Shown: positions 1-64,000 of the stretch, one piece after another | How positions within the stretch are numbered: position 1 is the first letter of the stretch | Layout of the letters: every line of letters begins with the position of its first letter | From: Polycladomyces abyssicola | Lineage (GTDB): Bacteria > Bacillota > Bacilli > Thermoactinomycetales > JIR-001 | DNA: 64,000 bases | Assembly (NCBI RefSeq): GCF_018326425.1 | Contig: NZ_AP024601.1 | Span: forward strand, 1,662,001-1,726,000 | Direction: 5' to 3' | The notes under the pieces: generated by a model | Seen by the model: the letters and a program-made list of their open reading frames with translations, nothing else | Databases searched by the model: none | What the model was told of the DNA's origin: nothing | Program-made: the position numbers and the translations under genes

Positions 1-264
1 CATCGTATTACGGCGGCCGGATCAGCGCAAAGGTTGCTGAACGGAGAGCGTGAAGCATCAATATTGAAAACCCTAATCGCCTGCATACAAAACGCCAAAC
101 GGAGAGATCGTAGCGTTCGTACCGGTTTAAATGTTATGAGGGATGCCGCCGTTGCTTCTTACAAGCCGTTTATTGAAAACATCATACGCTGGCAGGATTA
201 TGCTGAATTACATTTGCAAAACGCAGAAAAATTCGTGATGCGGATTACAGGATTTTCCGTATAG
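1..264 (+). CDS. Hypothetical protein, 5'-truncated by the window edge
   Basis: The frame is open from the first base of the window to a TAG at 262-264, so this is the C-terminal part of a longer protein (about 87 residues visible). An internal ATG lies at 34, but the open frame upstream of it favours a truncated gene. The visible part is basic and mostly helical in character (several Lys/Arg-rich stretches, then a Trp/Tyr-containing tail). I do not recognise a family. It sits at the edge of the decayed mobile region, so a phage or mobile-element origin is possible but unproven. Confidence 0.4.
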   Translation, partial: HRITAAGSAQRLLNGEREASILKTLIACIQNAKRRDRSVRTGLNVMRDAAVASYKPFIENIIRWQDYAELHLQNAEKFVMRITGFSV

Positions 265-451
265 TAGTAACAATCCCAGTATGATGCGTAAGCGGTCGCC
301 CCGGCTACGATTTTCCCTAACAGTTGGACGACCGCCGTGGTGCCCGCGGTCGTACCCAAAGACGATTATTCGGAACCCAACCATAATTAATTTTTAGTTT
401 AGCGAATTTTCGCTTCCTACCCCCTCGACTTCTACAAAAGCAAAAAATTGC

Positions 452-628
452 TCACGGGTTGGCATCGTCCAATACAGCCCAGAACCCGTCTTTCCCAACC
501 TTTGTTATCTCTCCATGGTATGAAATTGGGTTCTGTCCTTCTCGAGCATCGAAGATTACAACAATCTTTACTCTATCCCCTGTAACAAAGTTGAACTCTC
601 CTGTTTCATACTTGTATGTTACTTTCAT
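452..628 (-). CDS. Hypothetical 58-aa protein
   Basis: A short open frame starts with ATG (complement of 626-628) about 7 bases after a GGGAGA ribosome binding site and ends at TGA (452-454). The product begins MKVTYKYETGEF and looks beta-rich (alternating Val, Tyr, Thr and charged residues), with a segment of the type GDRVKIVVIF followed by GEITKVGKDGFWAV. This resembles a small SH3-like or KOW-like barrel. The fold is inferred and no family is recognised. It lies alone among decayed phage-type genes and is read leftward like its neighbours. Confidence 0.5.
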   Translation of the reverse strand: MKVTYKYETGEFNFVTGDRVKIVVIFDAREGQNPISYHGEITKVGKDGFWAVLDDANP

Positions 629-884
629 ATAGCCATCTCCCGGACAAGCTTTTTAGGTGCTTTCGATCAGTTAGTATTGTCATACAACTGCGAGATTAAT
701 ACATTGTTTTTAACCCGTATACACTGCTTCTCTTGAACACGCTCTTAAAACCCCTTCAGGTAGGTGGACGGCTGAATCAGTTCGGGAAACCGATCGGTTA
801 CCCTGAGGTATATTATCCGTAAACCATCTATGATGAAAGAAGCGGCCAAATTCCATCCATGGTTCAGCAATGTATTGTCATTGA

Positions 885-1166
885 CGATCAACAACAAACC
901 GGCCCCTTTCCATCGACCGTCACGCCAGCCACTGTTGTATTCGCTTACTGAATAGGGATATCAAGACGCTGTTTCCTAAAGTTCCTCTGGGAACCCGGGT
1001 ATACATTGAAGGTCCTATTCTGAGTCTGGGTGAGGGGCTTCCGAAAACACTGGTTCGTAGAGATCGAGGATCATTGGTCCTCTTGGATCAAAACCGCCGC
1101 GAGCGGCTGGATACTATCATGGACCAATGGATGGATTTTTTGAAGCTGGCTTGGAAGAAGCTATGA
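885..1166 (+). pseudogene. Remnant of an unidentified small gene (no start codon)
   Basis: An open frame follows the TGA at 882-884 and ends at TGA 1164-1166. No plausible start codon with a ribosome binding site is visible. The C-terminal 65 residues look protein-like (RDIKTLFPKVPLGTRVYIEG, then RRDRGSLVLLDQNRRERLD and a Trp-rich tail). The next small frame overlaps its stop by ATGA, which is how translationally coupled genes look, so this may be the 3' part of a real gene that lost its 5' end. No family recognised. Confidence 0.3.
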
Positions 1167-1306
1167 AGAGATATCAAAGAGATCACCGTCTTAAGGTAAC
1201 GGCCCAGATTCGATTAGTTGAATACCTGCAATTGGGATTCTCGGAAGTTGACCAGCTAGTCAGTTGGCCACCGCGTATCTATTTCAAAGATTGTTCATTG
1301 ATATAG
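1163..1306 (+). CDS. Hypothetical 47-aa basic protein
   Basis: The ATG at 1163 overlaps the stop of the preceding frame (ATGA) and follows GGAAGAAG. The product starts MKRYQRDHRLKVTAQIRLVEYL and ends at TAG 1304-1306. It is short and basic, and I do not recognise it. The ATGA overlap and ribosome binding site are the only support, and it may be part of the same decayed operon as its upstream neighbour. Confidence 0.3.
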   Translation: MKRYQRDHRLKVTAQIRLVEYLQLGFSEVDQLVSWPPRIYFKDCSLI

Positions 1307-1448
1307 TTTTCGCGTTCGACTTATAATAAAAAAGTGCATCGAGCTATTGGTGGCGACGGATGTCTTCACATGGCTCTGAACATCCCCTTGCCCTCGTTTT
1401 CAGGTCTCTCTTCTCAGGTAATTGCGGGGACTCACCCCGCTCTTTTTT

Positions 1449-1960
1449 TTACTTAGTTTCTTCTGCTGTTTCCTCCGGTGGCCGCTCGTTCTCGATTCCC
1501 TCCCACACATCGGATGGATCAACGCCCAAAGCACGGACAAACTGATCGACCACCTTCTCGACCGCTTCGTCCGACAATCCCCGTTCCTTGCGCTCCAATT
1601 CACGCCGCCTGATCTCGTTCTCCTGTTCCTTCAGATCAAGTTTACGCTTCTTATGGATCTTGTCCCACATGGTCCTGATGACCACGGCAGCGGAATGTGG
1701 TGTGGCCTTTTGCAGCGTTTCCGTTTTCTTCAGATGATACATGTATAGATTGATGATCTCCCAGGCCTGATCGATGTGATCGGCTATTTTTTGGGTTCGA
1801 AGTTTTTCCAACTCTTCCGAATCTATCTCCTCACCCTCTTTACCGTGGAAGGAGATACCCCAAATTTCCGTGCCGTCTCCTTTTTACTCCCACACGCTGC
1901 ATAATAGGCCCTGATTTCCTCACGGGTTTTATCGTCGATTTTCTTCCCGCGTTTACCCAT
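1449..1960 (-). pseudogene. Phage terminase small-subunit-like HTH protein, frameshifted
   Basis: Two overlapping leftward frames together resemble one phage DNA-packaging HTH protein. The first (1823-1960, 45 aa) starts MGKRGKKIDDKTREEIRAYY and carries a helix-turn-helix of the type SKKETARKFGVSPSTVKRV before a premature TAG. The second (1449 to about 1845) is open through EEIDSEELEKLRTQKIADHI and runs as a long charged helical tail to the natural stop. It has only a TTG as a possible start of its own. A single-base indel near 1826-1845 explains the split. The original product would be about 165 residues. A GAGGTGG ribosome binding site precedes the first ATG. The order ArpU regulator, small genes, terminase-like HTH is typical of phage late regions (established); assignment to the terminase small subunit is an inference from HTH plus coiled tail. 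Confidence 0.55.
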
Positions 1961-1981
1961 TACATAGCCACCACCTCAACC

Positions 1982-2083
1982 TCAACCCCTATGAGTCACA
2001 GCATAAATCCAAAAAGCTAACACCCCAAACACTGCAATAGAGAAACCGAACATAAACCCGATCATCAGTCCAAACCAGAACAC
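1982..2083 (-). CDS. Small single-span membrane protein, 33 aa
   Basis: A short frame starts with GTG (complement of 2081-2083), about 8 bases after GAGAGTGG, and ends at TGA 1982-1984. The product is almost entirely one hydrophobic helix rich in Phe, Gly and Ile (starts MFWFGLMIGFMFGFSI) with a short basic tail THRG. It sits just upstream of the terminase-like gene on the same strand. Tiny membrane proteins are common in phage early and late modules. No specific role can be assigned. Confidence 0.4.
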   Translation of the reverse strand: MFWFGLMIGFMFGFSIAVFGVLAFWIYAVTHRG

Positions 2084-2264
2084 AATGTCACCACTCTCTC
2101 AATCAAATGGCCAATCCGATTAATAATATTGTTGCTCCCCATGCTAGATTCCAACCAGCTGAAAATATTTCACCTTCCCGCCAATAATGACGGAAAGCAT
2201 CAAGCATATGAGCAGCCAAACCAAAATAAACAAAGCTCAACAGAAACTCCATGAGGAAACCCCC

Positions 2265-2502
2265 TCACTTGACCAGGGAATAGAACCATTCCCGGTCTTT
2301 CATATCCAAAGCTATATCAATCAACGCTGCGCGATCTTCGTCGTGCAGAATGTCAGGAGCAAGCGCCACATCCTTTCCTAGCTCTTGTATGATGCCAACC
2401 ACATTCCGGTTCATAAATCCAAACCGAATCCATATACATTCTATCCACATACCCCAACCGAACCCTGCCGTCAAATCGAAACAGCACCCACGATCCAAGC
2501 AT
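2265..2502 (-). pseudogene. IDEAL-domain small protein, frameshifted
   Basis: The ATG at 2500-2502 has an AAGGAG ribosome binding site. The first frame starts MLGSWVLFRFDGRVRLGYVD, a small beta-barrel-like module that runs to about DSVWIY. The second frame then continues with MNRNVVGIIQELG and ends with a segment (ALIDIALDMKDREWFYSLVK) matching the IDEAL domain, a short helix named for its I-D-E-A-L motif in small Bacillota proteins. Neither frame is complete alone, so a one-base indel around 2410-2440 has split a gene of about 79 residues. The IDEAL call is from the motif; the role is unknown. Confidence 0.5.
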
Positions 2503-2556
2503 GACGGCCACTCCTTCGTGGAGAGGAAAAAATAGTTGGTTTCGTTTGTGAAACAA

Positions 2557-2890
2557 TGCTCGTGAATCGAACCCGAGATCGTTGGGCATCTTTAGCCCCT
2601 ACCAAGCAACCCATAATAAAAAAAGACCCATACGGGTCAGCGATCATGGCTCGCCCTTTGTGGTTTTGCGTACATCCTAAACCGCCGTCATCAAAAGGAG
2701 AGGGGGAAACCGATGGCAGGTCGTTATCAAAAGGAATCGGCTTGGTTTTTTTTGGCCTGTGGCCCTGGGAGGGTGTTGTTTACCCGGTTGCCCCTCATCC
2801 GGGTCGTTCGGACTAACTCCGAACCCTTCCGGCCCCATCTCACCTACATCAATAAGTCGCGATTGCCGAAAGTTGCCAAATAGAGGCATT
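2557..2890 (-). repeat. Dispersed module copy A: T-arm-like hairpin, terminator, conserved tail
   Basis: Read on the minus strand, the conserved tail (about 2753-2890: TTTGGCAACTTTCGG, CGACTTATTG, then the GGTTCGGAGTTAG and CCGGATGAGGGG boxes) is followed by a GACCC-loop-GGGTC hairpin with a T-run (2618-2638). A short GGGG-loop-GCCC hairpin and a second hairpin whose loop TTCGATT matches a tRNA T-loop come last (2557-2600). In this copy the T-arm stem reads CTCG/CGAG instead of CACGG/CCGTG, so one base pair has changed on both sides. Related copies are at about 4515, 6257, 7138 and 8129. Confidence 0.55.
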
Positions 2891-2999
2891 TGGTCTAGGC
2901 TAAATACCGATGCCAAATGGTTGGAACCATTTTTTTATCAAACGACTATTATGGTTGGGGAGAAGCCAAACCAAATGAACGTATAAAGGGGATGTACGC

Positions 3000-3215
3000 A
3001 TGATCATTCCTTTAATTGTCAAGGTGAACAATGTTTCGTCCGGTGGAGAGGTCAATTCCTCCGTTGTGAACGTGCTCTTGCAGCAAGACTCTATTCAAAA
3101 AAACAATACGCCCGTAGTCAACTCCGGAGACGCTACACAGTTTATCTTATGGTCGCCGCTGAATGATCCTGATGTGATCGATACGCCAATCAGAGAGTTG
3201 AAGTTTTTACCGTGA
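3000..3215 (+). CDS. Hypothetical 71-aa protein
   Basis: The ATG at 3000 is preceded by AAAGGGGATG. The frame ends at TGA 3213-3215. The product (starts MIIPLIVKVNNVSSGGEVNS) is beta-rich and polar, with many Asn, Val and Ser residues, no Cys and no membrane segment. It looks like a small structural or coat-type protein. A loose similarity in style to small GerP-type spore proteins is noted but no motif supports it. A small hairpin (AGACC/GGTCT, about 3277-3291) follows. Confidence 0.45.
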   Translation: MIIPLIVKVNNVSSGGEVNSSVVNVLLQQDSIQKNNTPVVNSGDATQFILWSPLNDPDVIDTPIRELKFLP

Positions 3216-3305
3216 TCGAATGACGAAGTACCCCATACTGGTCGTTAAAAACCATCAGCGGGCTTATAACTTATAGACCAATGGGGGTCTAAGGAGGCTT
3301 TTATC

Positions 3306-3764
3306 TTATATTAAATTCAACGCCATTGCCAACTTGTACAGCGCTCGCTTTTTGATCCGGTAATAGGTACGTTTACTCCACCCAAGCTCATCACAAACAA
3401 TCATGTCGTCCACAGGAGATTGATTCAAGTACCGATTTTCGATTAAAAACCGCTCGTCCAGATTCAACACTAACAATGCTCACTCAATCTGTTGGAGTCT
3501 AACTATCTTAGTGGCCCGGATGATGGCATATCGTTCTGTAGTGGATTGGTACGCACTAAATCCACGACTCACCGACTCCTCATATAGTGGAGTGCAAGAA
3601 GGGAACAGATTCCCAAGCCCCCCCCGCTCCAATTGTCGTTCATTTTCAATTGCCGCTTTTAGGACAGGGTATTCACGGAGAATACTCTCCACCTTCCTGC
3701 GAAAAGACGGCTTTTTATTTTTGACAACAGGCGCGTTTTTCGGTGCTGCTCCCACTCTTCTCAC
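3306..3764 (-). pseudogene. ArpU-family phage late regulator interrupted by an in-frame TGA
   Basis: The frame starts at GTG (3762-3764) and reads RRKVESILREYPVLKAAIEN, LFPSCTPLYEESVSRGFSAY and ERYAIIRATKIVRLQQIE. It then meets TGA at 3480-3482 and continues in the same frame through LNLDERFLIENRYLN, DDMIVCDELGWSKRTYYRIK to TAA at 3306-3308. The whole reading (about 152 codons) matches the length and sigma-like C-terminal HTH of ArpU-type phage regulators, which drive late or lysis genes (established for the family). The HTH lies entirely after the premature stop, so the product would lack DNA binding. No other frame change is needed, so a single nonsense mutation is the simplest explanation. 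Confidence 0.7.
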
Positions 3765-3982
3765 TCTTTTTTGCGATTATTGGCTACTGGCTGCATAACC
3801 AGCCATTCAACGTTATAGCAAAAAACGCTGAATCCTAAGCCCTTTCTTCTAATGCTTTCACCCACTGGTTTTCTCTAGTATATCGATACCAGCCTTGGTT
3901 GAACGGGGGTTAAAACGTTTATGATAATGCACACCTAGGTTACCCACCAATCCTAGGTAGCGTCCACGTATCACCCTCTTGA

Positions 3983-4028
3983 GGACGAGACTACACTAAT
4001 GTGTGGCCTCGTCAGCTATTTTTATACC
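3983..4028 (+). terminator. Terminator-like hairpin
   Basis: GACGAG pairs with CTCGTC around an inner CACA/TGTG stem, followed by AGCTATTTTTATACC. The stem and T-run suit a rightward terminator, but there is no intact rightward gene just upstream. It may be left over from a deleted gene. Confidence 0.4.
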
Positions 4029-4208
4029 TTAGGATAAGCCAATTTTTATCACCCCTTGATCCAAACCAACATAATATTGTCACATGCCTAACACCCCTTT
4101 TTGCTCACTTTAAGGTGGGCTTTATCCACAAATTATTCACATTTTATACACAGCTCTGTACTAATCAGAGCATAGGATGAATACTTTATTCTCAGGGTTA
4201 GTAATCCC

Positions 4209-4555
4209 GGTGCTTCCCTATGAGCTTCACATTAGCCGATCAGACGATCGGTTTTTTTCGACTGTAGCTAATGAATTTTTTCTGTTAATTTTGGTCAAGA
4301 CATTAATGAGGCTAAAATTACTAAGGCCTCGATGCAAAGGCGGAACCCCTGCCCGATGGGGCGGGGGTACCTTTTCAGCCCATTTTTGTCAACAGGTTAG
4401 ACTGTTACATATCCTGTTGTATGTCTTATAACGACAACCCTCGGCCCCTACCATCTCGGTAAGGTTTTTTTGATCTATTGTCGACCGGCTTTTTTATCTC
4501 TATCGGTATCATTTTGGTGGGTTGCACGGGAATCGAACCCGTGATCGTTGGGCAC
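4209..4555. repeat. 347-bp direct repeat, copy 1
   Basis: The stretch from GGTGCTTCCCT to GATCGTTGGGCAC recurs at 7822-8168 with only scattered changes. Internal landmarks in order are a CCGATC-AGAC-GATCGG hairpin followed by seven T (4235-4258), a GC-rich ACCCCTGCCC/GGGCGGGGGT hairpin (about 4346-4370), a CGGCCCCTACCATCTCGG segment, and the T-arm-like hairpin at the right end. It contains no credible gene. Copies this long, 3.6 kb apart, are substrates for homologous deletion of the DNA between them. Confidence 0.8.
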
Positions 4556-4770
4556 TTAGGCCCCTCCCCATAATAAAAAAAGACCCTAATGGGTCAGCGG
4601 ATCATGGCTCGCCCTTTGTGGTTTTGCGTACATCCTCAACCGCCGTCACCCAAGAGGAGGAAACCGATGGCACGTAGTCGTTATCAAGAGAAATCGGCGT
4701 AGTATTTTGGGCCTGTGGCCCTGGAAGAGGGTTGGTTACCCGGTTTCATCCGGATCGGCGGGATCGATTG
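4515..4770 (-). repeat. Dispersed module copy B with T-arm-like hairpin
   Basis: On the minus strand this copy has the CCGGATGAAACCGGG and GGGCCACAGGCCC boxes, a short stretch beginning CATCGGTTTCCTCCTC, a terminator (GACCC-ATTA-GGGTC plus seven T, 4575-4595), the GGGC-CTAAGT-GCCC hairpin, and a perfect T-arm (ACGGG-TTCGATT-CCCGT) followed by GCAACCCACCA (4515-4564). The last part looks like the 3' half of a tRNA ending in CCA, but no 5' half (acceptor strand, D arm) is present. Confidence 0.6.
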
Positions 4771-4963
4771 AACCACCATTTTGGTTTTTTTGTCCGTTCC
4801 TATACACTGAGGATCTGGCGACTCATGAAATTGAAATTTGAACGTTTGTGTCATTTCGATGGAAAACTGCCCCAATACTTCCCATTTATCTTGTAGCCCT
4901 TTGAAAACAAATCTGATGTATTTAATTGGTTTGAATAGTATTATCCTTTGATCCAAACCAATA

Positions 4964-5841
4964 TCATAATATTGTTGCCACATCGTCTGCTCGTGTGTCT
5001 TTTTCGATCCTGTTATCCCTTTGGCTTGACGAACAATGAAGAGATAAAGGAAAATTCGATCGCTGCCCCTGTTCGACCAAGCAAATAGTTCCTCCCGCGA
5101 TGAAGGCACGGAAACAATTTTTGAATATTGGCCGGGGTGGCTCTTTGCTTTTGGCAAGCTGTTGATATTCCTGCTGTACGGGTGTCAGTTTTTTCTTCTT
5201 CTCGTCAGCCAGCTTGAACACACCTGGCGCGACCCCTAATTTTTCCAGTTCAGTGTGAAGCCATTTCCGGTTTAATCCAAGTACGGTGAGAGGCTCGTCC
5301 AGGATTTTCCCGTCCATGATCACCGCTTGCGGTGCTTGTTCCGGACTCACCTTGATCCCGAGGTGTTTGGGGGTGATAGGTTGGTTTTCCTTTTTCAGGA
5401 GAACATTGATTTCTCCGTTTGTTTCCATAATCGCAAAAACTCCACGTCGGCCGCCTTAAAGATATTCTTCTTTCTCAACTGCTCCAACAACTCGTCCGTT
5501 GTAATCCGTTCCTTTTTCAAATTGTCTTCAAGGATCTTTCCGTCCTTGATGAGAACGGTTGCCCGTCCGTCTAGCCAACTCCGGAGGGTTTTGCCTTTCA
5601 GCTGCATATACTCAATTCCGATGGCTACAGCCGTCCAGACAGCTAAAGAAACAATTCCCAAATACCACTTGGCGTCCAATTCCAATGAAACATACGAGGC
5701 GATGCTTCCAATCGTGATCCCGGTGATGTATTCAAACAGAGAGAGTTGGGAAAGTTGTCTTTTACCGATTAGCCGGGTGAAGATCAGTAGCACCACGACG
5801 GTTGTAAGGGTTCGTAATAGGACTTCAATCCAATCCGGCAC
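4964..5841 (-). pseudogene. DUF421 (YetF-like) membrane protein, frameshifted and joined to the start of spoVAC
   Basis: The gene starts at GTG 5839-5841 after GAGAGGGATTC. The first 130 residues are a typical DUF421/YetF N-terminus: three membrane segments, FTRLIGKRQLSQLSLFEYI, and the soluble part with DGKILEDNLKKERIT and NIFKAADVEF. One extra A in the run at 5435-5439 (plus strand) shifts the frame. Removing it continues as EFAIMETNGEINVLLKKENQ through ILDEPLTVLGLNRKWLHTEL. Shortly after, the sequence changes to ADEKKKKLTPVQQEYQQLAK, EPPRPIFKNCFRAFIAGGTI, which is the recognisable N-terminus of SpoVAC, the forespore membrane protein of the DPA channel. SpoVAC homology fades near 5050 and the frame ends at 4964. 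The DUF421 C-terminus and most of spoVAC are missing, so a deletion fused the two. DUF421 and spoVAC genes neighbour each other in mobile spoVA operons (established for Bacillus spoVA2mob). Confidence 0.7.
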
Positions 5842-6765
5842 GTCTGAATCCCTCTCTTCGGATTCATTTCTTTTAGACTGCCATTATTTCCATATTCGTT
5901 CCTTAATCAACATTTTGAATCAGTTCCAACCCGGAACGTCAGAAGGCTGCCTGATCTAACGAAAGGTCGGTAGCCTTCTTGATTTAAAGAAAAAATCCAG
6001 TAGAAGGGGTAACTAACCCCTCCTACATTGTTTTTCACAGACACATGGCATTCTTCTTCTAAATATAAAGCTAAAACCGAGAAACTTTGTTTCCACAGTC
6101 GATCGACTACTGCTTTTCTCCACATGGTCTTTCAGGGTAAATCAACCTTCTGATAAGACAAGAAAGGGCATCCTCCACACGCCACATGTCAAAATCGGAT
6201 AGAGCATGTTTCTCCTGTTGATAAAGAGGCTGCATGACATACCGCTAGAAAAGGATTGGTGAGTTGCACGGGAATCGAACCCGTGATCGTTGGGCACTTA
6301 GGCCCCCACCATACAACCCAGGATGGCAATAAAAAAAGACCCCTGTTGGGTCTGTTGGCGGCAGAAGAATCACTCCCAGGAATGCGAATAATGGCTCGGT
6401 CTTGTGGGCTACCCACTCCTTGTCATCCAAAAGGAAGCGAACGACGAAATAAAGGCGGTCGTTTGAGAACGTTACGGTGTAATTTTTTGGGCCTTTGGCC
6501 CTGGGAGAGGGTTGTTATCCCGGTTGCCCTCTCATCCGGGTTGTAGCGGATTCGATCCACGAGCGCCTTATGCGGATCGAATCCCCCTACTCACTCTCAG
6601 GCTAGCGCGCATATCTAATCTCTTATTAAAATGATAATTTTTTAATATATTTGGATTACATTGGATTAACAAAGTGTTCATGAACGAAGAAGGAAAAAGG
6701 ATTTTCGCGTCTAATTAGATACATCGCTTATACACTTTTATATTACTTCAAAGGAGGACACGATT
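5842..6765. other. Gene-free stretch with hairpins and module copy C
   Basis: No credible coding frame is seen. Features are an 11-bp stem AGAAGGCTGCC/GGTAGCCTTCT (5941-5979), a second hairpin with arms AGGGGT/ACCCCT (about 6003-6025), and module copy C (6257-6560). The stretch from 6600 is AT-rich and leads into the small gene at 6766. Confidence 0.5.
6257..6560 (-). repeat. Dispersed module copy C with T-arm-like hairpin
   Basis: This copy has the same parts in the same order as copies A and B on the minus strand: the CCGGATGAGAGGG and GGGCCAAAGGCCC boxes, a spacer of different sequence, a GACCC/GGGTC hairpin with seven T (6331-6352), the GGGG-loop-GCCC hairpin, and an intact ACGGG-TTCGATT-CCCGT arm followed by GCAACTCACC (6257-6305). 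The acceptor-like strand differs from copy B by one base and the CCA is not intact. Confidence 0.55.
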
Positions 6766-6933
6766 ATGGAAGCTAAAAAAATAAATTATTCAAACAACAG
6801 AGATGAGCGTCATAATTATCCGGTTAATATCAATTTATATGAGAAGTACCTAGATCCACAAACAAAAAAAGGCATTATCAATTTTATCAAACGGTTATCT
6901 TATGCTTCCCACTCTAAAGAGACCAAAAACTAA
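6766..6933 (+). CDS. Hypothetical 55-aa protein
   Basis: The ATG at 6766 follows a strong AAAGGAGGA ribosome binding site 8 bases upstream. The frame ends at TAA 6931-6933. The product (starts MEAKKINYSNNRDERHNY) is hydrophilic with many Asn, Tyr and Lys residues, and its DNA is clearly more AT-rich than the chromosomal genes. It overlaps the zinc-ribbon frame that starts at 6902. The two could be one gene split by a frameshift, since the second has no ribosome binding site of its own. No family recognised. Confidence 0.45.
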   Translation: MEAKKINYSNNRDERHNYPVNINLYEKYLDPQTKKGIINFIKRLSYASHSKETKN

Positions 6934-7099
6934 AGCAAGAGTAAGGTGGGTGAAGCCATTGGATGAAATCGTAACCATAGCATGTCAATGTGGTAATGTA
7001 TTTCAAGTCGACAAAAAACAGTATCTTAATCTTAACAGCTTAATCCAATGCCCTGTCTGTGAAACAATCATCCAACCCACTGACCACTTTGAGGATTAA
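6902..7099 (+). CDS. Small zinc-ribbon protein, 65 aa
   Basis: The frame opens at ATG 6902 inside the previous gene in another frame and ends at TAA 7097-7099. It contains CQCGNVF and CPVCETII about 23 residues apart, the four Cys of a zinc ribbon, after a basic N-terminus (PTLKRPKTKARVRWVKP). Small zinc ribbons like this occur in phages and mobile elements as regulators or nucleic-acid binders (inference). No ribosome binding site precedes the ATG, so translation may be coupled to the upstream frame, or a frameshift may have split a single gene. Confidence 0.45.
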   Translation: MLPTLKRPKTKARVRWVKPLDEIVTIACQCGNVFQVDKKQYLNLNSLIQCPVCETIIQPTDHFED

Positions 7100-7137
7100 G
7101 ACAATATAAACGAGTAATTTTAAAGAAGCAAATGAGG

Positions 7138-7440
7138 GTGTACGAGGGTGTTGGTCACCCGTGACACCCTCATCCGGGGGGTTCGGACTAACTCCGAACC
7201 TTTGGGCCTGCCAGCCTTTCGGCAGACCCATAGTGGGCCTACATCGCAGACTTCCCGTTACCTGATAAGTGTATGGAGCGGGATAGATGAGCGAGTGACG
7301 GAGGAAATTCACCTCCGTTGTATATTTTTGTCCCCACTCCAAACACCTACATATTGCGATGTTCGCTACCATCCTTGATACCATAGTAACACCGAAAAAC
7401 GGTCAAATGGTGCCAAAAAGTTGCCAAAAGTTGCCCTATA
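7138..7440 (-). repeat. Dispersed module copy E, tail only
   Basis: This segment shares the module tail seen next to the other copies: AAGTTGCCAAAAGTTGCC boxes at 7415-7435, CATCGCAATATGTAGGTG, GGTTCGGAGTTAGTCCGAAC and a CCGGATGAGGGTGTC box. It has no T-arm hairpin. The segment 7280-7315 also holds GGAGG-loop-CCTCC. Most of it is shared with 8200-8470. Confidence 0.45.
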
Positions 7441-7625
7441 ACAAATCACTTTATTTGTCCCCTTATCTTTAGGAAACCGCTAATGTCATAGTCAAGGTAC
7501 ATAATTACGTTTGGGATATTTACCTTTTCAAAAAAATGCACATATGACTGTAAACTATTGCCCTTCCACAAAAAAGAACATTGGAATAACTTATCCTCAG
7601 AAAATGAAAGGGGAGTTTTAAAAAA

Positions 7626-7799
7626 ATGTCCACCAATTCTTTACCTACTTTGAGAGGAATTAATATCCGTGGTTTAATGACACAATTGTTGAATTTCATT
7701 CCCATGCCAAAAGCGATTCAATCGATAATGGGTCTTTGGAAAAACATCCAACCGATATGGAATATATGTAAGAGGTTTCTTGGATTTTTTAGGAAATAG
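7626..7799 (+). CDS. 57-aa cationic hydrophobic peptide with no acidic residues
   Basis: The ATG at 7626 is preceded by AAAGGGGAG and the frame ends at TAG 7797-7799. The peptide starts MSTNSLPTLRGINIRGLM and has four Arg, four Lys, no Asp or Glu, two Trp in a central LWKNIQPIW segment, one Cys, and a basic aromatic end (RFLGFFRK). It has no cleavable leader or double-Gly site. Small size, high positive charge and Trp placement fit membrane-active peptides such as leaderless bacteriocins (family knowledge). There is no adjacent immunity or export gene, so this is an inference. A perfect terminator hairpin (7848-7867, six T) in repeat copy 2 follows it. It is one of few unbroken genes in this region. 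Confidence 0.5.
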   Translation: MSTNSLPTLRGINIRGLMTQLLNFIPMPKAIQSIMGLWKNIQPIWNICKRFLGFFRK

Positions 7800-7821
7800 T
7801 AAAACTGGCTTGTCAGCTCCA

Positions 7822-8168
7822 GGTGCTTCCCTGTAGCTCTTCAATTAACCGATCAGACGATCGGTTTTTTTCGCCTGTAGCTAATGAATTTTTTCTGTTA
7901 ATTTGGTCAAGACATTAATGAGGCCAAAATTACTAAGGCCTCGATGCAAAGGCGGAACCCCTGCCCGATGGGGCGGGGGTAAACTTTTCAGCCCATTTTT
8001 GTCAACAGGATTAGACTGTTACATATCCTGTTGTATGTCTTATAACGACAACCCTCGGCCCCTACCATCTCGGTAAGGTTTTTTTGATCTATTGTCGACC
8101 GGCTTTTTTATCTCTATCGGTATCATTTTGGTGGTTGCACGGGAATCGAACCCGTGATCGTTGGGCAC
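7822..8168. repeat. 347-bp direct repeat, copy 2
   Basis: This is the second copy of 4209-4555. It begins GGTGCTTCCCT and includes the perfect ACCGATC-AGAC-GATCGGT hairpin with a T-run (7848-7867), the ACCCCTGCCC/GGGCGGGGGT hairpin, and the T-arm-like end. Compared with copy 1 it has small indels (for example TGGTGGTTGC instead of TGGTGGGTTGC). Both copies are in the same orientation. Confidence 0.8.
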
Positions 8169-8470
8169 GTGGCCCTGGGAGAAGGGTTGTTTACCCGGTT
8201 ACCCTCTCGTCCGGGTCAACTCCGAACCCTGGTAGACGATGTATCCTGATAATCGACCCATCCGGTCGATGTTAAAGATACATTAGCCCTTACGGCCCCA
8301 CCTCACCTACCTCAATAAGTCGCGTGACACGCAACCCTCCGGATCGACAGAGCCATTTTTGGTCCCGCTCCAACCACCTACATATTGCGATGTGAGTCGC
8401 ATCAACCCCCAATACCATCCTAACACGGGAAAATAGCCAATTGGTGCCAAAAGGTTGCCAAATGACCGAT
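8129..8470 (-). repeat. Dispersed module copy D with T-arm-like hairpin
   Basis: The T-arm hairpin (8129-8168) joins directly to the GGGCCACGTGCCC and CCGGACGAGAGGG boxes, so the terminator segment present in copies A-C is missing. The tail (8200-8470) carries CATCGCAATATGTAGGTGG, CGACTTATTGAGG and TTTGGCAACCTTTTGGCACC, matching copy E. The module ends just before the serine recombinase fragment. Confidence 0.55.
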
Positions 8471-8479
8471 CAAAATATT

Positions 8480-8993
8480 AACGATCGGCCAGCTTGATTT
8501 TCTGACTCATGGTATTTGTGATCTCCCGGATATGTCCGAGGGGAAAGTAGAAAAAGCATTATTTGAGGAAACTGCAATACATTATCCAAGAAGTGCCGCC
8601 GCTGAAACCACCGGAACCCGAAACGCCAAGTATCGAATCAAGGAGATTGAAGCGGAAATTAAACGGATAAAAAAACGGCGCAGGAAATGGCAAGAGGCGT
8701 TTGCAAATGATGTCATCACTTTGGAGGAATTAAGGGAAAGAACCCAGGAAGACAGGGAGCGAGAGGAACTGCTAAAAGCGGAATTAGAATTGATCCCGCA
8801 AACAGCAGCACCACCCCGGATATCGCGTGATGAGTTAATAGAAGCATTAAAGAACCTTCGATATGTATGGAAACGAGCTTCACGACAGGAACGAAAAGAA
8901 ATGATCCGCGGTATCTTTTCTCGACTCGTCGTCGATAAAGAGCCTGGCGGATCATATAAATCAGTAATCATAAAGGATTTTGATCTAGCTTGA
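8480..8993 (+). pseudogene. Large serine recombinase, C-terminal fragment
   Basis: The frame is open from about 8480 to TGA 8991-8993, with an internal ATG at 8532. The readable part has a long charged coiled coil (RIKEIEAEIKRIKKRRRKWQ, DVITLEELRERTQEDREREE) followed by SRDELIEALKNLRYVWKRAS and a basic IRGIFSRLVVDKEPGGS end. This matches the region after the zinc ribbon of large serine integrases, where the coiled coil controls integration direction (established). The catalytic serine domain and zinc ribbon are absent, so it cannot recombine DNA. It abuts the intact chromosome at about 9.0 kb, as expected for the integrase end of a decayed prophage or conjugative element. Confidence 0.75.
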
Positions 8994-9027
8994 GGAAACA
9001 TTGTATTTTCGTAACGTTAGGGAAGGA

Positions 9028-9804
9028 TTACCTTCCCCTGAACGCCGGTTCCCGTTTACTGAAGAATGCTTGAATCCCTTCGGCGGCATCCTCGGAGACG
9101 ACCACCTTCATCATTTCTTCTGTTTCCAAGTTCAAGCCTTCCTCCAGGGATTGTTCCAATCCCCGCCCCACAGCCCGAATAATCCCTCGCATTGCCAATG
9201 GTGCGGAGCCCCGTGCCATGGAAGCGGCCAGTTCAAAGGCCTTTTCACGGAGTTGTTCGTGAGGGAAAATTTCATTGATCAGACCGCATGCTTTCGCCTC
9301 TTCGGCAGAGATGTGTTGCCCCCGCAGCATGTAATAGAGAGCGCGTCTTTTTCCTATCAGCCGCGCCATACGCTGGGTCCCGCCGTAACCGGGGAGAATG
9401 CCCCTTTTGACTTCCGGGAGCCCCAGCCGTGCCTGATCCGAAGCCACTGCCAGATGGCAGGCCATTTGCAGCTCGCATCCCCCGCCCAGCGCGTAGCCGT
9501 TGATGACGGCGATAATCGGTTTCGGAAAGTGTTCGATGCGCTGGAACAGAGTGTGTACTTTGCGGATGGTTGCCTCGGGCCCCCCTTCCGCTTGACCGAA
9601 CTCCGTCATATCAGCTCCAGCGGAAAATGCACGATCGCCGCTCCCTGTCAGCAGCATGACCCGTGTCGCCTCATCCTCTTCCAGGTCGTCCAGAATCCGG
9701 CCCAACTCCTCTAACGTGCCCAAACTCAGGGTGTTATAGGGAGGGCGGTTGATGGTGACCGTGGTGACGAAATCTCTGTTCTCTACCAGAAAATGTTTCC
9801 ACAT
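9028..9804 (-). CDS. Enoyl-CoA hydratase/isomerase family protein
   Basis: A 258-residue crotonase-fold enzyme predicted to hydrate trans-2-enoyl-CoA to 3-hydroxyacyl-CoA in beta-oxidation. Visible family features are TRVMLLTGSGDRAFSAGADM (the CoA-binding oxyanion loop), INGYALGGGCELQMACHLAV, and GLPEVKRGILPGYGGTQRMA with the catalytic Glu in the PEVKRGILPG segment. The start at 9804 is chosen because GGGAGGAG precedes that ATG. The open frame extends further upstream but that DNA belongs to the thiolase. It is the last gene of the leftward fad operon, 5 bp after the thiolase stop. Confidence 0.9.
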   Translation of the reverse strand: MWKHFLVENRDFVTTVTINRPPYNTLSLGTLEELGRILDDLEEDEATRVMLLTGSGDRAFSAGADMTEFGQAEGGPEATIRKVHTLFQRIEHFPKPIIAVINGYALGGGCELQMACHLAVASDQARLGLPEVKRGILPGYGGTQRMARLIGKRRALYYMLRGQHISAEEAKACGLINEIFPHEQLREKAFELAASMARGSAPLAMRGIIRAVGRGLEQSLEEGLNLETEEMMKVVVSEDAAEGIQAFFSKREPAFRGR

Positions 9805-9809
9805 AACCC

Positions 9810-10964
9810 TCACTCCTCCCGTTCCAGGATGGTGGCGATGGCCATCCCAAAGCCGATGCACATGGTAATCAGGCCGAAACGGGATTTCCGTCGCTCCATC
9901 TCATTGACCAACGTGGCCGTGATCCGGGCTCCGCTGGCCCCGAGGGGGTGGCCCAGGGCGATCGCTCCACCGTTGACATTCACTTTTTCCCACGGGGCAC
10001 CGGTTTCGCGTTGCCAGGCCAGCACTACGGAGGCGAAAGCTTCATTCACTTCGAAGAGATCGATGTCCTCCATCCGAAGTCCCGCCTTTTTCAACACCTT
10101 CTCCGTCGCGGGGATCACGCCGGTCAGCATGATCGTCGGATCCACCCCCGCAGTGGCAGTGGCCACAATGCGGGCCCTGGGGCGGATGCCCAGCTCCTTC
10201 GCCTTTTTGCGGGAGGCGATGAGAACGGCGGCTGCACCGTCGGAAATCTGGCTGGAGTTACCCGGGGTGACGACGCCGTCAGCCTGAAACGAAGGTTGCA
10301 ATGTGGCCATCTTTTGCAGATCCGTATCCTCCCGGGGAGTCTCGTCCATCTCCATGCGTCGGATGTTTCCGTTTTCATCCTCCACTTCGATGGGTAGGAT
10401 TTCGTTGTCGAAACGCCCTTCTCGTCTGGCCTTTATCGCTTTTTGGTGACTTTCATAGGAAAAAGAATCCAGTTCCTCCCTGGACAACGCCCAACGGGAG
10501 GCGATCATCTCTGCGGAAAATCCCTGAGGGATGATCGTATACCGGTCAGTCAGTTTTTCACTGAAGTTGCCTCCGTCGCTCCCCATGGGAACACGGCTCA
10601 TACTTTCCACCCCGGCGGCAATGAACAGGTCCCCCATCCCCGCCATCACTTCGTGTGCGGCCTGATTCAGTGTCTCCAGACTGGAACCGCACATCCGATT
10701 GGAACTGACACCACACACCTCCACCGGAAACCCGGCGATCAGTGCGGCGAGGCGGCCGATGTTGTAACCCTGTTCGCCGATCTGGGTGACACAGCCCATT
10801 TTGACATCCTCCACCGCCCCCGGGTCGATTCCGTTCCGTTCGACGATTCCGGATAATACGTGCGCCGCCATCTCATCGGGCCGCGTCCGGCTCAGCATTC
10901 CCTTTTTTCGTCCCATCGGCGTCCGGACGGCATCCAGGATCACGGCGTCCCTGTCCTGCTTCAT
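9810..10964 (-). CDS. fadA: Acetyl-CoA acyltransferase (thiolase)
   Basis: A 384-residue thiolase expected to cleave 3-ketoacyl-CoA with CoA to acetyl-CoA and a shortened acyl-CoA. The nucleophilic Cys lies in SNRMCGSSLETLNQ (about residue 90), His and Asn in VNVNGGAIALGHPLGASGAR, and the second Cys in LITMCIGFGMAIA. The N-terminal AVRTPMGRKKGMLS is typical. Position between an SDR dehydrogenase and an enoyl-CoA hydratase supports a degradative rather than acetoacetyl-CoA-forming role (inference). It starts 11 bp after the SDR stop in the same operon. Confidence 0.9.
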   Translation of the reverse strand: MKQDRDAVILDAVRTPMGRKKGMLSRTRPDEMAAHVLSGIVERNGIDPGAVEDVKMGCVTQIGEQGYNIGRLAALIAGFPVEVCGVSSNRMCGSSLETLNQAAHEVMAGMGDLFIAAGVESMSRVPMGSDGGNFSEKLTDRYTIIPQGFSAEMIASRWALSREELDSFSYESHQKAIKARREGRFDNEILPIEVEDENGNIRRMEMDETPREDTDLQKMATLQPSFQADGVVTPGNSSQISDGAAAVLIASRKKAKELGIRPRARIVATATAGVDPTIMLTGVIPATEKVLKKAGLRMEDIDLFEVNEAFASVVLAWQRETGAPWEKVNVNGGAIALGHPLGASGARITATLVNEMERRKSRFGLITMCIGFGMAIATILEREE

Positions 10965-10975
10965 CCCGATCCCTC

Positions 10976-11806
10976 CTAAAAGGTGAACAATTCGATTCCG
11001 CCGGAGACGTTCAGTTCGATCCCCGTGATGTAGCGAGCGTGATCCGAGGCCAGGAAACAGATGGCATTCGCGATATCCTCCGGTTCCCCCGGCCGTTTGA
11101 AAGCGGTGCGCTGGATCATCCGCTCCTTCATCTTGGGATTAATCATCTGAAAGGCCTCTGTATTGATAACCCCAGGAACAATGGCATTTACGGTGATGTT
11201 ATAGCGGGCCCCTTCCAAAGCCATGCTCTTGGTGAAACCCAAAATACCCGCCTTGGTGGTGGAGTAGCTTGCCTGACCGAAACCACCCAGCGTGCCGGCC
11301 ACGGAAGCCATGTTGATGATTCGCCCCCATTTTTGCTCCTTCATGATCGGCCAGACGGCCTTGGTGGTGTTGTAGGCGCCGGTCAGATTCACTTTCAGAT
11401 CCCGTTCCCAAAAGGCGTCATTCTGGTGTTCGATCTGGGAGACGTGATCCAAGGTCCCCGCGTTGTTGACAAGGATGTGGATCCCCCCCATCTCCTCCTT
11501 TACGAGTCGGAACACTTCCTCCACTTGCTTCCGATCGGTCACATCCATTCGGATGGCCATGGAACGCCGTCCCATGTTTCGGATCTCTTCCGCCGTTTTT
11601 TCAGCATAAACGACACCGGCGGATTGCATCACCTGACTGATCGGACCGTATGTTTCGGCGACTTCTTCGTTATTTTCACTTTCCAAAAGGATATCCGTAA
11701 TCACCACGTCGGCTCCCGCCCGAGCCAAGGCGAGCGCATCCGCACGGCCCAGTCCCCTGGAAGCGCCCGTCACCAGTGCCACCTTCCCTGCCAGCGAATA
11801 CGTCAT
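10976..11806 (-). CDS. SDR oxidoreductase, probable 3-hydroxyacyl-CoA dehydrogenase
   Basis: A 276-residue short-chain dehydrogenase with the NAD-binding TGASRGLGRADALALARAG motif, NNAGTL, a Ser in MASVAGTL, and the YSTTK catalytic pair. It has a longer loop after the second strand (ILLESENNEEVAETYGPISQ), as in SDRs of the multifunctional-enzyme type. Its place before the thiolase and hydratase suggests it oxidises 3-hydroxyacyl-CoA in place of a FadB-type enzyme (inference). A FadR-like box lies in the 39-bp gap upstream, so this gene may start a separately regulated sub-unit of the operon. Confidence 0.85.
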   Translation of the reverse strand: MTYSLAGKVALVTGASRGLGRADALALARAGADVVITDILLESENNEEVAETYGPISQVMQSAGVVYAEKTAEEIRNMGRRSMAIRMDVTDRKQVEEVFRLVKEEMGGIHILVNNAGTLDHVSQIEHQNDAFWERDLKVNLTGAYNTTKAVWPIMKEQKWGRIINMASVAGTLGGFGQASYSTTKAGILGFTKSMALEGARYNITVNAIVPGVINTEAFQMINPKMKERMIQRTAFKRPGEPEDIANAICFLASDHARYITGIELNVSGGIELFTF

Positions 11807-11826
11807 CCATCATCCCTCCCATCTAC

Positions 11827-11844
11827 TGAATGAATAATCAATCA
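11827..11844. promoter_or_regulatory. FadR-type operator upstream of the SDR-thiolase-hydratase genes
   Basis: TGAATGAATAATCAATCA differs by one base from the Bacillus FadR box TGAATGANTANTCATTCA (established consensus). It lies between the fadD stop and the SDR start. Acyl-CoA would be expected to release the repressor. No fadR gene of that type is in the window unless the TetR regulator at 15368 binds both sites. Confidence 0.65.
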
Positions 11845-11845
11845 T

Positions 11846-13690
11846 TTATACGTGTACCGTGGACATTTCCGTTTTCGACGGCGTTCCTTCGTCGTAAGCC
11901 CGCTCGATGGCTTCTCGGTACCGCTTCTCAATTTCCCTCATCCGCACCTTGAGGGTAGGTGTGAGCTCACCGTCTTCGACGGTCCATTCCTTTTCCGCCA
12001 CGAGCACTTTTTTCGGCTGCTCGTAGGAGGCAAAACCGGCAGTCAGCCGTTGTACCTCTCGTTGTAGCAACTCTTTCACCTCGGCGCGGCGGACCAACTC
12101 CTCCCGGGATTCGGTGGACCATCCCCGTTTTCGGGCCCAAGGCGCCAGATTCTCAAAGTCGGGCACCACCAAAGCGATCACGTATTTGCGCCCGTGGCCG
12201 ATCAGGACGGACTGGGCGATGTAGGGACTATTGTTAATGGCGTTTTCGATGGGTTGAGGAGCGAGATTTTTTCCTGTGGACAGGATGATCAGGTTTTTCT
12301 TACGGTCAATGATTTTCAGGTACCCATCCTCGTCCAGCTCCCCCAGATCCCCTGTGTACAACCACCCGTCCCGAAGCTGTTCGTTGGTGGCTTCCGGGTT
12401 TTTGTAGTATCCCTTCATCACGTTGGGCCCCTTGACCAGCACTTCTCCATCGTCAGCGATACGTACCTCCACGTTGGGCAGCGGTTTGCCCACCGTTCCA
12501 ATCTTCGTACGAACCATCGGATTGGTCGCGATCACCGGAGCCGCCTCTGTCATACCATACCCTTCCAATACCGGCAAGTTGATCGCCCAAAAGAATTGGG
12601 CGATCTCCGGATTCAGCGGCGCTCCACCGGAGACCATCCCCCTGATCCGACCGCCGAGACGCTCTTTCACCTTGCGGTAGACAAGGCGATCGGCAATCTT
12701 CCAACGCAGTTTCAATTTGGGAGGCATGCCGCCCCCCAACAGGAGTTCGTCGATCGGAGTGCGCAGATAGTATTCATACCGCTCCATCCCCACCCGGATT
12801 GCCCAATCGAAAATCTTGCGACGCAAAGGCGTCCCCGCATCGACCTGTTCTTGCACTCGGGCATACACCTTCTCAAACAAACGGGGCACACTGGTCATCA
12901 CCGTGGGTTTGACTTCCACCAAGTTCTCTTGAATGGTGTCAGTGCTTTCCGCATAAGCGATCGTCGCACCCACGGAAAGAGGAACGAATTGTCCCGCCAA
13001 CCGCTCAAAGACGTGAGACAAGGGCAAATAGGAGAGGAAAACATCATCCGGAAGCACTTCCAGGCACCAGAAATGAATCCCCTCCATGTTGGCCAAAAAA
13101 TTGCCGTGAGTAAGCATCACACCTTTGGGGCGGCCGGTCGTACCGGAAGTGTGAATGATCGTGACCAGCTGGTCGCGGTCGATCCGATTCAACTCTTCCT
13201 CCCAATTCTCCAGGGGATGTGCGGCGCCTTCCTTCAGTAAGGTATCAAATGAGAGAATTCCTTTCTCCCCGGTGACACCCGCACCCGGTTTCATCACCAC
13301 AATATGCGACAGTTCCGCTCCGCCTTCCCGGACTTTTTCCAGCTGATGTTCGTCCTCCACCACAGCCATCCGGCAATCCGCGTTTTTCAGGATAAAAGCC
13401 ACTTGATCGGGGGGCAGCGTCGGATACACCGGAACGCTTACCCCTCTCATACTGGCTACGGCCAGATCTGTCACAGGCCAAAAGGGATGGTTCTCGGAGA
13501 TGAGGGCCACTTTATCCCCGCTCCGCAATCCGAGACGGACCAGCCCTGCTGCTGTATCCCGCACCTGTTTCCATAGTTGGCGGTAGGTGATGCCTTTGTA
13601 CAACCCGTCGGTTTTGTACATCAATGCCGTTTTGTCCGGATAGCTGTTTACCGTTCGCCGTACCATGTCCAATAGATTTTTCGGCTTCAT
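11846..13690 (-). CDS. fadD: Long-chain fatty-acid--CoA ligase
   Basis: A 614-residue AMP-forming acyl-CoA synthetase (FadD15/FAA type) that activates fatty acids with ATP and CoA. Motifs are HTSGTTGRPKGVMLTHGN (ATP loop), EGYGMTEAAPVIA, the hinge YTGDLGELDEDGYLKIIDRK, and the LSTGKNLAPQPIENAINNSP segment with the conserved Lys-containing loop. The ATG at 13690 is preferred because GGGAGG lies 9 bases upstream. A GTG at 13735 keeps the frame but has a weaker site. It follows the SCP2 gene closely and precedes the FadR box. Confidence 0.92.
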   Translation of the reverse strand: MKPKNLLDMVRRTVNSYPDKTALMYKTDGLYKGITYRQLWKQVRDTAAGLVRLGLRSGDKVALISENHPFWPVTDLAVASMRGVSVPVYPTLPPDQVAFILKNADCRMAVVEDEHQLEKVREGGAELSHIVVMKPGAGVTGEKGILSFDTLLKEGAAHPLENWEEELNRIDRDQLVTIIHTSGTTGRPKGVMLTHGNFLANMEGIHFWCLEVLPDDVFLSYLPLSHVFERLAGQFVPLSVGATIAYAESTDTIQENLVEVKPTVMTSVPRLFEKVYARVQEQVDAGTPLRRKIFDWAIRVGMERYEYYLRTPIDELLLGGGMPPKLKLRWKIADRLVYRKVKERLGGRIRGMVSGGAPLNPEIAQFFWAINLPVLEGYGMTEAAPVIATNPMVRTKIGTVGKPLPNVEVRIADDGEVLVKGPNVMKGYYKNPEATNEQLRDGWLYTGDLGELDEDGYLKIIDRKKNLIILSTGKNLAPQPIENAINNSPYIAQSVLIGHGRKYVIALVVPDFENLAPWARKRGWSTESREELVRRAEVKELLQREVQRLTAGFASYEQPKKVLVAEKEWTVEDGELTPTLKVRMREIEKRYREAIERAYDEGTPSKTEMSTVHV

Positions 13691-13748
13691 GGACACCGGC
13701 CTCCCATCGTGAACCTCGTACGGCTTCTCCCTCACCCCGCTCCCGTCG

Positions 13749-14108
13749 TCATACTTCGTATTTGCTGAGAATGGTCTGCAGTTTAATCGCCTTGCTCATA
13801 TCGCCTTTGATCTTCAGTTTTCCGGTCATGAATGCCGCCGTGCCGTTCAGATTTCCCAGCAGCATGTCTTTAAAATCCTTGGCATCCATTTGCAACGTAC
13901 AATCGGCAGCGGCCGCTTCCCCCTCCACCACTTTGGCGTTACCGTTGGACAGGTGCAGCTGGTAAGTGGCTCCGTCATCCCCACTCAGCTCAAACTGGTA
14001 AACGCTTTCAATACCTTCAACCGGTTTGGGATTCTCATTGATCCGTTTTTCAATTTCCTGAAACACCTCGGCAGTTTTCATGTCGGCACTGTAACGATTG
14101 CTCATCAT
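13749..14108 (-). CDS. SCP2 sterol-binding domain protein
   Basis: A 119-residue single-domain protein with the SCP2 signature: VYQFELSGDDGATYQLHLSN, ADCTLQMDAKDFKDMLLGNL, NGTAAFMTGKLKIKGDMSKA. SCP2 domains bind fatty acids or acyl-CoA in a hydrophobic tunnel, so it probably carries substrates for the fad operon enzymes (inference from context). An AAGGAGG site precedes two adjacent ATG codons. It lies between the acyl-CoA dehydrogenase and the ligase gene. Confidence 0.88.
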   Translation of the reverse strand: MMSNRYSADMKTAEVFQEIEKRINENPKPVEGIESVYQFELSGDDGATYQLHLSNGNAKVVEGEAAAADCTLQMDAKDFKDMLLGNLNGTAAFMTGKLKIKGDMSKAIKLQTILSKYEV

Positions 14109-14140
14109 GAATTCCTCCTTTTTTTATTAATAATAATATT

Positions 14141-15310
14141 TTATAATCCTGCGGAAATCACTTTTTTCTGAATCTGAGTTGTACCTTCATAGATGGACAG
14201 AATCTTGGCATCCCGCATCCATTTTTCCACCGGATAATCCCGCATGTAACCGTATCCGCCCAGGATTTGCACCGCGTTGGTGGTTACCTCCATGGCCGTC
14301 TCCGCCGCAAAAGCTTTGGCCATGCTTCCCTCCACAGCACAAGACTCTCCACGATCAGCCAGATCTGCCGCTCTCCACGTCAGCAGACGAGCAGCATCGA
14401 TCTTGGTTTTCATATCCGCCAACATGAAGGCGATAGCTTGGTTTTTAATGATCGGGCGACCAAACTGTACCCGCTGTTTGGCATACTCCAACGCATACTC
14501 GTATGCGGCACGGGCGACACCGACCGCTGCCGCGGCCACTGCCGGACGGGAATACTCCAGCATTTTCATCGCCCCGAAGAAGGCCATGTTTTCCTCGCCA
14601 AGCAGGTTTTCCCGTGGCACCCTGACATCCTCCAGAATGACATCGCCGGTGTGGGAAGCGCGAATCCCCATCTTCCGCTCCTTCTTGCCTCCCGACAGCC
14701 CCGGCGTGTCTCCGGGAACGATGAAGGCAGATACCCCGTGGTAGCCCGCATCCGGGTCGGTTTTGGCGAAAACCACGTAGAGATCGGCGATTCCACCGTT
14801 CGTGATAAAACATTTACGACCGTTGAGAACCCACTCGTCTCCGTCCAACACCGCCCTTGTCTGGATGGCCTTCACATCTGAGCCAGCCCCCGGCTCCGTC
14901 AGCGCCATGGCGCCCAGACGGGGGTTTTCCGGATCACAGAGATAGGGCAGCCACTTCTTCTTTTGCTCTTCTGTCCCCATGTAGTAGATGGGAAGACCTG
15001 CAAGCCCGATCGCCGAGATGGAGGTGGCGATGCCGGCACATCCCCAGAACAGCTCCTCATTAATGAGGCAAGCGGCCATCACACTGGTCAACCCGCCGCC
15101 GCCGTATTCTTCGGGGCAGGCAAAACTGGTCAGGCCTGCTTTGGCTGCCTTTCTGAACACTTCCATGGGAAACTCTTCCCGTTCATCGTACTCCGCAGCC
15201 ACGGGGCGAATCTCCTTTTCTGCAAATCCGTGCGCCCACTTACGCAACTCTTCCTGTTCCGGGGAAAGTTGAAAACACAAGGAAGACTGCTGTCCCTGCC
15301 GGGTAAACAT
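14141..15310 (-). CDS. Acyl-CoA dehydrogenase
   Basis: A 389-residue FAD-dependent acyl-CoA dehydrogenase performing the first step of beta-oxidation. The first signature MALTEPGAGSDVKAIQTRAV binds FAD and substrate. The second region QILGGYGYMRDYPVEKWMRD is followed by the catalytic Glu in SIYEGTTQIQKKVI. The ATG at 15310 (MFTRQGQQ) is chosen because GGAGG lies 7 bases upstream; the frame also opens at 15352. It is the first enzyme gene after the TetR regulator. Confidence 0.92.
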   Translation of the reverse strand: MFTRQGQQSSLCFQLSPEQEELRKWAHGFAEKEIRPVAAEYDEREEFPMEVFRKAAKAGLTSFACPEEYGGGGLTSVMAACLINEELFWGCAGIATSISAIGLAGLPIYYMGTEEQKKKWLPYLCDPENPRLGAMALTEPGAGSDVKAIQTRAVLDGDEWVLNGRKCFITNGGIADLYVVFAKTDPDAGYHGVSAFIVPGDTPGLSGGKKERKMGIRASHTGDVILEDVRVPRENLLGEENMAFFGAMKMLEYSRPAVAAAAVGVARAAYEYALEYAKQRVQFGRPIIKNQAIAFMLADMKTKIDAARLLTWRAADLADRGESCAVEGSMAKAFAAETAMEVTTNAVQILGGYGYMRDYPVEKWMRDAKILSIYEGTTQIQKKVISAGL

Positions 15311-15367
15311 GGTCACGCCTCCTTCCAGATTCTCCAGCGTACCGGTACGCATCAGGGAAAAATCCGA

Positions 15368-15997
15368 TTAGCTCGACGGAATGGAAAGCCCCGCGGTCAG
15401 ATTCGTGAAGGAGCTCACCACGATCCGATTCAACAGCCGAGCCAGATGATCGATGTCCATCTCTTCCGATCCATCGGCCACCCGCTGGATCACCACTTCA
15501 TTGATCGCCCCAACCATCGCCTTAGACACCACCTGGATTTCCGCTTCTGATACCCTTTCCGGCATGACCTCCTGTGCCGTCTGTTGAAACAGGCGAGCAA
15601 AACGGGCATGTGCCTTCCGCCGAACCGCCTCAACTTCCCCGCTCACACCGGCGGATGTGATCAACAACAGACGGGCCACGGAATCTCGTTCTGTGCACAA
15701 TTGCAGGTACCGACGAATACCGGCAAACCCTTTGTAGGTGGCCTGTTTCTCCTCCCGGACAGCCCGTTGCACCTCATCCAGGATCTCCTCTGCCAGCTGC
15801 TCGAACAGGCGAACGAGGAGATCCTCTTTGTTGCGGAAAAAGTTGTAAAAGGTGGTTTTCGAGACCCGCGCCGTCTCCACCACTTCCAGGATGGACGATT
15901 CCTGAAAACCTTTGGAAGTAAAGAGCTGCAGAGCGGCAAACAGGATCTTGTCCCGAGCATGTTGCGGCATCTTGGTGGTGAAGAGTAAAGGTTGCAC
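15368..15997 (-). CDS. TetR-family repressor of the fad operon
   Basis: A 209-residue TetR regulator. The N-terminal HTH reads ARDKILFAALQLFTSKGFQE, SSILEVVETARVSKTTFYNF, FRNKEDLLVRLFEQ. The C-terminal ligand domain is variable, as usual. It starts at a GTG (15995-15997) after GGGAGTGATCG. It is the first gene of the leftward fad operon, and its promoter carries a perfect palindrome, so autoregulation and control of the operon are likely, with acyl-CoA as the probable ligand (inference). Confidence 0.88.
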   Translation of the reverse strand: MQPLLFTTKMPQHARDKILFAALQLFTSKGFQESSILEVVETARVSKTTFYNFFRNKEDLLVRLFEQLAEEILDEVQRAVREEKQATYKGFAGIRRYLQLCTERDSVARLLLITSAGVSGEVEAVRRKAHARFARLFQQTAQEVMPERVSEAEIQVVSKAMVGAINEVVIQRVADGSEEMDIDHLARLLNRIVVSSFTNLTAGLSIPSS

Positions 15998-16017
15998 GAT
16001 CGATCACTCCCTGATTG

Positions 16018-16037
16018 ATACCAGTACGTACTGGTAT
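16018..16037. promoter_or_regulatory. Perfect 20-bp palindromic TetR operator
   Basis: ATACCAGTACGTACTGGTAT is a perfect inverted repeat that overlaps the downstream end of the -10 box of the promoter reading into the TetR gene. Position and symmetry are those of a TetR-family operator. Binding by the adjacent TetR protein is inferred. Confidence 0.8.
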
Positions 16038-16064
16038 TGTAGAATAGTTTATTTCAGTTGTCAA
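16036..16064 (-). promoter_or_regulatory. Sigma-A promoter of the fad operon
   Basis: On the minus strand TTGACA (16059-16064) and TACAAT (16036-16041) are separated by exactly 17 bp, a near-consensus housekeeping promoter. The 20-bp palindrome begins inside its -10 box. Confidence 0.8.
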
Positions 16065-16108
16065 TCTGTTCTGCTCATTTTAAATTGATTAATAATTTAT
16101 GTATTCGA

Positions 16109-16747
16109 TTAATTGGAAAAAATAGAATGACTCTGAGGGGGACTCAATGTATCGGGATCCCATGTATGGCTGCGGATTCCCGGGATTTCATACGTGATGA
16201 AATACGTTAGATTGACGACGATCCGCTCCATTCGCTCATCATTGGATTGATCGGATTGATTGCCGGAGTTCATACTTAGATTTGACGAAAACTTCATGAA
16301 AGCGGAAAGAACACCCTCACGAAGAATATTTTCTTGCAGGTCCTTCAAGCTTTGTCTAGCCTGTACCTGCTCATCGCTGAAGATCGGCTCGTGTGGGATC
16401 AGAACTCGTACCTGCTCGGGGTGGCGGATGGACAGATCGAGTCCGATGCATGCGCCGGAGCTGCTTCCGAATACGCACGCCGGTTCATCGGTCAGTTTTG
16501 CCAACAGGCGGTGAGCGTCGTCACTGTGTGTCTCCACTGTCGGATTGGTGAGATTGCTTCGCGAGTGGCCCCGACGGTCATAGGTAACAACTGTGTACCG
16601 GTCAGCAAGATGGTTAGCGACATGAAGGAACTTGTCGGCTTCACCACCTCCGCCATGGATCATCAGAAGGACGGGACCGGTTCCGCGCACCTCGTAGTAG
16701 AGGTTGGATCCAGGCACTTGCAATGTTCCTTTCTTTGTTACACTCAT
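16109..16747 (-). pseudogene. Alpha/beta hydrolase, C-terminally truncated
   Basis: A 212-residue frame with a clear alpha/beta-hydrolase N-terminus: LLMIHGGGGEADKFLHVANH (oxyanion loop), VTYDRRGHSRSNL, and the nucleophile elbow FGSSSGACIGLDL. It retains the cap region to YFITYEIPGIRSHTWDPDTL, then ends abruptly after a short unrelated tail. Members of this family are usually about 270-290 residues, and the last third with the catalytic His (normally in a GGHS-type motif) is missing. The truncation lies next to the 5' side of the fad promoter region. Start ATG at 16747 after AAGGTGAGC. Confidence 0.7.
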
Positions 16748-16809
16748 TTATCAGCTCACCTTTCTGCTTATCCAAAAAATAATCGTTTTCACTCCCTCCA
16801 CCCCTATTA

Positions 16810-16848
16810 AAAAATAAAGCACCCCTGTCGACCCGACAGAGGTTTTTT
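16810..16848. terminator. Bidirectional terminator-like hairpin
   Basis: A CCTGTCG/CGACAGAGG stem has GTTTTTTGTT on the plus side and an A/T-rich run on the other. It lies just downstream of the ferritin-like gene and upstream of the truncated hydrolase. Confidence 0.6.
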
Positions 16849-16849
16849 G

Positions 16850-17353
16850 TTACGTTTGCTTGCACCTGCAGCGGCCATGTTTTGTCCAGAAATAAAGGAA
16901 CCAGACGGCATGGTTTTGTTCGTCATGGGCGGCTCGGGTAAACGCTTTTTTGATGGAAGGGTCCCGGGTTTTGTCGGCGATATCGAGATAAAAGTCCACT
17001 GTTTTCTGTTCGTCTTTCAGGGCGAATTCCAGTCCTTCCTGGTAGTCATCCGGACAGGGTTCCGCCGTGATCTGAGGTTGCTTTCCGGTCAGACGAATGT
17101 AGATCTGACAAAATTCCCGGTAATGGTTGATCTCGTCCTGACGAATCTCCATGATCTGTCGCCGCTCTTCCTCCGTAGGAGCCAACCGGGCCAATTTCTC
17201 GTAACAAGAGATCGCGTTGTATTGACCGCTGATCGCTTTGGCGATGTCTTGGATCAAAGTTGGGTCTTCCCCGGAGCTTCCCCATTCTCCTAACGTGTAG
17301 GCACGCATCGATCTAGGATGCCAAATCGATGGATGATAAACATAGGGGTACAT
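16850..17353 (-). CDS. Ferritin-like (rubrerythrin-type) domain protein
   Basis: A 167-residue protein with two helix pairs of the ferritin-like fold: AISGQYNAISCYEKLARLAP with RQIMEIRQDEINHYREFCQI, and EFALKDEQKTVDFYLDIADK with AFTRAAHDEQNHAVWFLYFW. The Glu and His residues in the E..Y, DEINH, DEQ and DEQNH positions are the expected di-iron ligands. The N-terminus is rich in Tyr, His and Pro, and the C-terminus ends in a Cys-containing basic tail (GRCRCKQT). Similar proteins occur in Bacillus spores (YhjR type), so a spore or oxidative-stress role is possible (inference). Confidence 0.75.
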   Translation of the reverse strand: MYPYVYHPSIWHPRSMRAYTLGEWGSSGEDPTLIQDIAKAISGQYNAISCYEKLARLAPTEEERRQIMEIRQDEINHYREFCQIYIRLTGKQPQITAEPCPDDYQEGLEFALKDEQKTVDFYLDIADKTRDPSIKKAFTRAAHDEQNHAVWFLYFWTKHGRCRCKQT

Positions 17354-17501
17354 TTAGATCATCTCCCGTTATTTGGATGTCGGGATAGTATATGGTCGAA
17401 TAACCTGAGGCGTACTAAGGCTTATGGAACGATTCGAAGAAGGATACTCCAATCATCTACCACAGAAATTATGGCTTTCAGCTCTCTTGCCCGACCATCC
17501 T

Positions 17502-18377
17502 TCATCGAAAGTGGTCCAACACAAACTGACGAAACAATTTCGCCGCCGGAGACAGGTACCTCCCTTCCACCCATGCGATGCCGATCACACGCTGACAATG
17601 GGGGGATCTCACATGTAATCGCCGGATTTGGCGCATATCTTCCCCTCCGGTTTCCGGGATGAGTGCCACCCCCAATCCTGCGGAAACCAGGCCAGCCACA
17701 GTGGTCACCTCTTCTCCCTCAAACGTGATATTCGGCGTAAACCCCGCTTGTCGGCACAAGCGGTCGGTCAACGCGCGCAAGCCGTATCCCTTTTTCAGGG
17801 AGATAAACGGTTCGTCCGCAATCTCCCACAGGTTGATTTCATCCCGATCGGCCAATGGATGGTGTTCGGGAACAATCACGTACAACTCGTCCCGAAACAA
17901 TTCCTCCCACACCACACCCGACATTTTTACGGGTCCGGACGACAGGCACAAATCCAATTCCCCTGCCTTTAACCGCTCAAACAGATCGGAGGAGGCGTCC
18001 TGAAACAATTGGAACTGAATATGCGGGTGTTTCTTTCGGAAAGAACCCAATAAATCAGGCACCAAATGTGTTCCCAATGTATGCAGGAACGCAAGCGAAA
18101 CAGTGCCCCGCTCAGGGTCCACCATGTCTCGCAGTTTTTGCACACCTTCGTTAATCAGACCGAGAGCGGCATCCACTTGCTCCAAAAACATCTCTCCATA
18201 ACGATTGAGGCGAATGGAACGTCCGGATCTCTCAAACAGCGGCACACCCAATTCATCTTCCAACCGGGCGATCGAACGGCTCAGTGCCGGTTGGGAAATG
18301 GCAAGCTTTTTTGCGGCCCGGGTAAAATGCTGCTCTCGTGCAACCGTTTGGAAGTATTCAAGTTGTTGCCACTCCAT
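17502..18377 (-). CDS. LysR-family transcriptional regulator
   Basis: A 291-residue LysR regulator. The HTH is LEYFQTVAREQHFTRAAKKL, AISQPALSRSIARLEDELGV, PLFERSGRSIRLNRYGEMFL. The effector-binding domain follows, with a VSLAFLHTLGTHLVPDLLGS opening like the YwqM/CynR group. The second of two near ATG codons (18377) is chosen because GGAGG is 8 bases upstream. It is divergent from the MFS transporter and probably controls it, since LysR proteins commonly regulate the adjacent divergent gene. Confidence 0.9.
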   Translation of the reverse strand: MEWQQLEYFQTVAREQHFTRAAKKLAISQPALSRSIARLEDELGVPLFERSGRSIRLNRYGEMFLEQVDAALGLINEGVQKLRDMVDPERGTVSLAFLHTLGTHLVPDLLGSFRKKHPHIQFQLFQDASSDLFERLKAGELDLCLSSGPVKMSGVVWEELFRDELYVIVPEHHPLADRDEINLWEIADEPFISLKKGYGLRALTDRLCRQAGFTPNITFEGEEVTTVAGLVSAGLGVALIPETGGEDMRQIRRLHVRSPHCQRVIGIAWVEGRYLSPAAKLFRQFVLDHFR

Positions 18378-18423
18378 GTACATCCCCTCCGTTCCATAAC
18401 CAAAACGCATGAAACTCATGCAA

Positions 18424-18452
18424 ATAATAAATTGGACAATATGAGCTGTCAA
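18424..18452 (-). promoter_or_regulatory. Sigma-A promoter of the lysR gene
   Basis: On the minus strand TTGACA (18447-18452) and TATTAT (18424-18429) have a 17-bp spacer. The 135-bp divergent region also must hold the transporter promoter and LysR site. The ATATGAGCTGTCAA area is a candidate but not a clear T-N11-A box. Confidence 0.7.
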
Positions 18453-18512
18453 GCGTAAGATGATACAGTGAATCCGATCATGATTTAGAGTCGTTGGAAG
18501 GGATGACACGCA

Positions 18513-19721
18513 GTGGATGACTATATTGAAAGAGGAAGCAACGTTTATGGAAAAGCGATTTCCGCTCTATTTTTAGGTAGCTTTGTGACATTTGCATCAT
18601 TATATAGTACACAGCCATTGATTCCACTGTTGGCGAAACAGTTTCACGTCTCACCCGCATCAGCCAGCCTGTCGTTGTCACTGACGACCGGTGCCCTTGC
18701 AGTGTGCATGTTGATCATCTCATTGGTATCGGAATCGAAAGGGCGCAAACCCATCATGACGGTTTCGCTGATGCTCTCCTCGGTTTTGTCGATCCTCGCC
18801 GCATTCAGCCCCAGCTTTTCGCTGTTATTAGTGATTCGTGCGTTGCAGGGGATCGTACTTGCCGGTTTCCCTGCCATCGCCATGGTCTATGTAAATGAGG
18901 AATTTCACCCCAAATTTATGGGGCGCGTGATGGGCATCTATGTCGGTGGCAGTGCATTGGGAGGGTTGACTGGTCGTCTGGTGGTAGGTTGGCTGACAGA
19001 ACAGTTTTCTTGGCATGTGGCACTGGGCACCATGGGTGTAATCGGTATACTGATCAGTTTGTGGTTTTGGCACAACTTGCCGGATTCGCACCATTTTTCT
19101 CCAAAACGGACCAATTGGCGTCGATTGGGGTCGTCATTGTTACGTAACTTAAAAGATCCTGCACTTATCTGTCTTTATGGTATCGGTTTTTTGCTGATGG
19201 GTGGTTTTGTTACCCTATACAACTACATCGGTTATCCGTTGATGGCCCCACCCTATGATTTGAGCCAAACCAGTGTCGGTTTGATCTTTATCGTCTATCT
19301 AGTCGGTACGTTCAGCTCCGCGTGGATGGGGCAATTGGCAGACCGATTCCGGCGATCCACCGTATTATGGTACGGGATTGGCATCATGTTATTGGGTGCC
19401 ATCGTAACCATCAACCAACATTTGGTTGTAAAAATCATCGGTGTAGCCTTATTCACGTTCGGTTTCTTTGGCAGCCACTCGGTTGTGAGCAGCTGGGTGG
19501 GAAAACAGGCACACCGATACAAAACGCAGGCGATGTCGTTGTATCTGTTATTCTACTATCTCGGTTCCAGTGTGATGGGTACCAGCGGCGGTCTCTTCTG
19601 GAGCCGATTCGGTTGGGACGGCGTCATTTCCATGATCGGTACGATGCTGATGTTGGCATTGCTCCTGACCTTTTTGCTTGAACACGGAAAACGGGGGCCG
19701 TCAATTTCTGCCAAACATTAA
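18513..19721 (+). CDS. MFS transporter (YnfM-like)
   Basis: A 402-residue major facilitator protein with about 12 membrane segments. The loop motif SLVSESKGRKPIMTVSLMLS and its second-half counterpart WMGQLADRFRRSTVLWYGIG are typical of the family. It starts at GTG 18513, 8 bases after GGAAGGGATG. Similar YnfM-type exporters are often encoded next to a LysR regulator, as here. The substrate cannot be told from sequence; drug or metabolite efflux is likely. A strong terminator follows. Confidence 0.88.
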   Translation: MDDYIERGSNVYGKAISALFLGSFVTFASLYSTQPLIPLLAKQFHVSPASASLSLSLTTGALAVCMLIISLVSESKGRKPIMTVSLMLSSVLSILAAFSPSFSLLLVIRALQGIVLAGFPAIAMVYVNEEFHPKFMGRVMGIYVGGSALGGLTGRLVVGWLTEQFSWHVALGTMGVIGILISLWFWHNLPDSHHFSPKRTNWRRLGSSLLRNLKDPALICLYGIGFLLMGGFVTLYNYIGYPLMAPPYDLSQTSVGLIFIVYLVGTFSSAWMGQLADRFRRSTVLWYGIGIMLLGAIVTINQHLVVKIIGVALFTFGFFGSHSVVSSWVGKQAHRYKTQAMSLYLLFYYLGSSVMGTSGGLFWSRFGWDGVISMIGTMLMLALLLTFLLEHGKRGPSISAKH

Positions 19722-19730
19722 CTTACCTCC

Positions 19731-19772
19731 CCCCCCCAATGATCCCCAAATCATTGGGGGGGTTTCGTTAAT
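19731..19772 (+). terminator. Rho-independent terminator of the MFS gene
   Basis: A 13-bp stem CCCCCCCAATGAT/ATCATTGGGGGGG with a 6-base loop is followed by TTTCGTT. Confidence 0.85.
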
Positions 19773-19798
19773 TGTTTCCATCATGTCAGGTTGATCAT

Positions 19799-20596
19799 TC
19801 ATAATCCTCTCACCCGATCCAACCAATCTCCAATCAGTGCGCTTAACGTCCCTCGCTGCTCAATGGACAAATTGTGACCTGCGCCGTCGAGCACGGCAAA
19901 ACTGGCTCGCGGATACATTTCCACCAGGGACCAAGCGTCTTGGAACCCGGTAATGTGATCTTGACGGCCGGTCACGATCAGCACCGGGTGTTGGAAAGGG
20001 GAATCCAACAAGTCCGGGTTGAATGTGAATGCGTAGTTTCGTTTGATCTTGGCCAAAAAACGAGTGTGTGAACGGGATAGTTTTTCACCTGGAAGAATTT
20101 CTCGTTTCACCATCTCCCAATGTCTTCGATCCTGTATCACGGCAATGGACTCCCACGTCTCCTTCTCCTCGTCCGTCAACGTGGCCACAAATGGTTCGTC
20201 GCGATATAAGACGGTACGCTCTGGCAGGGTTCGTTTGCTTTTGTCCGGTTGAACAACCGGACACACAAGGAGCATCCCCGCCACTTGAGAGATCCTTTTG
20301 GCCAAAACGCCCCGTGCCAGATAACCACCGCAGGACTCTCCCACGATCAGAAAAGATTGGTTCCCGATGGTGTCATCGATCAACGATAAAATGGTGCCCA
20401 ACATGTCATCCGCACATTCGATCCCGTTCAGCTCCCCAGTTCTCCCCATTCCCGGCAAATCCGCATAGATTCTGCGCCAACCGCTCCGTTTCTGAAACAA
20501 CGGCTCCATATATCCCATCATCGATTGATGATCCAGACCGAATCCGTGCAACATCAGGATCGGCATGCCAGACCCGATATCCCGGTGGTAAAGCAT
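19799..20596 (-). CDS. Alpha/beta hydrolase
   Basis: A 265-residue intact alpha/beta-hydrolase. HGFGLDHQSMMGYMEPLFQK forms the oxyanion region, LIVGESCGGYLARGVLAKRI holds the nucleophile Ser in GESCG, the acid follows ILIVTGRQDHITGFQD, and the His lies in AVLDGAGHNLSIEQ. It resembles small esterase or C-C hydrolase types; the substrate is unknown. Its ATG directly follows the mraY stop (TAAATG), so it is translationally coupled as the last gene of the peptidase-mraY-hydrolase operon. Confidence 0.85.
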   Translation of the reverse strand: MLYHRDIGSGMPILMLHGFGLDHQSMMGYMEPLFQKRSGWRRIYADLPGMGRTGELNGIECADDMLGTILSLIDDTIGNQSFLIVGESCGGYLARGVLAKRISQVAGMLLVCPVVQPDKSKRTLPERTVLYRDEPFVATLTDEEKETWESIAVIQDRRHWEMVKREILPGEKLSRSHTRFLAKIKRNYAFTFNPDLLDSPFQHPVLIVTGRQDHITGFQDAWSLVEMYPRASFAVLDGAGHNLSIEQRGTLSALIGDWLDRVRGL

Positions 20597-21604
20597 TTAT
20601 CTCACAAACACCTCCAGATACACCCCCACCACCGCGAACAACCATCCAGCCATCCAGAAAACGACCACCACCTTCCACTCGGACCAACCACAAAGCTCAA
20701 AATGGTGGTGTAACGGACTCATGCGGAAAATGCGCCGGCCCCGCCATTTGAACGAAATCACCTGCAAAATAACGGACAAGGCTTCCGCCACAAAAACCGC
20801 ACCGATGATCGGTAACAGCAGTTCCGTCTTGGTGATGACGGACAATGCCGCCAATCCTCCTCCCAGCGCCAACGAGCCCGTGTCTCCCATAAACACTTTG
20901 GCCGGGTGCGCATTAAACACCAAAAATCCGAGCAACGCCCCGATCACAGCCACTGAAAACAGGACGACAGAAAGATTGCTTTGCACCCAGCCGATTACGG
21001 CATAAGCGGTGTACGCTGCCACAGCAGTTCCCGCCAGCAGTCCATCCAGACCGTCCGTCAGATTAACAGCGTTGGAAGTGGCGATCATGATAAACAACAA
21101 CAGCGGCAGATACAGCCAGTTCAAGTGGATGATCCAGTCCGTCCCCGGTATGCCAACGGAAAATATGTACCCGATCGTGTTGGGGTGAAATACACGCACT
21201 TCTAACAGTACCCAAAACAACACCAATCCGATGAAAAGCTGACCCAATAATTTTTGTCGAGCGGTCAACCCCAAATTGCGTTTCATCACCACTTTGATGT
21301 AATCATCCAGAAACCCCAAAATGCCGTAACCCAAGGTGGCGAATATAAGAAAAAACACATCGGCGTTAACCAATCTCTTCAGCCAATGCTGACCGAACGG
21401 GATGACGGTCAGCACGATCGACGTTAGAAAGATCACGCCACCCATCGTCGGGGTTCCCGCCTTTTTCAGGTGCCCCTGAGGTCCTTCTTCCCGAATGCTT
21501 TGGCCGAATTTCAAACGGCGAAGGATAGGGATGACCATCGGGGACAGTACGATCGTCATCCCAAACGCCACCAACAACACCTTGATCAACGACAACCGAT
21601 TCAT
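20597..21604 (-). CDS. mraY: Phospho-N-acetylmuramoyl-pentapeptide transferase (MraY)
   Basis: A 335-residue integral membrane enzyme with ten membrane segments that makes lipid I from UDP-MurNAc-pentapeptide and undecaprenyl phosphate. Family landmarks are all present: SIREEGPQGHLKKAGTPTMG, LGFLDDYIKV, NAVNLTDGLDGLLAG, NAHPAKVFMGDTGSLALGGG and the MSPLHHHFEL loop with the active-site His cluster. The AAGGAG site touches the ATG at 21604, so the TTG at 21595 (9 bases from the site) may be the true start. It is not in a dcw cluster; it sits between an M42 peptidase and a hydrolase. It may be an extra copy or a relocated sole copy. Confidence 0.9.
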   Translation of the reverse strand: MNRLSLIKVLLVAFGMTIVLSPMVIPILRRLKFGQSIREEGPQGHLKKAGTPTMGGVIFLTSIVLTVIPFGQHWLKRLVNADVFFLIFATLGYGILGFLDDYIKVVMKRNLGLTARQKLLGQLFIGLVLFWVLLEVRVFHPNTIGYIFSVGIPGTDWIIHLNWLYLPLLLFIMIATSNAVNLTDGLDGLLAGTAVAAYTAYAVIGWVQSNLSVVLFSVAVIGALLGFLVFNAHPAKVFMGDTGSLALGGGLAALSVITKTELLLPIIGAVFVAEALSVILQVISFKWRGRRIFRMSPLHHHFELCGWSEWKVVVVFWMAGWLFAVVGVYLEVFVR

Positions 21605-21723
21605 CTCCTTTCCGGACAGTCCGAATCGGCAACGGGGGAACTTATCTGTAGGGTTCTCCAGAGATTGCCAAATCCCTGTAACCCTTTTCGAATTTCCTAG
21701 GAGTGAACCGGTATCTATCGTTG

Positions 21724-22803
21724 TCAATGCCCACGAATTGACTCCAGCGCAGACTTGTCTAAGCGTTTGACGAGGGCCACCAAAAATTGCTTGGCCGCTT
21801 CCACATCCTCTTTATCCACCACGGACGCATGGGAATGGATGTAACGGGCAACGATTCCCACCGCCGCTGAGGGCACGCCTTTACCTGTCAGGTGTGCTTG
21901 ACCGGCATCCGTTCCCCCTTGGGAGACGAAAAACTGGTACGGAATCCCTTCTGACTCCGCCGTATCCAACAAAAACTCCCGCATGCCGGGAAGCGTGACC
22001 ATCGTCCGGTCAAAGATACGGATGACCACCCCTTTGCCGAGTTTTCCGAACCCGTCACGAATTCCGGGTGTATCCCCGGCCGGACCGGCATCTACGGCAA
22101 AAAACACATCCGGTTCAATCATCTGGGCAGAAGTTTTCGCTCCACGGGCGCCCACCTCTTCCAGAACGGTGGCACCCGCATAAACGGTATTGGGATGGGA
22201 GGTGCCTTTCAGTTCCCGCAACAGCTCGATCGCCATCCCGCAACCGAAGCGGTTGTCCCATGCTTTGGTCATGATCCGTTTGCCAGTGGCCATTTCCACA
22301 TAAGGGCAAACAGGAACGGCTGCGTCTCCAGGCTGAATGCCCAGCGATTCCACTTCATCCTTGTCGCGTGCACCAATGTCGATAAACATTTTCTGAATCT
22401 CCACCGGCTTTTTACGTGCTTCCGCGTCCAGAAGATGAGGCGGCACGGAACCAATCACTCCTGGGATCCGCTCGCTTCTTTCATTGATGACCTCCACCCG
22501 TTGCGCCAACATCACTTGGCTCCACCATCCGCCCAACGGCTGAAATTTGAGAAAGCCGTCTTCGGTAATACGCGTGATCATCATGGCTACCTCATCCATA
22601 TGTCCAGCCACCATCACCCGCGGATGTTCTCCGTTACCTCGTTTGACGCCGAACAAGCTGCCCAACCGGTCCTGCACCAACTCATCGGCCAGCGGCTCCA
22701 AGTGTTTGCGAATCACCCGGCGTAAGCCCTGTTCAAAACCGGGCGCCGCAGGTGTTTGTGTCAGTTCGCGAAACAGTTCCCATTGAACCATATTGATCAT
22801 CAT
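21724..22803 (-). CDS. M42 family metalloaminopeptidase
   Basis: A 359-residue M42 peptidase (CelM/YsdC type, tetrahedral aminopeptidase family). Metal ligands are visible in MVAGHMDEVAMMI, TKAWDNRFGCGMAIELL, GATVLEEVGARGAKTS (catalytic Glu-Glu), AVDAGPAGDTPG and VARYIHSHASVV. The insertion FQPLGGWWSQVMLAQRVEVI is also family-typical. Two adjacent ATG codons and a third at 22791 are possible starts. A paralogue of the same length lies at 23683 on the other strand. It heads the operon with mraY, 119 bp upstream of it. Confidence 0.9.
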   Translation of the reverse strand: MMINMVQWELFRELTQTPAAPGFEQGLRRVIRKHLEPLADELVQDRLGSLFGVKRGNGEHPRVMVAGHMDEVAMMITRITEDGFLKFQPLGGWWSQVMLAQRVEVINERSERIPGVIGSVPPHLLDAEARKKPVEIQKMFIDIGARDKDEVESLGIQPGDAAVPVCPYVEMATGKRIMTKAWDNRFGCGMAIELLRELKGTSHPNTVYAGATVLEEVGARGAKTSAQMIEPDVFFAVDAGPAGDTPGIRDGFGKLGKGVVIRIFDRTMVTLPGMREFLLDTAESEGIPYQFFVSQGGTDAGQAHLTGKGVPSAAVGIVARYIHSHASVVDKEDVEAAKQFLVALVKRLDKSALESIRGH

Positions 22804-22887
22804 CCTTTCTCTATGTACACGGTTTTCTTCTCATGGGTTGCCATCCATCGCGACTTTCGGTAAAGTGTGTAAAGAGGAGTGAGTGTC

Positions 22888-23058
22888 GTGATTACCAAAG
22901 AAATGATTCAACGCATCAACGAATTGGCCCGCAAACAAAAAAACGAAGGCCTAACCCCGGAAGAAAAGCGTGAACAAACCCAACTTCGCCAGGCCTATTT
23001 GCAATCGATCCGCGGACAGCTCCGACAACAACTGGATCGGATTCGTTTTGTCGATTGA
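22888..23058 (+). CDS. DUF896 (UPF0291) family protein, 56 aa
   Basis: A short rightward gene starts at GTG 22888 after AGAGGAGTGAG and ends at TGA 23056-23058. It reads ITKEMIQRINELARKQKNEG, LTPEEKREQTQLRQAYLQSI, RGQLRQQLDRIRFVD, the whole-length pattern of the DUF896 family (YnzC type), a two-helix hairpin protein of unknown role in Bacillota. It is divergent from the M42/mraY operon. Confidence 0.85.
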   Translation: MITKEMIQRINELARKQKNEGLTPEEKREQTQLRQAYLQSIRGQLRQQLDRIRFVD

Positions 23059-23221
23059 GCATGCGTCCGCTTTGATTATATCAAAGTATGAGAAATCACG
23101 GGCTTTCAGCCCGATTGTTTTTCGCATTTGGTTTGTATCGTAAACCGGTTGTTGAAATGAATTGATCTGTCTTTTATGATGAAACTAAGATCTTCCATTT
23201 ATTCTGAGGTGATCCCCCGTG

Positions 23222-23554
23222 ATGCCCTTCAAGGAACTGGCGCGTTTGGATAAAACCGTTCACGAACCTGCTCGATTGGCTATCATGTCCGCTCTGTATG
23301 CCTGTACAATAGCCGAGTTCCTGTTTTTGCAGGAACTGACCGGGCTGACAAAAGGAAACCTGTCGTGCCACCTGTCCAAATTGGAAGAAGCGGGCCTGAT
23401 TGAAGTGGATAAACACTTCATTCGCAAAAAAATTCCGCAAACCACCATTCGGATCACACCAAAAGGCCGGTCGACGATGGAAGCGTATTGGAAGAAGGTG
23501 GACGACATCCGCTCGGTGATCCAACAATGGCGTCCTGTGGAAACCACTCGTTAA
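23222..23554 (+). CDS. Winged-helix transcriptional regulator (ArsR/MarR-like, PF13601 type)
   Basis: A 110-residue single winged-helix domain: LDKTVHEPARLAIMSALYAC, EFLFLQELTGLTKGNLSCHL, SKLEEAGLIEVDKHFIRKKI, PQTTIRITPKGRSTMEAYWK. This matches the small regulators that replace MarR in many Bacillota. ATG 23222 is chosen over the adjacent GTG by spacing to GAGGTGA. It lies about 130 bp before the second M42 peptidase on the same strand and may control it (inference). Confidence 0.82.
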   Translation: MPFKELARLDKTVHEPARLAIMSALYACTIAEFLFLQELTGLTKGNLSCHLSKLEEAGLIEVDKHFIRKKIPQTTIRITPKGRSTMEAYWKKVDDIRSVIQQWRPVETTR

Positions 23555-23682
23555 CAGCTGCGGTTGTCCAACCGTCTTTGACAGGATATGATGGAATCAT
23601 CACACCACCCACGATGGAATCCTTGTGCCGAAAGCAGACGCATATATTGATGATGACAATCTGTATAAAGGAGAAGCCGAAC

Positions 23683-24762
23683 ATGCAACCATCATTGAAA
23701 GTCATGTTGAAGGAAATGACAGAAGCATTCGGTCCATCTGGATACGAGCAACCGGTGCGTGAAGTGATGCGAAAGTGGGTCGAACCCCATGCCGATGACA
23801 TCACCACCGACAACCTCGGTTCCCTGATTGCCGCAAAACGAGGTGAGCAGGATCGACCACGGGTGATGTTGGCCGGTCATTTGGATGAAGTGGGTTGGAT
23901 GGTTACCCGGATCACCGATGAGGGGTATTTGAAGTTTCAACCGTTGGGCGGATGGTGGAGTCAAGTGTTACCGGCCCAACGGGTAGAAATCCGGACTCAT
24001 CAAGGTACATTGCTGGGGGTGATCGGCTCCCAGCCTCCCCATGTGCTTCCACCCGCCAAACGAAAGGAAGCGGTAGATCTCAAGGATCTCTTTATAGACA
24101 TCGGTGTGGCAGACCGGAAAGAAGCTGAAGCCATGGGGGTTCGCCCCGGTGATCCGATTGTTCCCCACTCCCCGTTCACGGTGATGGCCAATCCGAAGTA
24201 TTGGTTGGCCAAAGCGATGGACAACCGAATGGGATGTGCCGTGGCCGTAGAAGTGATGCGCAGGTTGGATCAAAAGAGTTTACCCGGCACGCTGTATGCT
24301 GTGGGAACGGTCATGGAGGAAGTGGGCATTCGTGGCGCCGGAACGTCCGCGGCTGTAGTGGACCCTGACGTTGCGATCGTGATCGATGTGGGGTTGGGAG
24401 GAGACATACCAGGCACCTCACCGGATCAGGCTCCCTGTCATTTGGGAAAAGGGCCGTTGGTCGTCATTTACGATGCGCTGCACATCGCACACCGTGGTTT
24501 GCTTCAGCTACTCAGGGATACGGCAAAAGAGCTTGATATCCCATTGCAGTATGAGAGTATCGATCGCGGCGCGACCGATGCCGGCCGTATTCATTTGCAC
24601 CATCAAGGTGTACCGACGATTTCCGTAGGCATTCCGTCACGGTATATCCACAGCCATACTTCTATTATTCATGAAGACGACTTGGAACAACTGGTTCAAT
24701 TGTTGACCGCGCTTGTGAAAAAACTGGATCGCACGACTGTGGAGCGACTCCACCAATATTAG
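23683..24762 (+). CDS. M42 family metalloaminopeptidase, paralogue 2
   Basis: A 359-residue M42 peptidase closely resembling the one at 21724. Key elements are VMLAGHLDEVGWMVTRI, AKAMDNRMGCAVAVEVM, GTVMEEVGIRGAGTSAA, IDVGLGGDIPGTSPDQ and IPSRYIHSHTSIIHEDD. The start is set by AAAGGAG 10 bases before the ATG at 23683. Metal ligands appear complete, so both copies should be active. The pair may differ in peptide preference (inference). Confidence 0.9.
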   Translation: MQPSLKVMLKEMTEAFGPSGYEQPVREVMRKWVEPHADDITTDNLGSLIAAKRGEQDRPRVMLAGHLDEVGWMVTRITDEGYLKFQPLGGWWSQVLPAQRVEIRTHQGTLLGVIGSQPPHVLPPAKRKEAVDLKDLFIDIGVADRKEAEAMGVRPGDPIVPHSPFTVMANPKYWLAKAMDNRMGCAVAVEVMRRLDQKSLPGTLYAVGTVMEEVGIRGAGTSAAVVDPDVAIVIDVGLGGDIPGTSPDQAPCHLGKGPLVVIYDALHIAHRGLLQLLRDTAKELDIPLQYESIDRGATDAGRIHLHHQGVPTISVGIPSRYIHSHTSIIHEDDLEQLVQLLTALVKKLDRTTVERLHQY

Positions 24763-24767
24763 GTTAC

Positions 24768-24808
24768 AAAGCCGATCCCCTGAGCGGGAATCGGCTTTTT
24801 GTTTTTTC
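24768..24808 (+). terminator. Rho-independent terminator of the M42 gene
   Basis: GCCGATCCC pairs with GGGAATCGGC around CTGAGC, followed by TTTTTGTTTTTT. Confidence 0.85.
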
Positions 24809-24882
24809 ATCAATCCCAGGGTTTCTGGGATCTCCTTGCAGAACTTAGATGCATGATTCCGAAGATCCTGGGACCATACACG

Positions 24883-25370
24883 TTACCGTTTCTTTTTTAT
24901 CTTCCCAAAAGGCTTAAAATAGGTCACACATGTCATCATGATCATGGCAAAAATATTGAATATAGAAGCAGAAATAAGGGATACACTGGTCGTTTGAAAA
25001 GCATCGTTTTGCAGCGCAACAATTCCATCATGCTCAGCTGTCTTGAGCAGGAAGGATAACCAGTCACTCAAATACATAATCCCCATGAAAATGATCAAGA
25101 TGGTGAACAATGCTTTATAAGCCCCCATTGTGTCCATATGGATAACATTATACCAGTAACGAAGACCATGATAGCCGGATACCTGATCAAAGTGATGTCA
25201 ATGAGATGCATATTGGTTAAAGTATAATAGAGTTGTTCCCCATTGTCGGCATGTTTCATGTAGAGCCCCAGTAACAACATACACATTGCCCCGCCAAACC
25301 AAGCCACCACAGAAAAAACATGAATCGAAACCAATAGCTGTTTTTTCCTTAAACTTAATCTATATGCCAT
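24883..25370 (-). pseudogene. Small membrane protein (CopD/DUF2269-like), frameshifted
   Basis: Two overlapping frames form one gene. The first (25095-25370) starts MAYRLSLRKKQLLVSIHVFS and has two membrane segments to FVTGIMLSIWTQWG, then goes out of frame. The second (24883-25137) continues with AYKALFTILIIFMGIMYLSD, TAEHDGIVALQNDAF and a last membrane segment before a basic end. The joined protein would be about 160 residues with four membrane helices. A related truncated copy is at 36239. Copper-resistance-D/DUF2269-type membrane proteins have this layout; the family assignment is tentative. Confidence 0.6.
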
Positions 25371-25509
25371 AGCACATTTCCCCCCATAGTTTTGACTTGA
25401 TTGCCTTCGGCGAAAAGATCCTTATGACCGTATCAAGGCACAAGAACGTATCCCATCTCTGACCGCAACTCCGAGTAATCTTGCGACGTGTTGCGGGGAT
25501 CCGCTTCCG

Positions 25510-26024
25510 TCACTTGCTTGCATCCCGAGACGTGATTCTGTGATAGTAGATCTTCAAGAACCCCATGAATGACAATGCTGAATCTGCTGCGCTCAGGGTA
25601 ACCCTCAACCAATGTCCCATCTGAAACGATTGAGCAGTCTGCTTGAGATAAGCAACGGAATGGACCGCTGTCCCCTCTTCAAACATGATCGTGTTTCTAG
25701 GCCAGAAAAAAGCCATCGAAAACAGGAATTCCCCTGCAAAAATGATCATCAAACTGCCCAAGATCCAGTAGCGAGAAGACTTCACACGCCAATTCAAGAT
25801 CAAGGATCCAATGCCTGTAAGCATCGCAAGCATACCGACGGGCAGGAAAAAGTCATGTGGACCTCTGATCACCATGAACGCCTTCGCGGTTTGGAGTGAA
25901 CGAGGGACATCATGGAAAATATCAGGATATATGATCAATGTCTCGAACAAAATGGCGCCAAAAAAGATCATCAACACCCATAAGTTCGTCAGACTGACGC
26001 AAACGCAATTTGTTGTTTCTTCAT
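25510..26024 (-). pseudogene. DUF1772-like four-helix membrane protein with an early frameshift
   Basis: A strong AGGAGG site precedes the ATG at 26022-26024 (MKKQQIAFAS), but that frame stops after 11 codons. The neighbouring frame continues as SLTNLWVLMIFFGAILFETL, PDIFHDVPRSLQTAKAFMVI and runs to TAA at 25510 with four hydrophobic helices. A one-base change within the first 10-12 codons would restore a protein of about 170 residues. The IYPDIFHDVP and FFLPVGMLAML pattern resembles DUF1772/anthrone-oxygenase-like membrane proteins (tentative). Confidence 0.55.
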
Positions 26025-26047
26025 AGTTTACCTCCTCGTTTTTTTGT

Positions 26048-26167
26048 TTATAGCTCGTCTTTCAAGGATGTAATGACTATCTCGATCAGCGTCAGATACC
26101 CATATCCTGCGCACACGAATGCGGATATCAGCGGGAGGTCCCAAATCACAATGACACGATCAAACAT
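26048..26167 (-). CDS. Small membrane peptide, 39 aa
   Basis: The frame starts at ATG 26167 (MFDRVIVIWDLPLISAFVCA) and ends at TAA 26048-26050. It is mostly one hydrophobic helix followed by ITSLKDEL. A better ribosome binding site lies further upstream before another ATG (MKAIIRTYPE) in a different frame, so this too may have lost its 5' end to a one-base indel. It is the first gene of the leftward group of broken membrane-protein genes. Confidence 0.4.
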   Translation of the reverse strand: MFDRVIVIWDLPLISAFVCAGYGYLTLIEIVITSLKDEL

Positions 26168-26314
26168 TCAGGGTAAGTACGAATGATCGCCTTCATTCTG
26201 ATCGCCTCTCTCCCACCACACGACCTATGCACATACTAACAGCATGATGTTGTGAACTTATGACGAACTGTTACGGGTCCGATGAACGTTTGCGGAAACA
26301 AACGGAGACAGCGT

Positions 26315-26320
26315 TATAAT
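26315..26320 (+). promoter_or_regulatory. Possible -10 box for the two-component operon
   Basis: TATAAT lies 34 bp before the response-regulator start. The matching -35 (TTGCGG, 26290-26295) is weak with a 19-bp spacer. Confidence 0.35.
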
Positions 26321-26353
26321 TTGAGAGAGCGGACTGTGTGAAGGGAGTGAAAG

Positions 26354-27037
26354 ATGATGGCACACACATTGCTTCTGGTGGATGACGAAGAAAAAGTGCT
26401 CGAATTTATGGAGCCATTTCTGCGCCAGGAAGGGTTTCAAATTATAACAGCAAAAACGGGAAAAGACGCCCTGCAGAAAGCTAAAGAGAAGAACCCCTCT
26501 CTTGTCGTACTTGACTGGATGCTCCCGGAGATGAGCGGCATTGAAGTATGCCGGGAACTTCGCAAGATGAGCCGTATGGGCATTATTATGGTGACGGCAA
26601 GAACGGATGAAACCGACAAAATCATCGGACTGGAAGTCGGCGCGGACGACTACATCACGAAACCTTTTCCTTGCGTGAACTGGTAGCCCGGATCCGCTCC
26701 GTACTACGCCGTATTGAAGGGCAAGAAATTGCTGAGCATCAGATACAGCGCGGTGAACTTTTGATTTCCGAATCACAGTGCCGTGTATGGAAACGAGGGC
26801 AAGATTCCGCTTACGCCGACAGAGTTCAAACTCCTGCTGACATTGGCCGCTAAACCAGGTGTTGTATACAGCCGGCTGCAGCTTTTGGAGACATTGGAAG
26901 ACGGTATACTGAATGACGAGCGCACGGTGGATGCCCATATCAGCCGTATACGTAAAAAAATTGAAGACGATCCGTCGGACCCCGTCTACATACAAACCGT
27001 CTATGGATTCGGCTATCGGTTCGGTGACCGGTTATGA
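26354..27037 (+). pseudogene. OmpR-family response regulator, two frameshifts
   Basis: The receiver domain is intact: LLLVDDEEKVLEFMEPFLRQ, VVLDWMLPEMSGIEVCRELR (phosphorylated Asp), IIMVTARTDETDKIIGLEVG, ADDYITKPF. One T is missing from the run after KPF, so the frame ends 4 codons later. The shifted frame gives LRELVARIRSVLRRIEGQEI. A second indel near 26783 separates SESQC from VYGNEGKIPLTPTEFKLLLT and the winged-helix end DERTVDAHISRIRKKIEDDP, YIQTVYGFGYRFGDRL. The undamaged protein would be about 228 residues. Start ATG at 26354 after GGGAGTGAAAG. Confidence 0.8.
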
Positions 27038-28362
27038 GCGTCAGTCGCAAGTTGTTTGTTACCATGGCATCATTTATTGTGGCGATGAGTTTGATATACG
27101 CCTTCGTAACTCAAATTGTTGTAAGGGATTCTCTTGAACTGATGGTGGAGACAACCAGAAGAAAAGAAATAGAGGGGTTGACCCACCTGTTTGCCGGCTA
27201 CTACGAAAAAAATAACCGTTCTTGGGACGGTGTACGCAAGTCCATGTGAGCAAACAATTTTGGAACAGCCATCGGGATACGAGTTTCGTGTTATTGTCCA
27301 GGGAACAAAGGCTGTTGTGTGTCGCCGGTAATGCCAGCTATCGATCGGTCACCATGTTTGGCATCAGAAGCAACGTGCGGATGGGTGGGGAAACAGTCGC
27401 TTTCTTGTACTATTACGACCCGGAAGTCGCCTACATCTCAAGATTGCGGACTGGGATCCTCGATTCGGTGACGTTCTTGCTGCTCGCAGGTGCGACCGTT
27501 TTCATCCTGCTCTCACTCCTGATCGCCTATTGGTTATCCAAGCGGTTGACTGCACCGCTCAGGATGTTGATTCCCGCTATTGATCGATTGGGAAAAGGTG
27601 AATTCGGGATTCAAGCTCCTGTCGTGACCAAGGATGAATACGGAAAAGTCGCGAAAGCGTTCAACGAGATGTCCGAACAGCTGCAACTTGCCGAGAATGT
27701 CCGGAGAAATCTGGTGGCGGATGTTGCGCATGAACTGCGGACACCGTTAACGATCATTCGGGGCAAACTGGATCTTGTCCAACAGAGCGGTCGGCCTATT
27801 GAGCCAGAGAGCTTGCTTCCGCTGCAGGATGAACTGATCCGCTTAACCCGCCTCGTAGACGATCTTCACCAATTATCGCTCGCTGAGGCGAAAAAACTGC
27901 CGCTCGAAGGAAAACCGATGCATATTCCTGCTCTGCTGCGACGGATCATAGACCGAATCAACCCCGACGCCGAGCGGAAAGGAATTGAAATCACGCTTAC
28001 TTGCTCTACCGACACGCCCACGATCCATGTCGACCCGAATCGAATGACACAAGTTTTCCTCAACTTGATCGTCAATGCCGTACGCTATACCCCCTCGGGC
28101 GGAACCGTGAGGAGGAAACAGCGCGAAATGGTGAGAGCGGTTTTCTGCGGATTACGATTACCGACACCGGAATCGGAATCGAACCTGAACATCTCCCATT
28201 CCTCTTTGACCGTTTTTATCGGACGGATGAAGCACGTACACGTAACCGCGGCGGAATGGGACTAGGACTCGCGTTTGCCAAGGAATTCGTGTTGGCCCAC
28301 AACGGAACAATTGAAGCTGCCCAGGTCAGGGGACAACCTTCATCGTCAAATTACCTTTATAA
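27034..28362 (+). pseudogene. Sensor histidine kinase, at least three frameshifts
   Basis: The gene overlaps the regulator stop by ATGA. Fragments in order: MSVSRKLFVTMASFIVAMSL (first membrane helix) to RSWDGVRKSM in one frame; VHVSKQFWNSHRDTSFVLLS, the second membrane helix, a HAMP domain (KRLTAPLRMLIPAIDRLGKG), VADVAHELRTPLTIIRGKLD (phosphoaccepting His) and [16 protein letters not shown] in the next frame; [40 protein letters not shown] in a third; and a last shift near 28330 to reach [10 protein letters not shown] and TAA at 28360-28362. All classic boxes (H, N, G1, F, G2) are still readable, so decay is recent. The non-functional pair probably sensed an envelope signal. Confidence 0.8.
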
Positions 28363-28403
28363 AGGGTACCTGAAAATCAGGCGGACAACCCATTACTGGT
28401 ACC

Positions 28404-28442
28404 AAGACAAAAACCTGCCTTGAAAGGACAGGTTTTTTGTCT
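28404..28442. terminator. Terminator between convergent genes
   Basis: AAAACCTGCCTT pairs with AAGGACAGGTTTT around TGA, with T-runs on both strands (TTTTTTG rightward). It serves the kinase remnant and the glucan hydrolase gene. Confidence 0.75.
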
Positions 28443-28495
28443 TGGTTATCCTCTGTTCATATTCTCCGTTATGAAACATACGCAGATACATCAGC

Positions 28496-29524
28496 TCAGC
28501 CCGCTGCTGCTTCGGAGGATTCCTCTCCTGCAGCTGACATATGTTGCTTCAGCAACAAGACCATCGCCACTGCCCAAGCTAAAGGAGTGTTTCCGTTGGG
28601 TCGGTTGGTCCCACCGATGTACAGCTCCGGCATACGCCCGTCATCCGGCAACAGATACAACGTCTTTTGCCAGTATTCTTGCGCTTGCTGCCGGTTACCC
28701 AGAACCGCATGACACAACCCTAGCCACGGAAAACCAAAACACCACTCAGCCTCTTTACCGTGGTTGTAGTACTGGTCTCCTTCATATCGGATGCACCCAT
28801 ACGTCCGTTCCAACTTGGTTGTCACATTTTTCAAGATGCGCTGTGCCATCCCCCTTTCTACCACTTGATACGGGTAGATGAGAGAAAGGAGGGCCAGATC
28901 TGTTTCCTTTGTGATACTTTCCCTTGGCAATATCAAGGACAACGTTTGCTGACCCTTTCGAATCAAGTCCTCCGGTACATCGACCAGCAAGCGAATCGCT
29001 TGTAACCCGGCCACGACCGCTCCGACACTGGAAGCATGCACCTCCCTATTTTCTTCCCACATGCCGTTATCCGGGTGATCCCAATATTCGACACAGGCTA
29101 AATACCAAACCAACTTCTGTAATATCTCGCGATCCTTTTCATCCCGCAAGACGGCCTTTCTGTGACGTATTCCTTGTGCTATATTCCATATAAACAAACC
29201 GATGGCATCATTTTGAGCATGACCCCAAGGTTCCTTGATTTCCGTCAAATCCTTGTCATACCTGGCGTGAATATATTCATAAAGATGAACAGGCTTGCGC
29301 TGCGTATGAATGTCGATTTTCCATTCATATCTCCGAAAAAGATCCAGCAGGGCGTGCATGGCTTTCTCGTAACGGTTACAGGGGGTAGTCAAATAGGGTA
29401 ACACAGTATACCCTACATCCCGGATCCACACATAGGAGTAATCATCGGAAGGGCTGGCGATATAGGCGCCGTTGGGCAGCCGCATGGTGTCGAGTACTTG
29501 ATGCAACCGTTTCAACTTGGACAC
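28496..29524 (-). CDS. GH15-like glucoamylase-type protein
   Basis: A 342-residue (alpha/alpha)6-barrel protein resembling GH15 glucoamylases and the phosphorylase-kinase alpha group. Visible motifs are SYVWIRDVGYTVLPYL, KEPWGHAQNDAIGLFIWNI, HPDNGMWEENREVHASSVGA (likely catalytic Glu pair) and EWCFGFPWLGLCHAVLG. There is no signal peptide, so it is cytoplasmic. It starts at GTG 29524 after GGAGGGGGAAGAG. It follows the glucan-synthesis genes but has its own promoter region with a cre site and is separated from them by a terminator, which fits a degradative, CcpA-repressed role (inference). Confidence 0.8.
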   Translation of the reverse strand: MSKLKRLHQVLDTMRLPNGAYIASPSDDYSYVWIRDVGYTVLPYLTTPCNRYEKAMHALLDLFRRYEWKIDIHTQRKPVHLYEYIHARYDKDLTEIKEPWGHAQNDAIGLFIWNIAQGIRHRKAVLRDEKDREILQKLVWYLACVEYWDHPDNGMWEENREVHASSVGAVVAGLQAIRLLVDVPEDLIRKGQQTLSLILPRESITKETDLALLSLIYPYQVVERGMAQRILKNVTTKLERTYGCIRYEGDQYYNHGKEAEWCFGFPWLGLCHAVLGNRQQAQEYWQKTLYLLPDDGRMPELYIGGTNRPNGNTPLAWAVAMVLLLKQHMSAAGEESSEAAAG

Positions 29525-29562
29525 CTCTCTTCCCCCTCCATTATGGACATGTCGTCGTAAGA

Positions 29563-29576
29563 TGAAACCGTTTACT
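29563..29576. promoter_or_regulatory. Candidate cre (CcpA) site upstream of the GH15 gene
   Basis: TGAAACCGTTTACT matches the cre consensus TGWAANCGNTNWCA at 13 of 14 positions. It lies just downstream of a possible promoter (minus strand GTGACA, 18 bp, TAATAT at 29579-29584), where CcpA would block transcription. Confidence 0.6.
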
Positions 29577-29634
29577 TAATATTACGTCCCCCAATGAAAA
29601 CCTGTCACAACCAAGTCACCCATTCCGACTGTGT

Positions 29635-29672
29635 AAAAAAGAAAAGGCCGCTGCTCAGGATCAGCGACCTCA
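29635..29672 (-). terminator. Terminator of the glucan-synthesis operon
   Basis: On the minus strand GGTCGCTG pairs with CAGCGGCC (one G-U) around ATCCTGAG, followed by TTTTCTTTTTT. Confidence 0.85.
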
Positions 29673-29679
29673 CTTTGGT

Positions 29680-29793
29680 GACTGGCTTCACGGCTAAAGC
29701 ACCATAGACACTCCCTCTGGTCTCGTGGGCTTCTCAAAATTGTGGGAGGGCTGAAGCCCTCCCACGTCCCATACTCGCTTTCATCCAGCTCGC
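29680..29793 (-). other. Non-coding stretch with a perfect 11-bp hairpin
   Basis: GTGGGAGGGCT pairs perfectly with AGCCCTCCCAC (about 29741-29764) and is followed on the minus strand by AATTTTGAG, so it may be a first terminator just after the nucleotidyltransferase gene. The next 60 bases (GAAGCCCACGAGACC, GGTGCTTTAGCCGTG) look structured but I cannot assign them. Confidence 0.5.
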
Positions 29794-32187
29794 TTATTTA
29801 TGAGACGAAATCTTGTCTTTATACATCGTGATAAGATCTTGAGCGTCCTGTTCCGTATTCCCTTGTGCCATCACTTGAAAATGGGCCTGGGTTTCATCAG
29901 GTAGAATCAAGGCCCAGCCGTTTTCCATCAATACTTTGATCCCATCGATCAACTCCAGAGGCCGTTCCTTTATTTCCTCCATCAGTCGGCGCATGACTTT
30001 TCCTTTGGCTGCAACGGGACAAGGAACTTGCTCCTTGCGCAAATGAACGGGAGGCAATTCATCCAGAAGCTGATGCAGCGATTTCTTCTGCACCGCACAA
30101 ACTTCCAGCAACGTGACCAACGTATAGACAGCATCACAGAAGACTTGCAGACTTTGCCCTTGGCCCGCCGCCAACAGGGAACGAGGTGAGGTTGTGGTGC
30201 GAACCGTTTGTACGCCTATTTGTTCCAACCACTGCTCCCATACCGAAGGAGTGTTTACCGGAACAGGAATCGTCGACTGGCGATTGATGGCAGCCATCAT
30301 TTGCAACAGCATGGATTCCGCCTGCGAAAGAGGAGTTCCTTCTTCCGTATACAGAACAAAGTTTTGCCCGTCTCCCTCTATGTGTATGCCCAAATCGGCC
30401 CGGTTGTCTTTTACTTCCTGCTGAAGCTGACCGTTACCGCCAATTACCGTCAGCACACGGCATCCCAATGCAGTCAGCAATGGATGTACCACCGAGAACA
30501 ACATCGGATTGGCCACATCGAGTACCACTTTGAAACCGCGTTTCCGGATATCAGTTGTGTCGATGCCTTGCAATGCTTCGCGTTGGTATAGCTCAACCAA
30601 ATGGGGTTGCGTTTCCCATGAGCCACAACCTTCCGGGGCTGGACGCAAAGCTTCTTCTAGCATCCAAGCATTCTCGATTTTCCGCTCCCACCCCTTATCG
30701 AGAGGGAGTCCATCGCCATCAAAAAACTGGAGCACCATCCGGCCTTCCGTCCCCAAGCCACTTCGATGGAGGTATACTCCTCCTGCACAACCCAATCTTC
30801 TCACTCCATAGCGGGCTACAGGAGCAGGGACACATCCCGCATCTTGTACACAATGGCCTGAGGCCAACAAGCTTGCCGTCACCCCACGGGCCAAAATTTC
30901 GGCGTAAGGATCCCCATCCCAAGCCAAAAATACGTGGCTCCCCGGCTTTAATAACGAAGCATAAGCGGTGATGATTTTCGTTACTTTTTCCGGTGTCATT
31001 TCCACATTGGCAATTCCGCTCACGCCATCCGATCCAAACAAGGAAGCCCGCACCTCAGATTCCCGGATCAGAGAGGAGTCCAGAATTGCAGCGGGGGCCA
31101 CCTGTTTCTCCGGCCATACCTTCACTCCGCTCCGCAGCCAGGCTTTTTCACCGATCCGGCTTTTTTCTCCCACCACCACATCCTCTGCCAACTGAGCACC
31201 TGCCCCAATTCGGACATCATGTGTGACGGTGGCATCTGTCATCGCAACAGCTTGATCGATATGCGTCCGGTTCCATACTACCGAACGTACCACTTCCGCA
31301 CTTTTTCCCACCCGGTTGTACTTTCCGATAACAGTATAAGGACCTACCTGAGCATGGGATTCAATGACACTTCCATCACCGAGAAATACCGGCGCCTCCA
31401 GTTTGGCGGTGGGAGACACCTGACATCCGTTCCCCATCCAAATCCCCGGTTGTACTTCTCTGCCGGGAATTTGAACCTGAACCTGACCTGCCAGTATATC
31501 CAGCTGTGTTTTACGATATTGAGCCAGATTGCCGATATCCGACCAATACCCTTCCGCCACGTAACCGTACAGGCTATGCCCTCTTTCCATCACCATGGGA
31601 AACAAGTCCTTACTGAAGTCAAAGACCTGCCCATGATCAAAAAAGGACAAAATTTCCGGCTCCAAGACGTAAATCCCTGTATTGACGGTATCACTGAAAA
31701 CCTCGCTCCAACTCGGCTTCTCCAAAAAGCGGATGATCCGGCCTGTTTCGTCGGTCATCACGACGCCAAACTCCAAAGGATTGTCTACTTGATGCAATAC
31801 AAGGGTACCCAGTCCACCCTTTTGTTGATGAAAGGAAATGGCTTGATCCAGATTGAAGTCCGTCAGTGCATCTCCGCTGATCACAATAAATGTATCATCC
31901 AAAAAGTCAGCGGCATTTTTTACGCTGCCGGCCGTCCCCAACGGCAAAGTTTCTTCATAATAATGGAGTTGCACTCCATAGTCTGAGCCATCGCCAAAAT
32001 AACACTGAATCACCTGGGGTAAATATTGGACTGTGACTGCTATCTCAGTGATACCATATCGTTTGAGCAATTCAATGATATATTCCATACAGGGTTTGCT
32101 CAGGAGTGGTACCATCGGTTTGGGTAAACGACTCGTTAACGGACGCAATCGGGTTCCTTTTCCTCCGGCCATAATGACTGCTTTCAC
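29794..32187 (-). CDS. Sugar-phosphate nucleotidyltransferase fused to a phosphohexomutase-like domain
   Basis: A 797-residue three-part protein. Residues 1-235 are a nucleotidyltransferase ([44 protein letters not shown]). Residues about 250-365 are left-handed beta-helix hexapeptide repeats ([34 protein letters not shown]). The rest resembles a phosphomannomutase/phosphoglucomutase ([49 protein letters not shown]), but the catalytic TASHNP serine loop is replaced by HRSGLGTEG. The mutase part is therefore probably inactive or structural. Related fusions are often annotated mannose-1-phosphate guanylyltransferase. Here the glucan genes suggest it supplies NDP-glucose (inference). It starts at GTG 32187 after GAGAGGAG. 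Confidence 0.82.
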
Positions 32188-32241
32188 GGATGTTTTCTCC
32201 TCTCTTGACCCTTTTTTCTCTGTTGAAGCAGAAGCGTGAAC

Positions 32242-35076
32242 CTACTTCGTAAGACTGGGGACCAGGATCTCCTCTGTATGATCATGATGGGACATTTTCC
32301 CGAGAACACGTTGATATACCGTTATCGTCTGTTGGGCAATCCGGCTCCAATCATATTGTTTTACGGATTGCCGTCCCGCTTCCGCCAACTGTTGCGCCCA
32401 TACCGGATCATCCAGCAGCACGTTCACTTGTGTCGCCAAGGACCGGGCATCTCCTGCATACATCTTGAGACCGTTTTGTCCGTGTTCCACCACATCCGCC
32501 AAACCGCCCACATCAGACACTACGACTGGTGACCCCGCAGTCATCGCCTCCAAAGCGACAATACCAAAGGGTTCATACAGACTGGGAAAAACGGTGACTG
32601 CCGCGTTCCGCAACAAACGGTTGCGATCTTCGTCTGAGACAAAACCGGCAAACAAGACCTTATCCCCGTAACCCAACCGTTGCGCTTTATTTTTCCACTC
32701 CTCCATCATCGGTCCTTTTCCGGCGATGACAAACTTGACATCGGGGTGGCGGGCCAATATATCTTCCGCTGCGGTCAACAGTGTATCCACACCTTTTTCT
32801 CGAACCAGTCGTCCGATAAACAGCACCACGCGTTCATGTGGTAACGCAAAAGGTTCCAAGGTTTCGTCACCCCAATTCGGCGGTGCCAGTTGCTCAGGGT
32901 CGACTCCGTTGGGGATCACATCCAATTTGTCTTGCGGCAATTGGAACAGCGTCTCCACTTCCTGTTTCATATAACGGCTGCATACAATCACCCGTTGTGC
33001 TTCATAAGTGAGACGCCATTCCCGATGATGGATTTTATGCTGCAAATCCGTATGAATACCGTGGTTGCGGCCATGCTCGGTCGCATGGATGGTGGCAATC
33101 ATGGGAATTCCCCAGCGGTGTTTGATCGTGGTGGCCGCTTCCTCCACCAGCCAATCATGGGCATGGACCACATCAAAGGTATAACCGCTTTTGATCAGGA
33201 GCTCCACCGCATCCACCATCATCAGGTTCAGTTGGGCAACCCAATGGATAAAGCCTTCTCCAAAGGGACGTACCACATGTACCCGATGCACATGTACTCC
33301 ATCCACGATCTCCTCATGGGGAGCTCCCTCCACTTCCGTGGTAATGACATGTACTTCCCAACCACATCTCACCATATAGCGTGAGAGATCATATACGTGA
33401 CGCGACAAACCGCCAACCGTCATCGGAGGAAACTCCCATGACAACATCAACACCCGAGGGGTATTTCTGTTACTCTCTTGCCCGGAAGGCGACTGACGAT
33501 ACCGATAGGCGGCGATATCGACGTCCGGAAACAGCGAATCCAACGATTCCACTGTTTCCAACAATGATTCGTCCACCTGATTGGATGTCAACATCTCCTC
33601 CAGGCTCCAAAAACGGTTAATATGATGCTTGGTCCGTTGTACCGCATAGTTCACGGTGGTTTTGCCGTCCATGATAAAAGCCCAGTCACTGCTTTGCGCC
33701 AGCATCAGTTCCCGTACCGCCTGCTTCAACACCCGCTGGATGAGCTGATCTTGTTCCCCCGCCCAACGGCTGGCCAGCTCACTCATCCGAACTTCCGCCT
33801 TGTGCAAAGCCGGGTAAATCCAGTCATTTTCCTCCCGCAGCCATACATCTGCATATCCGTGGCGCCCCCAGGTACTCATGTCCATCTGACATTCCGGATA
33901 ATCCGTGTAAAGGGATAAATATTCGGAAGGAGTCGTGGTCTTTACCACAACCTGATCGTAGTGCATCTTTTTCAGCAACATCTCAAGCCACAAAGGCCCT
34001 TCATACCACCAATGTCCAAACAACTCGGCGTCAAATGGAACCGTGATGATCGGTTGACGTCCCGTTCTACCCGATCCTTCCCAGATCCGCTGGGTCAACA
34101 AATGAAGGAAATGCCCGGCATGCGCGGCGGTTTTCTCCCGTGCCCACTGCGGATTGTACGGTTCTTTGTGATCACCTTTTCCGGTGATGCGATAATATTT
34201 GATTCCGGTGTTGTGTCGAATGCCCGTCGGGTGAATATATGGTCCAATCGTTTCCAGATCCAGATCAAAACCGATATCGCGATAATACTCCCGGTAATCC
34301 ACATCTCCCGGGTAGCCCGTCTTGGAACTCCATACCTGTTCGGAACAGGCCGTGTCCCTGGAAAAGGCGGCTACTCCCGTCGGCAAAACCACTGGGGAAA
34401 AGCTCCCAAAATCCGGATGGGGATGCGCATGCTGCACACCATGGGAGTCAACGACAAACCAACCGATCCCCTGTTCTGCCAACAACCGGTCCAGTCCGGG
34501 AAAATAACCGCACTCCGGAAGCCACATGCCGCGTGGCCGCTCGCCAAAATGGCGTTCAAACTCCCGGATTCCCGTCAGCACTTGTGCCCGTACCCCTTCC
34601 TCCGTCAGTACCAGAGGAAGAAAGGCATGAGTGGCCGCTGTTGTGATCAATTCAATATGTCCCGAATCCCGCAATTCCCGGAAAGCCTGAATGAGGTCAC
34701 CTCGATACCGCAGGTAAAAATCTCGTACTTCCTGAAATCGCTTTTGATAGGCTTTGGCGAGACGATGGAAATCCGGCAGATTGCGAGTGCGCACCATCTC
34801 TTTATCCGCCAACTCCACCAACCGATCCAGATGTTGCAATGCGCGCTTTTGAAGCAGAGGATCTGATAACATGGACAACAGGGTGGGACTGAGTGAGAGG
34901 GTTAATTGAAAGGCTACTTTCTCTTTTGCCAATCGCTGAAACATCGACAACAGGGGAATATAGGATTCCGTTATCGCTTCAAACAGCCAACGCTCCTCCA
35001 AAGCATCTTCCCGCTCCGGATGACGGACATACGGCAGATGTGCATGCAGGATCAACGCCAATACCCCTTGTGCCAT
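32242..35076 (-). CDS. GH57 branching enzyme fused to a GT4 glucan synthase
   Basis: A 944-residue bifunctional protein. The first about 520 residues are a GH57/DUF1957 branching enzyme: LALILHAHLPYVRHPEREDA, the nucleophile Glu in RGMWLPECGYFPGLD (about residue 188), and the general acid Asp in VPFDAELFGHWWYEGP. The last about 400 residues are a GT-B family-4 glycosyltransferase: MLSWEFPPMTVGGLSRHVYD, DVVHAHDWL, VIPNGVDPEQL, VLFIGRLVREKGVDTLL and the donor motif PSLYEPFGIVALEAMTAGSP. The start at 35076 is set by GGAGG 10 bases upstream, two bases after the DUF4912 stop. GH57 branching and GT4 glucan synthase are separate neighbours in mycobacteria (Rv3031/Rv3032). Here they are one polypeptide, which should elongate and branch an alpha-1,4-glucan. 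Confidence 0.88.
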   Translation of the reverse strand: MAQGVLALILHAHLPYVRHPEREDALEERWLFEAITESYIPLLSMFQRLAKEKVAFQLTLSLSPTLLSMLSDPLLQKRALQHLDRLVELADKEMVRTRNLPDFHRLAKAYQKRFQEVRDFYLRYRGDLIQAFRELRDSGHIELITTAATHAFLPLVLTEEGVRAQVLTGIREFERHFGERPRGMWLPECGYFPGLDRLLAEQGIGWFVVDSHGVQHAHPHPDFGSFSPVVLPTGVAAFSRDTACSEQVWSSKTGYPGDVDYREYYRDIGFDLDLETIGPYIHPTGIRHNTGIKYYRITGKGDHKEPYNPQWAREKTAAHAGHFLHLLTQRIWEGSGRTGRQPIITVPFDAELFGHWWYEGPLWLEMLLKKMHYDQVVVKTTTPSEYLSLYTDYPECQMDMSTWGRHGYADVWLREENDWIYPALHKAEVRMSELASRWAGEQDQLIQRVLKQAVRELMLAQSSDWAFIMDGKTTVNYAVQRTKHHINRFWSLEEMLTSNQVDESLLETVESLDSLFPDVDIAAYRYRQSPSGQESNRNTPRVLMLSWEFPPMTVGGLSRHVYDLSRYMVRCGWEVHVITTEVEGAPHEEIVDGVHVHRVHVVRPFGEGFIHWVAQLNLMMVDAVELLIKSGYTFDVVHAHDWLVEEAATTIKHRWGIPMIATIHATEHGRNHGIHTDLQHKIHHREWRLTYEAQRVIVCSRYMKQEVETLFQLPQDKLDVIPNGVDPEQLAPPNWGDETLEPFALPHERVVLFIGRLVREKGVDTLLTAAEDILARHPDVKFVIAGKGPMMEEWKNKAQRLGYGDKVLFAGFVSDEDRNRLLRNAAVTVFPSLYEPFGIVALEAMTAGSPVVVSDVGGLADVVEHGQNGLKMYAGDARSLATQVNVLLDDPVWAQQLAEAGRQSVKQYDWSRIAQQTITVYQRVLGKMSHHDHTEEILVPSLTK

Positions 35077-35078
35077 CT

Positions 35079-35780
35079 CTACTTTTCCTCCCCCTCTTCC
35101 ACCAAAGAATATCCCGTAAACCGATTCACCCATTTCGGTTCTTTCACTCCTTGGCTCCCCGCATGCAGCACCTTTACCGTCCCAAAACGTTGAAAGGCAT
35201 GATGGACATCACGCGAAGGGGTTCCTGCTACATTGGAACGCAAGATGGTAAAAAAGACGCCTTCGTCAGTGTATGTACCGAAATCCAGTAAATATCGACG
35301 ACCTGGTATAACATTGCGAAAATACCAGTGATCAGCGTCCGGATGAACCTGTATTTCCTGGCGGGAGTGAGCATGCTCACCATCGAATATGAGATCCGTC
35401 ACATCATGTAATCGGAGAAACAGGGGGAGATGACTCCAGCTCTTTTCAAAATGACGACTTACTAAATCTTTTCGCCACTGTGCCACTGTCCAGTAGGCAA
35501 ATACTGTCCAGGGGTCCTTGACCATCAATACGACCCGATTGGGCAATCCATCCCGGGTCCAAGACTCATCCATCCAGAAACGAACATGTTTCCTCTCAAG
35601 GGCAGTAATCGTTTCAGGAGCGGATGCCGCTTCCAAACTTCCTTGGTAGCTTTCTCGAAAGCGACTTAAGCGATAACGAAGCTGTCCGCGTGTCCATCCC
35701 AATGATTGAGCAATGGACGCTTGACTTTCTCCTTGATCCAATCGTCGAATGATCTGTAACCAAAAATCGGTATCTTCCAC
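35079..35780 (-). CDS. DUF4912 domain protein with N-terminal HTH-like segment
   Basis: A 233-residue protein. The N-terminus (IIRRLDQGESQASIAQSLGW, TRGQLRYRLSRFRESYQG) reads like a helix-turn-helix. The rest has the DUF4912 pattern: LPNRVVLMVKDPWTVFAYW, LFLRLHDVTDLIFDG, VHPDADHWYFRNVIPGRRYL, DFGTYTDEGVFFTILRSN. DUF4912 is a beta-sandwich with a carbohydrate-binding look found next to GH57 genes in Bacillota. It is the first gene of the glucan operon and may bind or sense the polymer (inference). Confidence 0.82.
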   Translation of the reverse strand: MEDTDFWLQIIRRLDQGESQASIAQSLGWTRGQLRYRLSRFRESYQGSLEAASAPETITALERKHVRFWMDESWTRDGLPNRVVLMVKDPWTVFAYWTVAQWRKDLVSRHFEKSWSHLPLFLRLHDVTDLIFDGEHAHSRQEIQVHPDADHWYFRNVIPGRRYLLDFGTYTDEGVFFTILRSNVAGTPSRDVHHAFQRFGTVKVLHAGSQGVKEPKWVNRFTGYSLVEEGEEK

Positions 35781-35825
35781 GCTTCGCTCTCCTTATCTAT
35801 GATGTCATATTATCTGACATTCCTT

Positions 35826-35854
35826 ATTATAACACTTATTTTAATATTAAACAA
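35826..35854 (-). promoter_or_regulatory. Sigma-A promoter of the glucan operon
   Basis: On the minus strand TTGTTT (35849-35854) and TATAAT (35826-35831) are 17 bp apart, within a strongly AT-rich stretch (35810-35890) 45 bp upstream of the DUF4912 gene. Confidence 0.65.
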
Positions 35855-35944
35855 TGATACTAATTTAAATACTATTTAAATGGTTTGTTAATTATCATCA
35901 CCAAGATCATCGTACAATACAATCGGTTTTTCCGCCCATTTCCA

Positions 35945-36130
35945 CTCAAGCCGTGGGGTCGAAAGCCGGATTGGATCGGACGGCAGTAGTATGTGTGGCG
36001 GCGGAACTGGCCGATTCGCTTTGACTTCCATCAAGTATCGCTGGAAGCTCTGGCTGTGCGCTTGGGTGTGCGTACCCCCTCGCTTTACAATCATGTCGAG
36101 GGTCCGGGCGGCCTTCGGCGCGAACTGGGC
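35945..36130 (+). pseudogene. TetR regulator, N-terminal fragment
   Basis: Rightward fragments GLDRTAVVCVAAELADS and, one frame over, HQVSLEALAVRLGVRTPSLY, NHVEGPGGLRRELGLYGI together give the HTH of a TetR/AcrR regulator (the LGVRTPSLYNHVEG recognition helix is diagnostic). A frameshift splits the HTH near 36020, and everything after about residue 60 is missing. No start codon remains. Confidence 0.65.
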
Positions 36131-36169
36131 CTCTACGGGATCTGGCGATGGGTGACCGTTTTCCGATTG

Positions 36170-36212
36170 CAGGATCGGGGGCGGAAATGGTCCCCCGCCC
36201 CCGATTATCATT
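36170..36212. terminator. Strong GC-rich hairpin
   Basis: GATCGGGGGCGG pairs with CCGCCCCCGATT around a 9-10 base loop, followed by ATCATTTTC rightward. It could terminate transcripts from either side. Confidence 0.5.
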
Positions 36213-36238
36213 TTCTATTTGAATTTGACGGTGATCGG

Positions 36239-36721
36239 TTACGCTTTTGTTCGCTGTTTCCTTGGTCCCCATGGTTTAAATATGGAGATGACAAGCATCG
36301 CCGCCAAGGAAATGATTTGCAGGATGATCCCAATCCAAAGCTGAAAATTATTCACGGTAAAGGTCGGATTTTGCAGTGCATTCAAGCCTTCAGTCGATGT
36401 TAAAGAGGCGGCTTTTAAAGTCCAGAAATACATGCCCACTACGCCCAGTCCGATCGACAGAATGGTTAATAACTCTTTGACAATAATCCATCGGAAACGA
36501 AATAATCCCCAATTTGTCAATACAGAAAGAAGAATACCCGTTACCACTGTGCCGATGGTAGAAGCTCTGACACTCGTTTTAGCCAGCATGTGCATACTCG
36601 TATAACAAGCTTTTAACACATTTCCATCACCCGTTGTTGCCGCAATGATGCTGAGAACCAGAAATCCCACCGTCACACCTAAAGACCGTTTCCAGTTGTT
36701 GGCGGTATCGTTCCGCACCAA
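36239..36721 (-). pseudogene. Second copy of the small membrane protein family, 5'-truncated
   Basis: The frame (160 codons) has three hydrophobic helices: VGFLVLSIIAATTGDGNVLK, VVTGILLSVLTNWGLFRFRW, ELLTILSIGLGVVGMYFW, plus QLWIGIILQIISLAAMLVIS and a PWGPRKQ basic end. It parallels 24883-25370 (TGIxLSxxTxWG, GLNALQNPTF vs GIVALQNDAF). The first helix of that relative (LLVSIHVFSVVAWFGG) is absent and the 5' end overlaps the glycosyltransferase remnant, so a deletion has fused them. Expression is unlikely. Confidence 0.55.
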
Positions 36722-37076
36722 AAAAGCGTTCGATCTTCTTGCGATTTTGTTTGCCTACGTTATCGCACCAAGCGGGGTGGTCTAGCAATCGGATCACCTT
36801 TTGCGTCAGCCCGGCCACATCCTCCTTGGGAACAAGAAGGACTCATTGTGTGTTTGGACCATCATTTCCCGTAATCCGCCGGAATCAAATGCAACAACCG
36901 GTTTTCCGAAAACCATCCCCTCCTTGCCGAAAAGGCCGCAGTGCCGTTTGCGATAAACCGAGGATCCAGTCGGCATAGGTGTTGACGATGTTGATGCTGG
37001 ACCTCGTCGAGTTGCTTTGCGGAATCACTTCCTGGATGTTCCATACCACTGGAATTCCCCATTCTTTCCCTGCCAT
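36640..37076 (-). pseudogene. GT4 glycosyltransferase remnants
   Basis: Pieces of one GT-B glycosyltransferase are spread over different frames: WGIPVVWNIQEVIPQSNSTR and NIVNTYADWILGLSQTALRP (N-domain), then GKPVVAFDSGGLREMMVQTH and, after a shift, VAGLTQKVIRLLDHPAWCDN, KIERFFGAERYRQQLETVF (C-domain end). About 150 residues between the pieces are missing. It reads in the direction of the rml operon and was probably its last gene. Confidence 0.7.
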
Positions 37077-37082
37077 CCGTAT

Positions 37083-37325
37083 ATGCGGCTGCAGCGGCTA
37101 CGGGGCATCCGGGACTACCTGCTGATCAACGATGCGTACAATGCCAATTCGAACGCCATGATCGCGGTATTGCGCGTACTGAAGGAGATCGGTGGGAGTC
37201 GACCCACCGTGGCCGTATTGGGGAACATGTCTGAGCTGGGCATATTGAGTGTATCCCAGAGAGTGAGCCAAGCCGTCGCTGCCCTGAAGCCCAACCGCCT
37301 GATCACCATCGGACGTATCTCCCGC
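37083..37325 (+). pseudogene. Inverted fragment of a MurF-like ligase
   Basis: This is an 80-codon rightward piece: MRLQRLRGIRDYLLINDAYN, ANSNAMIAVLRVLKEIGGSR, PTVAVLGNMSELGILSVSQR, LKPNRLITIGRIS. It parallels the C-terminal domain of the MurF-like gene at 42307 (LINDAWNANPSAM, VAVLGNMLELG, QLITVGNYGRI) but is clearly diverged, so it derives from another copy. It lies inverted between the GT2 and GT4 remnants. Confidence 0.7.
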
Positions 37326-37948
37326 GATGACGCATCGATAACCGGCCAGTCGCGCTCGATAGCAATAATCGTCATCTTCATATGTGCCCACACCGAACCG
37401 TTCATCCAACAACCCGATTCGCTCTGTCAACCTGGTAAGAAACGCCAAGCAAAAACCGGACAATCGCAGGGAGGTTCGCCATTTGGCCGGATTGCTTCTG
37501 TGATGAAATTTCCGGAAAACGCATGCATCGCTTTGGCTGTGGGAAACCGGATGCGTACCTTTTGTTCCGGGATGACCCGGTTGGACAACGGACCAACCAA
37601 ACCGATTCGCGCATCGGTCCGCAAAACGGTCAATAGGTTTGCCAACCATCGATGGGAAGGTAACGTATCATTGTTGAGCAATACAATATAGGTGCCATAG
37701 GTGCCGTTGGCGGATCGGATGCCTTGATTGGCCGCGGCCGCAAAACCGCAGTTGTGATCGTTGCGGATCAGTCGAACTCCCGGCATGCGGGCCAGTGCTT
37801 CCACCGGCCCGTCTGTCGAACCGTTGTCCACGACGATGATCTCCAATGGGGATGTGGTGTACCGCCGAATGCATTGCAAACATTGGAGCGTGGTATACCG
37901 CTGGTTGCGGGAAGGGATAATGATGGTGGCAGTCGGTGTTTGTTCCAC
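37320..37948 (-). pseudogene. GT2 glycosyltransferase, frameshifted and 3'-truncated
   Basis: The first frame (from ATG 37948) is a clean GT2 start: TATIIIPSRNQRYTTLQCLQ, LEIIVVDNGSTDGPVEALAR, IVLLNNDTLPSHRWLANLLT (the DxD-like NND metal site). Near 37430 the frame shifts to LTRLTERIGLLDERFGVGTY, EDDDYCYRARLAGYRCVIAG, the ED/Y region of GT2, then homology stops at the inverted Mur fragment. The start overlaps the stop of the preceding glycosyltransferase gene. Confidence 0.75.
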
Positions 37949-38866
37949 TTACGCCCCACCTTCCGTTTTCGGCATCAAATACCGCTCAGCGATCGCACGG
38001 GCATTTTTCCCGAGATCTCTGGACCATCCCGGATCCCTCAACAGTTCGGCAAGATACCGACGCCATTCGGTGCGCCAGTGTGCCAGATGCAGCACCAAGC
38101 CGTTGTGCGCATGACGGACCCATTCCCCGTGATCGCCCAGGTCAAATGTCACAACGGGCAGACCGGTTACCATCGCCTCGGCATGCATCGGGGACAGGGA
38201 CCGGGCGGATGAGGATACGGTCAATAACCAATCGGCGGCGAGATACAGCGGACATCGTTTTTCAAATGGCAGCGGGCGAAACCATGTAAGCACCACCAAC
38301 GATGGGTGCTGATTGCGGGAAACCGATAATTCCTTCTCCAGAAGCGAACGTTGCATTTTGGTGGCTTGGGAGACATCCACTAACAGTACGTTCCGCTTCT
38401 GCCATCTTCGCTCATGGCGCATAGCCGTCCTCACACCCCTGCCATCCTCACTCCAGCGGTGCGGAGTCTCCGCGGAGACGGCCGGATAACAAATCCGAAT
38501 CGCGTGATTGGAAAGTTCATGTCGTTTCCGGTATTGGTTGCGCAGATAAATAGACGGAACGCACAAGCAGTCGCCTATTTCCTGCAACGGCAAGTGCTTC
38601 GACAGTTCCGCCGTGTAAAACACGAAATCGGCCTGTGGTTGCCGCTTGCGCAAACGCCGGATCAACCGATGATCCCACAGACGGTAAGGGACATGGATGC
38701 GAACCGGCGCGGTGTTAACCGTGTCCGGCGGTTGATCCTTTTGCAACCAATCATCCAGCGCCTTCAGCGTCACGCGCACAGCGTCCCGATCTCGACCGAC
38801 GGGGGGAAATGCCGGGAGAGCATCCCGGTTCATCCACGATGCATCGGGGAGTATCCAAATCTCCAT
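37949..38866 (-). CDS. Glycosyltransferase (GT-B type)
   Basis: A 305-residue protein with a C-terminal half typical of GT4 donors: PLYLAADWLLTVSSSARSLS, PMHAEAMVTGLPVVTFDLGD, HGEWVRHAHNGLVLHLAH. The N-terminal half is short and unusual (DFVFYTAELSKHLPLQEIGD, CVPSIYLRNQYRKRHEL). The start is fixed by AAAGGAGG before ATG 38866. It is the last intact gene of the rml operon, 59 bp after rfbC, and may add rhamnose to a spore-surface glycan (inference). Confidence 0.75.
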   Translation of the reverse strand: MEIWILPDASWMNRDALPAFPPVGRDRDAVRVTLKALDDWLQKDQPPDTVNTAPVRIHVPYRLWDHRLIRRLRKRQPQADFVFYTAELSKHLPLQEIGDCLCVPSIYLRNQYRKRHELSNHAIRICYPAVSAETPHRWSEDGRGVRTAMRHERRWQKRNVLLVDVSQATKMQRSLLEKELSVSRNQHPSLVVLTWFRPLPFEKRCPLYLAADWLLTVSSSARSLSPMHAEAMVTGLPVVTFDLGDHGEWVRHAHNGLVLHLAHWRTEWRRYLAELLRDPGWSRDLGKNARAIAERYLMPKTEGGA

Positions 38867-38925
38867 TGCAACACCTCCTTTAGGCGTGTACGCTCTATCC
38901 ATCAAGCGGATACTTTGCCAACGCC

Positions 38926-39381
38926 CTACCGAAAACGGGTCGACCAATCAAATCCGATGTCAGGATCGTTCCAGGGTAAACGCTCCTCATCCGGTCGTTC
39001 CCGATTGTAAGTATGGGTCGTCAAATACACGATCACCGCCGGTCGGATTCCCAGCAAGCGGTAGCCGTGGGCCACGCCTTTGGGGATCAACAGGACGGAA
39101 GGATTCTCCTCTCCCATGTAATAGACATCCGTCTCCCGATAGGTAGAAGACGATTCTCGAAGATCATGCAGCACCACCTGGGCATTGCCTGAGACGAAAT
39201 ACCACAAGTCGTCCTGCTCTCGATGGTAGTGAAACGCCTTGATCACCCCCGGATAGGACATCGACACCGACATTTGCCCGAACCGGCGTAACAAATGCTG
39301 GTCTTCCCGCACGATCTCCATAAACGTGCCGCGGTCATCGCAATATTTTTCCAGCTTTTGAAAAACCACACCGTCGATCAT
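38926..39381 (-). CDS. rfbC: dTDP-4-dehydrorhamnose 3,5-epimerase-like protein
   Basis: A 151-residue cupin-fold protein with DDRGTFMEIVREDQHLLRRF, SYPGVIKAFHYHREQDDLWY, VVLHDLRESSSTYRE and IPKGVAHGYRLLG. The His in AFHYH and the RGTFMEI and PKGVAHGY segments are those of the RmlC family; SpsL of Bacillus is the same short type. The start at 39381 has an AAGGAGGGGG site and overlaps the rfbD stop. It catalyses epimerisation in dTDP-L-rhamnose synthesis. Confidence 0.88.
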   Translation of the reverse strand: MIDGVVFQKLEKYCDDRGTFMEIVREDQHLLRRFGQMSVSMSYPGVIKAFHYHREQDDLWYFVSGNAQVVLHDLRESSSTYRETDVYYMGEENPSVLLIPKGVAHGYRLLGIRPAVIVYLTTHTYNRERPDEERLPWNDPDIGFDWSTRFR

Positions 39382-40235
39382 GCCTCTTCCCCCTCCTTGC
39401 GATCCCGGAAATAAGCCGCCAATCCCTCTCGCCAATGTGGCATAAGCGGAAGCCCCAGTTTGAGAATGCGTTCGGAGTGCAAAACGGACACCGCGGGACG
39501 GGGAGCGGGACGACCCAATGATGCGGTTGAGATGGGATGCAGGTTAATGTCGGTATACCCGGCGTGTTGCAGGATCGCTGCAGCCAGCTGGTACCAGGTG
39601 CAGGAACCCGTATGAGCTGTGTGGAAGATCCCTTGCGCCTGTAAGCGGATCAGCCGCTCGATCATTTGGGCCAAATGTCTTGTGTAGGTCGGACAGCCCC
39701 GTTGGTCGTTCACCACATGAAGCGGTCCACCCTCCTTTGCTTTGGAGAGAATGGCGGACACGAAGTTGCGCCCATGCATTCCGTACAACCAGGAGGTGCG
39801 CAGGATCATGTGCCGGGGACAACATCTTTGCACCCACCGTTCACCCAACCGTTTGGTGCGACCATATACATTGATGGGACGGGGACGATCCATTTCCGTG
39901 TATCCGTCCTTTTTCGTGCCGTCAAACACATAATCCGTACTGATATACACCAGACGAGCTCCCAGGATGCCGCAAGCGGATGCCAGCTGCCTCGTGGCTC
40001 GTCCGTTGACCCGATGCGCCTCCACCGTATCAGTCTGACTGCGGTCCACATCGGTATAGGCCGCACAATGAACCACGATATCCGGCCGGGTACTCGTGAG
40101 GATTTTCCAGGTAACGGCCTCATCGGTCACATCCCATTGTGCGCGGTTGTATCCCTTCACCTCATGCTGTGCTCTCAATACACGGACCACATCACGCCCC
40201 AATTGTCCGCCCGCACCCGTTACCAGGATGTTCAT
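39378..40235 (-). CDS. rfbD: dTDP-4-dehydrorhamnose reductase
   Basis: A 285-residue RmlD/SpsK-type SDR. The nucleotide-binding motif ILVTGAGGQLGRDVVRVL, STDYVFDGTKKDGYTEMDRP, the Tyr-Lys pair in NVYGRTKRLGE, and LRTSWLYGMHGRNFVSAIL are all present. The start is ATG 40235 after AAGGAGGGG. It overlaps the rfbB stop by 4 bases. It reduces dTDP-4-keto-L-rhamnose to dTDP-L-rhamnose. Confidence 0.92.
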   Translation of the reverse strand: MNILVTGAGGQLGRDVVRVLRAQHEVKGYNRAQWDVTDEAVTWKILTSTRPDIVVHCAAYTDVDRSQTDTVEAHRVNGRATRQLASACGILGARLVYISTDYVFDGTKKDGYTEMDRPRPINVYGRTKRLGERWVQRCCPRHMILRTSWLYGMHGRNFVSAILSKAKEGGPLHVVNDQRGCPTYTRHLAQMIERLIRLQAQGIFHTAHTGSCTWYQLAAAILQHAGYTDINLHPISTASLGRPAPRPAVSVLHSERILKLGLPLMPHWREGLAAYFRDRKEGEEA

Positions 40236-41239
40236 CGCCACTCCCCTCCTTCCATCGGACGGCGATATGCCTTGGAACGGACAGCTTCCCACCAATCCTG
40301 CCGTCTGCGGTACCAATCAACTGTCTCTTTGAGCCCCCGATCAAACGGGATCATCGGCTGCCATCCCAGCTCCTCACGGGTTTTTGACGTATCCAGCGAA
40401 TAGCGGGTATCGTGTCCGGGTCGGTCGTTCACATGTTGGATCAAGGAATAAGGTTTACGGAGCAGGGTACAGATCTGTCTGGCCACCTCCAGATTGGTGA
40501 TGGTGTGTTCGGCGCCAATGTGATACACCTTCCCTGCTTTTCCGTACCGCCTGACCCGATCGATGGCCACACAGTGATCCCACACATGAATCCAGTCGCG
40601 TTCTTGGGAACCGTCGCCGTAAATCGGGAGCGGTCGGTTCTCAAGGGCGTATAGGATCAAGCACGGGATCAGTTTCTCGGGATGCTGGTTGGGGCCGTAA
40701 TTGTTGGTGCAACGTGTGATGACCACCGGCAATCCATGAGTGTTCACATAAGACTGACACAGGAGATCGGATGAGGCCTTGGTGGCGGAATACGGGTTGC
40801 TGGGAACAAGCGGGGAATGTTCATGTGCCCGTCCTGTAGGGAAACTGCCATACACCTCGTCAGTGGAAATGTGCACCATTTTTTCAACCCCGGCCTTTCT
40901 GACCGCTTCCAACAGGTGGTACGTACCGATGATATTGGACCGGATAAACACCTCCGCTCCTTCGATGCTGCGATCAACATGCGATTCTGCAGCAAAATGA
41001 ATCACTTCGTCGATTTTGCGCTGAAACAGCCACTCCACCGCCGCTTGGTCTGCCAAATCCACATGAACGAACCGGTAACGGGGATGATTCGCAACCTCCG
41101 CCAAATTGAGCAAGTTGGCAGAGTAACGTAATGCATCGGCGTTGATCACTTCCACATCCGGGTGATACTGGATCAGATAACGGACATAATGACTCCCGAT
41201 AAACCCAGCTCCTCCAGTCACCAATATGGTTCGACTCAT
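40232..41239 (-). CDS. rfbB: dTDP-glucose 4,6-dehydratase
   Basis: A 335-residue RmlB/SpsJ extended SDR: ILVTGGAGFIGSHYVRYLIQ, VIHFAAESHVDRSIEGAEVF, MVHISTDEVYGSFPTGRAHE, YSATKASSDLLCQSY (catalytic YxxxK) and TRCTNNYGPNQHPEKLIP. The start is set at 41239 after a GGGGGA site; the frame is open upstream, inside rfbA. The stop of rfbA overlaps its start. It dehydrates dTDP-glucose to the 4-keto-6-deoxy sugar. Confidence 0.93.
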   Translation of the reverse strand: MSRTILVTGGAGFIGSHYVRYLIQYHPDVEVINADALRYSANLLNLAEVANHPRYRFVHVDLADQAAVEWLFQRKIDEVIHFAAESHVDRSIEGAEVFIRSNIIGTYHLLEAVRKAGVEKMVHISTDEVYGSFPTGRAHEHSPLVPSNPYSATKASSDLLCQSYVNTHGLPVVITRCTNNYGPNQHPEKLIPCLILYALENRPLPIYGDGSQERDWIHVWDHCVAIDRVRRYGKAGKVYHIGAEHTITNLEVARQICTLLRKPYSLIQHVNDRPGHDTRYSLDTSKTREELGWQPMIPFDRGLKETVDWYRRRQDWWEAVRSKAYRRPMEGGEWR

Positions 41240-41979
41240 GTTCCGTCCCCCTTGGACCAAGTATCCAACTGGATTGCTTGGGACAGTTGGTTGGCTCTCA
41301 AAAGTGATGCGGGCATACCAGCGTCGGTCCACCATCCGCACAGGATGTCGTACGTGAGGATACTGTGTTGGATGTAGAGGTTGTTCACATCCGTGATTTC
41401 CAATTCTCCTCGGGCGGAAGGGGACAAACCCCGGATGAAGTCGAATACCTGAGCATCATACAGGTAAATACCTGTCACACAATAAGGGCTTTTGGGAACA
41501 CGCGGCTTCTCCTCGATGGACATAATGCGCTCCCCGCTCAGCTCGGCCACACCAAACCTCTCCGGGTGGGCCAATTCTTTGAGCAGCAGTTTGGCTCCTG
41601 CTGGTTGGTGTTCGAAAGCGCGAACATAAGGGGACAAATCGTCTTCGAAAATGTTGTCCGCCAAAAGGACCAGCATCTGATCCCCATCGACGAATTCTTC
41701 GGCCATCCCCAGCGCTTGTGCGATTCCACCGGGTCGATCCTGCACCTTGTATATGAACTGTCCCCCCCATTCGGTACCGCTGCCCAACAGGCGCACCACA
41801 TCCCCCATGTGCTCAACAACCGTCACGATCAACAAATCACGGATGCCACACTGGACCATTTTGGAGATCGGATGATAGATCATCGGATATTGTCCGACCG
41901 GCAGCAGGTGCTTGTTTGTTACCTTGGTCAACGGAAACAAACAGGAACCCGTACCGCCTGCCAACACAATTCCTTTCAT
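41236..41979 (-). CDS. rfbA: Glucose-1-phosphate thymidylyltransferase with a signature Arg changed to Cys
   Basis: A 247-residue RmlA/SpsI-type nucleotidyltransferase, the first gene of the rml operon. Conserved parts are KVTNKHLLPVGQYPMIYHPI, QDRPGGIAQALGMAEEFV, LLADNIFEDDLSPYV, PERFGVAELSGERIMSIEEK, YCVTGIYLYDAQVFDFI and GWWTDAGMPASLL. The nucleotide-binding signature reads GGTGSCLFPLT. The usual GGTGSRL or GGSGTRL has Arg at the Cys position (residue 13), which contacts the triphosphate and is needed for catalysis in RmlA enzymes. The codon is TGT, one transition from CGT. The rest is intact, so the change may be recent and could lower or abolish activity. Confidence 0.9.
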   Translation of the reverse strand: MKGIVLAGGTGSCLFPLTKVTNKHLLPVGQYPMIYHPISKMVQCGIRDLLIVTVVEHMGDVVRLLGSGTEWGGQFIYKVQDRPGGIAQALGMAEEFVDGDQMLVLLADNIFEDDLSPYVRAFEHQPAGAKLLLKELAHPERFGVAELSGERIMSIEEKPRVPKSPYCVTGIYLYDAQVFDFIRGLSPSARGELEITDVNNLYIQHSILTYDILCGWWTDAGMPASLLRANQLSQAIQLDTWSKGDGT

Positions 41980-42306
41980 GCCATTCCATCCCTCCCCGGA
42001 TCGTGATCACCACGAACACCTGCTTTCTCTCTCCCATGGTATTCGCTCAAAAGGTGCCCGGTACAGGCAAAAGCCCAATTGTGTCCATCATTTCCGCCTG
42101 GTGTGAAAAATGGGTATCTGCTGTTCGCCAATCGTCCGGACGGGAATAAAATATAGAGCACTCAGTAGGGTGGAAACGATTCAGCCAGGGCGTGTCTGTT
42201 GAATCCTGGAGGCGAAGCGTACTTTGCCCGCGGCCAGCGCCCTCGGTTCGAAGCGGCCTTGGGTTGCTTCTTTTAAGGGACGCAGGTTGAGTGAGCCGGG
42301 AAGGCG
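41980..42306. other. Divergent intergenic region, 327 bp
   Basis: It holds the promoters for the leftward rml operon and the rightward ligase gene. An AT-rich TATATTTTATTC stretch (about 42148-42160, minus strand) could be the rml -10 region. The part near 42190-42300 is GC-rich with CGAAGCG-type repeats. No gene is seen. Confidence 0.4.
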
Positions 42307-43755
42307 GTGCGGTCGATTTGGAAAGACACGCGCCTATCCGTAGAACACCGTCCCCAAGGGGAGGGATTAACGACGAAATCGATTACGTTGGGTCAATTGC
42401 TGAACATCGTCGGCGGCACGCTGGTTCGCGGTAAGAAAACTCTGTTGTTGTCTTCGGCCAATTACGGTAAACACAAATATCTTCGTACCAAGCACCTGTA
42501 TTTCTTTTCAACCAAAAAATCGTGGACCGACCAATTGGACGCGATTCGCCGAGTCGGCCCCAGAGCTGTGGTCATTCCCTCATCGGTATCCGCAACTTCC
42601 ATTCCTCTGTCTTCCGCTGTTGTCAGGGTAAAAGACCCATATCTGGCCTTTTGGCGGTTGGCAATGTGGAACTGGAAGCAAGTAGCCGTCAAAGTGATCG
42701 GTATTACCGGAAGTGCGGGCAAATCCACCACCACGGAAATGGTGACTGCCATCTTGTCGCAGAAGAAATCACTCGTCAAAACGATGAACAATCTCAACAC
42801 TTTTACGTATCTCCCCTCCTATTTGACCCGCCTTTCCCCAAAAGATGAATACCTGGTACTGGAAATGGGCATGAAATCGCTCAACAACATCGCCCGGCAA
42901 TGCCGCATTGTTCGTCCCGATATCGGTGTCGTCACCAATGTGGGGGAAGCACACGTGGGCAGTTTGGGGAGTCTCGACACCATCGTTCGTGCCAAACAAG
43001 AACTGATCGACGGCATGAATTCCCAGGGAATCCTGTGGCTTAATGCCGATAACGAACGTTCACGCAAACTGAGCACACGAAACTATTCAGGAAAAGTGTA
43101 CATGTTCGGTATCAACAACCCCGCCCACATCCGGGCCAAAAACATCGAGCAACGCACCAACGGCATTGTCTTCACTGCTTGTTTCGGAGGGAGAAGCGTT
43201 CCTATCTTCATTCCGACGATCGGTAAACATAACGTATACAACGCACTGGCGGCGATCGGGATCGCCATATCTCTCGGCATTTCCATCGAGCAGATCCGCA
43301 AAGGACTGGCGCTGTTTAAACCACCCCGAATGCGCATGCAAATACTGAAGGGAGCGCGAGACCGATGGTTGATCAATGATGCTTGGAATGCCAATCCTTC
43401 GGCGATGGTATCCGGATTGAAATCGTTTTGTGAATGGGGAAAAAGCCGGCCGCATGTCGCGGTGCTGGGGAATATGTTGGAACTGGGGCATTTGACCCGA
43501 TCCGCCCATCAGCAAGTCGGACGGGTCGTGGCTCATCTTCCTTTGACTCAGCTGATCACAGTGGGGAATTACGGCAGGATCATCTCCCAATCCGCCATTG
43601 ATAAAGGGATGGACCCCAAACGAGTGTTCCATTATCACTCGACTGCTTCGCTGTTTCGCCATCTGAAACAATTGCCCGCCGGTGCCGTCGTCTACTTCAA
43701 AGCGTCCAGAAAGATGCACTTGGAAAAAGTCATTCGGAAGATGAAGTCTGGTTGA
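42307..43755 (+). CDS. MurF-like Mur ligase family protein
   Basis: A 482-residue three-domain Mur ligase. SITLGQLLNIVGGTLVRG is the MurF-type N-domain start, VIGITGSAGKSTTTEMVTAI the ATP loop, and EYLVLEMGMKSLNNIARQCR, IVRPDIGVVTNVGEAHVGSL the central domain. The C-domain has RWLINDAWNANPSAMVSGLK and VAVLGNMLELGHLTRSAHQQ. It resembles UDP-MurNAc-tripeptide:D-Ala-D-Ala ligase but lies outside any dcw cluster, between a spore-glycan and a germination operon, so a specialised or spore-related role is possible (inference). The start is uncertain: GTG 42307 has a weak site, and a GGGGAGGG sequence lies 50 bp downstream. Confidence 0.8.
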   Translation: MRSIWKDTRLSVEHRPQGEGLTTKSITLGQLLNIVGGTLVRGKKTLLLSSANYGKHKYLRTKHLYFFSTKKSWTDQLDAIRRVGPRAVVIPSSVSATSIPLSSAVVRVKDPYLAFWRLAMWNWKQVAVKVIGITGSAGKSTTTEMVTAILSQKKSLVKTMNNLNTFTYLPSYLTRLSPKDEYLVLEMGMKSLNNIARQCRIVRPDIGVVTNVGEAHVGSLGSLDTIVRAKQELIDGMNSQGILWLNADNERSRKLSTRNYSGKVYMFGINNPAHIRAKNIEQRTNGIVFTACFGGRSVPIFIPTIGKHNVYNALAAIGIAISLGISIEQIRKGLALFKPPRMRMQILKGARDRWLINDAWNANPSAMVSGLKSFCEWGKSRPHVAVLGNMLELGHLTRSAHQQVGRVVAHLPLTQLITVGNYGRIISQSAIDKGMDPKRVFHYHSTASLFRHLKQLPAGAVVYFKASRKMHLEKVIRKMKSG

Positions 43756-43757
43756 TA

Positions 43758-43794
43758 CAAAAAAGCACACCCGCCCAAACGGGTGTGCTTTTCA
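43758..43794. terminator. Bidirectional terminator
   Basis: AAAAGCACACCCG pairs perfectly with CGGGTGTGCTTTT around CCCAAA. It ends both the ligase gene and the convergent gerA operon. Confidence 0.9.
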
Positions 43795-44910
43795 ATTCAA
43801 AATTCCGCTCCCGGTGACCTCCACCTGAACACGCGGGTGAAAACGCACCTTGCGGTAATCCGTCTTCCAATGTAGTTGCTTCCACGTATCATGGTGAAAC
43901 GCAATCAACTGCCGACCCACACCGAACACGTCGCAATTGGCCCGTTGCATCTTTTGAATGACTTGCTGTGAACGGGCGGTAAGAATAGCGGATAACTGTT
44001 TGTTCAATCTTTGGACAACGGTTTTTTGCGACAGTTCGCCCAATGGGTATTCCACGGCCGACACGGTTAGCTTCATGGGAAAATCCACATCGATCCGGTT
44101 TCCCGGTTTGACTGTCACCTTCATTTTAGGTTCGGCCTTTTTGACCTCAAACGTGATGTAATTGGCCAACTGAGGGTTCTGTTTTTGATCCACCGGTATC
44201 GTCAACCTGGCCAATTTGGCTTTTCGACCAGCCATCAATAACATCAACGTCGATTCCTGACGGTTTAGCTTTCCCGTCATATGGTGGCCGTGGAACAATG
44301 CCGAGCCTGTCACCTTCACGTTTTTCTCCACCTTTTTGACTATAGGGAGCGTGAAATCCTGTCCGTGATCCCACATCACGGGGGCGATCGAATTGACATT
44401 CTCTTTCGGAACGACGGTCATTTGCTCTTCGCTCGAGATCATTTCATTCACAGTTTCTCCGATAAAGGTGACTCCCACTTTATTTAACTGAAGTATCTCA
44501 CCGGCTTTTCCCTCCGCAACGCAGACCCGCGCATTCAAAGCGCTTTTGGGATCTCGGTACAACACGTCCATGAAAGGGAAGATATTTTTCTTGGCAACAC
44601 TTTCCCCCAAAACATGCACACGGATTTTGTATGCACTGAGTTTCCCCGCAACCATTGATTGAATCATGTCACGGCTCTCCCGCGTGGTACGAGCGACCGA
44701 TTTCATAACCGTATTGTGTTGCTGGGCTCCACCCCCGGATTCGATCACATCGCGTATCGTAACTGTGAACATCAATTTCCCGTCGGGCATCAAATCAAAA
44801 CCGGTAGCGTAGATCAACCGGGCATCTTTAATGAATTCCATATCCCAACAACCGGGAAGAATCAACAGCAAAACAATCAACAACACGATGGTGTTCCGCC
44901 GCTTATTCAT
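43792..44910 (-). CDS. Spore germination lipoprotein, Ger(x)C family
   Basis: A 372-residue lipoprotein. The signal LLIVLLLILPGCWDMEFIKD has a lipobox Cys, and the GCWD start of mature GerC proteins is typical. Further family marks are ATGFDLMPDGKLMFTVTIRD, TTRESRDMIQSMVAGKLS and the C-terminal VQRLNKQLSAILTARSQQVI. It forms the C subunit of a germinant receptor on the spore inner membrane. The last gene of the operon, it overlaps the B gene by 4 bases (ATGA). Confidence 0.92.
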   Translation of the reverse strand: MNKRRNTIVLLIVLLLILPGCWDMEFIKDARLIYATGFDLMPDGKLMFTVTIRDVIESGGGAQQHNTVMKSVARTTRESRDMIQSMVAGKLSAYKIRVHVLGESVAKKNIFPFMDVLYRDPKSALNARVCVAEGKAGEILQLNKVGVTFIGETVNEMISSEEQMTVVPKENVNSIAPVMWDHGQDFTLPIVKKVEKNVKVTGSALFHGHHMTGKLNRQESTLMLLMAGRKAKLARLTIPVDQKQNPQLANYITFEVKKAEPKMKVTVKPGNRIDVDFPMKLTVSAVEYPLGELSQKTVVQRLNKQLSAILTARSQQVIQKMQRANCDVFGVGRQLIAFHHDTWKQLHWKTDYRKVRFHPRVQVEVTGSGILN

Positions 44911-46004
44911 GCCGTCTTCCCCTTTTCCCGTTTTCGAAAGACCAAGGAAATCAATAAGAACAGCACAGGCAACCCGTAGACAAAGGCATAACTTGCCCAG
45001 GACGCGATTTGGGTAAGGAGTTCGATATCATCCGGCTTTTGAGGGATCAGCGCCAGGATGTAACTGATGATTGCCGTATAATAAACGGCCATGCGGTGTT
45101 TGCCGCGATGAAAATAATAACCAAAACCTTTGGAGGCTAAAAACAAATAATTCATGTACGACGTGGCTACTATCACAACCCAGATAGACAAAAAAAGCAA
45201 ATCCAACCGTTCCACCACCCTGTATGAAAAGGATTTCAGCATATACGGGATGGGTTCTGGAATCATCGCCAATTCCATGGGACTGAACACGATAATTGCG
45301 ATAAATACCAGAAGACTGTATAACAAAGTGGTAAATGCATTGCCCGCGGAAGCCGCTTTCAACTTTCCGTCCGCTTTTCCCTCCACGAAAGGATAAACAA
45401 CCAACAGCAACTCAAATCCCAGCAGAGAAACACTCACTTTGTTGGCACCGAGAAAAATTTTTCCCCAACCCGCTTCGGTAATTGGGAAGATGTAAGTGAA
45501 GTTGGCGATGGTAAAAGCATTCAACGCGATCAACACAATAAACACAATCAAGACGGAGACTAAGACATAAAACCGTGTGATCGTCCGCAAACTTTCGATG
45601 ACCAAATACACGCTGGTAAACACGATGAGGGATAGCGTCGCCCACCTTGGTGTCAAGGAGAAAATCCATTTTTGAATTAAGCTCTCGAATAACACGAGTA
45701 TTAACGTGGCCATCAAAATGAAGAAAAAAATATAGGCGAAATTGAAGAAACCGCCGATCCACTTCCCGAAAATCTTGGGCAAATACTCAAACATCGTCAG
45801 ATTGGGAAACCGCCTGCACAAGGCCCACATGATCAATATGGTCAACTGAACAACAACCCCACCGATCAATACGGAAATCCAAGCACCACCTTTGGCCACA
45901 GCGTGCACGTCATGGGGCAACGACAAAATGCCGACTCCGATTTGAGCCTGGATGATGTAAAAAAATAATTGTCCTTGGGTAATCCTACTGCTTTCCTTGA
46001 TCAT
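44907..46004 (-). CDS. Spore germination permease-like protein, Ger(x)B family
   Basis: A 365-residue protein with ten membrane segments of the GerAB/APC superfamily: QLFFYIIQAQIGVGILSLPH, MFEYLPKIFGKWIGGFFNFA, LLGFELLLVVYPFVEGKADG, PYMLKSFSYRVVERLDLLF. The B subunit is thought to bind the germinant (established for GerAB). It overlaps the A gene by 20 bases and the C gene by 4. Confidence 0.92.
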   Translation of the reverse strand: MIKESSRITQGQLFFYIIQAQIGVGILSLPHDVHAVAKGGAWISVLIGGVVVQLTILIMWALCRRFPNLTMFEYLPKIFGKWIGGFFNFAYIFFFILMATLILVLFESLIQKWIFSLTPRWATLSLIVFTSVYLVIESLRTITRFYVLVSVLIVFIVLIALNAFTIANFTYIFPITEAGWGKIFLGANKVSVSLLGFELLLVVYPFVEGKADGKLKAASAGNAFTTLLYSLLVFIAIIVFSPMELAMIPEPIPYMLKSFSYRVVERLDLLFLSIWVVIVATSYMNYLFLASKGFGYYFHRGKHRMAVYYTAIISYILALIPQKPDDIELLTQIASWASYAFVYGLPVLFLLISLVFRKREKGKTA

Positions 46005-47517
46005 CCTTTTTCCACCTTCTGGAGCTGTCGTCTTCCCGTTTCATCCGTTGCGGGTGCGGATCATGCGGCCGTTGGTTCATCTTCCAAATAGGCATGCGCA
46101 AAATCGTGTCTTGCATATCCTTCAAACGCATGGGAGCGACCGGAGAAAAATAAGGCGTGCCAAACGACACCAGTTTGGTGAGATGGATTAAAACCGCCAT
46201 CGTCCCGAAAACGATCCCAACAAACCCGAACATTGACGCTGCGATCATCATTGGAAATCGAAGGATCCTTATGGACGTGCTCATTTCGTTGGACGGTACC
46301 ACAAAAGACGAAATGGCGGTCAGCGCCACGACAATGACCATAGTGTAGGAAACCAATCCCGCACGAACAACGGCGTCCCCCATCACCAAACCACCCACGA
46401 TACCGATCGTCTGACCGACGGGACTTGGCAGGCGAATCCCCGCTTCGCGAATCAGCTCCAGTGACAACTCCATCAAAAGCGCTTCCAATATGGGTGGATA
46501 CGGGACTCTGTCCAATGTCGCTTTGAGTGTGTACACCAGGTCCACCGGCAACACTTCCGCGTGAAACGAAACCACCGCGATATAGATCGCCGGTAATTGA
46601 AATGCTACCAAAAAACTGGCAAAGCGGATCATCCGCACAAACGATCCAACCCACCACCGGCTGTGGAAATCATCAGGTGATTGGTAAAACGCGAACAATG
46701 TCACGGGCATGATCAGCGCTGTTGGGTCCCCCTCGGACAACAGCACCACACGCCCTTCCATCAAATGAGCCATGGCCCGGTCGGGACGTTCCGTGTTCAA
46801 GCTTTGCGGAAACGGAGACCACGGATCATCTTCCATGAATTCCTGGATATATCCCGGGTTCAATATGGTGTCGGTGGAGATCGAGCGGATTCGTTTATCC
46901 ACTTCTTTGATCAAATCAGGGTTGACCAAGTTTTCCATATAAACGATCGCGATTTTTGTTTTCGTTTCTTTTCCGACGTTGTAGTATCGTACGACGAGAT
47001 GGCGATTTTCGATCCGCGTGCGCAGCTGATACAAATTGACCGTTAAATTCTCGACAAATCCATTATGCGGACCGCGTACCACCCGTTCGTTGTCCGGCTC
47101 CTTCATATCGCGCTTGTGTAAGCTACGGGTATCCATCACATAACAAACCGCATCACCCTCCATGATCATGACGGTTTGTCCTTGTACCAGCTTGTCGACG
47201 GCGGTCCTCAAATCTTCTTGTTTTTCGACATGTGCGGAAGTGATTACATCCTGAACATCTCCTTCCTTTTCACGAACGATCGGGAAGAGTATCTCTTTTT
47301 CGATGCGGTCCGTATCGGCCAATGATTCCAAATACAAAATCATCATCTGTTTTCCTTGAAACGTGATGGTCCGATGCCTCAGATCGTTGGTATGAAACAA
47401 CATCTCTTGAATAAATCTGAGGTTCTCCTCCAGCATTGGAAAGACGGGTTGCTTTTCCCGTTTCGGTAACTGTTTCTTACGACGTCTTCTGTTTTTGCCC
47501 GACCGAAAAAAAAGCAT
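45985..47517 (-). CDS. Spore germination protein, Ger(x)A family
   Basis: A 510-residue GerA subunit: a soluble N-domain (EENLRFIQEMLFHTNDLRHR, QTVMIMEGDAVCYVMDTRSL), the conserved RGPHNGFVENLTVNLYQLRT, YMENLVNPDLIKEVDKRI, and a C-terminal membrane part (SPDDFHSRWWVGSFVRMIRF, VPYPPILEALLMELSLELIR, VGIVGGLVMGDAVVRAGLVS). The basic N-terminus (SGKNRRRRKKQLPKREKQ) is long. GerA subunits oligomerise into a channel. GAGGAGGG precedes ATG 47517. The operon order is A-B-C as in B. subtilis. Confidence 0.93.
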   Translation of the reverse strand: MLFFRSGKNRRRRKKQLPKREKQPVFPMLEENLRFIQEMLFHTNDLRHRTITFQGKQMMILYLESLADTDRIEKEILFPIVREKEGDVQDVITSAHVEKQEDLRTAVDKLVQGQTVMIMEGDAVCYVMDTRSLHKRDMKEPDNERVVRGPHNGFVENLTVNLYQLRTRIENRHLVVRYYNVGKETKTKIAIVYMENLVNPDLIKEVDKRIRSISTDTILNPGYIQEFMEDDPWSPFPQSLNTERPDRAMAHLMEGRVVLLSEGDPTALIMPVTLFAFYQSPDDFHSRWWVGSFVRMIRFASFLVAFQLPAIYIAVVSFHAEVLPVDLVYTLKATLDRVPYPPILEALLMELSLELIREAGIRLPSPVGQTIGIVGGLVMGDAVVRAGLVSYTMVIVVALTAISSFVVPSNEMSTSIRILRFPMMIAASMFGFVGIVFGTMAVLIHLTKLVSFGTPYFSPVAPMRLKDMQDTILRMPIWKMNQRPHDPHPQRMKREDDSSRRWKKDDQGKQ

Positions 47518-47926
47518 CGTCTGTCCCTCCTCGGCTATTCTTTTTCAGCGTGCCCAATCGTTCCAAAAACATGCAATCAAACCTGATTTCAGTGGTTGAT
47601 TCCATCTTCTGGACAGATGGAATGTTTTCTCCGTTTCGGATGTTTGTGTTGCAAACTTGTTTATGTAATAGATGATATCCAAAAAAACAGGCTGTTACCT
47701 CACTGGATTAACGTGAGGTAACAGCCTTTCAGTCATCTCTGTCAGGGCGTTCCCGGTATAAGCGCAAGGAAGCAGATGCCTTAGCCCGGCCGAGCGAAGA
47801 CCAGGTAAGCGGATTTCTTCTAAGCGAAGCGCCTTTGTTCGCGTCATGTCCTCCGGGTCGGCCAGGTGAGCGACATCTGGACAGTCATGTTCCCATGCAA
47901 ACGAATAAGCTTCATACCCTTTCGGC
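47518..47926. other. Intergenic region between the ger and mannitol operons, 409 bp
   Basis: It includes an imperfect ATTCCATC/GATGGAAT hairpin (about 47603-47627), the strong mannitol-operon terminator (47681-47727) and about 200 bp of GC-rich sequence without a gene. The ger promoter must lie at 47520-47600, but I see no clear sigma-G box. Confidence 0.45.
47681..47727 (-). terminator. Terminator of the mannitol operon
   Basis: A perfect 15-bp stem AGGCTGTTACCTCAC/GTGAGGTAACAGCCT is followed on the minus strand by GTTTTTTT. It lies 200 bp after mtlD. Confidence 0.88.
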
Positions 47927-49105
47927 TCAATGGGTGTGTGAACGACAAGAAGCTAGAACTTCCTTTAACCGGCGTCTCTGTTCTAAGACCAGCTGCACAA
48001 GTTCCTCATCCCGAGAAAGTCCCGCGTATTCACAAAGCGCACCATCGATTCCTGTACGGGCGATCGTCTGCTGCAAGCGCACCGCCTCTTCGTCACCTTC
48101 ATAGTTGTAAGCGAGGGCGGCAGCAATGCCGAGCGCCAGGTTCTCCGGTTTTTTCCCCTGAGCAAGCAGCTGGCGTGCAGGACCGACCAAACGATCGTTC
48201 GCTCCGAGTTTACGAATTGGCGAGCGAGCAACGCGCGTCACATCATCGGAGATATTCGGATTTTGGAAGCGCCCAATTATCTTAGTGATATAAGCGGCAT
48301 GCGCTTCGGGGTCAAAGCCATATTTATCGATGAGTAACGATCCCGTTTCGCCGAGAGCCTTTTGCACGATCTCCCTGATATACGGATCATCGATCGCTTC
48401 TTTGATCGTGGAATACCCGCAAGCATACCCCAGGTACGCGGTGATGGCATGCCCCGTATTCACGGTGTATAATTTTCTTTCCAGATAGGGGGTTAGATCG
48501 TCTACGCAGGTCATGCCCCGCACAGCCGGCTGTTCTCCTTTGATCTTCGTGCCATCGACAATCCATTCGTGATAAGGCTCGACAGCGACGGTGAGGGGAT
48601 CGTCATGCGTCTGGTTGGGAACGATACAGTCGACGGCGGCATCAGGAAAACCGAAACGTCGCGAAAACAGCTCTTTTTCTTGTTCCGTCACGTGTTTGTA
48701 CACGTGTTCCCGCAGTAGAGAACTGCCGGCAATCATATTTTCGCATGCGATAATGTTCAGCGGTTTTTCCGTCTCACTGATTCTTTTTCGCAACCCTTCA
48801 GCGATGAGATCCGCGATCAGGGGCAGCACGTTTGGTCCCACGGCCGTCGTCACGAGATCAGCGCGCGCAATCGTCGCCACGACCTTTTCTCTTTCCGTCC
48901 GACTATTGATCGCCCAGACGCGCTCGATCTCTAGCTCTTCTCTCTTCTCTCCCACCTGTACGACGCGATACGACCGCTTCTGATTTAACGCTTCGACCAG
49001 CTTATCGTTTATATCGATGAAACATACTTCGTATCCGGACTGTGCCAGCAAGGCACCGATAAACCCTCTCCCGATATTGCCTGCTCCAAATTGCACGGCC
49101 AGCAT
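47927..49105 (-). CDS. mtlD: Mannitol-1-phosphate 5-dehydrogenase
   Basis: A 392-residue enzyme oxidising mannitol-1-phosphate to fructose-6-phosphate. VQFGAGNIGRGFIGALLAQS is the NAD-binding loop; NIIACENMIAGSSLLREHVY, YTVNTGHAITAYLGYACGYS and DVTRVARSPIRKLGANDRLV are family blocks, including the Lys-Asn-His active site region. It starts after GAGGTGAACTGAG, one base after the mtlF stop. It is the last gene of the mtlA-R-F-D operon. Confidence 0.95.
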   Translation of the reverse strand: MLAVQFGAGNIGRGFIGALLAQSGYEVCFIDINDKLVEALNQKRSYRVVQVGEKREELEIERVWAINSRTEREKVVATIARADLVTTAVGPNVLPLIADLIAEGLRKRISETEKPLNIIACENMIAGSSLLREHVYKHVTEQEKELFSRRFGFPDAAVDCIVPNQTHDDPLTVAVEPYHEWIVDGTKIKGEQPAVRGMTCVDDLTPYLERKLYTVNTGHAITAYLGYACGYSTIKEAIDDPYIREIVQKALGETGSLLIDKYGFDPEAHAAYITKIIGRFQNPNISDDVTRVARSPIRKLGANDRLVGPARQLLAQGKKPENLALGIAAALAYNYEGDEEAVRLQQTIARTGIDGALCEYAGLSRDEELVQLVLEQRRRLKEVLASCRSHTH

Positions 49106-49106
49106 C

Positions 49107-49544
49107 TCAGTTCACCTCGGCAAAAAACGAAAGAAGTTCTTCCTTCGTTTTAGAGTTTACTATTTTTTCCACATTTTCCGGTTCAGAACATACAATAGCA
49201 ATTTTCGAAAGAATATCTAAATGTTCGTTATCTTTTCCGGCGATCCCGATGACAAGTTTCGCTACATTGTTCCCGCCAAAATCCACCCCTTCCGGGATTT
49301 GTACGATCGATATCCCGGAAGCTTTCACCGCCTTTTTCGCATCTTCCGTGCCGTGGGGAATCGCCACGTGATTGCCGATATATGTGGACGTCAGCGCTTC
49401 CCGTTCCAGCATCTTCTCGATATATGCTTCCTCAACAAAACCATTGTCCACCAGCAATTGGCCGGCAAGTCTAATCGCGCTTTCCTTGTCATCCACCCTT
49501 GCGTTCAGGATGATCGTATCTTCGGAAAGGACTGGTTTCGTCAT
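49107..49544 (-). CDS. mtlF: Mannitol PTS EIIA component
   Basis: A 145-residue EIIA-Mtl domain that passes phosphate from HPr to MtlA. The active His is in STYIGNHVAIPHGTEDAKKA; LVDNGFVEEAYIEKMLERE and GGNNVAKLVIGIAGKDNEHL are typical. ATG 49544 (TKPVLSEDTI) is chosen because GGGAG lies 10 bases upstream. An ATG at 49568 is in frame but has no free ribosome site. Confidence 0.93.
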   Translation of the reverse strand: MTKPVLSEDTIILNARVDDKESAIRLAGQLLVDNGFVEEAYIEKMLEREALTSTYIGNHVAIPHGTEDAKKAVKASGISIVQIPEGVDFGGNNVAKLVIGIAGKDNEHLDILSKIAIVCSEPENVEKIVNSKTKEELLSFFAEVN

Positions 49545-49564
49545 CGTTTGTTTTCTCCCAAAAA

Positions 49565-51712
49565 TCATCCTTCTTCTCCTCTCTTCTCGAATTGATCCCT
49601 TAAAAACTGTTGAAATCTTTCACTGAGGTACGAGGCGATCGCTTCTTGGTCTTGCGACTCGAATAATGCGATGCTCTCTTCGCTTTCGATGATCAACGCA
49701 CTGATGTGACTCAACACTTCCAACGCTTTTTTCGACGTTTTTTCCGGTGCGAGCATGAGCAATAGATTTTTTGTCCACGTCTCTGTATCATCCATTGCCC
49801 GGACGGCCAGAGGAGTCGTCCATCCCCAGATCGTAAAAGACGGCTTGTGCACATACGGGCTTCTTGCATGGAACAAAGCCAGGGAAGAACCCGGAATACC
49901 GAGTCCCCTCATCCTTTGTCGTTCCAGCAAAGCTTCGGCCACGGCCTCCGGGTGCTCGATGATTCCCTGTTGCTGCAACTCACAACAGGCGCTCCGCAGA
50001 ACCTCCTCGATGTTATGCGGATTCTCACAGATCGTCAGCCGAAAGCCTTCCAGGACGATGCTAATGGTTCCGGAATATTCATGAATGTCCTGGAAAGGAA
50101 TGTGATATTTCCGATTCCCCTCGCCTGCCCCCCCGTTAGACGCTTTCTCTGCACGAACGGAAGTCTTGTGGATCGATGTATTGTTTTTGCACCGTTCCGT
50201 CCGTTTGTTTTCAATCCAAGCACGGATGTTTTTCACATCGTTCTCCGTCAGAATCGGGTTGACCAAGACATACTCCTTTGCAAAACCCTCCAAGGGGATC
50301 GTAGAAATGATAACGTCATAATCGTCCAAGTTGATGGATGTCAAGTCAAAGACGGACGCGTAGTGCAACCGCTTGATTTCCGGAAGCTCCTTTTTGATCC
50401 TTGTCGCCAGCATCTTCGAAGAGCCGATGCCACTGGAACAGAGGATCAAAGCGTGAGTTTCCTTCAGTTCGTTCAGTCGTTCAAGGCTGGCAGCGAAATG
50501 CAATACGAGATATCCGATCTCCGCTTCTGGGATGGACAAAGCAGGGAAAATTTCTTTCACACCCGCACTGACGATCGCGAACAATTCACCGTAATCCTGC
50601 TTGATTTTTTCCAGCAGCGGGTTGTAAATACCCAACTGCTTCTTAACCCGATAAATCGCCGGCTGCAGATGGGTGACCAATCCTTGGAATAAGGATGGAT
50701 CAGACTGCAAGTCGACATTTGTTCGTTTGCTCACGTATTCGATCAGGTCCCGGGCTCGCAAAGCGTGGAGAAAATTGACTTCTTCCAGATCAAGATCCAG
50801 AACGTTTCTCAGTTTCGCCCCTTTCAAATGCATGGCGATATAGCCAATTTCCGCTTCGGGGATCTCCAGATCCAATGCTTTGCGCAACTTGTCAATGATT
50901 CCTGACGCGACTTGATATTCTCCCGTTTTCTTCAAGGCCTCGAGAGAATGCGAGTCCATATCGATCTTCTCGTTTTTCCGCAGCCGCTCGAGAGCGAGCG
51001 CGAGGTGGACGACAAGACCGATATACGCACTGTCCGACAGGGCATACGGCAATTCGCTTCTGATTTCCTCCACCGCTTTCTCCGCGATCATGAGATTTTC
51101 TTTTTCCACGAACCCGAGCAAACGTTCGGAAACTGTTTTCACTTGCTGGGCTGATTTTCTTTGAATTTGATCGCGGAGGTAAGCCAGCAAGTCCACCTCA
51201 GTCATATTTTCCATGATCAGGCTGCTGATTGCCCGGCGTTTATCCATCTCTGAACCGGAGACTTGCACGCCGTAGCCCCGCTTTCGAATGAGCGAAAGGT
51301 GAAACGATGCCAACCAATCGTTCACTTTCGTCAAGTCGTGGCTGACCGTGGCTACCGTCACGTTTAATTCATTCGCCAAGGCGACGAGCTTGACTGGTTC
51401 TTCCGAAGCCAACAGCGAACATAAAATGATCTTCTGCCTTTCTTCTGGCGTAAACTCGGGATGCGATTCATTGTAGAGAGAAAGTTTCAGTTCTTTCTTT
51501 TTTTCGGTAGGACCGTTTATTTTGATCCCGATTCCCGTTCTTTTATTCAGCGAGAGACCGAACGTGGCTAATATGTCTTCCACATTTTTCAGATCCCGGT
51601 GAACTGTTCTTTCGCTCACCTGAACCTCAGCCGCGATCTCTTTGACCGTCATTTCTTCTTCTTGGTTGAGCAACAGTTGCAGGATTTGCCGCTCTCTCGC
51701 TGATACGTACAT
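49565..51712 (-). CDS. mtlR: Mannitol operon transcriptional activator MtlR
   Basis: A 715-residue PTS-controlled activator. In order: two HTHs (EEEMTVKEIAAEVQVSERTV; LVALANELNVTVATVSHDLT), PRD1 (VVHLALALERL), PRD2 (FQGLVTHLQPAIYRVKKQLG), an EIIB-Gat-like domain with the regulatory Cys in HALILCSSGIGSSKMLATRI, and a C-terminal EIIA-like domain (ICENPHNIEEVLRSACCELQ, PGSSLALFHARSPYVHKPSF). Phosphorylation of these sites tunes activity in B. subtilis and G. stearothermophilus. It lies between mtlA and mtlF, as in G. stearothermophilus. Confidence 0.94.
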   Translation of the reverse strand: MYVSARERQILQLLLNQEEEMTVKEIAAEVQVSERTVHRDLKNVEDILATFGLSLNKRTGIGIKINGPTEKKKELKLSLYNESHPEFTPEERQKIILCSLLASEEPVKLVALANELNVTVATVSHDLTKVNDWLASFHLSLIRKRGYGVQVSGSEMDKRRAISSLIMENMTEVDLLAYLRDQIQRKSAQQVKTVSERLLGFVEKENLMIAEKAVEEIRSELPYALSDSAYIGLVVHLALALERLRKNEKIDMDSHSLEALKKTGEYQVASGIIDKLRKALDLEIPEAEIGYIAMHLKGAKLRNVLDLDLEEVNFLHALRARDLIEYVSKRTNVDLQSDPSLFQGLVTHLQPAIYRVKKQLGIYNPLLEKIKQDYGELFAIVSAGVKEIFPALSIPEAEIGYLVLHFAASLERLNELKETHALILCSSGIGSSKMLATRIKKELPEIKRLHYASVFDLTSINLDDYDVIISTIPLEGFAKEYVLVNPILTENDVKNIRAWIENKRTERCKNNTSIHKTSVRAEKASNGGAGEGNRKYHIPFQDIHEYSGTISIVLEGFRLTICENPHNIEEVLRSACCELQQQGIIEHPEAVAEALLERQRMRGLGIPGSSLALFHARSPYVHKPSFTIWGWTTPLAVRAMDDTETWTKNLLLMLAPEKTSKKALEVLSHISALIIESEESIALFESQDQEAIASYLSERFQQFLRDQFEKRGEEG

Positions 51713-51766
51713 GACAGATCACTCCAATGGGCGGTCCCGCACGGGGACCGCTCGCAGTCTTGCTTC

Positions 51767-53230
51767 TCATGATGTTTGATCAGTGTTATTTTTCAAGCGT
51801 TCCACCAGTTCATCGTATTTCGGGCTGTTCAAGAAGTTTTCCACGGAAATGTGGGTTGCCTGCGGCAATTTTGCTTTCGCCCGCTCTGTCAGATCCTTGT
51901 GGGTGATCACGATGTCGGCGTCTTGCGGCAACTCATTGATCGAAGTGTTCGTTACCTCGATATCCAGACCGGCCTTCTGCATCTTATTACGCAAGATCGA
52001 AGCTCCCATCGCGCTGGAACCCATTCCCGCATCACAGGCAAAGACAACTTTTTTTACTTGCTCTTTCGCGATAGCGCCCACCAAAGCTTCGGCGGCTTTA
52101 CTTTTCTTCCCTTTCCATTCTTCCATCTTCTCCGTCGCTTTCTTCAAGTCTTCCTCATTTTCGTCCCCTTTGCTCCGTTTCAGAATGAGGGAAGAGATGA
52201 GGAACGAGACGAGTGCACCGATGATAACACCCGCCAAGACACCCAGATAGTTCCCTTTCGGCGTCATCGCCAACAAGGCAAAAATACTTCCGGGTGAAGG
52301 CACGGCCACCAGACCGGCATCAAATAATGTGAAGGTGAATACTGCGCTCACACCGCCCGTGATGACGGCCAGGATCAACAAGGGTTTCATCAGGATATAC
52401 GGGAAATAGATCTCGTGAATGCCCCCAAAGAAATGGATGACAACTGCTCCAGGCGCGGATTGCTTCGCCATCCCTCTGCCAAACAGCCAGTACGCGAGCA
52501 AAACGCCGAGACCCGGCCCTGGGTTCGTTTCAAGCAAAAAGAGGATCGATTTTCCCGTTTTCGCCGCTTGTTCAACCCCAAGTGGGCTCAAAATCCCGTG
52601 GTTGATCGCATTGTTCAAAAAGAGAACCTTCCCCGGTTCGATGAAAATGTTCGCCAAAGGCAAAAGTCCGGCGTTGACGATGGCTTCTACTCCGGCGGCA
52701 AGCGATTTGTTCAATGCCAGAACGATGGGTCCGATCGCTTGGTAAGCGAGAAGTGTCAAAATCCCGGCGATGATGCCGGCAGAAAAATTATTGATGAGCA
52801 TTTCGAAACCGGAACGGACCTTTCCGCGGATCAGCTCGTCAAATTTTTTGATGGCAAATCCGCCGAGGGGGCCCATGATCATCGCGCCCAAGAACATGGG
52901 AATATCCGTTCCGACGATCACCCCCATCGTCGCGGTAGCACCGACGACACCGCCGCGAACATCGTAGATCATTCTTCCACCGGTGAAGCCGATCAACAAG
53001 GGCAACAGATACGTGATCATCGGACCGACGAGCTTCGCCAAATGCTCATTCGGCAACCATCCGGTGGGGATAAATAAGGCGGTGATCAATCCCCAGGCGA
53101 TGAATGCACCGATATTCGGCATGATCATACCGCTCAAGTAACTGCCGAACCGCTGAACCTTCACTTTTAGCGATTTATCGTCCTCACCAGCAGAAGCCTG
53201 GGTCGGGAACGTATTTTCGTTGCTATTCAT
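51767..53230 (-). CDS. mtlA: Mannitol PTS permease, EIICB
   Basis: A 487-residue permease. The EIIC domain has about eight membrane segments (FGSYLSGMIMPNIGAFIAWG, GGRMIYDVRGGVVGATATMG, HFFGGIHEIYFPYILMKPLL with the GGIHE sugar motif). The EIIB domain carries the phosphorylated Cys in KVVFACDAGMGSSAMGASIL. A charged linker (GDENEEDLKKATEKMEEWKG) joins them. No EIIA is fused; mtlF supplies it. ATG 53230 follows GGAGGGG. A cre site and direct repeats lie upstream. Confidence 0.95.
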   Translation of the reverse strand: MNSNENTFPTQASAGEDDKSLKVKVQRFGSYLSGMIMPNIGAFIAWGLITALFIPTGWLPNEHLAKLVGPMITYLLPLLIGFTGGRMIYDVRGGVVGATATMGVIVGTDIPMFLGAMIMGPLGGFAIKKFDELIRGKVRSGFEMLINNFSAGIIAGILTLLAYQAIGPIVLALNKSLAAGVEAIVNAGLLPLANIFIEPGKVLFLNNAINHGILSPLGVEQAAKTGKSILFLLETNPGPGLGVLLAYWLFGRGMAKQSAPGAVVIHFFGGIHEIYFPYILMKPLLILAVITGGVSAVFTFTLFDAGLVAVPSPGSIFALLAMTPKGNYLGVLAGVIIGALVSFLISSLILKRSKGDENEEDLKKATEKMEEWKGKKSKAAEALVGAIAKEQVKKVVFACDAGMGSSAMGASILRNKMQKAGLDIEVTNTSINELPQDADIVITHKDLTERAKAKLPQATHISVENFLNSPKYDELVERLKNNTDQTS

Positions 53231-53301
53231 GACAATTCCCCTCCATACCACGACAAAGCATTAGTTATTGACAATTTTAAAATGAATGCTTGACCAGATT
53301 G

Positions 53302-53327
53302 TCTTTTCACCTTGTCTTTTCACCTGT
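53302..53327 (-). repeat. Tandem 13-bp direct repeat upstream of mtlA
   Basis: On the minus strand GGTGAAAAGACAA occurs twice back to back, between the cre/promoter region and mtlA. Tandem sites suit an activator such as MtlR, or an mRNA leader element; which one cannot be decided from sequence. Confidence 0.6.
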
Positions 53328-53330
53328 ATT

Positions 53331-53345
53331 TTAAAGCGCTTTCAA
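53331..53345. promoter_or_regulatory. cre (CcpA) site of the mannitol operon
   Basis: Minus strand TTGAAAGCGCTTTAA, a near-perfect cre palindrome. It overlaps a possible -10 (TTAAAA, with TTGCGA 17 bp upstream), so CcpA binding would block the promoter. Confidence 0.8.
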
Positions 53346-53414
53346 TACCCATCGCAACAAACTCTTGATATGAATTTGTCATCTTTGTTATTGACATCTT
53401 TTAAATATGCCAGA

Positions 53415-53442
53415 TGACAAAAGGCACGCATCTCGCGTGCCT
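53415..53442 (-). terminator. Terminator of the beta-mannosidase gene
   Basis: A perfect AGGCACGC/GCGTGCCT hairpin with a 5-base loop is followed on the minus strand by TTTTGTC. Confidence 0.8.
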
Positions 53443-53467
53443 GATCATTTGAAAGGATATCGACGTC

Positions 53468-56014
53468 TCAAACATACTCCGTGCGCGACGCATTCAGCGC
53501 GGAAACCCTCAACCCGTCGAAAGCCACTTTTTTCCCTTCCAGATGTCCAATCTGAATCGTCCGGGACGTTCCCGGTAACAGATCAAAATAATTGTCGCTG
53601 AACGTCAGCATTTCCCCGGGAAGCTCGATTTTGACGAAACGGGCCAGCCGTTCCGCAAAGACCGTCACACATTGCCGTTCCTCATCCGCCTCTACACGAA
53701 GCATCGTCTCCGGCAGCCCGAGTTCCTTCTGATCGCGCAAGTAATAGAAGTTGTCCGGTGCCACTCCCTTCGCTGAGCGCAAGCAAACGACCATCTGGTT
53801 TGCGGAACGACCTTGCAGAATTTCTTCCTCCGTCAACCTGGCAACCCTCACAGAAACGTTCGCAGAAACCTTAACAGGAATCTCACGGAAAAATACCGGC
53901 TTCCCGTCAAAGTCGTACACGTGCAGCAAAACGGTATCCTCCACATCTTCCAACTGATCGTTGACGACCCACACGTTCAACACTTCTCCCGGCTCGTGAT
54001 CCAAAGAATACAGCACGGGATGGAAAAATTTTTTCGCGTAATAGTAAGCTGCCTTCGGCAGAAGATAATAGTCGATGACAGACCAGCTCGTCCCCGGCCA
54101 GCAATCGTTCAGTTGCCAGAACAAAGCGCCACTCGTCGAAGGTTTGTTCCTTCGGTAATGTTCAATCCCGTATTTCAACCCCTCCGCCTGAGTTAACATG
54201 GAAAAATTCAAGTACTCCTCAAGGTTGTGAGGCACATCGGTGTACCCTTCCATCAACAAGATCCCTTTTTGGTGATGGTAGTCCTTGTTGCGGTACGCCA
54301 TCTCGTCGCTTCCCCAGAAAAACTTCCCTTGGGGGATATTGCGCTCCAGCGTGTAGCGGTTCGCTGCGGCATGCATGCCGAATTCGCTGACGAATTTCGC
54401 TGTATCTTTTTTGAAGTTCTTGAACGAAACGCCTTCCACACTGTAATCCACGCGCGGGATTTCCCCGAACCTGCGCGGCTCGACCTTGCCGTGCCACACT
54501 TGCCAATTGTGGCGATCCCCTTCCTCAGCAGCGTTGTGGTCATTTCCGCCGTACGGGGAGCTCGGCCAATACAGGCGCGTCGGATCGAGTTCCGCCAAAA
54601 TTTGCGGGATCAGTTCATGATAAATTTTTTCCCCATAGAACGGGGTCGTAATTTCCCCCGACGACTTCATCTGTTCGTAGATCCAGTCGTTCTCGTTGTT
54701 ACCGCACCAGAGGGCGACACAGGCATAGTTGCGTAACCGTTTGACGACCTGGATTACCTCTTCGCGCACGTTTGCCATGAAATTGCGGTTGAAATCGGGA
54801 TACAACGCGCAGGCGAACATAAAGTCCTGCCAGACAAGGATTCCTTGGCGGTCACATTCGCGGTAAAAGACATCCTTCTCGTAGATTCCGCCACCCCACA
54901 CACGCAACATATTCATATTCGCTTTTCGCGCAAGCCGGATCAAATGAACGTACCGGGAATCGGGGGCCGCACCGATAAAATTGTCCACCGGGATCCAGTT
55001 CGCCCCTTTGGCAAACAGTTCAACACCATTCAAAACGAACGTAAATCGGGCGTTTCCTTGTTCATCAGTACGCCGCACCTCAAGCATGCGGATGCCGAAA
55101 TCTTGCTCATAGCGGTCGATCGCTTTACCGTCCTTGAACAAAGTCACTTCCAAGCGGTAGAGATGAGACGTTCCCAGATCGTGCGTCCACCACAATCTGG
55201 GCTCTTTCACCTCGAGGATCAGGTGAGCAGACGTTCCATTCAATCCGGTTCTTTGTACAACACGTTCATTCCGTCCCACTTCATGTACTCCCCGACCATC
55301 GTCATAAGTCAGGCTCACCTCGACCTCGAACGCACCGTGCGGTCCAAAAAAGTCCACTTCCACATCGACCGCGACAGTTGCTTCGTTTTCCCCGATCGCC
55401 AGTGTGCGCGCAAACACGCTTTCCAGCTTGGCGTAACGTTTCTTCTCCAAGCGTACGTCTTGCCAAATGCCAACGGTAACGAGACGCGGTCCCCAATCCC
55501 AGCCGAAATTCATCTGCGCTTTCCTCACCCAGATCCGTTCTTTGCTGAAGCCCGACCAAAAATCCTGTCGTTTCCCTTTCACTCGAAGGGAAACGGGATC
55601 GAACTTGACGGCGATTACGTTACGCCCCTGGCGGATCTCCCGCGTCACGTCAAATGTATGGGCGATGAACATGTTTTCCGTGCTCCCCAGTTCAATCCCG
55701 TTCAAATAGATCGTCGCGAACGTATCCAGACCCTCAAAAATCAGATACAGGCGCTCCTCTGGTTCGATTTTCTCAGCAAAGTGAAATTCGGTACGATACC
55801 ACCAGACTTTCTCTTCGACCCAGCGACATTTTATGTCGTTATGACCGACGAAAGGATCGTCGATGATCTTTTTTTCGATGAGCGTCGAATGGACATCTCC
55901 GGGGACCTTGGCAGAAATCCAAAAGTGGTCGATATAATCGGGATCCGCGACCTCAAGTACATTGTCCTGCCCTGGTTCAAACCATTGAATCTTCCAGTTT
56001 TCATTGATTTTCAT
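53468..56014 (-). CDS. GH2 family beta-mannosidase
   Basis: An 848-residue GH2 enzyme removing mannose from the ends of manno-oligosaccharides. The jelly-roll N-domain has the mannosidase-type DPFVGHNDIKCRWVEEKVWW and AQMNFGWDWGPRLVTVGIWQ. The TIM barrel has NMLRVWGGGIYEKDVFYREC, the acid/base Glu in CVALWCGNNENDWIY and the nucleophile Glu in AKFVSEFGMHAAANRYTLER; WQLNDCWPGTSWSVIDY follows. There is no signal peptide, so it is cytoplasmic. The ATG has no visible ribosome binding site, and an IS605-like end lies directly upstream, so its native 5' region may have been replaced. It is followed by the mannitol operon. Confidence 0.92.
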   Translation of the reverse strand: MKINENWKIQWFEPGQDNVLEVADPDYIDHFWISAKVPGDVHSTLIEKKIIDDPFVGHNDIKCRWVEEKVWWYRTEFHFAEKIEPEERLYLIFEGLDTFATIYLNGIELGSTENMFIAHTFDVTREIRQGRNVIAVKFDPVSLRVKGKRQDFWSGFSKERIWVRKAQMNFGWDWGPRLVTVGIWQDVRLEKKRYAKLESVFARTLAIGENEATVAVDVEVDFFGPHGAFEVEVSLTYDDGRGVHEVGRNERVVQRTGLNGTSAHLILEVKEPRLWWTHDLGTSHLYRLEVTLFKDGKAIDRYEQDFGIRMLEVRRTDEQGNARFTFVLNGVELFAKGANWIPVDNFIGAAPDSRYVHLIRLARKANMNMLRVWGGGIYEKDVFYRECDRQGILVWQDFMFACALYPDFNRNFMANVREEVIQVVKRLRNYACVALWCGNNENDWIYEQMKSSGEITTPFYGEKIYHELIPQILAELDPTRLYWPSSPYGGNDHNAAEEGDRHNWQVWHGKVEPRRFGEIPRVDYSVEGVSFKNFKKDTAKFVSEFGMHAAANRYTLERNIPQGKFFWGSDEMAYRNKDYHHQKGILLMEGYTDVPHNLEEYLNFSMLTQAEGLKYGIEHYRRNKPSTSGALFWQLNDCWPGTSWSVIDYYLLPKAAYYYAKKFFHPVLYSLDHEPGEVLNVWVVNDQLEDVEDTVLLHVYDFDGKPVFFREIPVKVSANVSVRVARLTEEEILQGRSANQMVVCLRSAKGVAPDNFYYLRDQKELGLPETMLRVEADEERQCVTVFAERLARFVKIELPGEMLTFSDNYFDLLPGTSRTIQIGHLEGKKVAFDGLRVSALNASRTEYV

Positions 56015-56019
56015 AGAAA

Positions 56020-56100
56020 GATCAGGCGGCGGAAACCCACAGCTTTAGTCGTGGGAGGAACCGCCCATCCCTCCTTTCATCCGCAGGTCTTCTGTATAGA
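56020..56100 (-). mobile_element. Possible IS200/IS605-family end (hairpin remnant)
   Basis: On the minus strand GGGCGGTTCC, then CCCACGACTAAAGCTGTGGG (a stem with a few mismatches), then TTTCCGCCGCC form nested hairpins. This is the shape and wording of the right end of IS605/tnpB elements, where the omega-RNA scaffold lies. No tnpA or tnpB frame is present. It stops a few bases before the mannosidase ATG. Confidence 0.45.
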
Positions 56101-56143
56101 TTAACAATATAATCCATTTTCAGAATATCAGCATTCGGAATAT

Positions 56144-56171
56144 TTGACCTTAAAATATTGTATGATATAAT
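56144..56171 (+). promoter_or_regulatory. Sigma-A promoter of the dha operon
   Basis: TTGACC (56144-56149), a 16-bp spacer and a perfect TATAAT (56166-56171), about 170 bp before dhaK. Confidence 0.7.
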
Positions 56172-56224
56172 AATATATTGAAAAATAACTATTTTATCAA
56201 CAGTGTTCCAGTAAGGAGGAATAT

Positions 56225-56305
56225 ATGACACTAAATTTATTATATAACACCTTACTACATCTATTTCACAAGAAGTCCATGGGAGTCGTACAGGTGTTGA
56301 TCTGA
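56225..56305 (+). CDS. Possible 26-aa leader peptide upstream of dhaK
   Basis: ATG 56225 follows a strong AAGGAGGAAT site and the frame ends at TGA 56303-56305 (starts MTLNLLYNTLLHLFHKK). A good ribosome site with so short a frame suggests either a leader peptide or the remnant of a truncated gene. It lies between the promoter and dhaK. Confidence 0.35.
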   Translation: MTLNLLYNTLLHLFHKKSMGVVQVLI

Positions 56306-56344
56306 AAAAATTTTTAAATCGTTCAGGACAAGGGGATGATTTTC

Positions 56345-57340
56345 TTGAAGAAATTGATTAACAACCCCGAACAAGTGGTACGGGACATGATTGATGGAAT
56401 GGTGTTAGCCCATCCCGACAAACTAAAAAACCTGCCGGGAACAAATGTTATGATTCGTGCTCATGCTCCGGTTCAAGGCAAGGTTGCTTTAGTCAGCGGG
56501 GGTGGAAGCGGACATGAACCGTCTCATGCCGGATATGTTGGAGTAGGAATGCTTGATGCAGCTGTAGCAGGAGAAGTCTTTACCTCCCCCACACCGGATC
56601 AGATTCTTGAAGCAATCAAAGCCGTTGATACCGGAAATGGCGTGCTGTTAATCATTAAAAACTACTCAGGGGATTTAATGAATTTTGAGATGGCTGCTGA
56701 GCTGGCAGAGGCTGAAGGGATTCAAGTCGCCAAAGTCGTCGTCAATGATGATGTTGCCGTTGAGAATAGTACATATACAACGGGACGCAGGGGGATAGCG
56801 GGAACCGTTTTTGTTCACAAAATAGCGGGGGCCCTTGCTGAAAAAGGTGCTTCTTTAGAAGAAGTCGAACAGGTGGCGAACAAGGTGATTCAGCATGTTC
56901 GAAGCATGGGAGTAGCCTTCACTCCTTGTACCGTTCCCGCCGCTGGAAAACCCAGTTTTGAAATTGGAGAAACAGAAATGGAAATTGGAATCGGAATCCA
57001 TGGGGAACCTGGTACTCACCGAACCGCCATGGCTTCAGCCGATGAGATCGCAGATATCCTCTTATCCCGTATACTGGACGATATGAAATTATCCCCTGGG
57101 GATCAAGTAGCGGTCATGATCAACGGTCTTGGAGGAACCCCGTTGATGGAACTATACATTTTGAATAAAAAGGTTTCCCAAATTTTAAAAAACAAGGATA
57201 TTTCCGTTTACAATACTTATGTAGGTGAATATATGACAGCAATTGAGATGGCTGGATGTTCTATCACGCTCTTAAAACTGGATGATCAACTGATTGAGTT
57301 GCTTGAAGCACCTGCTGATACGATCGCTTGGAAGAATTAA
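56345..57340 (+). CDS. dhaK: Dihydroxyacetone kinase subunit DhaK
   Basis: A 331-residue DHA-binding subunit. [40 protein letters not shown] forms the phosphate site, and [20 protein letters not shown] holds the His that binds DHA covalently. [17 protein letters not shown] and [17 protein letters not shown] are family blocks. The AAGGGG site touches the ATG at 56336 but is 9 bases from the TTG at 56345, which gives the usual [10 protein letters not shown] start, so TTG is preferred. It is the first gene of the dhaK-L-M operon. Confidence 0.93.
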
Positions 57341-57355
57341 CGAGGAGGTACTCAC

Positions 57356-57991
57356 GTGTTGATTCAATCTGACCATATCATCAAATGGATGGAATTAGTA
57401 AATGCCCAAATAGATAAACAGAAGGAATATCTTACACAGCTTGATCAAGCGATCGGTGATGGGGATCACGGAATCAACATGACCAGAGGTTTTAAAGAAG
57501 TCATCCAAAAAATACATCAGACCACCTATGACGATATCGGGAAACTGTTTCAAGATGTTGGAATGGTGTTAGTTTCAAAGGTTGGAGGCGCTTCCGGTCC
57601 GTTATATGGGACTGCTTTCATAAAAGCGGGGCAGGTATTGAAAGGAAAACCGGAAATCACCATCAATGAATTGGGTCAAGCCTTTCAAGAGTCCGTAAAC
57701 GGTATCAAGCTAAGGGGAAAATCGCAGATTGGCGACAAAACCATGCTGGATGTTTGGGAGCCAGTCACAAAGTATATTCAACAAAACGGAAACACGCTAA
57801 ATATACGAGAATTGATTTCCTACGCGAGAGAACAAATGGAACATACAAAGGAATTGGAAGCCAAGAAGGGGCGTGCTTCCTTTTTAGGGAAAAGATCAAT
57901 CGGACATTTAGATCCCGGTGCCGTTTCATCTTGTATATTGTTTGAAACCCTATGCTCGATCCTTCTTGAAGAAAACCTTACCAAGGAATAA
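57356..57991 (+). CDS. dhaL: Dihydroxyacetone kinase ADP-binding subunit DhaL
   Basis: A 211-residue all-helical barrel subunit carrying ADP as a cofactor phosphorylated by DhaM. The metal-binding Asp cluster is LDQAIGDGDHGINMTRGFKE, with VGGASGPLYGTAFIKAGQVL, GDKTMLDVWEPVTKYI and the C-terminal GRASFLGKRSIGHLDPGAVS. It starts at GTG 57356 after GAGGAGG, 15 bp after dhaK. Confidence 0.93.
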   Translation: MLIQSDHIIKWMELVNAQIDKQKEYLTQLDQAIGDGDHGINMTRGFKEVIQKIHQTTYDDIGKLFQDVGMVLVSKVGGASGPLYGTAFIKAGQVLKGKPEITINELGQAFQESVNGIKLRGKSQIGDKTMLDVWEPVTKYIQQNGNTLNIRELISYAREQMEHTKELEAKKGRASFLGKRSIGHLDPGAVSSCILFETLCSILLEENLTKE

Positions 57992-58007
57992 AAAGGGAGA
58001 TTTCATA

Positions 58008-58403
58008 ATGGAATATGTGGGGATTGTCCTTGTTTCACACAGCCATGAATTAGTCAAGGGATTAAAACAACTGCTTTCCCAATTGAATCCTCATGTTCCG
58101 ATTGCCTTAGCAGGGGGAACGGATGAGGTTGAAATTGGTACAAGTGTAGATAAGATCCAAAACGCAATACAATCTGTTTACTCCGATAAAGGAGTAGTTG
58201 TCTTTTTTGACCTTGGCAGCGCTTTAATCAATACCGAATTAGCGTTAGAGCGGCTAGCGGAAGATAACATCACGAAGGTTCATATTGCGGATGCTCCATT
58301 GGTGGAAGGGGCTTATGTGGCAGTCGTGGAGTCTGGATGTGGCAGTAACTTGGAAAAAGTGATCAACGTAACAACTGAGGCGAAATCACTGACGAAAATA
58401 TAA
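58008..58403 (+). CDS. dhaM: PTS-dependent dihydroxyacetone kinase phosphotransferase DhaM (EIIA only)
   Basis: A 131-residue EIIA-Man-type domain that passes phosphate from HPr to DhaL. The active His is in GIVLVSHSHELVKGLKQLL; ALAGGTDEVEIGTSVDKIQN and VVFFDLGSALINTELALERL are typical. The HPr and EI domains fused to E. coli DhaM are absent, as in Gram-positive forms. The start at 58008 follows GGGAG; the frame is open upstream inside dhaL. Confidence 0.92.
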   Translation: MEYVGIVLVSHSHELVKGLKQLLSQLNPHVPIALAGGTDEVEIGTSVDKIQNAIQSVYSDKGVVVFFDLGSALINTELALERLAEDNITKVHIADAPLVEGAYVAVVESGCGSNLEKVINVTTEAKSLTKI

Positions 58404-58606
58404 ATGAAGGGTACCTGGGTCCGTATGCAGTCCCCCCAATCGATCGCGACCCGAAAACAAAATGAGTTGGGCTTGAAAGATACAACCGGCACCTGTTCTT
58501 ATGCGTACAGGATGCCGGTCATTTGTGCCTGCGATGTGTTGACCTCTGAATTTTCTGTATGATAGAGTGTCGGGTAAATCCGCGAGGGAGCAATGCTCTC
58601 CAGTGA

Positions 58607-59908
58607 TCAAATCGCCTCCCCAGCTGCGGAAGCCCGGAGCGCTGCAGCAGGTTTGCCCGCAGTGGGTGCATCTTGCGTTACGACTTCAGGCTCAATGCCG
58701 TGCTCGCTCCAGTCCAAACCTTTGATTTCCTCTTCCTGGCTGATGCGCAGGCCAAACAGTTTATCCATCACCCACATAATCGCCCAGGAGACCACAGCCA
58801 CGTACACCGCCGCCACCAACACGCTCAGTGCTTGCACACCCAATTGGGTCCATCCGCCGCCGTAAAACAGCCCCGGACGTCCAATACCGGTGTACTCCAC
58901 CAAATGTGGTGCAGCGAAGAAACCGGTGGAGAGAGTGCCCCAGACTCCAGCCAAACCGTGCACGGAAAATGCTCCGATCGGATCGTCGACCCCCATCCGC
59001 TCGAGCACAGCCGCCGTCCACACACTCATCGCACCCGCAACGGCCCCGATCACCACGGCCGCCCATGGCTCAACAAACGCACATGCTGCCGTGATGGCCA
59101 CCAATGCTGCCAACGCACCGTTGGCGATAGACGGAATCTCTGCTTTTTTGTTCATCGTATAGACTGCGAGCCAAGCGCTCAAAACCCCCGCAGCGGCCGC
59201 CAAGTTGGTCGTCAAAGCCACATAGCCGAAAAATCCGTCTTTCGTCCCCAACGTGCTCCCCGCGTTGAAACCAAACCAACCCAACCAGATGATCATGGCT
59301 CCCACCGTGATGAAAACGGGATTGTGTCCCTGCATCGTTTTGGGTTTGCCGTCCGGCCCGTATTTGCCGATCCGCGGTTTGAGCAACAGTGTGGCGATCA
59401 GAGCAGCGATCCCGCCTTGCAGATGAACCACCGTCGAGCCTGCGAAATCTTGTGCCCCGAGCTTGCTCAACCAACCGCCGCCCCAAATCCAGTGCCCGAC
59501 CACAGGGTAAACGATGGAGGTATAAAGTGCGCCGAACAAGAGATACACGATCAATTTAGCCCGCTCGGCAAATCCTCCCCATGCGATAGCGAGTGACACT
59601 GCAGCGAAAGAAAGCTGAAACAGGTAAAGAACCTCCAAGGGGATCTTTCCTTTATCATCAGGCAGTGCCAGGAACCAACCGCTTGTGCCGAACCAATCAT
59701 TGCCGGCTCCGAATGTCACTGCATAGCCGAAAGCCCAAAAGAACAACGAAGCCACGGCAAAACTGATCAATTGTTTGCAGGCGATATGCCCCGCATGTTT
59801 CAAATGAGCAGAACCTGCCTCTAACAGCGCAAATCCAACTTGCATAAAAATAACCAAGATTGCAGCCAACAACACCCACACTGTATCCAACAACAAAGGT
59901 ACCGACAT
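58607..59908 (-). CDS. amt: Ammonium transporter, Amt family
   Basis: A 433-residue membrane protein with eleven helices. FALLEAGSAHLKHAGHIACK, SLAIAWGGFAERAKL, DFAGSTVVHLQGGIAALIAT (first pore His), PIGAFSVHGLAGVWGTLSTG (second pore His) and LGWFGFNAGSTLG match the family. The C-terminal tail is long and Ala-rich (PTAGKPAAALRASAAGEAI). GGGGTGG precedes ATG. No glnK/glnB is adjacent. It is convergent to the dha operon. Confidence 0.93.
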   Translation of the reverse strand: MSVPLLLDTVWVLLAAILVIFMQVGFALLEAGSAHLKHAGHIACKQLISFAVASLFFWAFGYAVTFGAGNDWFGTSGWFLALPDDKGKIPLEVLYLFQLSFAAVSLAIAWGGFAERAKLIVYLLFGALYTSIVYPVVGHWIWGGGWLSKLGAQDFAGSTVVHLQGGIAALIATLLLKPRIGKYGPDGKPKTMQGHNPVFITVGAMIIWLGWFGFNAGSTLGTKDGFFGYVALTTNLAAAAGVLSAWLAVYTMNKKAEIPSIANGALAALVAITAACAFVEPWAAVVIGAVAGAMSVWTAAVLERMGVDDPIGAFSVHGLAGVWGTLSTGFFAAPHLVEYTGIGRPGLFYGGGWTQLGVQALSVLVAAVYVAVVSWAIMWVMDKLFGLRISQEEEIKGLDWSEHGIEPEVVTQDAPTAGKPAAALRASAAGEAI

Positions 59909-60025
59909 GTTCGCCCACCCCTTGTGTCAATTTTTCTAACATAACCTTCTTTGATTATGTATATTAACACGTATGGAAACAGAGATCAATACATTTATGT
60001 TAATTTTCCTTACATTACAACGACC

Positions 60026-60062
60026 AAAAAGATCCCCTCCACGATGTAGAGGGGATTTTCGG
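60026..60062. terminator. Bidirectional terminator-like hairpin
   Basis: ATCCCCTC pairs with GAGGGGAT around CACGATGTA, with TTTTC rightward and CTTTTTGG on the minus strand. It lies between the amt promoter side and the broken glycosyltransferase. Confidence 0.65.
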
Positions 60063-60177
60063 GACCCACCCGGGGCGGATTTCGGGAGCGGTTACGAATC
60101 TCCCTTCGATCGACTTTCACTGTTGTTACGGAAATTAAGAGGGAAATTGGAGTGGCAACCTTGTTGACATATTCAGT

Positions 60178-61128
60178 TCATCCGGTTGCATTGATGGTCG
60201 TTTGTCGCATCAGTTGTTGGTAAACGTTGTGAAACCGCTTGGCAACCAATTCCCATCGGTAGTAGGTTTCTACGTGCATTCGGGCAACCAGACCCAATTC
60301 CCTCATTCTCTGCGGATCATCAAACAGATCGATGCAAGCGTTGGCCAAACGTTTGATCAGATAAACTTTGGTGACGAGAACACCGGATACGCCGTCCTCC
60401 AACACCTCTGGAATCCCACCCGTTTTAACCGACACCACAGGCAAATCGGTTGCCATCCCTTCCACATTGACCAAACAAAACGCTTCCGGTCCGATGGACG
60501 GAGTGACCAATACATCGGCCATCTGATAATATCGTGGGACTTCCGTATGCGGGACATGGGGAATCCAATAAACCCCTTTCAATGAGCGGATCTGTGCCTG
60601 AATCTCTTTGCATAGGTTGTTTCCACATGACGGCCATAGCGGCTGCTGCCGACGATCACCAATACGGTATCCGGATGTTTTTCCCGAATCATCGGTAAAG
60701 CGTGGAGCAAAAAGTGCAGACCTTTTTGTTGGATCACCCTGCCAACATATAAAAGCACCTTTTTCTCTTCTAGACCCATCGTTTTTCGGTGCTCGATGCG
60801 TTGGCGCAGTACATCAGGGTCACCGATGGCAGGGAATCGCTCCAGATTGACGCCCAGCGGCACAACCGTCACCTTGTCTGCCAATCGTGGAAATAGCCGG
60901 TACAACCATTGGGCCATGAAGTGGCTGTTCGTCATCACCCGGTCCGACAACTGGATACTCTACCGCAATGAATTTTTGCCCATCATCGGCGGTGTCGCAT
61001 ACGTCTCCGAATGAAGATACAACGTAATGCGGGCATGCTGACCGGACCTGTCGGACATACGCCGGACGGTTATCGATGTGAATCACCTGCGGGCAAAAGG
61101 AACGTAAACATTCATCTATGCAAAACAA
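60178..61128 (-). pseudogene. GT4 glycosyltransferase, several frame breaks and no 5' end
   Basis: Leftward fragments, in order: RSFCPQVIHIDNRPAYVRQV, then in another frame RITLYLHSETYATPPMMGKN ending at an in-frame TAG, then IQLSDRVMTNSHFMAQWLYR, VVPLGVNLERFPAI, LLYVGRVIQQKGLHFLLHAL, a frameshift near 60600, and VYWIPHVPHTEVPRYYQMAD, VTPSIGPEAFCLVNVEGMAT, VSVKTGGIPEVLEDGVSG. Together these are a GT4 enzyme of the spore-coat CotSA type. At least three lesions exist, and the first about 80 residues are absent, replaced by the dnaD terminator. It occupies the place where nth often follows dnaD. Confidence 0.78.
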
Positions 61129-61160
61129 AATAGACAGAAGCCATGGAGCTTCTGTCTAGG
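61120..61160 (-). terminator. Terminator after dnaD
   Basis: AGACAGAAGC pairs with GCTTCTGTCT around TCCATG, followed on the minus strand by ATTTTGTTTTG. Confidence 0.85.
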
Positions 61161-61166
61161 TAAAGG

Positions 61167-61892
61167 TTAATTCTGGTTCACCCAGTTGTAAAAAGAAAAC
61201 CCATCCTTTTTTTGAGGAGCCGTTGATTGGTACAGAACTCCCTTTTGGTGAAACTTTTTTGCATACTCGATTGCTTCTTCGGGTGTCCGAATACGATTGC
61301 GCTGCCACTCCAGCAAAATGCGGTCAATGTAACGGAAATTCAATTTGTTGCTGAAAACCGCTTCCCGCAAAGCCGCCAAGATCAGGTCTACAGAATAACC
61401 ATCTTGGTCAACCCATTGAGACAATGTCTCACACTCCATCGGTGACAACGGACGCCCGAACTCTTGCTCAAACGTTTGAAACAGCCGTCCGTAAGCGTCT
61501 TCCTCTCCCTCTTCCTCCGTCATATCGGGGACTTCACCTTCCAAATAAGCGGCGGCCAATTGTTGCAACAGTGGCATCGTGGAATACCGTTCACTGCGAA
61601 TTCCGTTCTCCGTCACTTCTTCGTCTATGGATAAAAAGCCACCGCGTACCAGGGATTGGAGCCACCGAACGACTTGGTCTGCCGACACACTCATCCGCTC
61701 TTCCAGTTCGCTCACCGTTGGGAAGGACTTCCCTTCCTTTTCCTGATACAACATGATGTGAATGAGCAGCATTACTTCCCCTTCGGAAAGGCCCAACCGC
61801 TTGTACTGAGTAAACAACACAACCGGTAGAGAAATGGACCCTTCCTGCAACATCTGGACGAGCGCGGTGTGCGGCGACCGCTTTCGATCCAT
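61167..61892 (-). CDS. dnaD: DnaD family replication initiation/restart protein
   Basis: A 241-residue DnaD. The N-terminal winged helix reads FTQYKRLGLSEGEVMLLIHI, FPTVSELEERMSVSADQVVR. A charged linker (DMTEEEGEEDAYGRLFQTFE) leads to the C-terminal DnaB_2 domain FGRPLSPMECETLSQWVDQD, AALREAVFSNKLNFRYIDRI, LLEWQRNRIRTPEEA (the YIDRILLEW motif is diagnostic). It ends in SFYNWVNQN. Start ATG 61892 after AGGTGGAAGG. It follows asnS as in B. subtilis. Confidence 0.93.
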   Translation of the reverse strand: MDRKRSPHTALVQMLQEGSISLPVVLFTQYKRLGLSEGEVMLLIHIMLYQEKEGKSFPTVSELEERMSVSADQVVRWLQSLVRGGFLSIDEEVTENGIRSERYSTMPLLQQLAAAYLEGEVPDMTEEEGEEDAYGRLFQTFEQEFGRPLSPMECETLSQWVDQDGYSVDLILAALREAVFSNKLNFRYIDRILLEWQRNRIRTPEEAIEYAKKFHQKGVLYQSTAPQKKDGFSFYNWVNQN

Positions 61893-61964
61893 GTTCCTTC
61901 CACCTCTCATAAAGTACTGCCGGGGAAACGAAATGGCGGCCCAACAGACCGCCATTTCTTGTTA

Positions 61965-63257
61965 TTACGGATACAATCGGTTCAACATCCGCGGGAATGG
62001 AATCGTTTCACGAACATGATCCAAACCGCAAATCCAGGCTACCGTCCGTTCCAATCCGAGACCGAATCCCGAATGCGGGACGGTGCCGTATTTGCGAAGA
62101 TCCATGTACCATTGGTACGCCTCACGTGGCAATTTGTGTTCTTGGAATCGCTGTTCCAGCAGTTGGGGATCGTCGATCCGCTGACTGCCTCCGATGATTT
62201 CCCCATATCCTTCCGGTGCGATCAAGTCCGCTCCCAGCACTACTTCCGGCCGGTTGGGATCAGGTTTCATGTAAAACGCTTTGATCTCCGTGGGATAGTG
62301 GGTGATGAACACCGGTCGATCGAAACTCTCGGCGATTTTGGTTTCATGGGGCGCTCCGAAATCTTCGCCCCACTCAAACTCAAATCCTTCTTTATTTAAC
62401 AATTCCACCGCTTCATCGTAAGTAATCCTCGGGAACGGCGGTTTCACTCTTTCCAAAGGCGCGATGTCGCGACCGATGGTTTCCAATTCCTGCCGACAAT
62501 GGTTTAGAACGTGCTGAACCACGTGGGAAACCAACTCCTCCTGGATCTTCATGTTCCCTTCGTGGTCAACGAACGCCATTTCCGGTTCGATCATCCAAAA
62601 CTCAATCAGGTGGCGCCGTGTTTTGGATTTTTCCGCGCGGAATGTTGGGCCGAATGAATACACCCGTCCCAGCGCCATCGCGGCCGCTTCCATGTACAGC
62701 TGTCCACTCTGCGTCAAATAGGCATCTTCATCGAAATATTTGGTGTGGAACAGCGTGGTCGTACCTTCGCAGGAAGACGGTGTCAGGATTGGCGGATCTA
62801 CCAGTGTAAATCCGTTGCGGTTCAGATAGTCCTGAATCGCACGGATGATTTCCGCACGAATCCGCAGAATCGCTTGTTGCCGCGGAGAGCGAATCCACAG
62901 ATGGCGATGGTCCATCAGGAATTCGACTCCGTGTTCCTTCAGGGCGATCGGATACTCATCCGCCACCTGGATGATCTCGATGTCGGTCACATCCAACTCG
63001 TATCCGCTGGGAGCCCGGTCGTCTTGGCGAACCGTCCCCCGCACGTACAAGGAACTCTCCTGTGTCAACCGGTTCGCATTCTCCCACACTTCCGGGGAGA
63101 CTTGGCTTTTTACCAAAACGCCTTGAATAAAACCGGAACCGTCACGAATCTGCAGAAACTGAATTTTACCGCTGGACCGCTTATTATAAAGCCATCCGCC
63201 CAACTTCACTTCTTTTCCGACATGGGCGGCGATATCCCGAATCATGGTTAACACCAT
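61965..63257 (-). CDS. asnS: Asparagine--tRNA ligase
   Basis: A 430-residue class IIb aminoacyl-tRNA synthetase. The OB-fold anticodon-binding domain spans residues about 15-105 (KVELGGW-like [20 protein letters not shown]). Motif 1 is in [20 protein letters not shown], motif 2 in [20 protein letters not shown], and motif 3 in [20 protein letters not shown]. The [15 protein letters not shown] start matches AsnS rather than AspS. ATG 63257 has a GGAGG site. A sigma-A promoter is visible upstream; no T-box is seen. Confidence 0.95.
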
Positions 63258-63290
63258 TCGCCAACCTCCATCATTTCATCGACTTTGTTC

Positions 63291-63320
63291 ATTATACAAC
63301 CATCAAATCGGGACAGTCAA
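63291..63320 (-). promoter_or_regulatory. Sigma-A promoter of asnS-dnaD
   Basis: On the minus strand TTGACT (63315-63320), an 18-bp spacer and a perfect TATAAT (63291-63296), 34 bp before the asnS start. The short leader leaves no room for a T-box. Confidence 0.75.
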
Positions 63321-63545
63321 TGAAAGCGAATGCGGACGGATTGAATCAAGAAGACAATCTGTAACCCTCGATTTTCTTGCCGTCGTGACGGCTAGCGTGA
63401 GTGAGTCGAATCTTGTGGTTTGTGAAGCAAACTTGTTTATGATATTTAATTTGTAAAAAACCACTGCGCACATTTCGCAACGAAAAAAAGATCTACAGAA
63501 AAGGGTGAAAAAACTGTGGAAGACGGCCCAGAACTTAGTGATGGT

Positions 63546-63775
63546 TCAGATGAACAGCTCTCCGGGGTAAAACACCCGAGGGCGAAGGACACAACCCTCT
63601 ACCGTAAGGCCTCTGAACTGAGTACCTAAATCGGGATAAGAAAAATGATTTCTCCGAAAAAAAAGAGGGATTCCAATCTCCCCTCTTTCAGAAAACGGAT
63701 CGGGGTCTCCTGGTTTTCCGGTTTGAGGGAACGGGTGCTAAGATAAGGACGGGCCTGTCGCTTATCCCAGCTCAT
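63546..63775 (-). pseudogene. Sulfite-oxidase-like (YuiH-type) molybdoprotein, N-terminal fragment
   Basis: ATG 63775 follows GGAGAGGAG and reads MSWDKRQARPYLSTRSLKPE, NQETPIRFLKEGRLESLFF, then leaves frame in a run of eight T. Removing or adding one base there continues as FRRNHFSYPDLGTQFRGLTV, EGCVLRPRVFYPGELF and a stop at 63546-63548. The TRSLKPENQETPI and RRNHFSYP blocks are those of the molybdopterin-binding sulfite oxidase family. Only about 76 of the usual 200 or more residues remain, without the cofactor domain. Confidence 0.72.
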
Positions 63776-64000
63776 TGGAAACACTCCTCTCCGTTTCGCC
63801 TCTTGGTTACCTTATTACTATGACCTGTGAACCATTAAAAACGAACGTTTTTGAGACTCATAAGGTCTACTGTAGTCAGACATAATGTCGAACCAAAAGA
63901 ATATACCCAGCAATAAAAAAGCTGGGCAAAATCCACAATGTGGTGTCTATCCCTAAAAAAAGACCTGGTATCGCTTCAACGCTTTAATGGTATATAACAA
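63776..64000. other. Right-edge non-coding stretch
   Basis: It contains a CCCAGC/GCTGGG hairpin (about 63906-63926) and AT-rich DNA. No gene is visible. Confidence 0.4.

Follow-up and report, generated by a model that had tools for sequence, protein, structure and literature searches.

A 57-amino-acid cationic peptide gene kept open in prophages and prophage remnants of Polycladomyces: a putative new family of prophage cargo

Overview

Comparison of six copies from three species indicates that the 57-aa open reading frame (ORF) at 7626-7799 (+) of the window, the 64,000-nucleotide stretch of Polycladomyces abyssicola contig NZ_AP024601.1 analysed here, is a genuine gene that selection has preserved; the organism is a sediment bacterium. 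Four of the six copies are located in prophages or prophage remnants (G001 C16, G001 C6, the window and G002 C17); G000 denotes the window's genome, and G001 and G002 are the other two Polycladomyces genomes compared. Prophage cargo genes that bring about lysogenic conversion are known as morons. No family in the libraries searched covers this peptide, which we read as a putative new family of prophage cargo. We propose, at a probability of roughly 45%, that the product of this moron gene stays in the cell, is helical on the cell's own membrane and would benefit the lysogen.

The peptide gene and its flanking signals

The frame opens with the ATG at 7626 and its stop codon ends at 7799; the product, MSTNSLPTLRGINIRGLMTQLLNFIPMPKAIQSIMGLWKNIQPIWNICKRFLGFFRK, contains eight Lys and Arg and no Asp or Glu (net charge +8), with Trp 38 and Trp 45, an aromatic, basic C-terminus and no leader. 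The counts of basic, acidic and Trp residues, the nature of the C-terminus and the lack of a leader had been listed in the original prediction and are borne out by the translation for the window copy; the lack of acidic residues is not a rule of the family, because both distant copies have one Asp each. The ribosome site, described there as strong, is the Shine-Dalgarno-like GAAAGGGGAG at 7606-7615 (+), 10 nt upstream of the ATG, and we grade it as moderate because the GGAGG core is missing; its AGGGG portion is identical in all six copies. The perfect hairpin terminator was described correctly: it lies at 7847-7866 (+), reads AACCGATC-AGAC-GATCGGTT, forms all eight stem pairs and is followed by TTTTTC. 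Terminator-like sites are not rare in this neighbourhood, with two found at 7000-8400 against 1.6 expected from shuffles. A 57-aa ORF is by itself not above chance, because 133 ORFs of at least 40 aa overlap the first 16 kb; it is conservation in six copies, and not length, that lifts this one above chance.

A conserved leader occupies the 100 bases upstream of the start codon (7526-7625, +), as seen in the alignment of the copies. It is conserved about as much as the coding sequence, with 89-92% identity among the four prophage-type copies and 57-68% between the two subgroups described below, and the sequence downstream of the gene is not conserved between the subgroups (24-41%). Within the leader, the block GAATAACTTATCCTCAGAAAA at 7584-7604 occurs in the genome only upstream of the two peptide copies when up to three mismatches are allowed; the reversed control pattern also gave one genome match. 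No promoter consensus was recognised upstream of the gene, and matches to sigma factor consensus strings did not rise consistently above shuffles. In a predicted fold of the leader and the start of the coding sequence, the G-rich ribosome site is mostly paired. By eye, the leaders allow a local hairpin over it; RNAalifold chose a different pairing, and its consensus fold has a covariation term of +0.11, with one pair showing a two-sided change. These predictions give a weak indication that the ribosome site may be paired in a leader hairpin.

Six copies in one genus

Each of the three Polycladomyces genomes carries two copies, and the frame is open in all six copies found; the loss of frame in close relatives that was to refute the original prediction did not appear among them. 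Thirteen of the 15 copy pairs have dN/dS values of 0.06-0.46; one of the other two reaches 1.23 on a single synonymous change, and the last has a saturated dS. Substitutions by codon position are biased towards the third position both between the window copy and the distant G002 copy (10/8/23, P=0.008) and between the window copy and the close G002 copy (7/1/10, P=0.03). On the dN/dS values and this bias, a chance ORF was rejected.

The copies fall into two subgroups. The prophage-type subgroup consists of the window copy, G001 C16, G001 C6 and G002 C17, with 84-91% protein identity to the window copy. The distant subgroup (G000 C1:1152307 and G002 C51) shares 61-62% with it and sits at a chromosomal site among transporters and metabolic genes; no phage gene was recognised near either copy among the ORFs tested there, which were some of those present. 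G001 has the corresponding chromosomal site, with flanks 82-91% identical, but no peptide gene there. Each copy has seven to nine Lys and Arg, among which only K29 and K49 are fixed across the six.

The family has been seen so far only in this one genus. Of 42 genomes searched in the order, the 39 outside the genus yielded no credible relative, and 398 genomes drawn from the class (order included) yielded no accepted relative outside the genus. Matches in the order at E up to 0.1 were rejected for G021, where the match is antisense to a PTS permease, and for G037, where it is antisense to an acidic, coiled-coil-like frame; inspection of the weaker order matches (E 0.0125-0.77) covered G021, G037 and G039. 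Outside the genus, the class search touched six genomes (E 0.004-0.019). Three of these matches were discarded for internal stops, and those in G381, G070 and G047 for overlapping long frames such as a transporter. The window copy has no relative in Pfam, NCBIfam or PHROGs, and the six copies together have none in Pfam or PADLOC, where one copy touched DUF1634 at E=0.16. The PDB held no relative by sequence and a single match by fold, at E=9.9. Among plasmids and phages the best protein match had E=2, plasmids searched by DNA gave no match, and the genome-contig and viral-contig collections, which may omit records very near the window's genome, contained no further relative. A literature search over titles and the beginnings of abstracts, where sequence is not searchable, returned nothing on the peptide.

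Prophage context and decay of the region

The prophage of G001 C16 is a well-preserved relative of the remnant in the window. Its genes run in the order serine integrase, helicase loader, methyltransferase, ArpU, peptide, HNH, terminase, portal, tape measure, holin and endolysin. The peptide gene, flanked by ArpU on one side and HNH/terminase on the other, is on the opposite strand to the late genes; the order around the peptide gene is the same in G001 C6. In the window the ArpU-type late regulator of the same prophage type is interrupted (3306-3764, -; its intact relative matches TIGR01637), and of the serine integrase (phrog_95), full length in G001 C16, about the last third remains as a C-terminal remnant at 8532-8993 (+). 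The peptide had been predicted to survive where most genes are broken, and it does stand intact beside these two broken phage genes, which are the ones examined; "most genes" goes beyond them.

Positions 1-9019 are the in-window part of an insertion of about 13 kb that ends at 9019/9020. The site is empty in G001, where the sequences flanking the insertion in G000 (C1 ~1658013 and 1671020) directly adjoin in contig C8, and in G002 it is occupied by a related remnant that lacks the peptide gene. A module that includes the peptide gene (7441-7880, +) forms one block common to two prophage copies, with 93% identity to G001 C16 and 87% to G001 C6 over 7442-7870; over 7518-7880 it is 90% identical to the G002 C17 remnant. 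A terminase scan of IMG/VR found 119 relatives, of which 80 were kept, 44 of these with at least 5 kb upstream of the terminase, and the peptide gene was present in none of the 80 related phage loci read. Since the gene is also absent from the G001 chromosomal site and the G002 same-site remnant, it appears to be dispensable cargo and not a core phage gene.

Several other features of the remnant were recorded. Positions 4205-4563 and 7818-8175 are near-identical duplicates (95.6%), the second beginning just before the peptide terminator; the pair is perhaps a recombination scar that moved the peptide module relative to ArpU. A probably truncated YetF-type membrane protein is encoded at 5395-5841 (-; PF20730, then PF04239 positions 2-57 of 129). 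Two small ORFs overlap at 6766-6933 and 6902-7099 (+): the first (55 aa) has two copies in each genome of the genus and one in G009, a genome from another family, among the 41 genomes searched, and the second is zinc-ribbon-like, with a match to PF05207 (E=6e-5) below the cut-off. A repeated element, present in several copies over 2557-8229 and recorded together with 8292-8356 (-), contains by eye a sequence resembling a tRNA T-arm; there is no tRNA gene in the window. A 94-base piece of this repeat has six genome matches including itself, all within this remnant, and beside one copy lies the genome's only DUF3800-VIII RNA match (RF03075, 43.2 bits). In G001 C16 the integrase end of the prophage adjoins a shortened gene (L098:4312-5217, -) that resembles comM/yifB and has only a weak PHROG match; its position beside the integrase end suggests that it may mark the integration site of that prophage.

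A neighbouring family of tiny membrane proteins

Five of the six peptide copies are preceded, on the opposite strand, by the frame of a tiny Gly/Tyr-rich membrane protein with one span; it is missing at the window copy, next to a junction near 7435-7441. The frame has a normal start in two of the six loci, lacks a start or is shifted in three, and is absent in the window. That the peptide has lasted longer than this neighbour is an argument that selection acts on the peptide itself. At the G001 chromosomal site without the peptide (C17, L045:10500-11080) the tiny gene is broken by an in-frame stop.

Members of the tiny family (L025, L027 and L029 beside the peptide, and many other loci) are 33-40 aa long, with a Gly/Tyr/Phe-rich start and a conserved span around RRLLIFLLVIATIF, and the family is multicopy and partly tandem. 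A search at E up to 1 gave 8, 13 and 15 matches in the three genomes of the genus, and the best E is 1e-3 or better in 18 of the 21 genomes searched. The members tested had no Pfam match and one NCBIfam match, to an unrelated family (E=0.39). In composition they resemble the YjcZ proteins. The YjcZ/tiny_TM_bacill model TIGR01732 scored above its cut-off in none of 11 genomes, which is weak evidence, because this 26-position model passes the cut-off in only 1 of 14 control genomes.

Predicted structure of the peptide

AlphaFold2 predicts two helices, one over 14-24 and the other over 29-56, the invariant FIPMPK marking the break between them; confidence in the models is low (mean pLDDT 71 and 68, pTM 0.30 and 0.28). 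The longer helix has a hydrophobic moment of 0.42 and is more amphipathic than shuffles of its own sequence (P=0.028); its mean Eisenberg hydrophobicity of 0.14 is that of an amphipathic helix and not of a hydrophobic span. For helix 14-24 amphipathicity is not clear against shuffles (P=0.09). The positions I31, I34, W38, I41, W45, C48 and L52 are invariant among the copies and form a strip with a spacing of 3-4; the periodicity of all invariant positions taken together is not significant (P=0.24). That so few Lys and Arg are fixed would agree better with surface charge on an anionic membrane than with specific contacts; in a nucleic-acid binder one would sooner expect the basic residues to be constant. 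The membrane-active make-up implied by the original prediction agrees with the predicted helices and the moment over 29-56.

Possible functions

Location in prophages and a membrane-active composition would suit a phage lysis peptide or holin-like protein, one of the two likenesses drawn in the original prediction, but in G001 C16 a separate holin (phrog_199) and endolysin (phrog_435) lie at 23.6-24.7 kb of the contig, about 21 kb from the peptide gene at 45.7 kb in the same prophage, and the two distant copies occur where no phage gene was recognised among the ORFs tested. The separate pair, together with the strand opposite to the late genes, indicates that the peptide gene is not a lysis gene, and this function is nearly excluded. 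A type I toxin, a small membrane peptide silenced by an antisense RNA, is unlikely, if foremost among the alternatives. TxpA and BsrG are type I toxins of Bacillus prophages. YonT of a B. subtilis prophage is another, according to PMC5848175, and the present peptide resembles them in being small, basic, of membrane type and carried in a prophage; small size, here below 60 aa, a basic C-terminus and prophage location are features of such toxins in PMC8309996. The ribosome site, mostly paired by prediction, would fit, as would a sigma-A-like antisense site in G002 C51 that matches at 10 of 12 positions, a score that 18% of shuffles reach. That site is not conserved, however, the other five copies scoring 8-9 of 12 and no better than shuffles; the downstream sequence differs between the subgroups, the leader fold shows little covariation, helix 29-56, by its hydrophobicity, looks amphipathic and not membrane-spanning, and one would expect the frame of a free toxin to break down in remnants, where this one is open. 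The other likeness drawn was to leaderless bacteriocins, which are secreted as made and kill related bacteria by membrane disruption; we consider this improbable, and place it behind the toxin. In length, net charge, Trp content and lack of a leader the peptide is within the range of aureocin A53 (51 aa, +8; PMC6131525). In G000 the chromosomal copy has an ABC transporter pair 0.7 kb away, and its likely counterpart in G002, judged from sequence reading, is about 7 kb from the chromosomal-type copy there; a sugar/MFS transporter is found about 5 kb from the G002 C17 copy. Among the subset of ORFs tested beside the prophage-type copies, however, none was recognised as an immunity or export gene, so that gene context leaves the likeness unsupported; the models have two helices, as against the saposin-like fold that PMC6072434 describes for many leaderless bacteriocins, and no relation to these peptides was found in the PDB or Pfam.

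A sporulation or spore-membrane peptide like SpoVM, acting with the adjoining tiny membrane proteins, is less probable again. Members of this order are known as spore-formers, the tiny frame adjoins five of the six copies and its family is multicopy in the order, and the basic amphipathic helix, likely lying on the membrane, recalls that of B. subtilis SpoVM. SpoVM is 26 aa long, whereas the present peptide has 57 aa and two predicted helices; moreover, the tiny protein does not match TIGR01732, itself a weak model, its start is normal in only two of six loci, and no sporulation sigma consensus stands out consistently upstream. Ranking below this, and doubtful, is the possibility that the phage carries its own version of a host peptide, a small protein of the membrane surface that both would share together with the conserved leader, chromosomal and prophage copies having been traded so that each genome holds two; G001 has no chromosomal copy and two prophage copies.

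We favour a prophage cargo gene whose product acts at the cell's own membrane. Like morons, the peptide gene has its own terminator, lies on the opposite strand at a prophage module boundary and is kept during prophage decay; unlike them, its family also has a chromosomal subgroup, and no promoter was recognised. The family would comprise prophage cargo and a chromosomal subgroup within one genus. The terminator and strand are observed, and from them we infer that the gene would be transcribed as its own unit, opposite to the late genes, with its conserved leader and terminator, and translated behind a leader in which the G-rich ribosome site may be base-paired. The product would remain cytoplasmic as a kinked hairpin, a short helix joined through the invariant FIPMPK turn to the long cationic amphipathic helix, and would rest against the membrane of its own cell from the inside. 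Ile 31, Ile 34, Trp 38, Ile 41, Trp 45 and Cys 48 would face the lipid, and a shifting set of Lys and Arg would lie opposite. There it may alter the behaviour of the membrane or of membrane proteins to the lysogen's advantage. Membrane binding is suggested by the predicted helix and its charge, and the benefit to the lysogen by selection on the sequences of three genomes.

Were the peptide a traded host copy, it would represent a new kind of lysogenic conversion, working through the dosage of a peptide that shapes the membrane or serves development, its translation perhaps under the control of the leader; were it secreted, it would offer a new antibacterial scaffold. The genes beside it are also a sign of a larger family of tiny membrane proteins, as yet unnamed, in this order. 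If, as we favour, the peptide acts on the membrane of its own cell, it would be a new family among phage cargo peptides with a role in the host, and its gene appears to be a clear case of a small gene outliving its prophage, visible only through the comparison of six copies.
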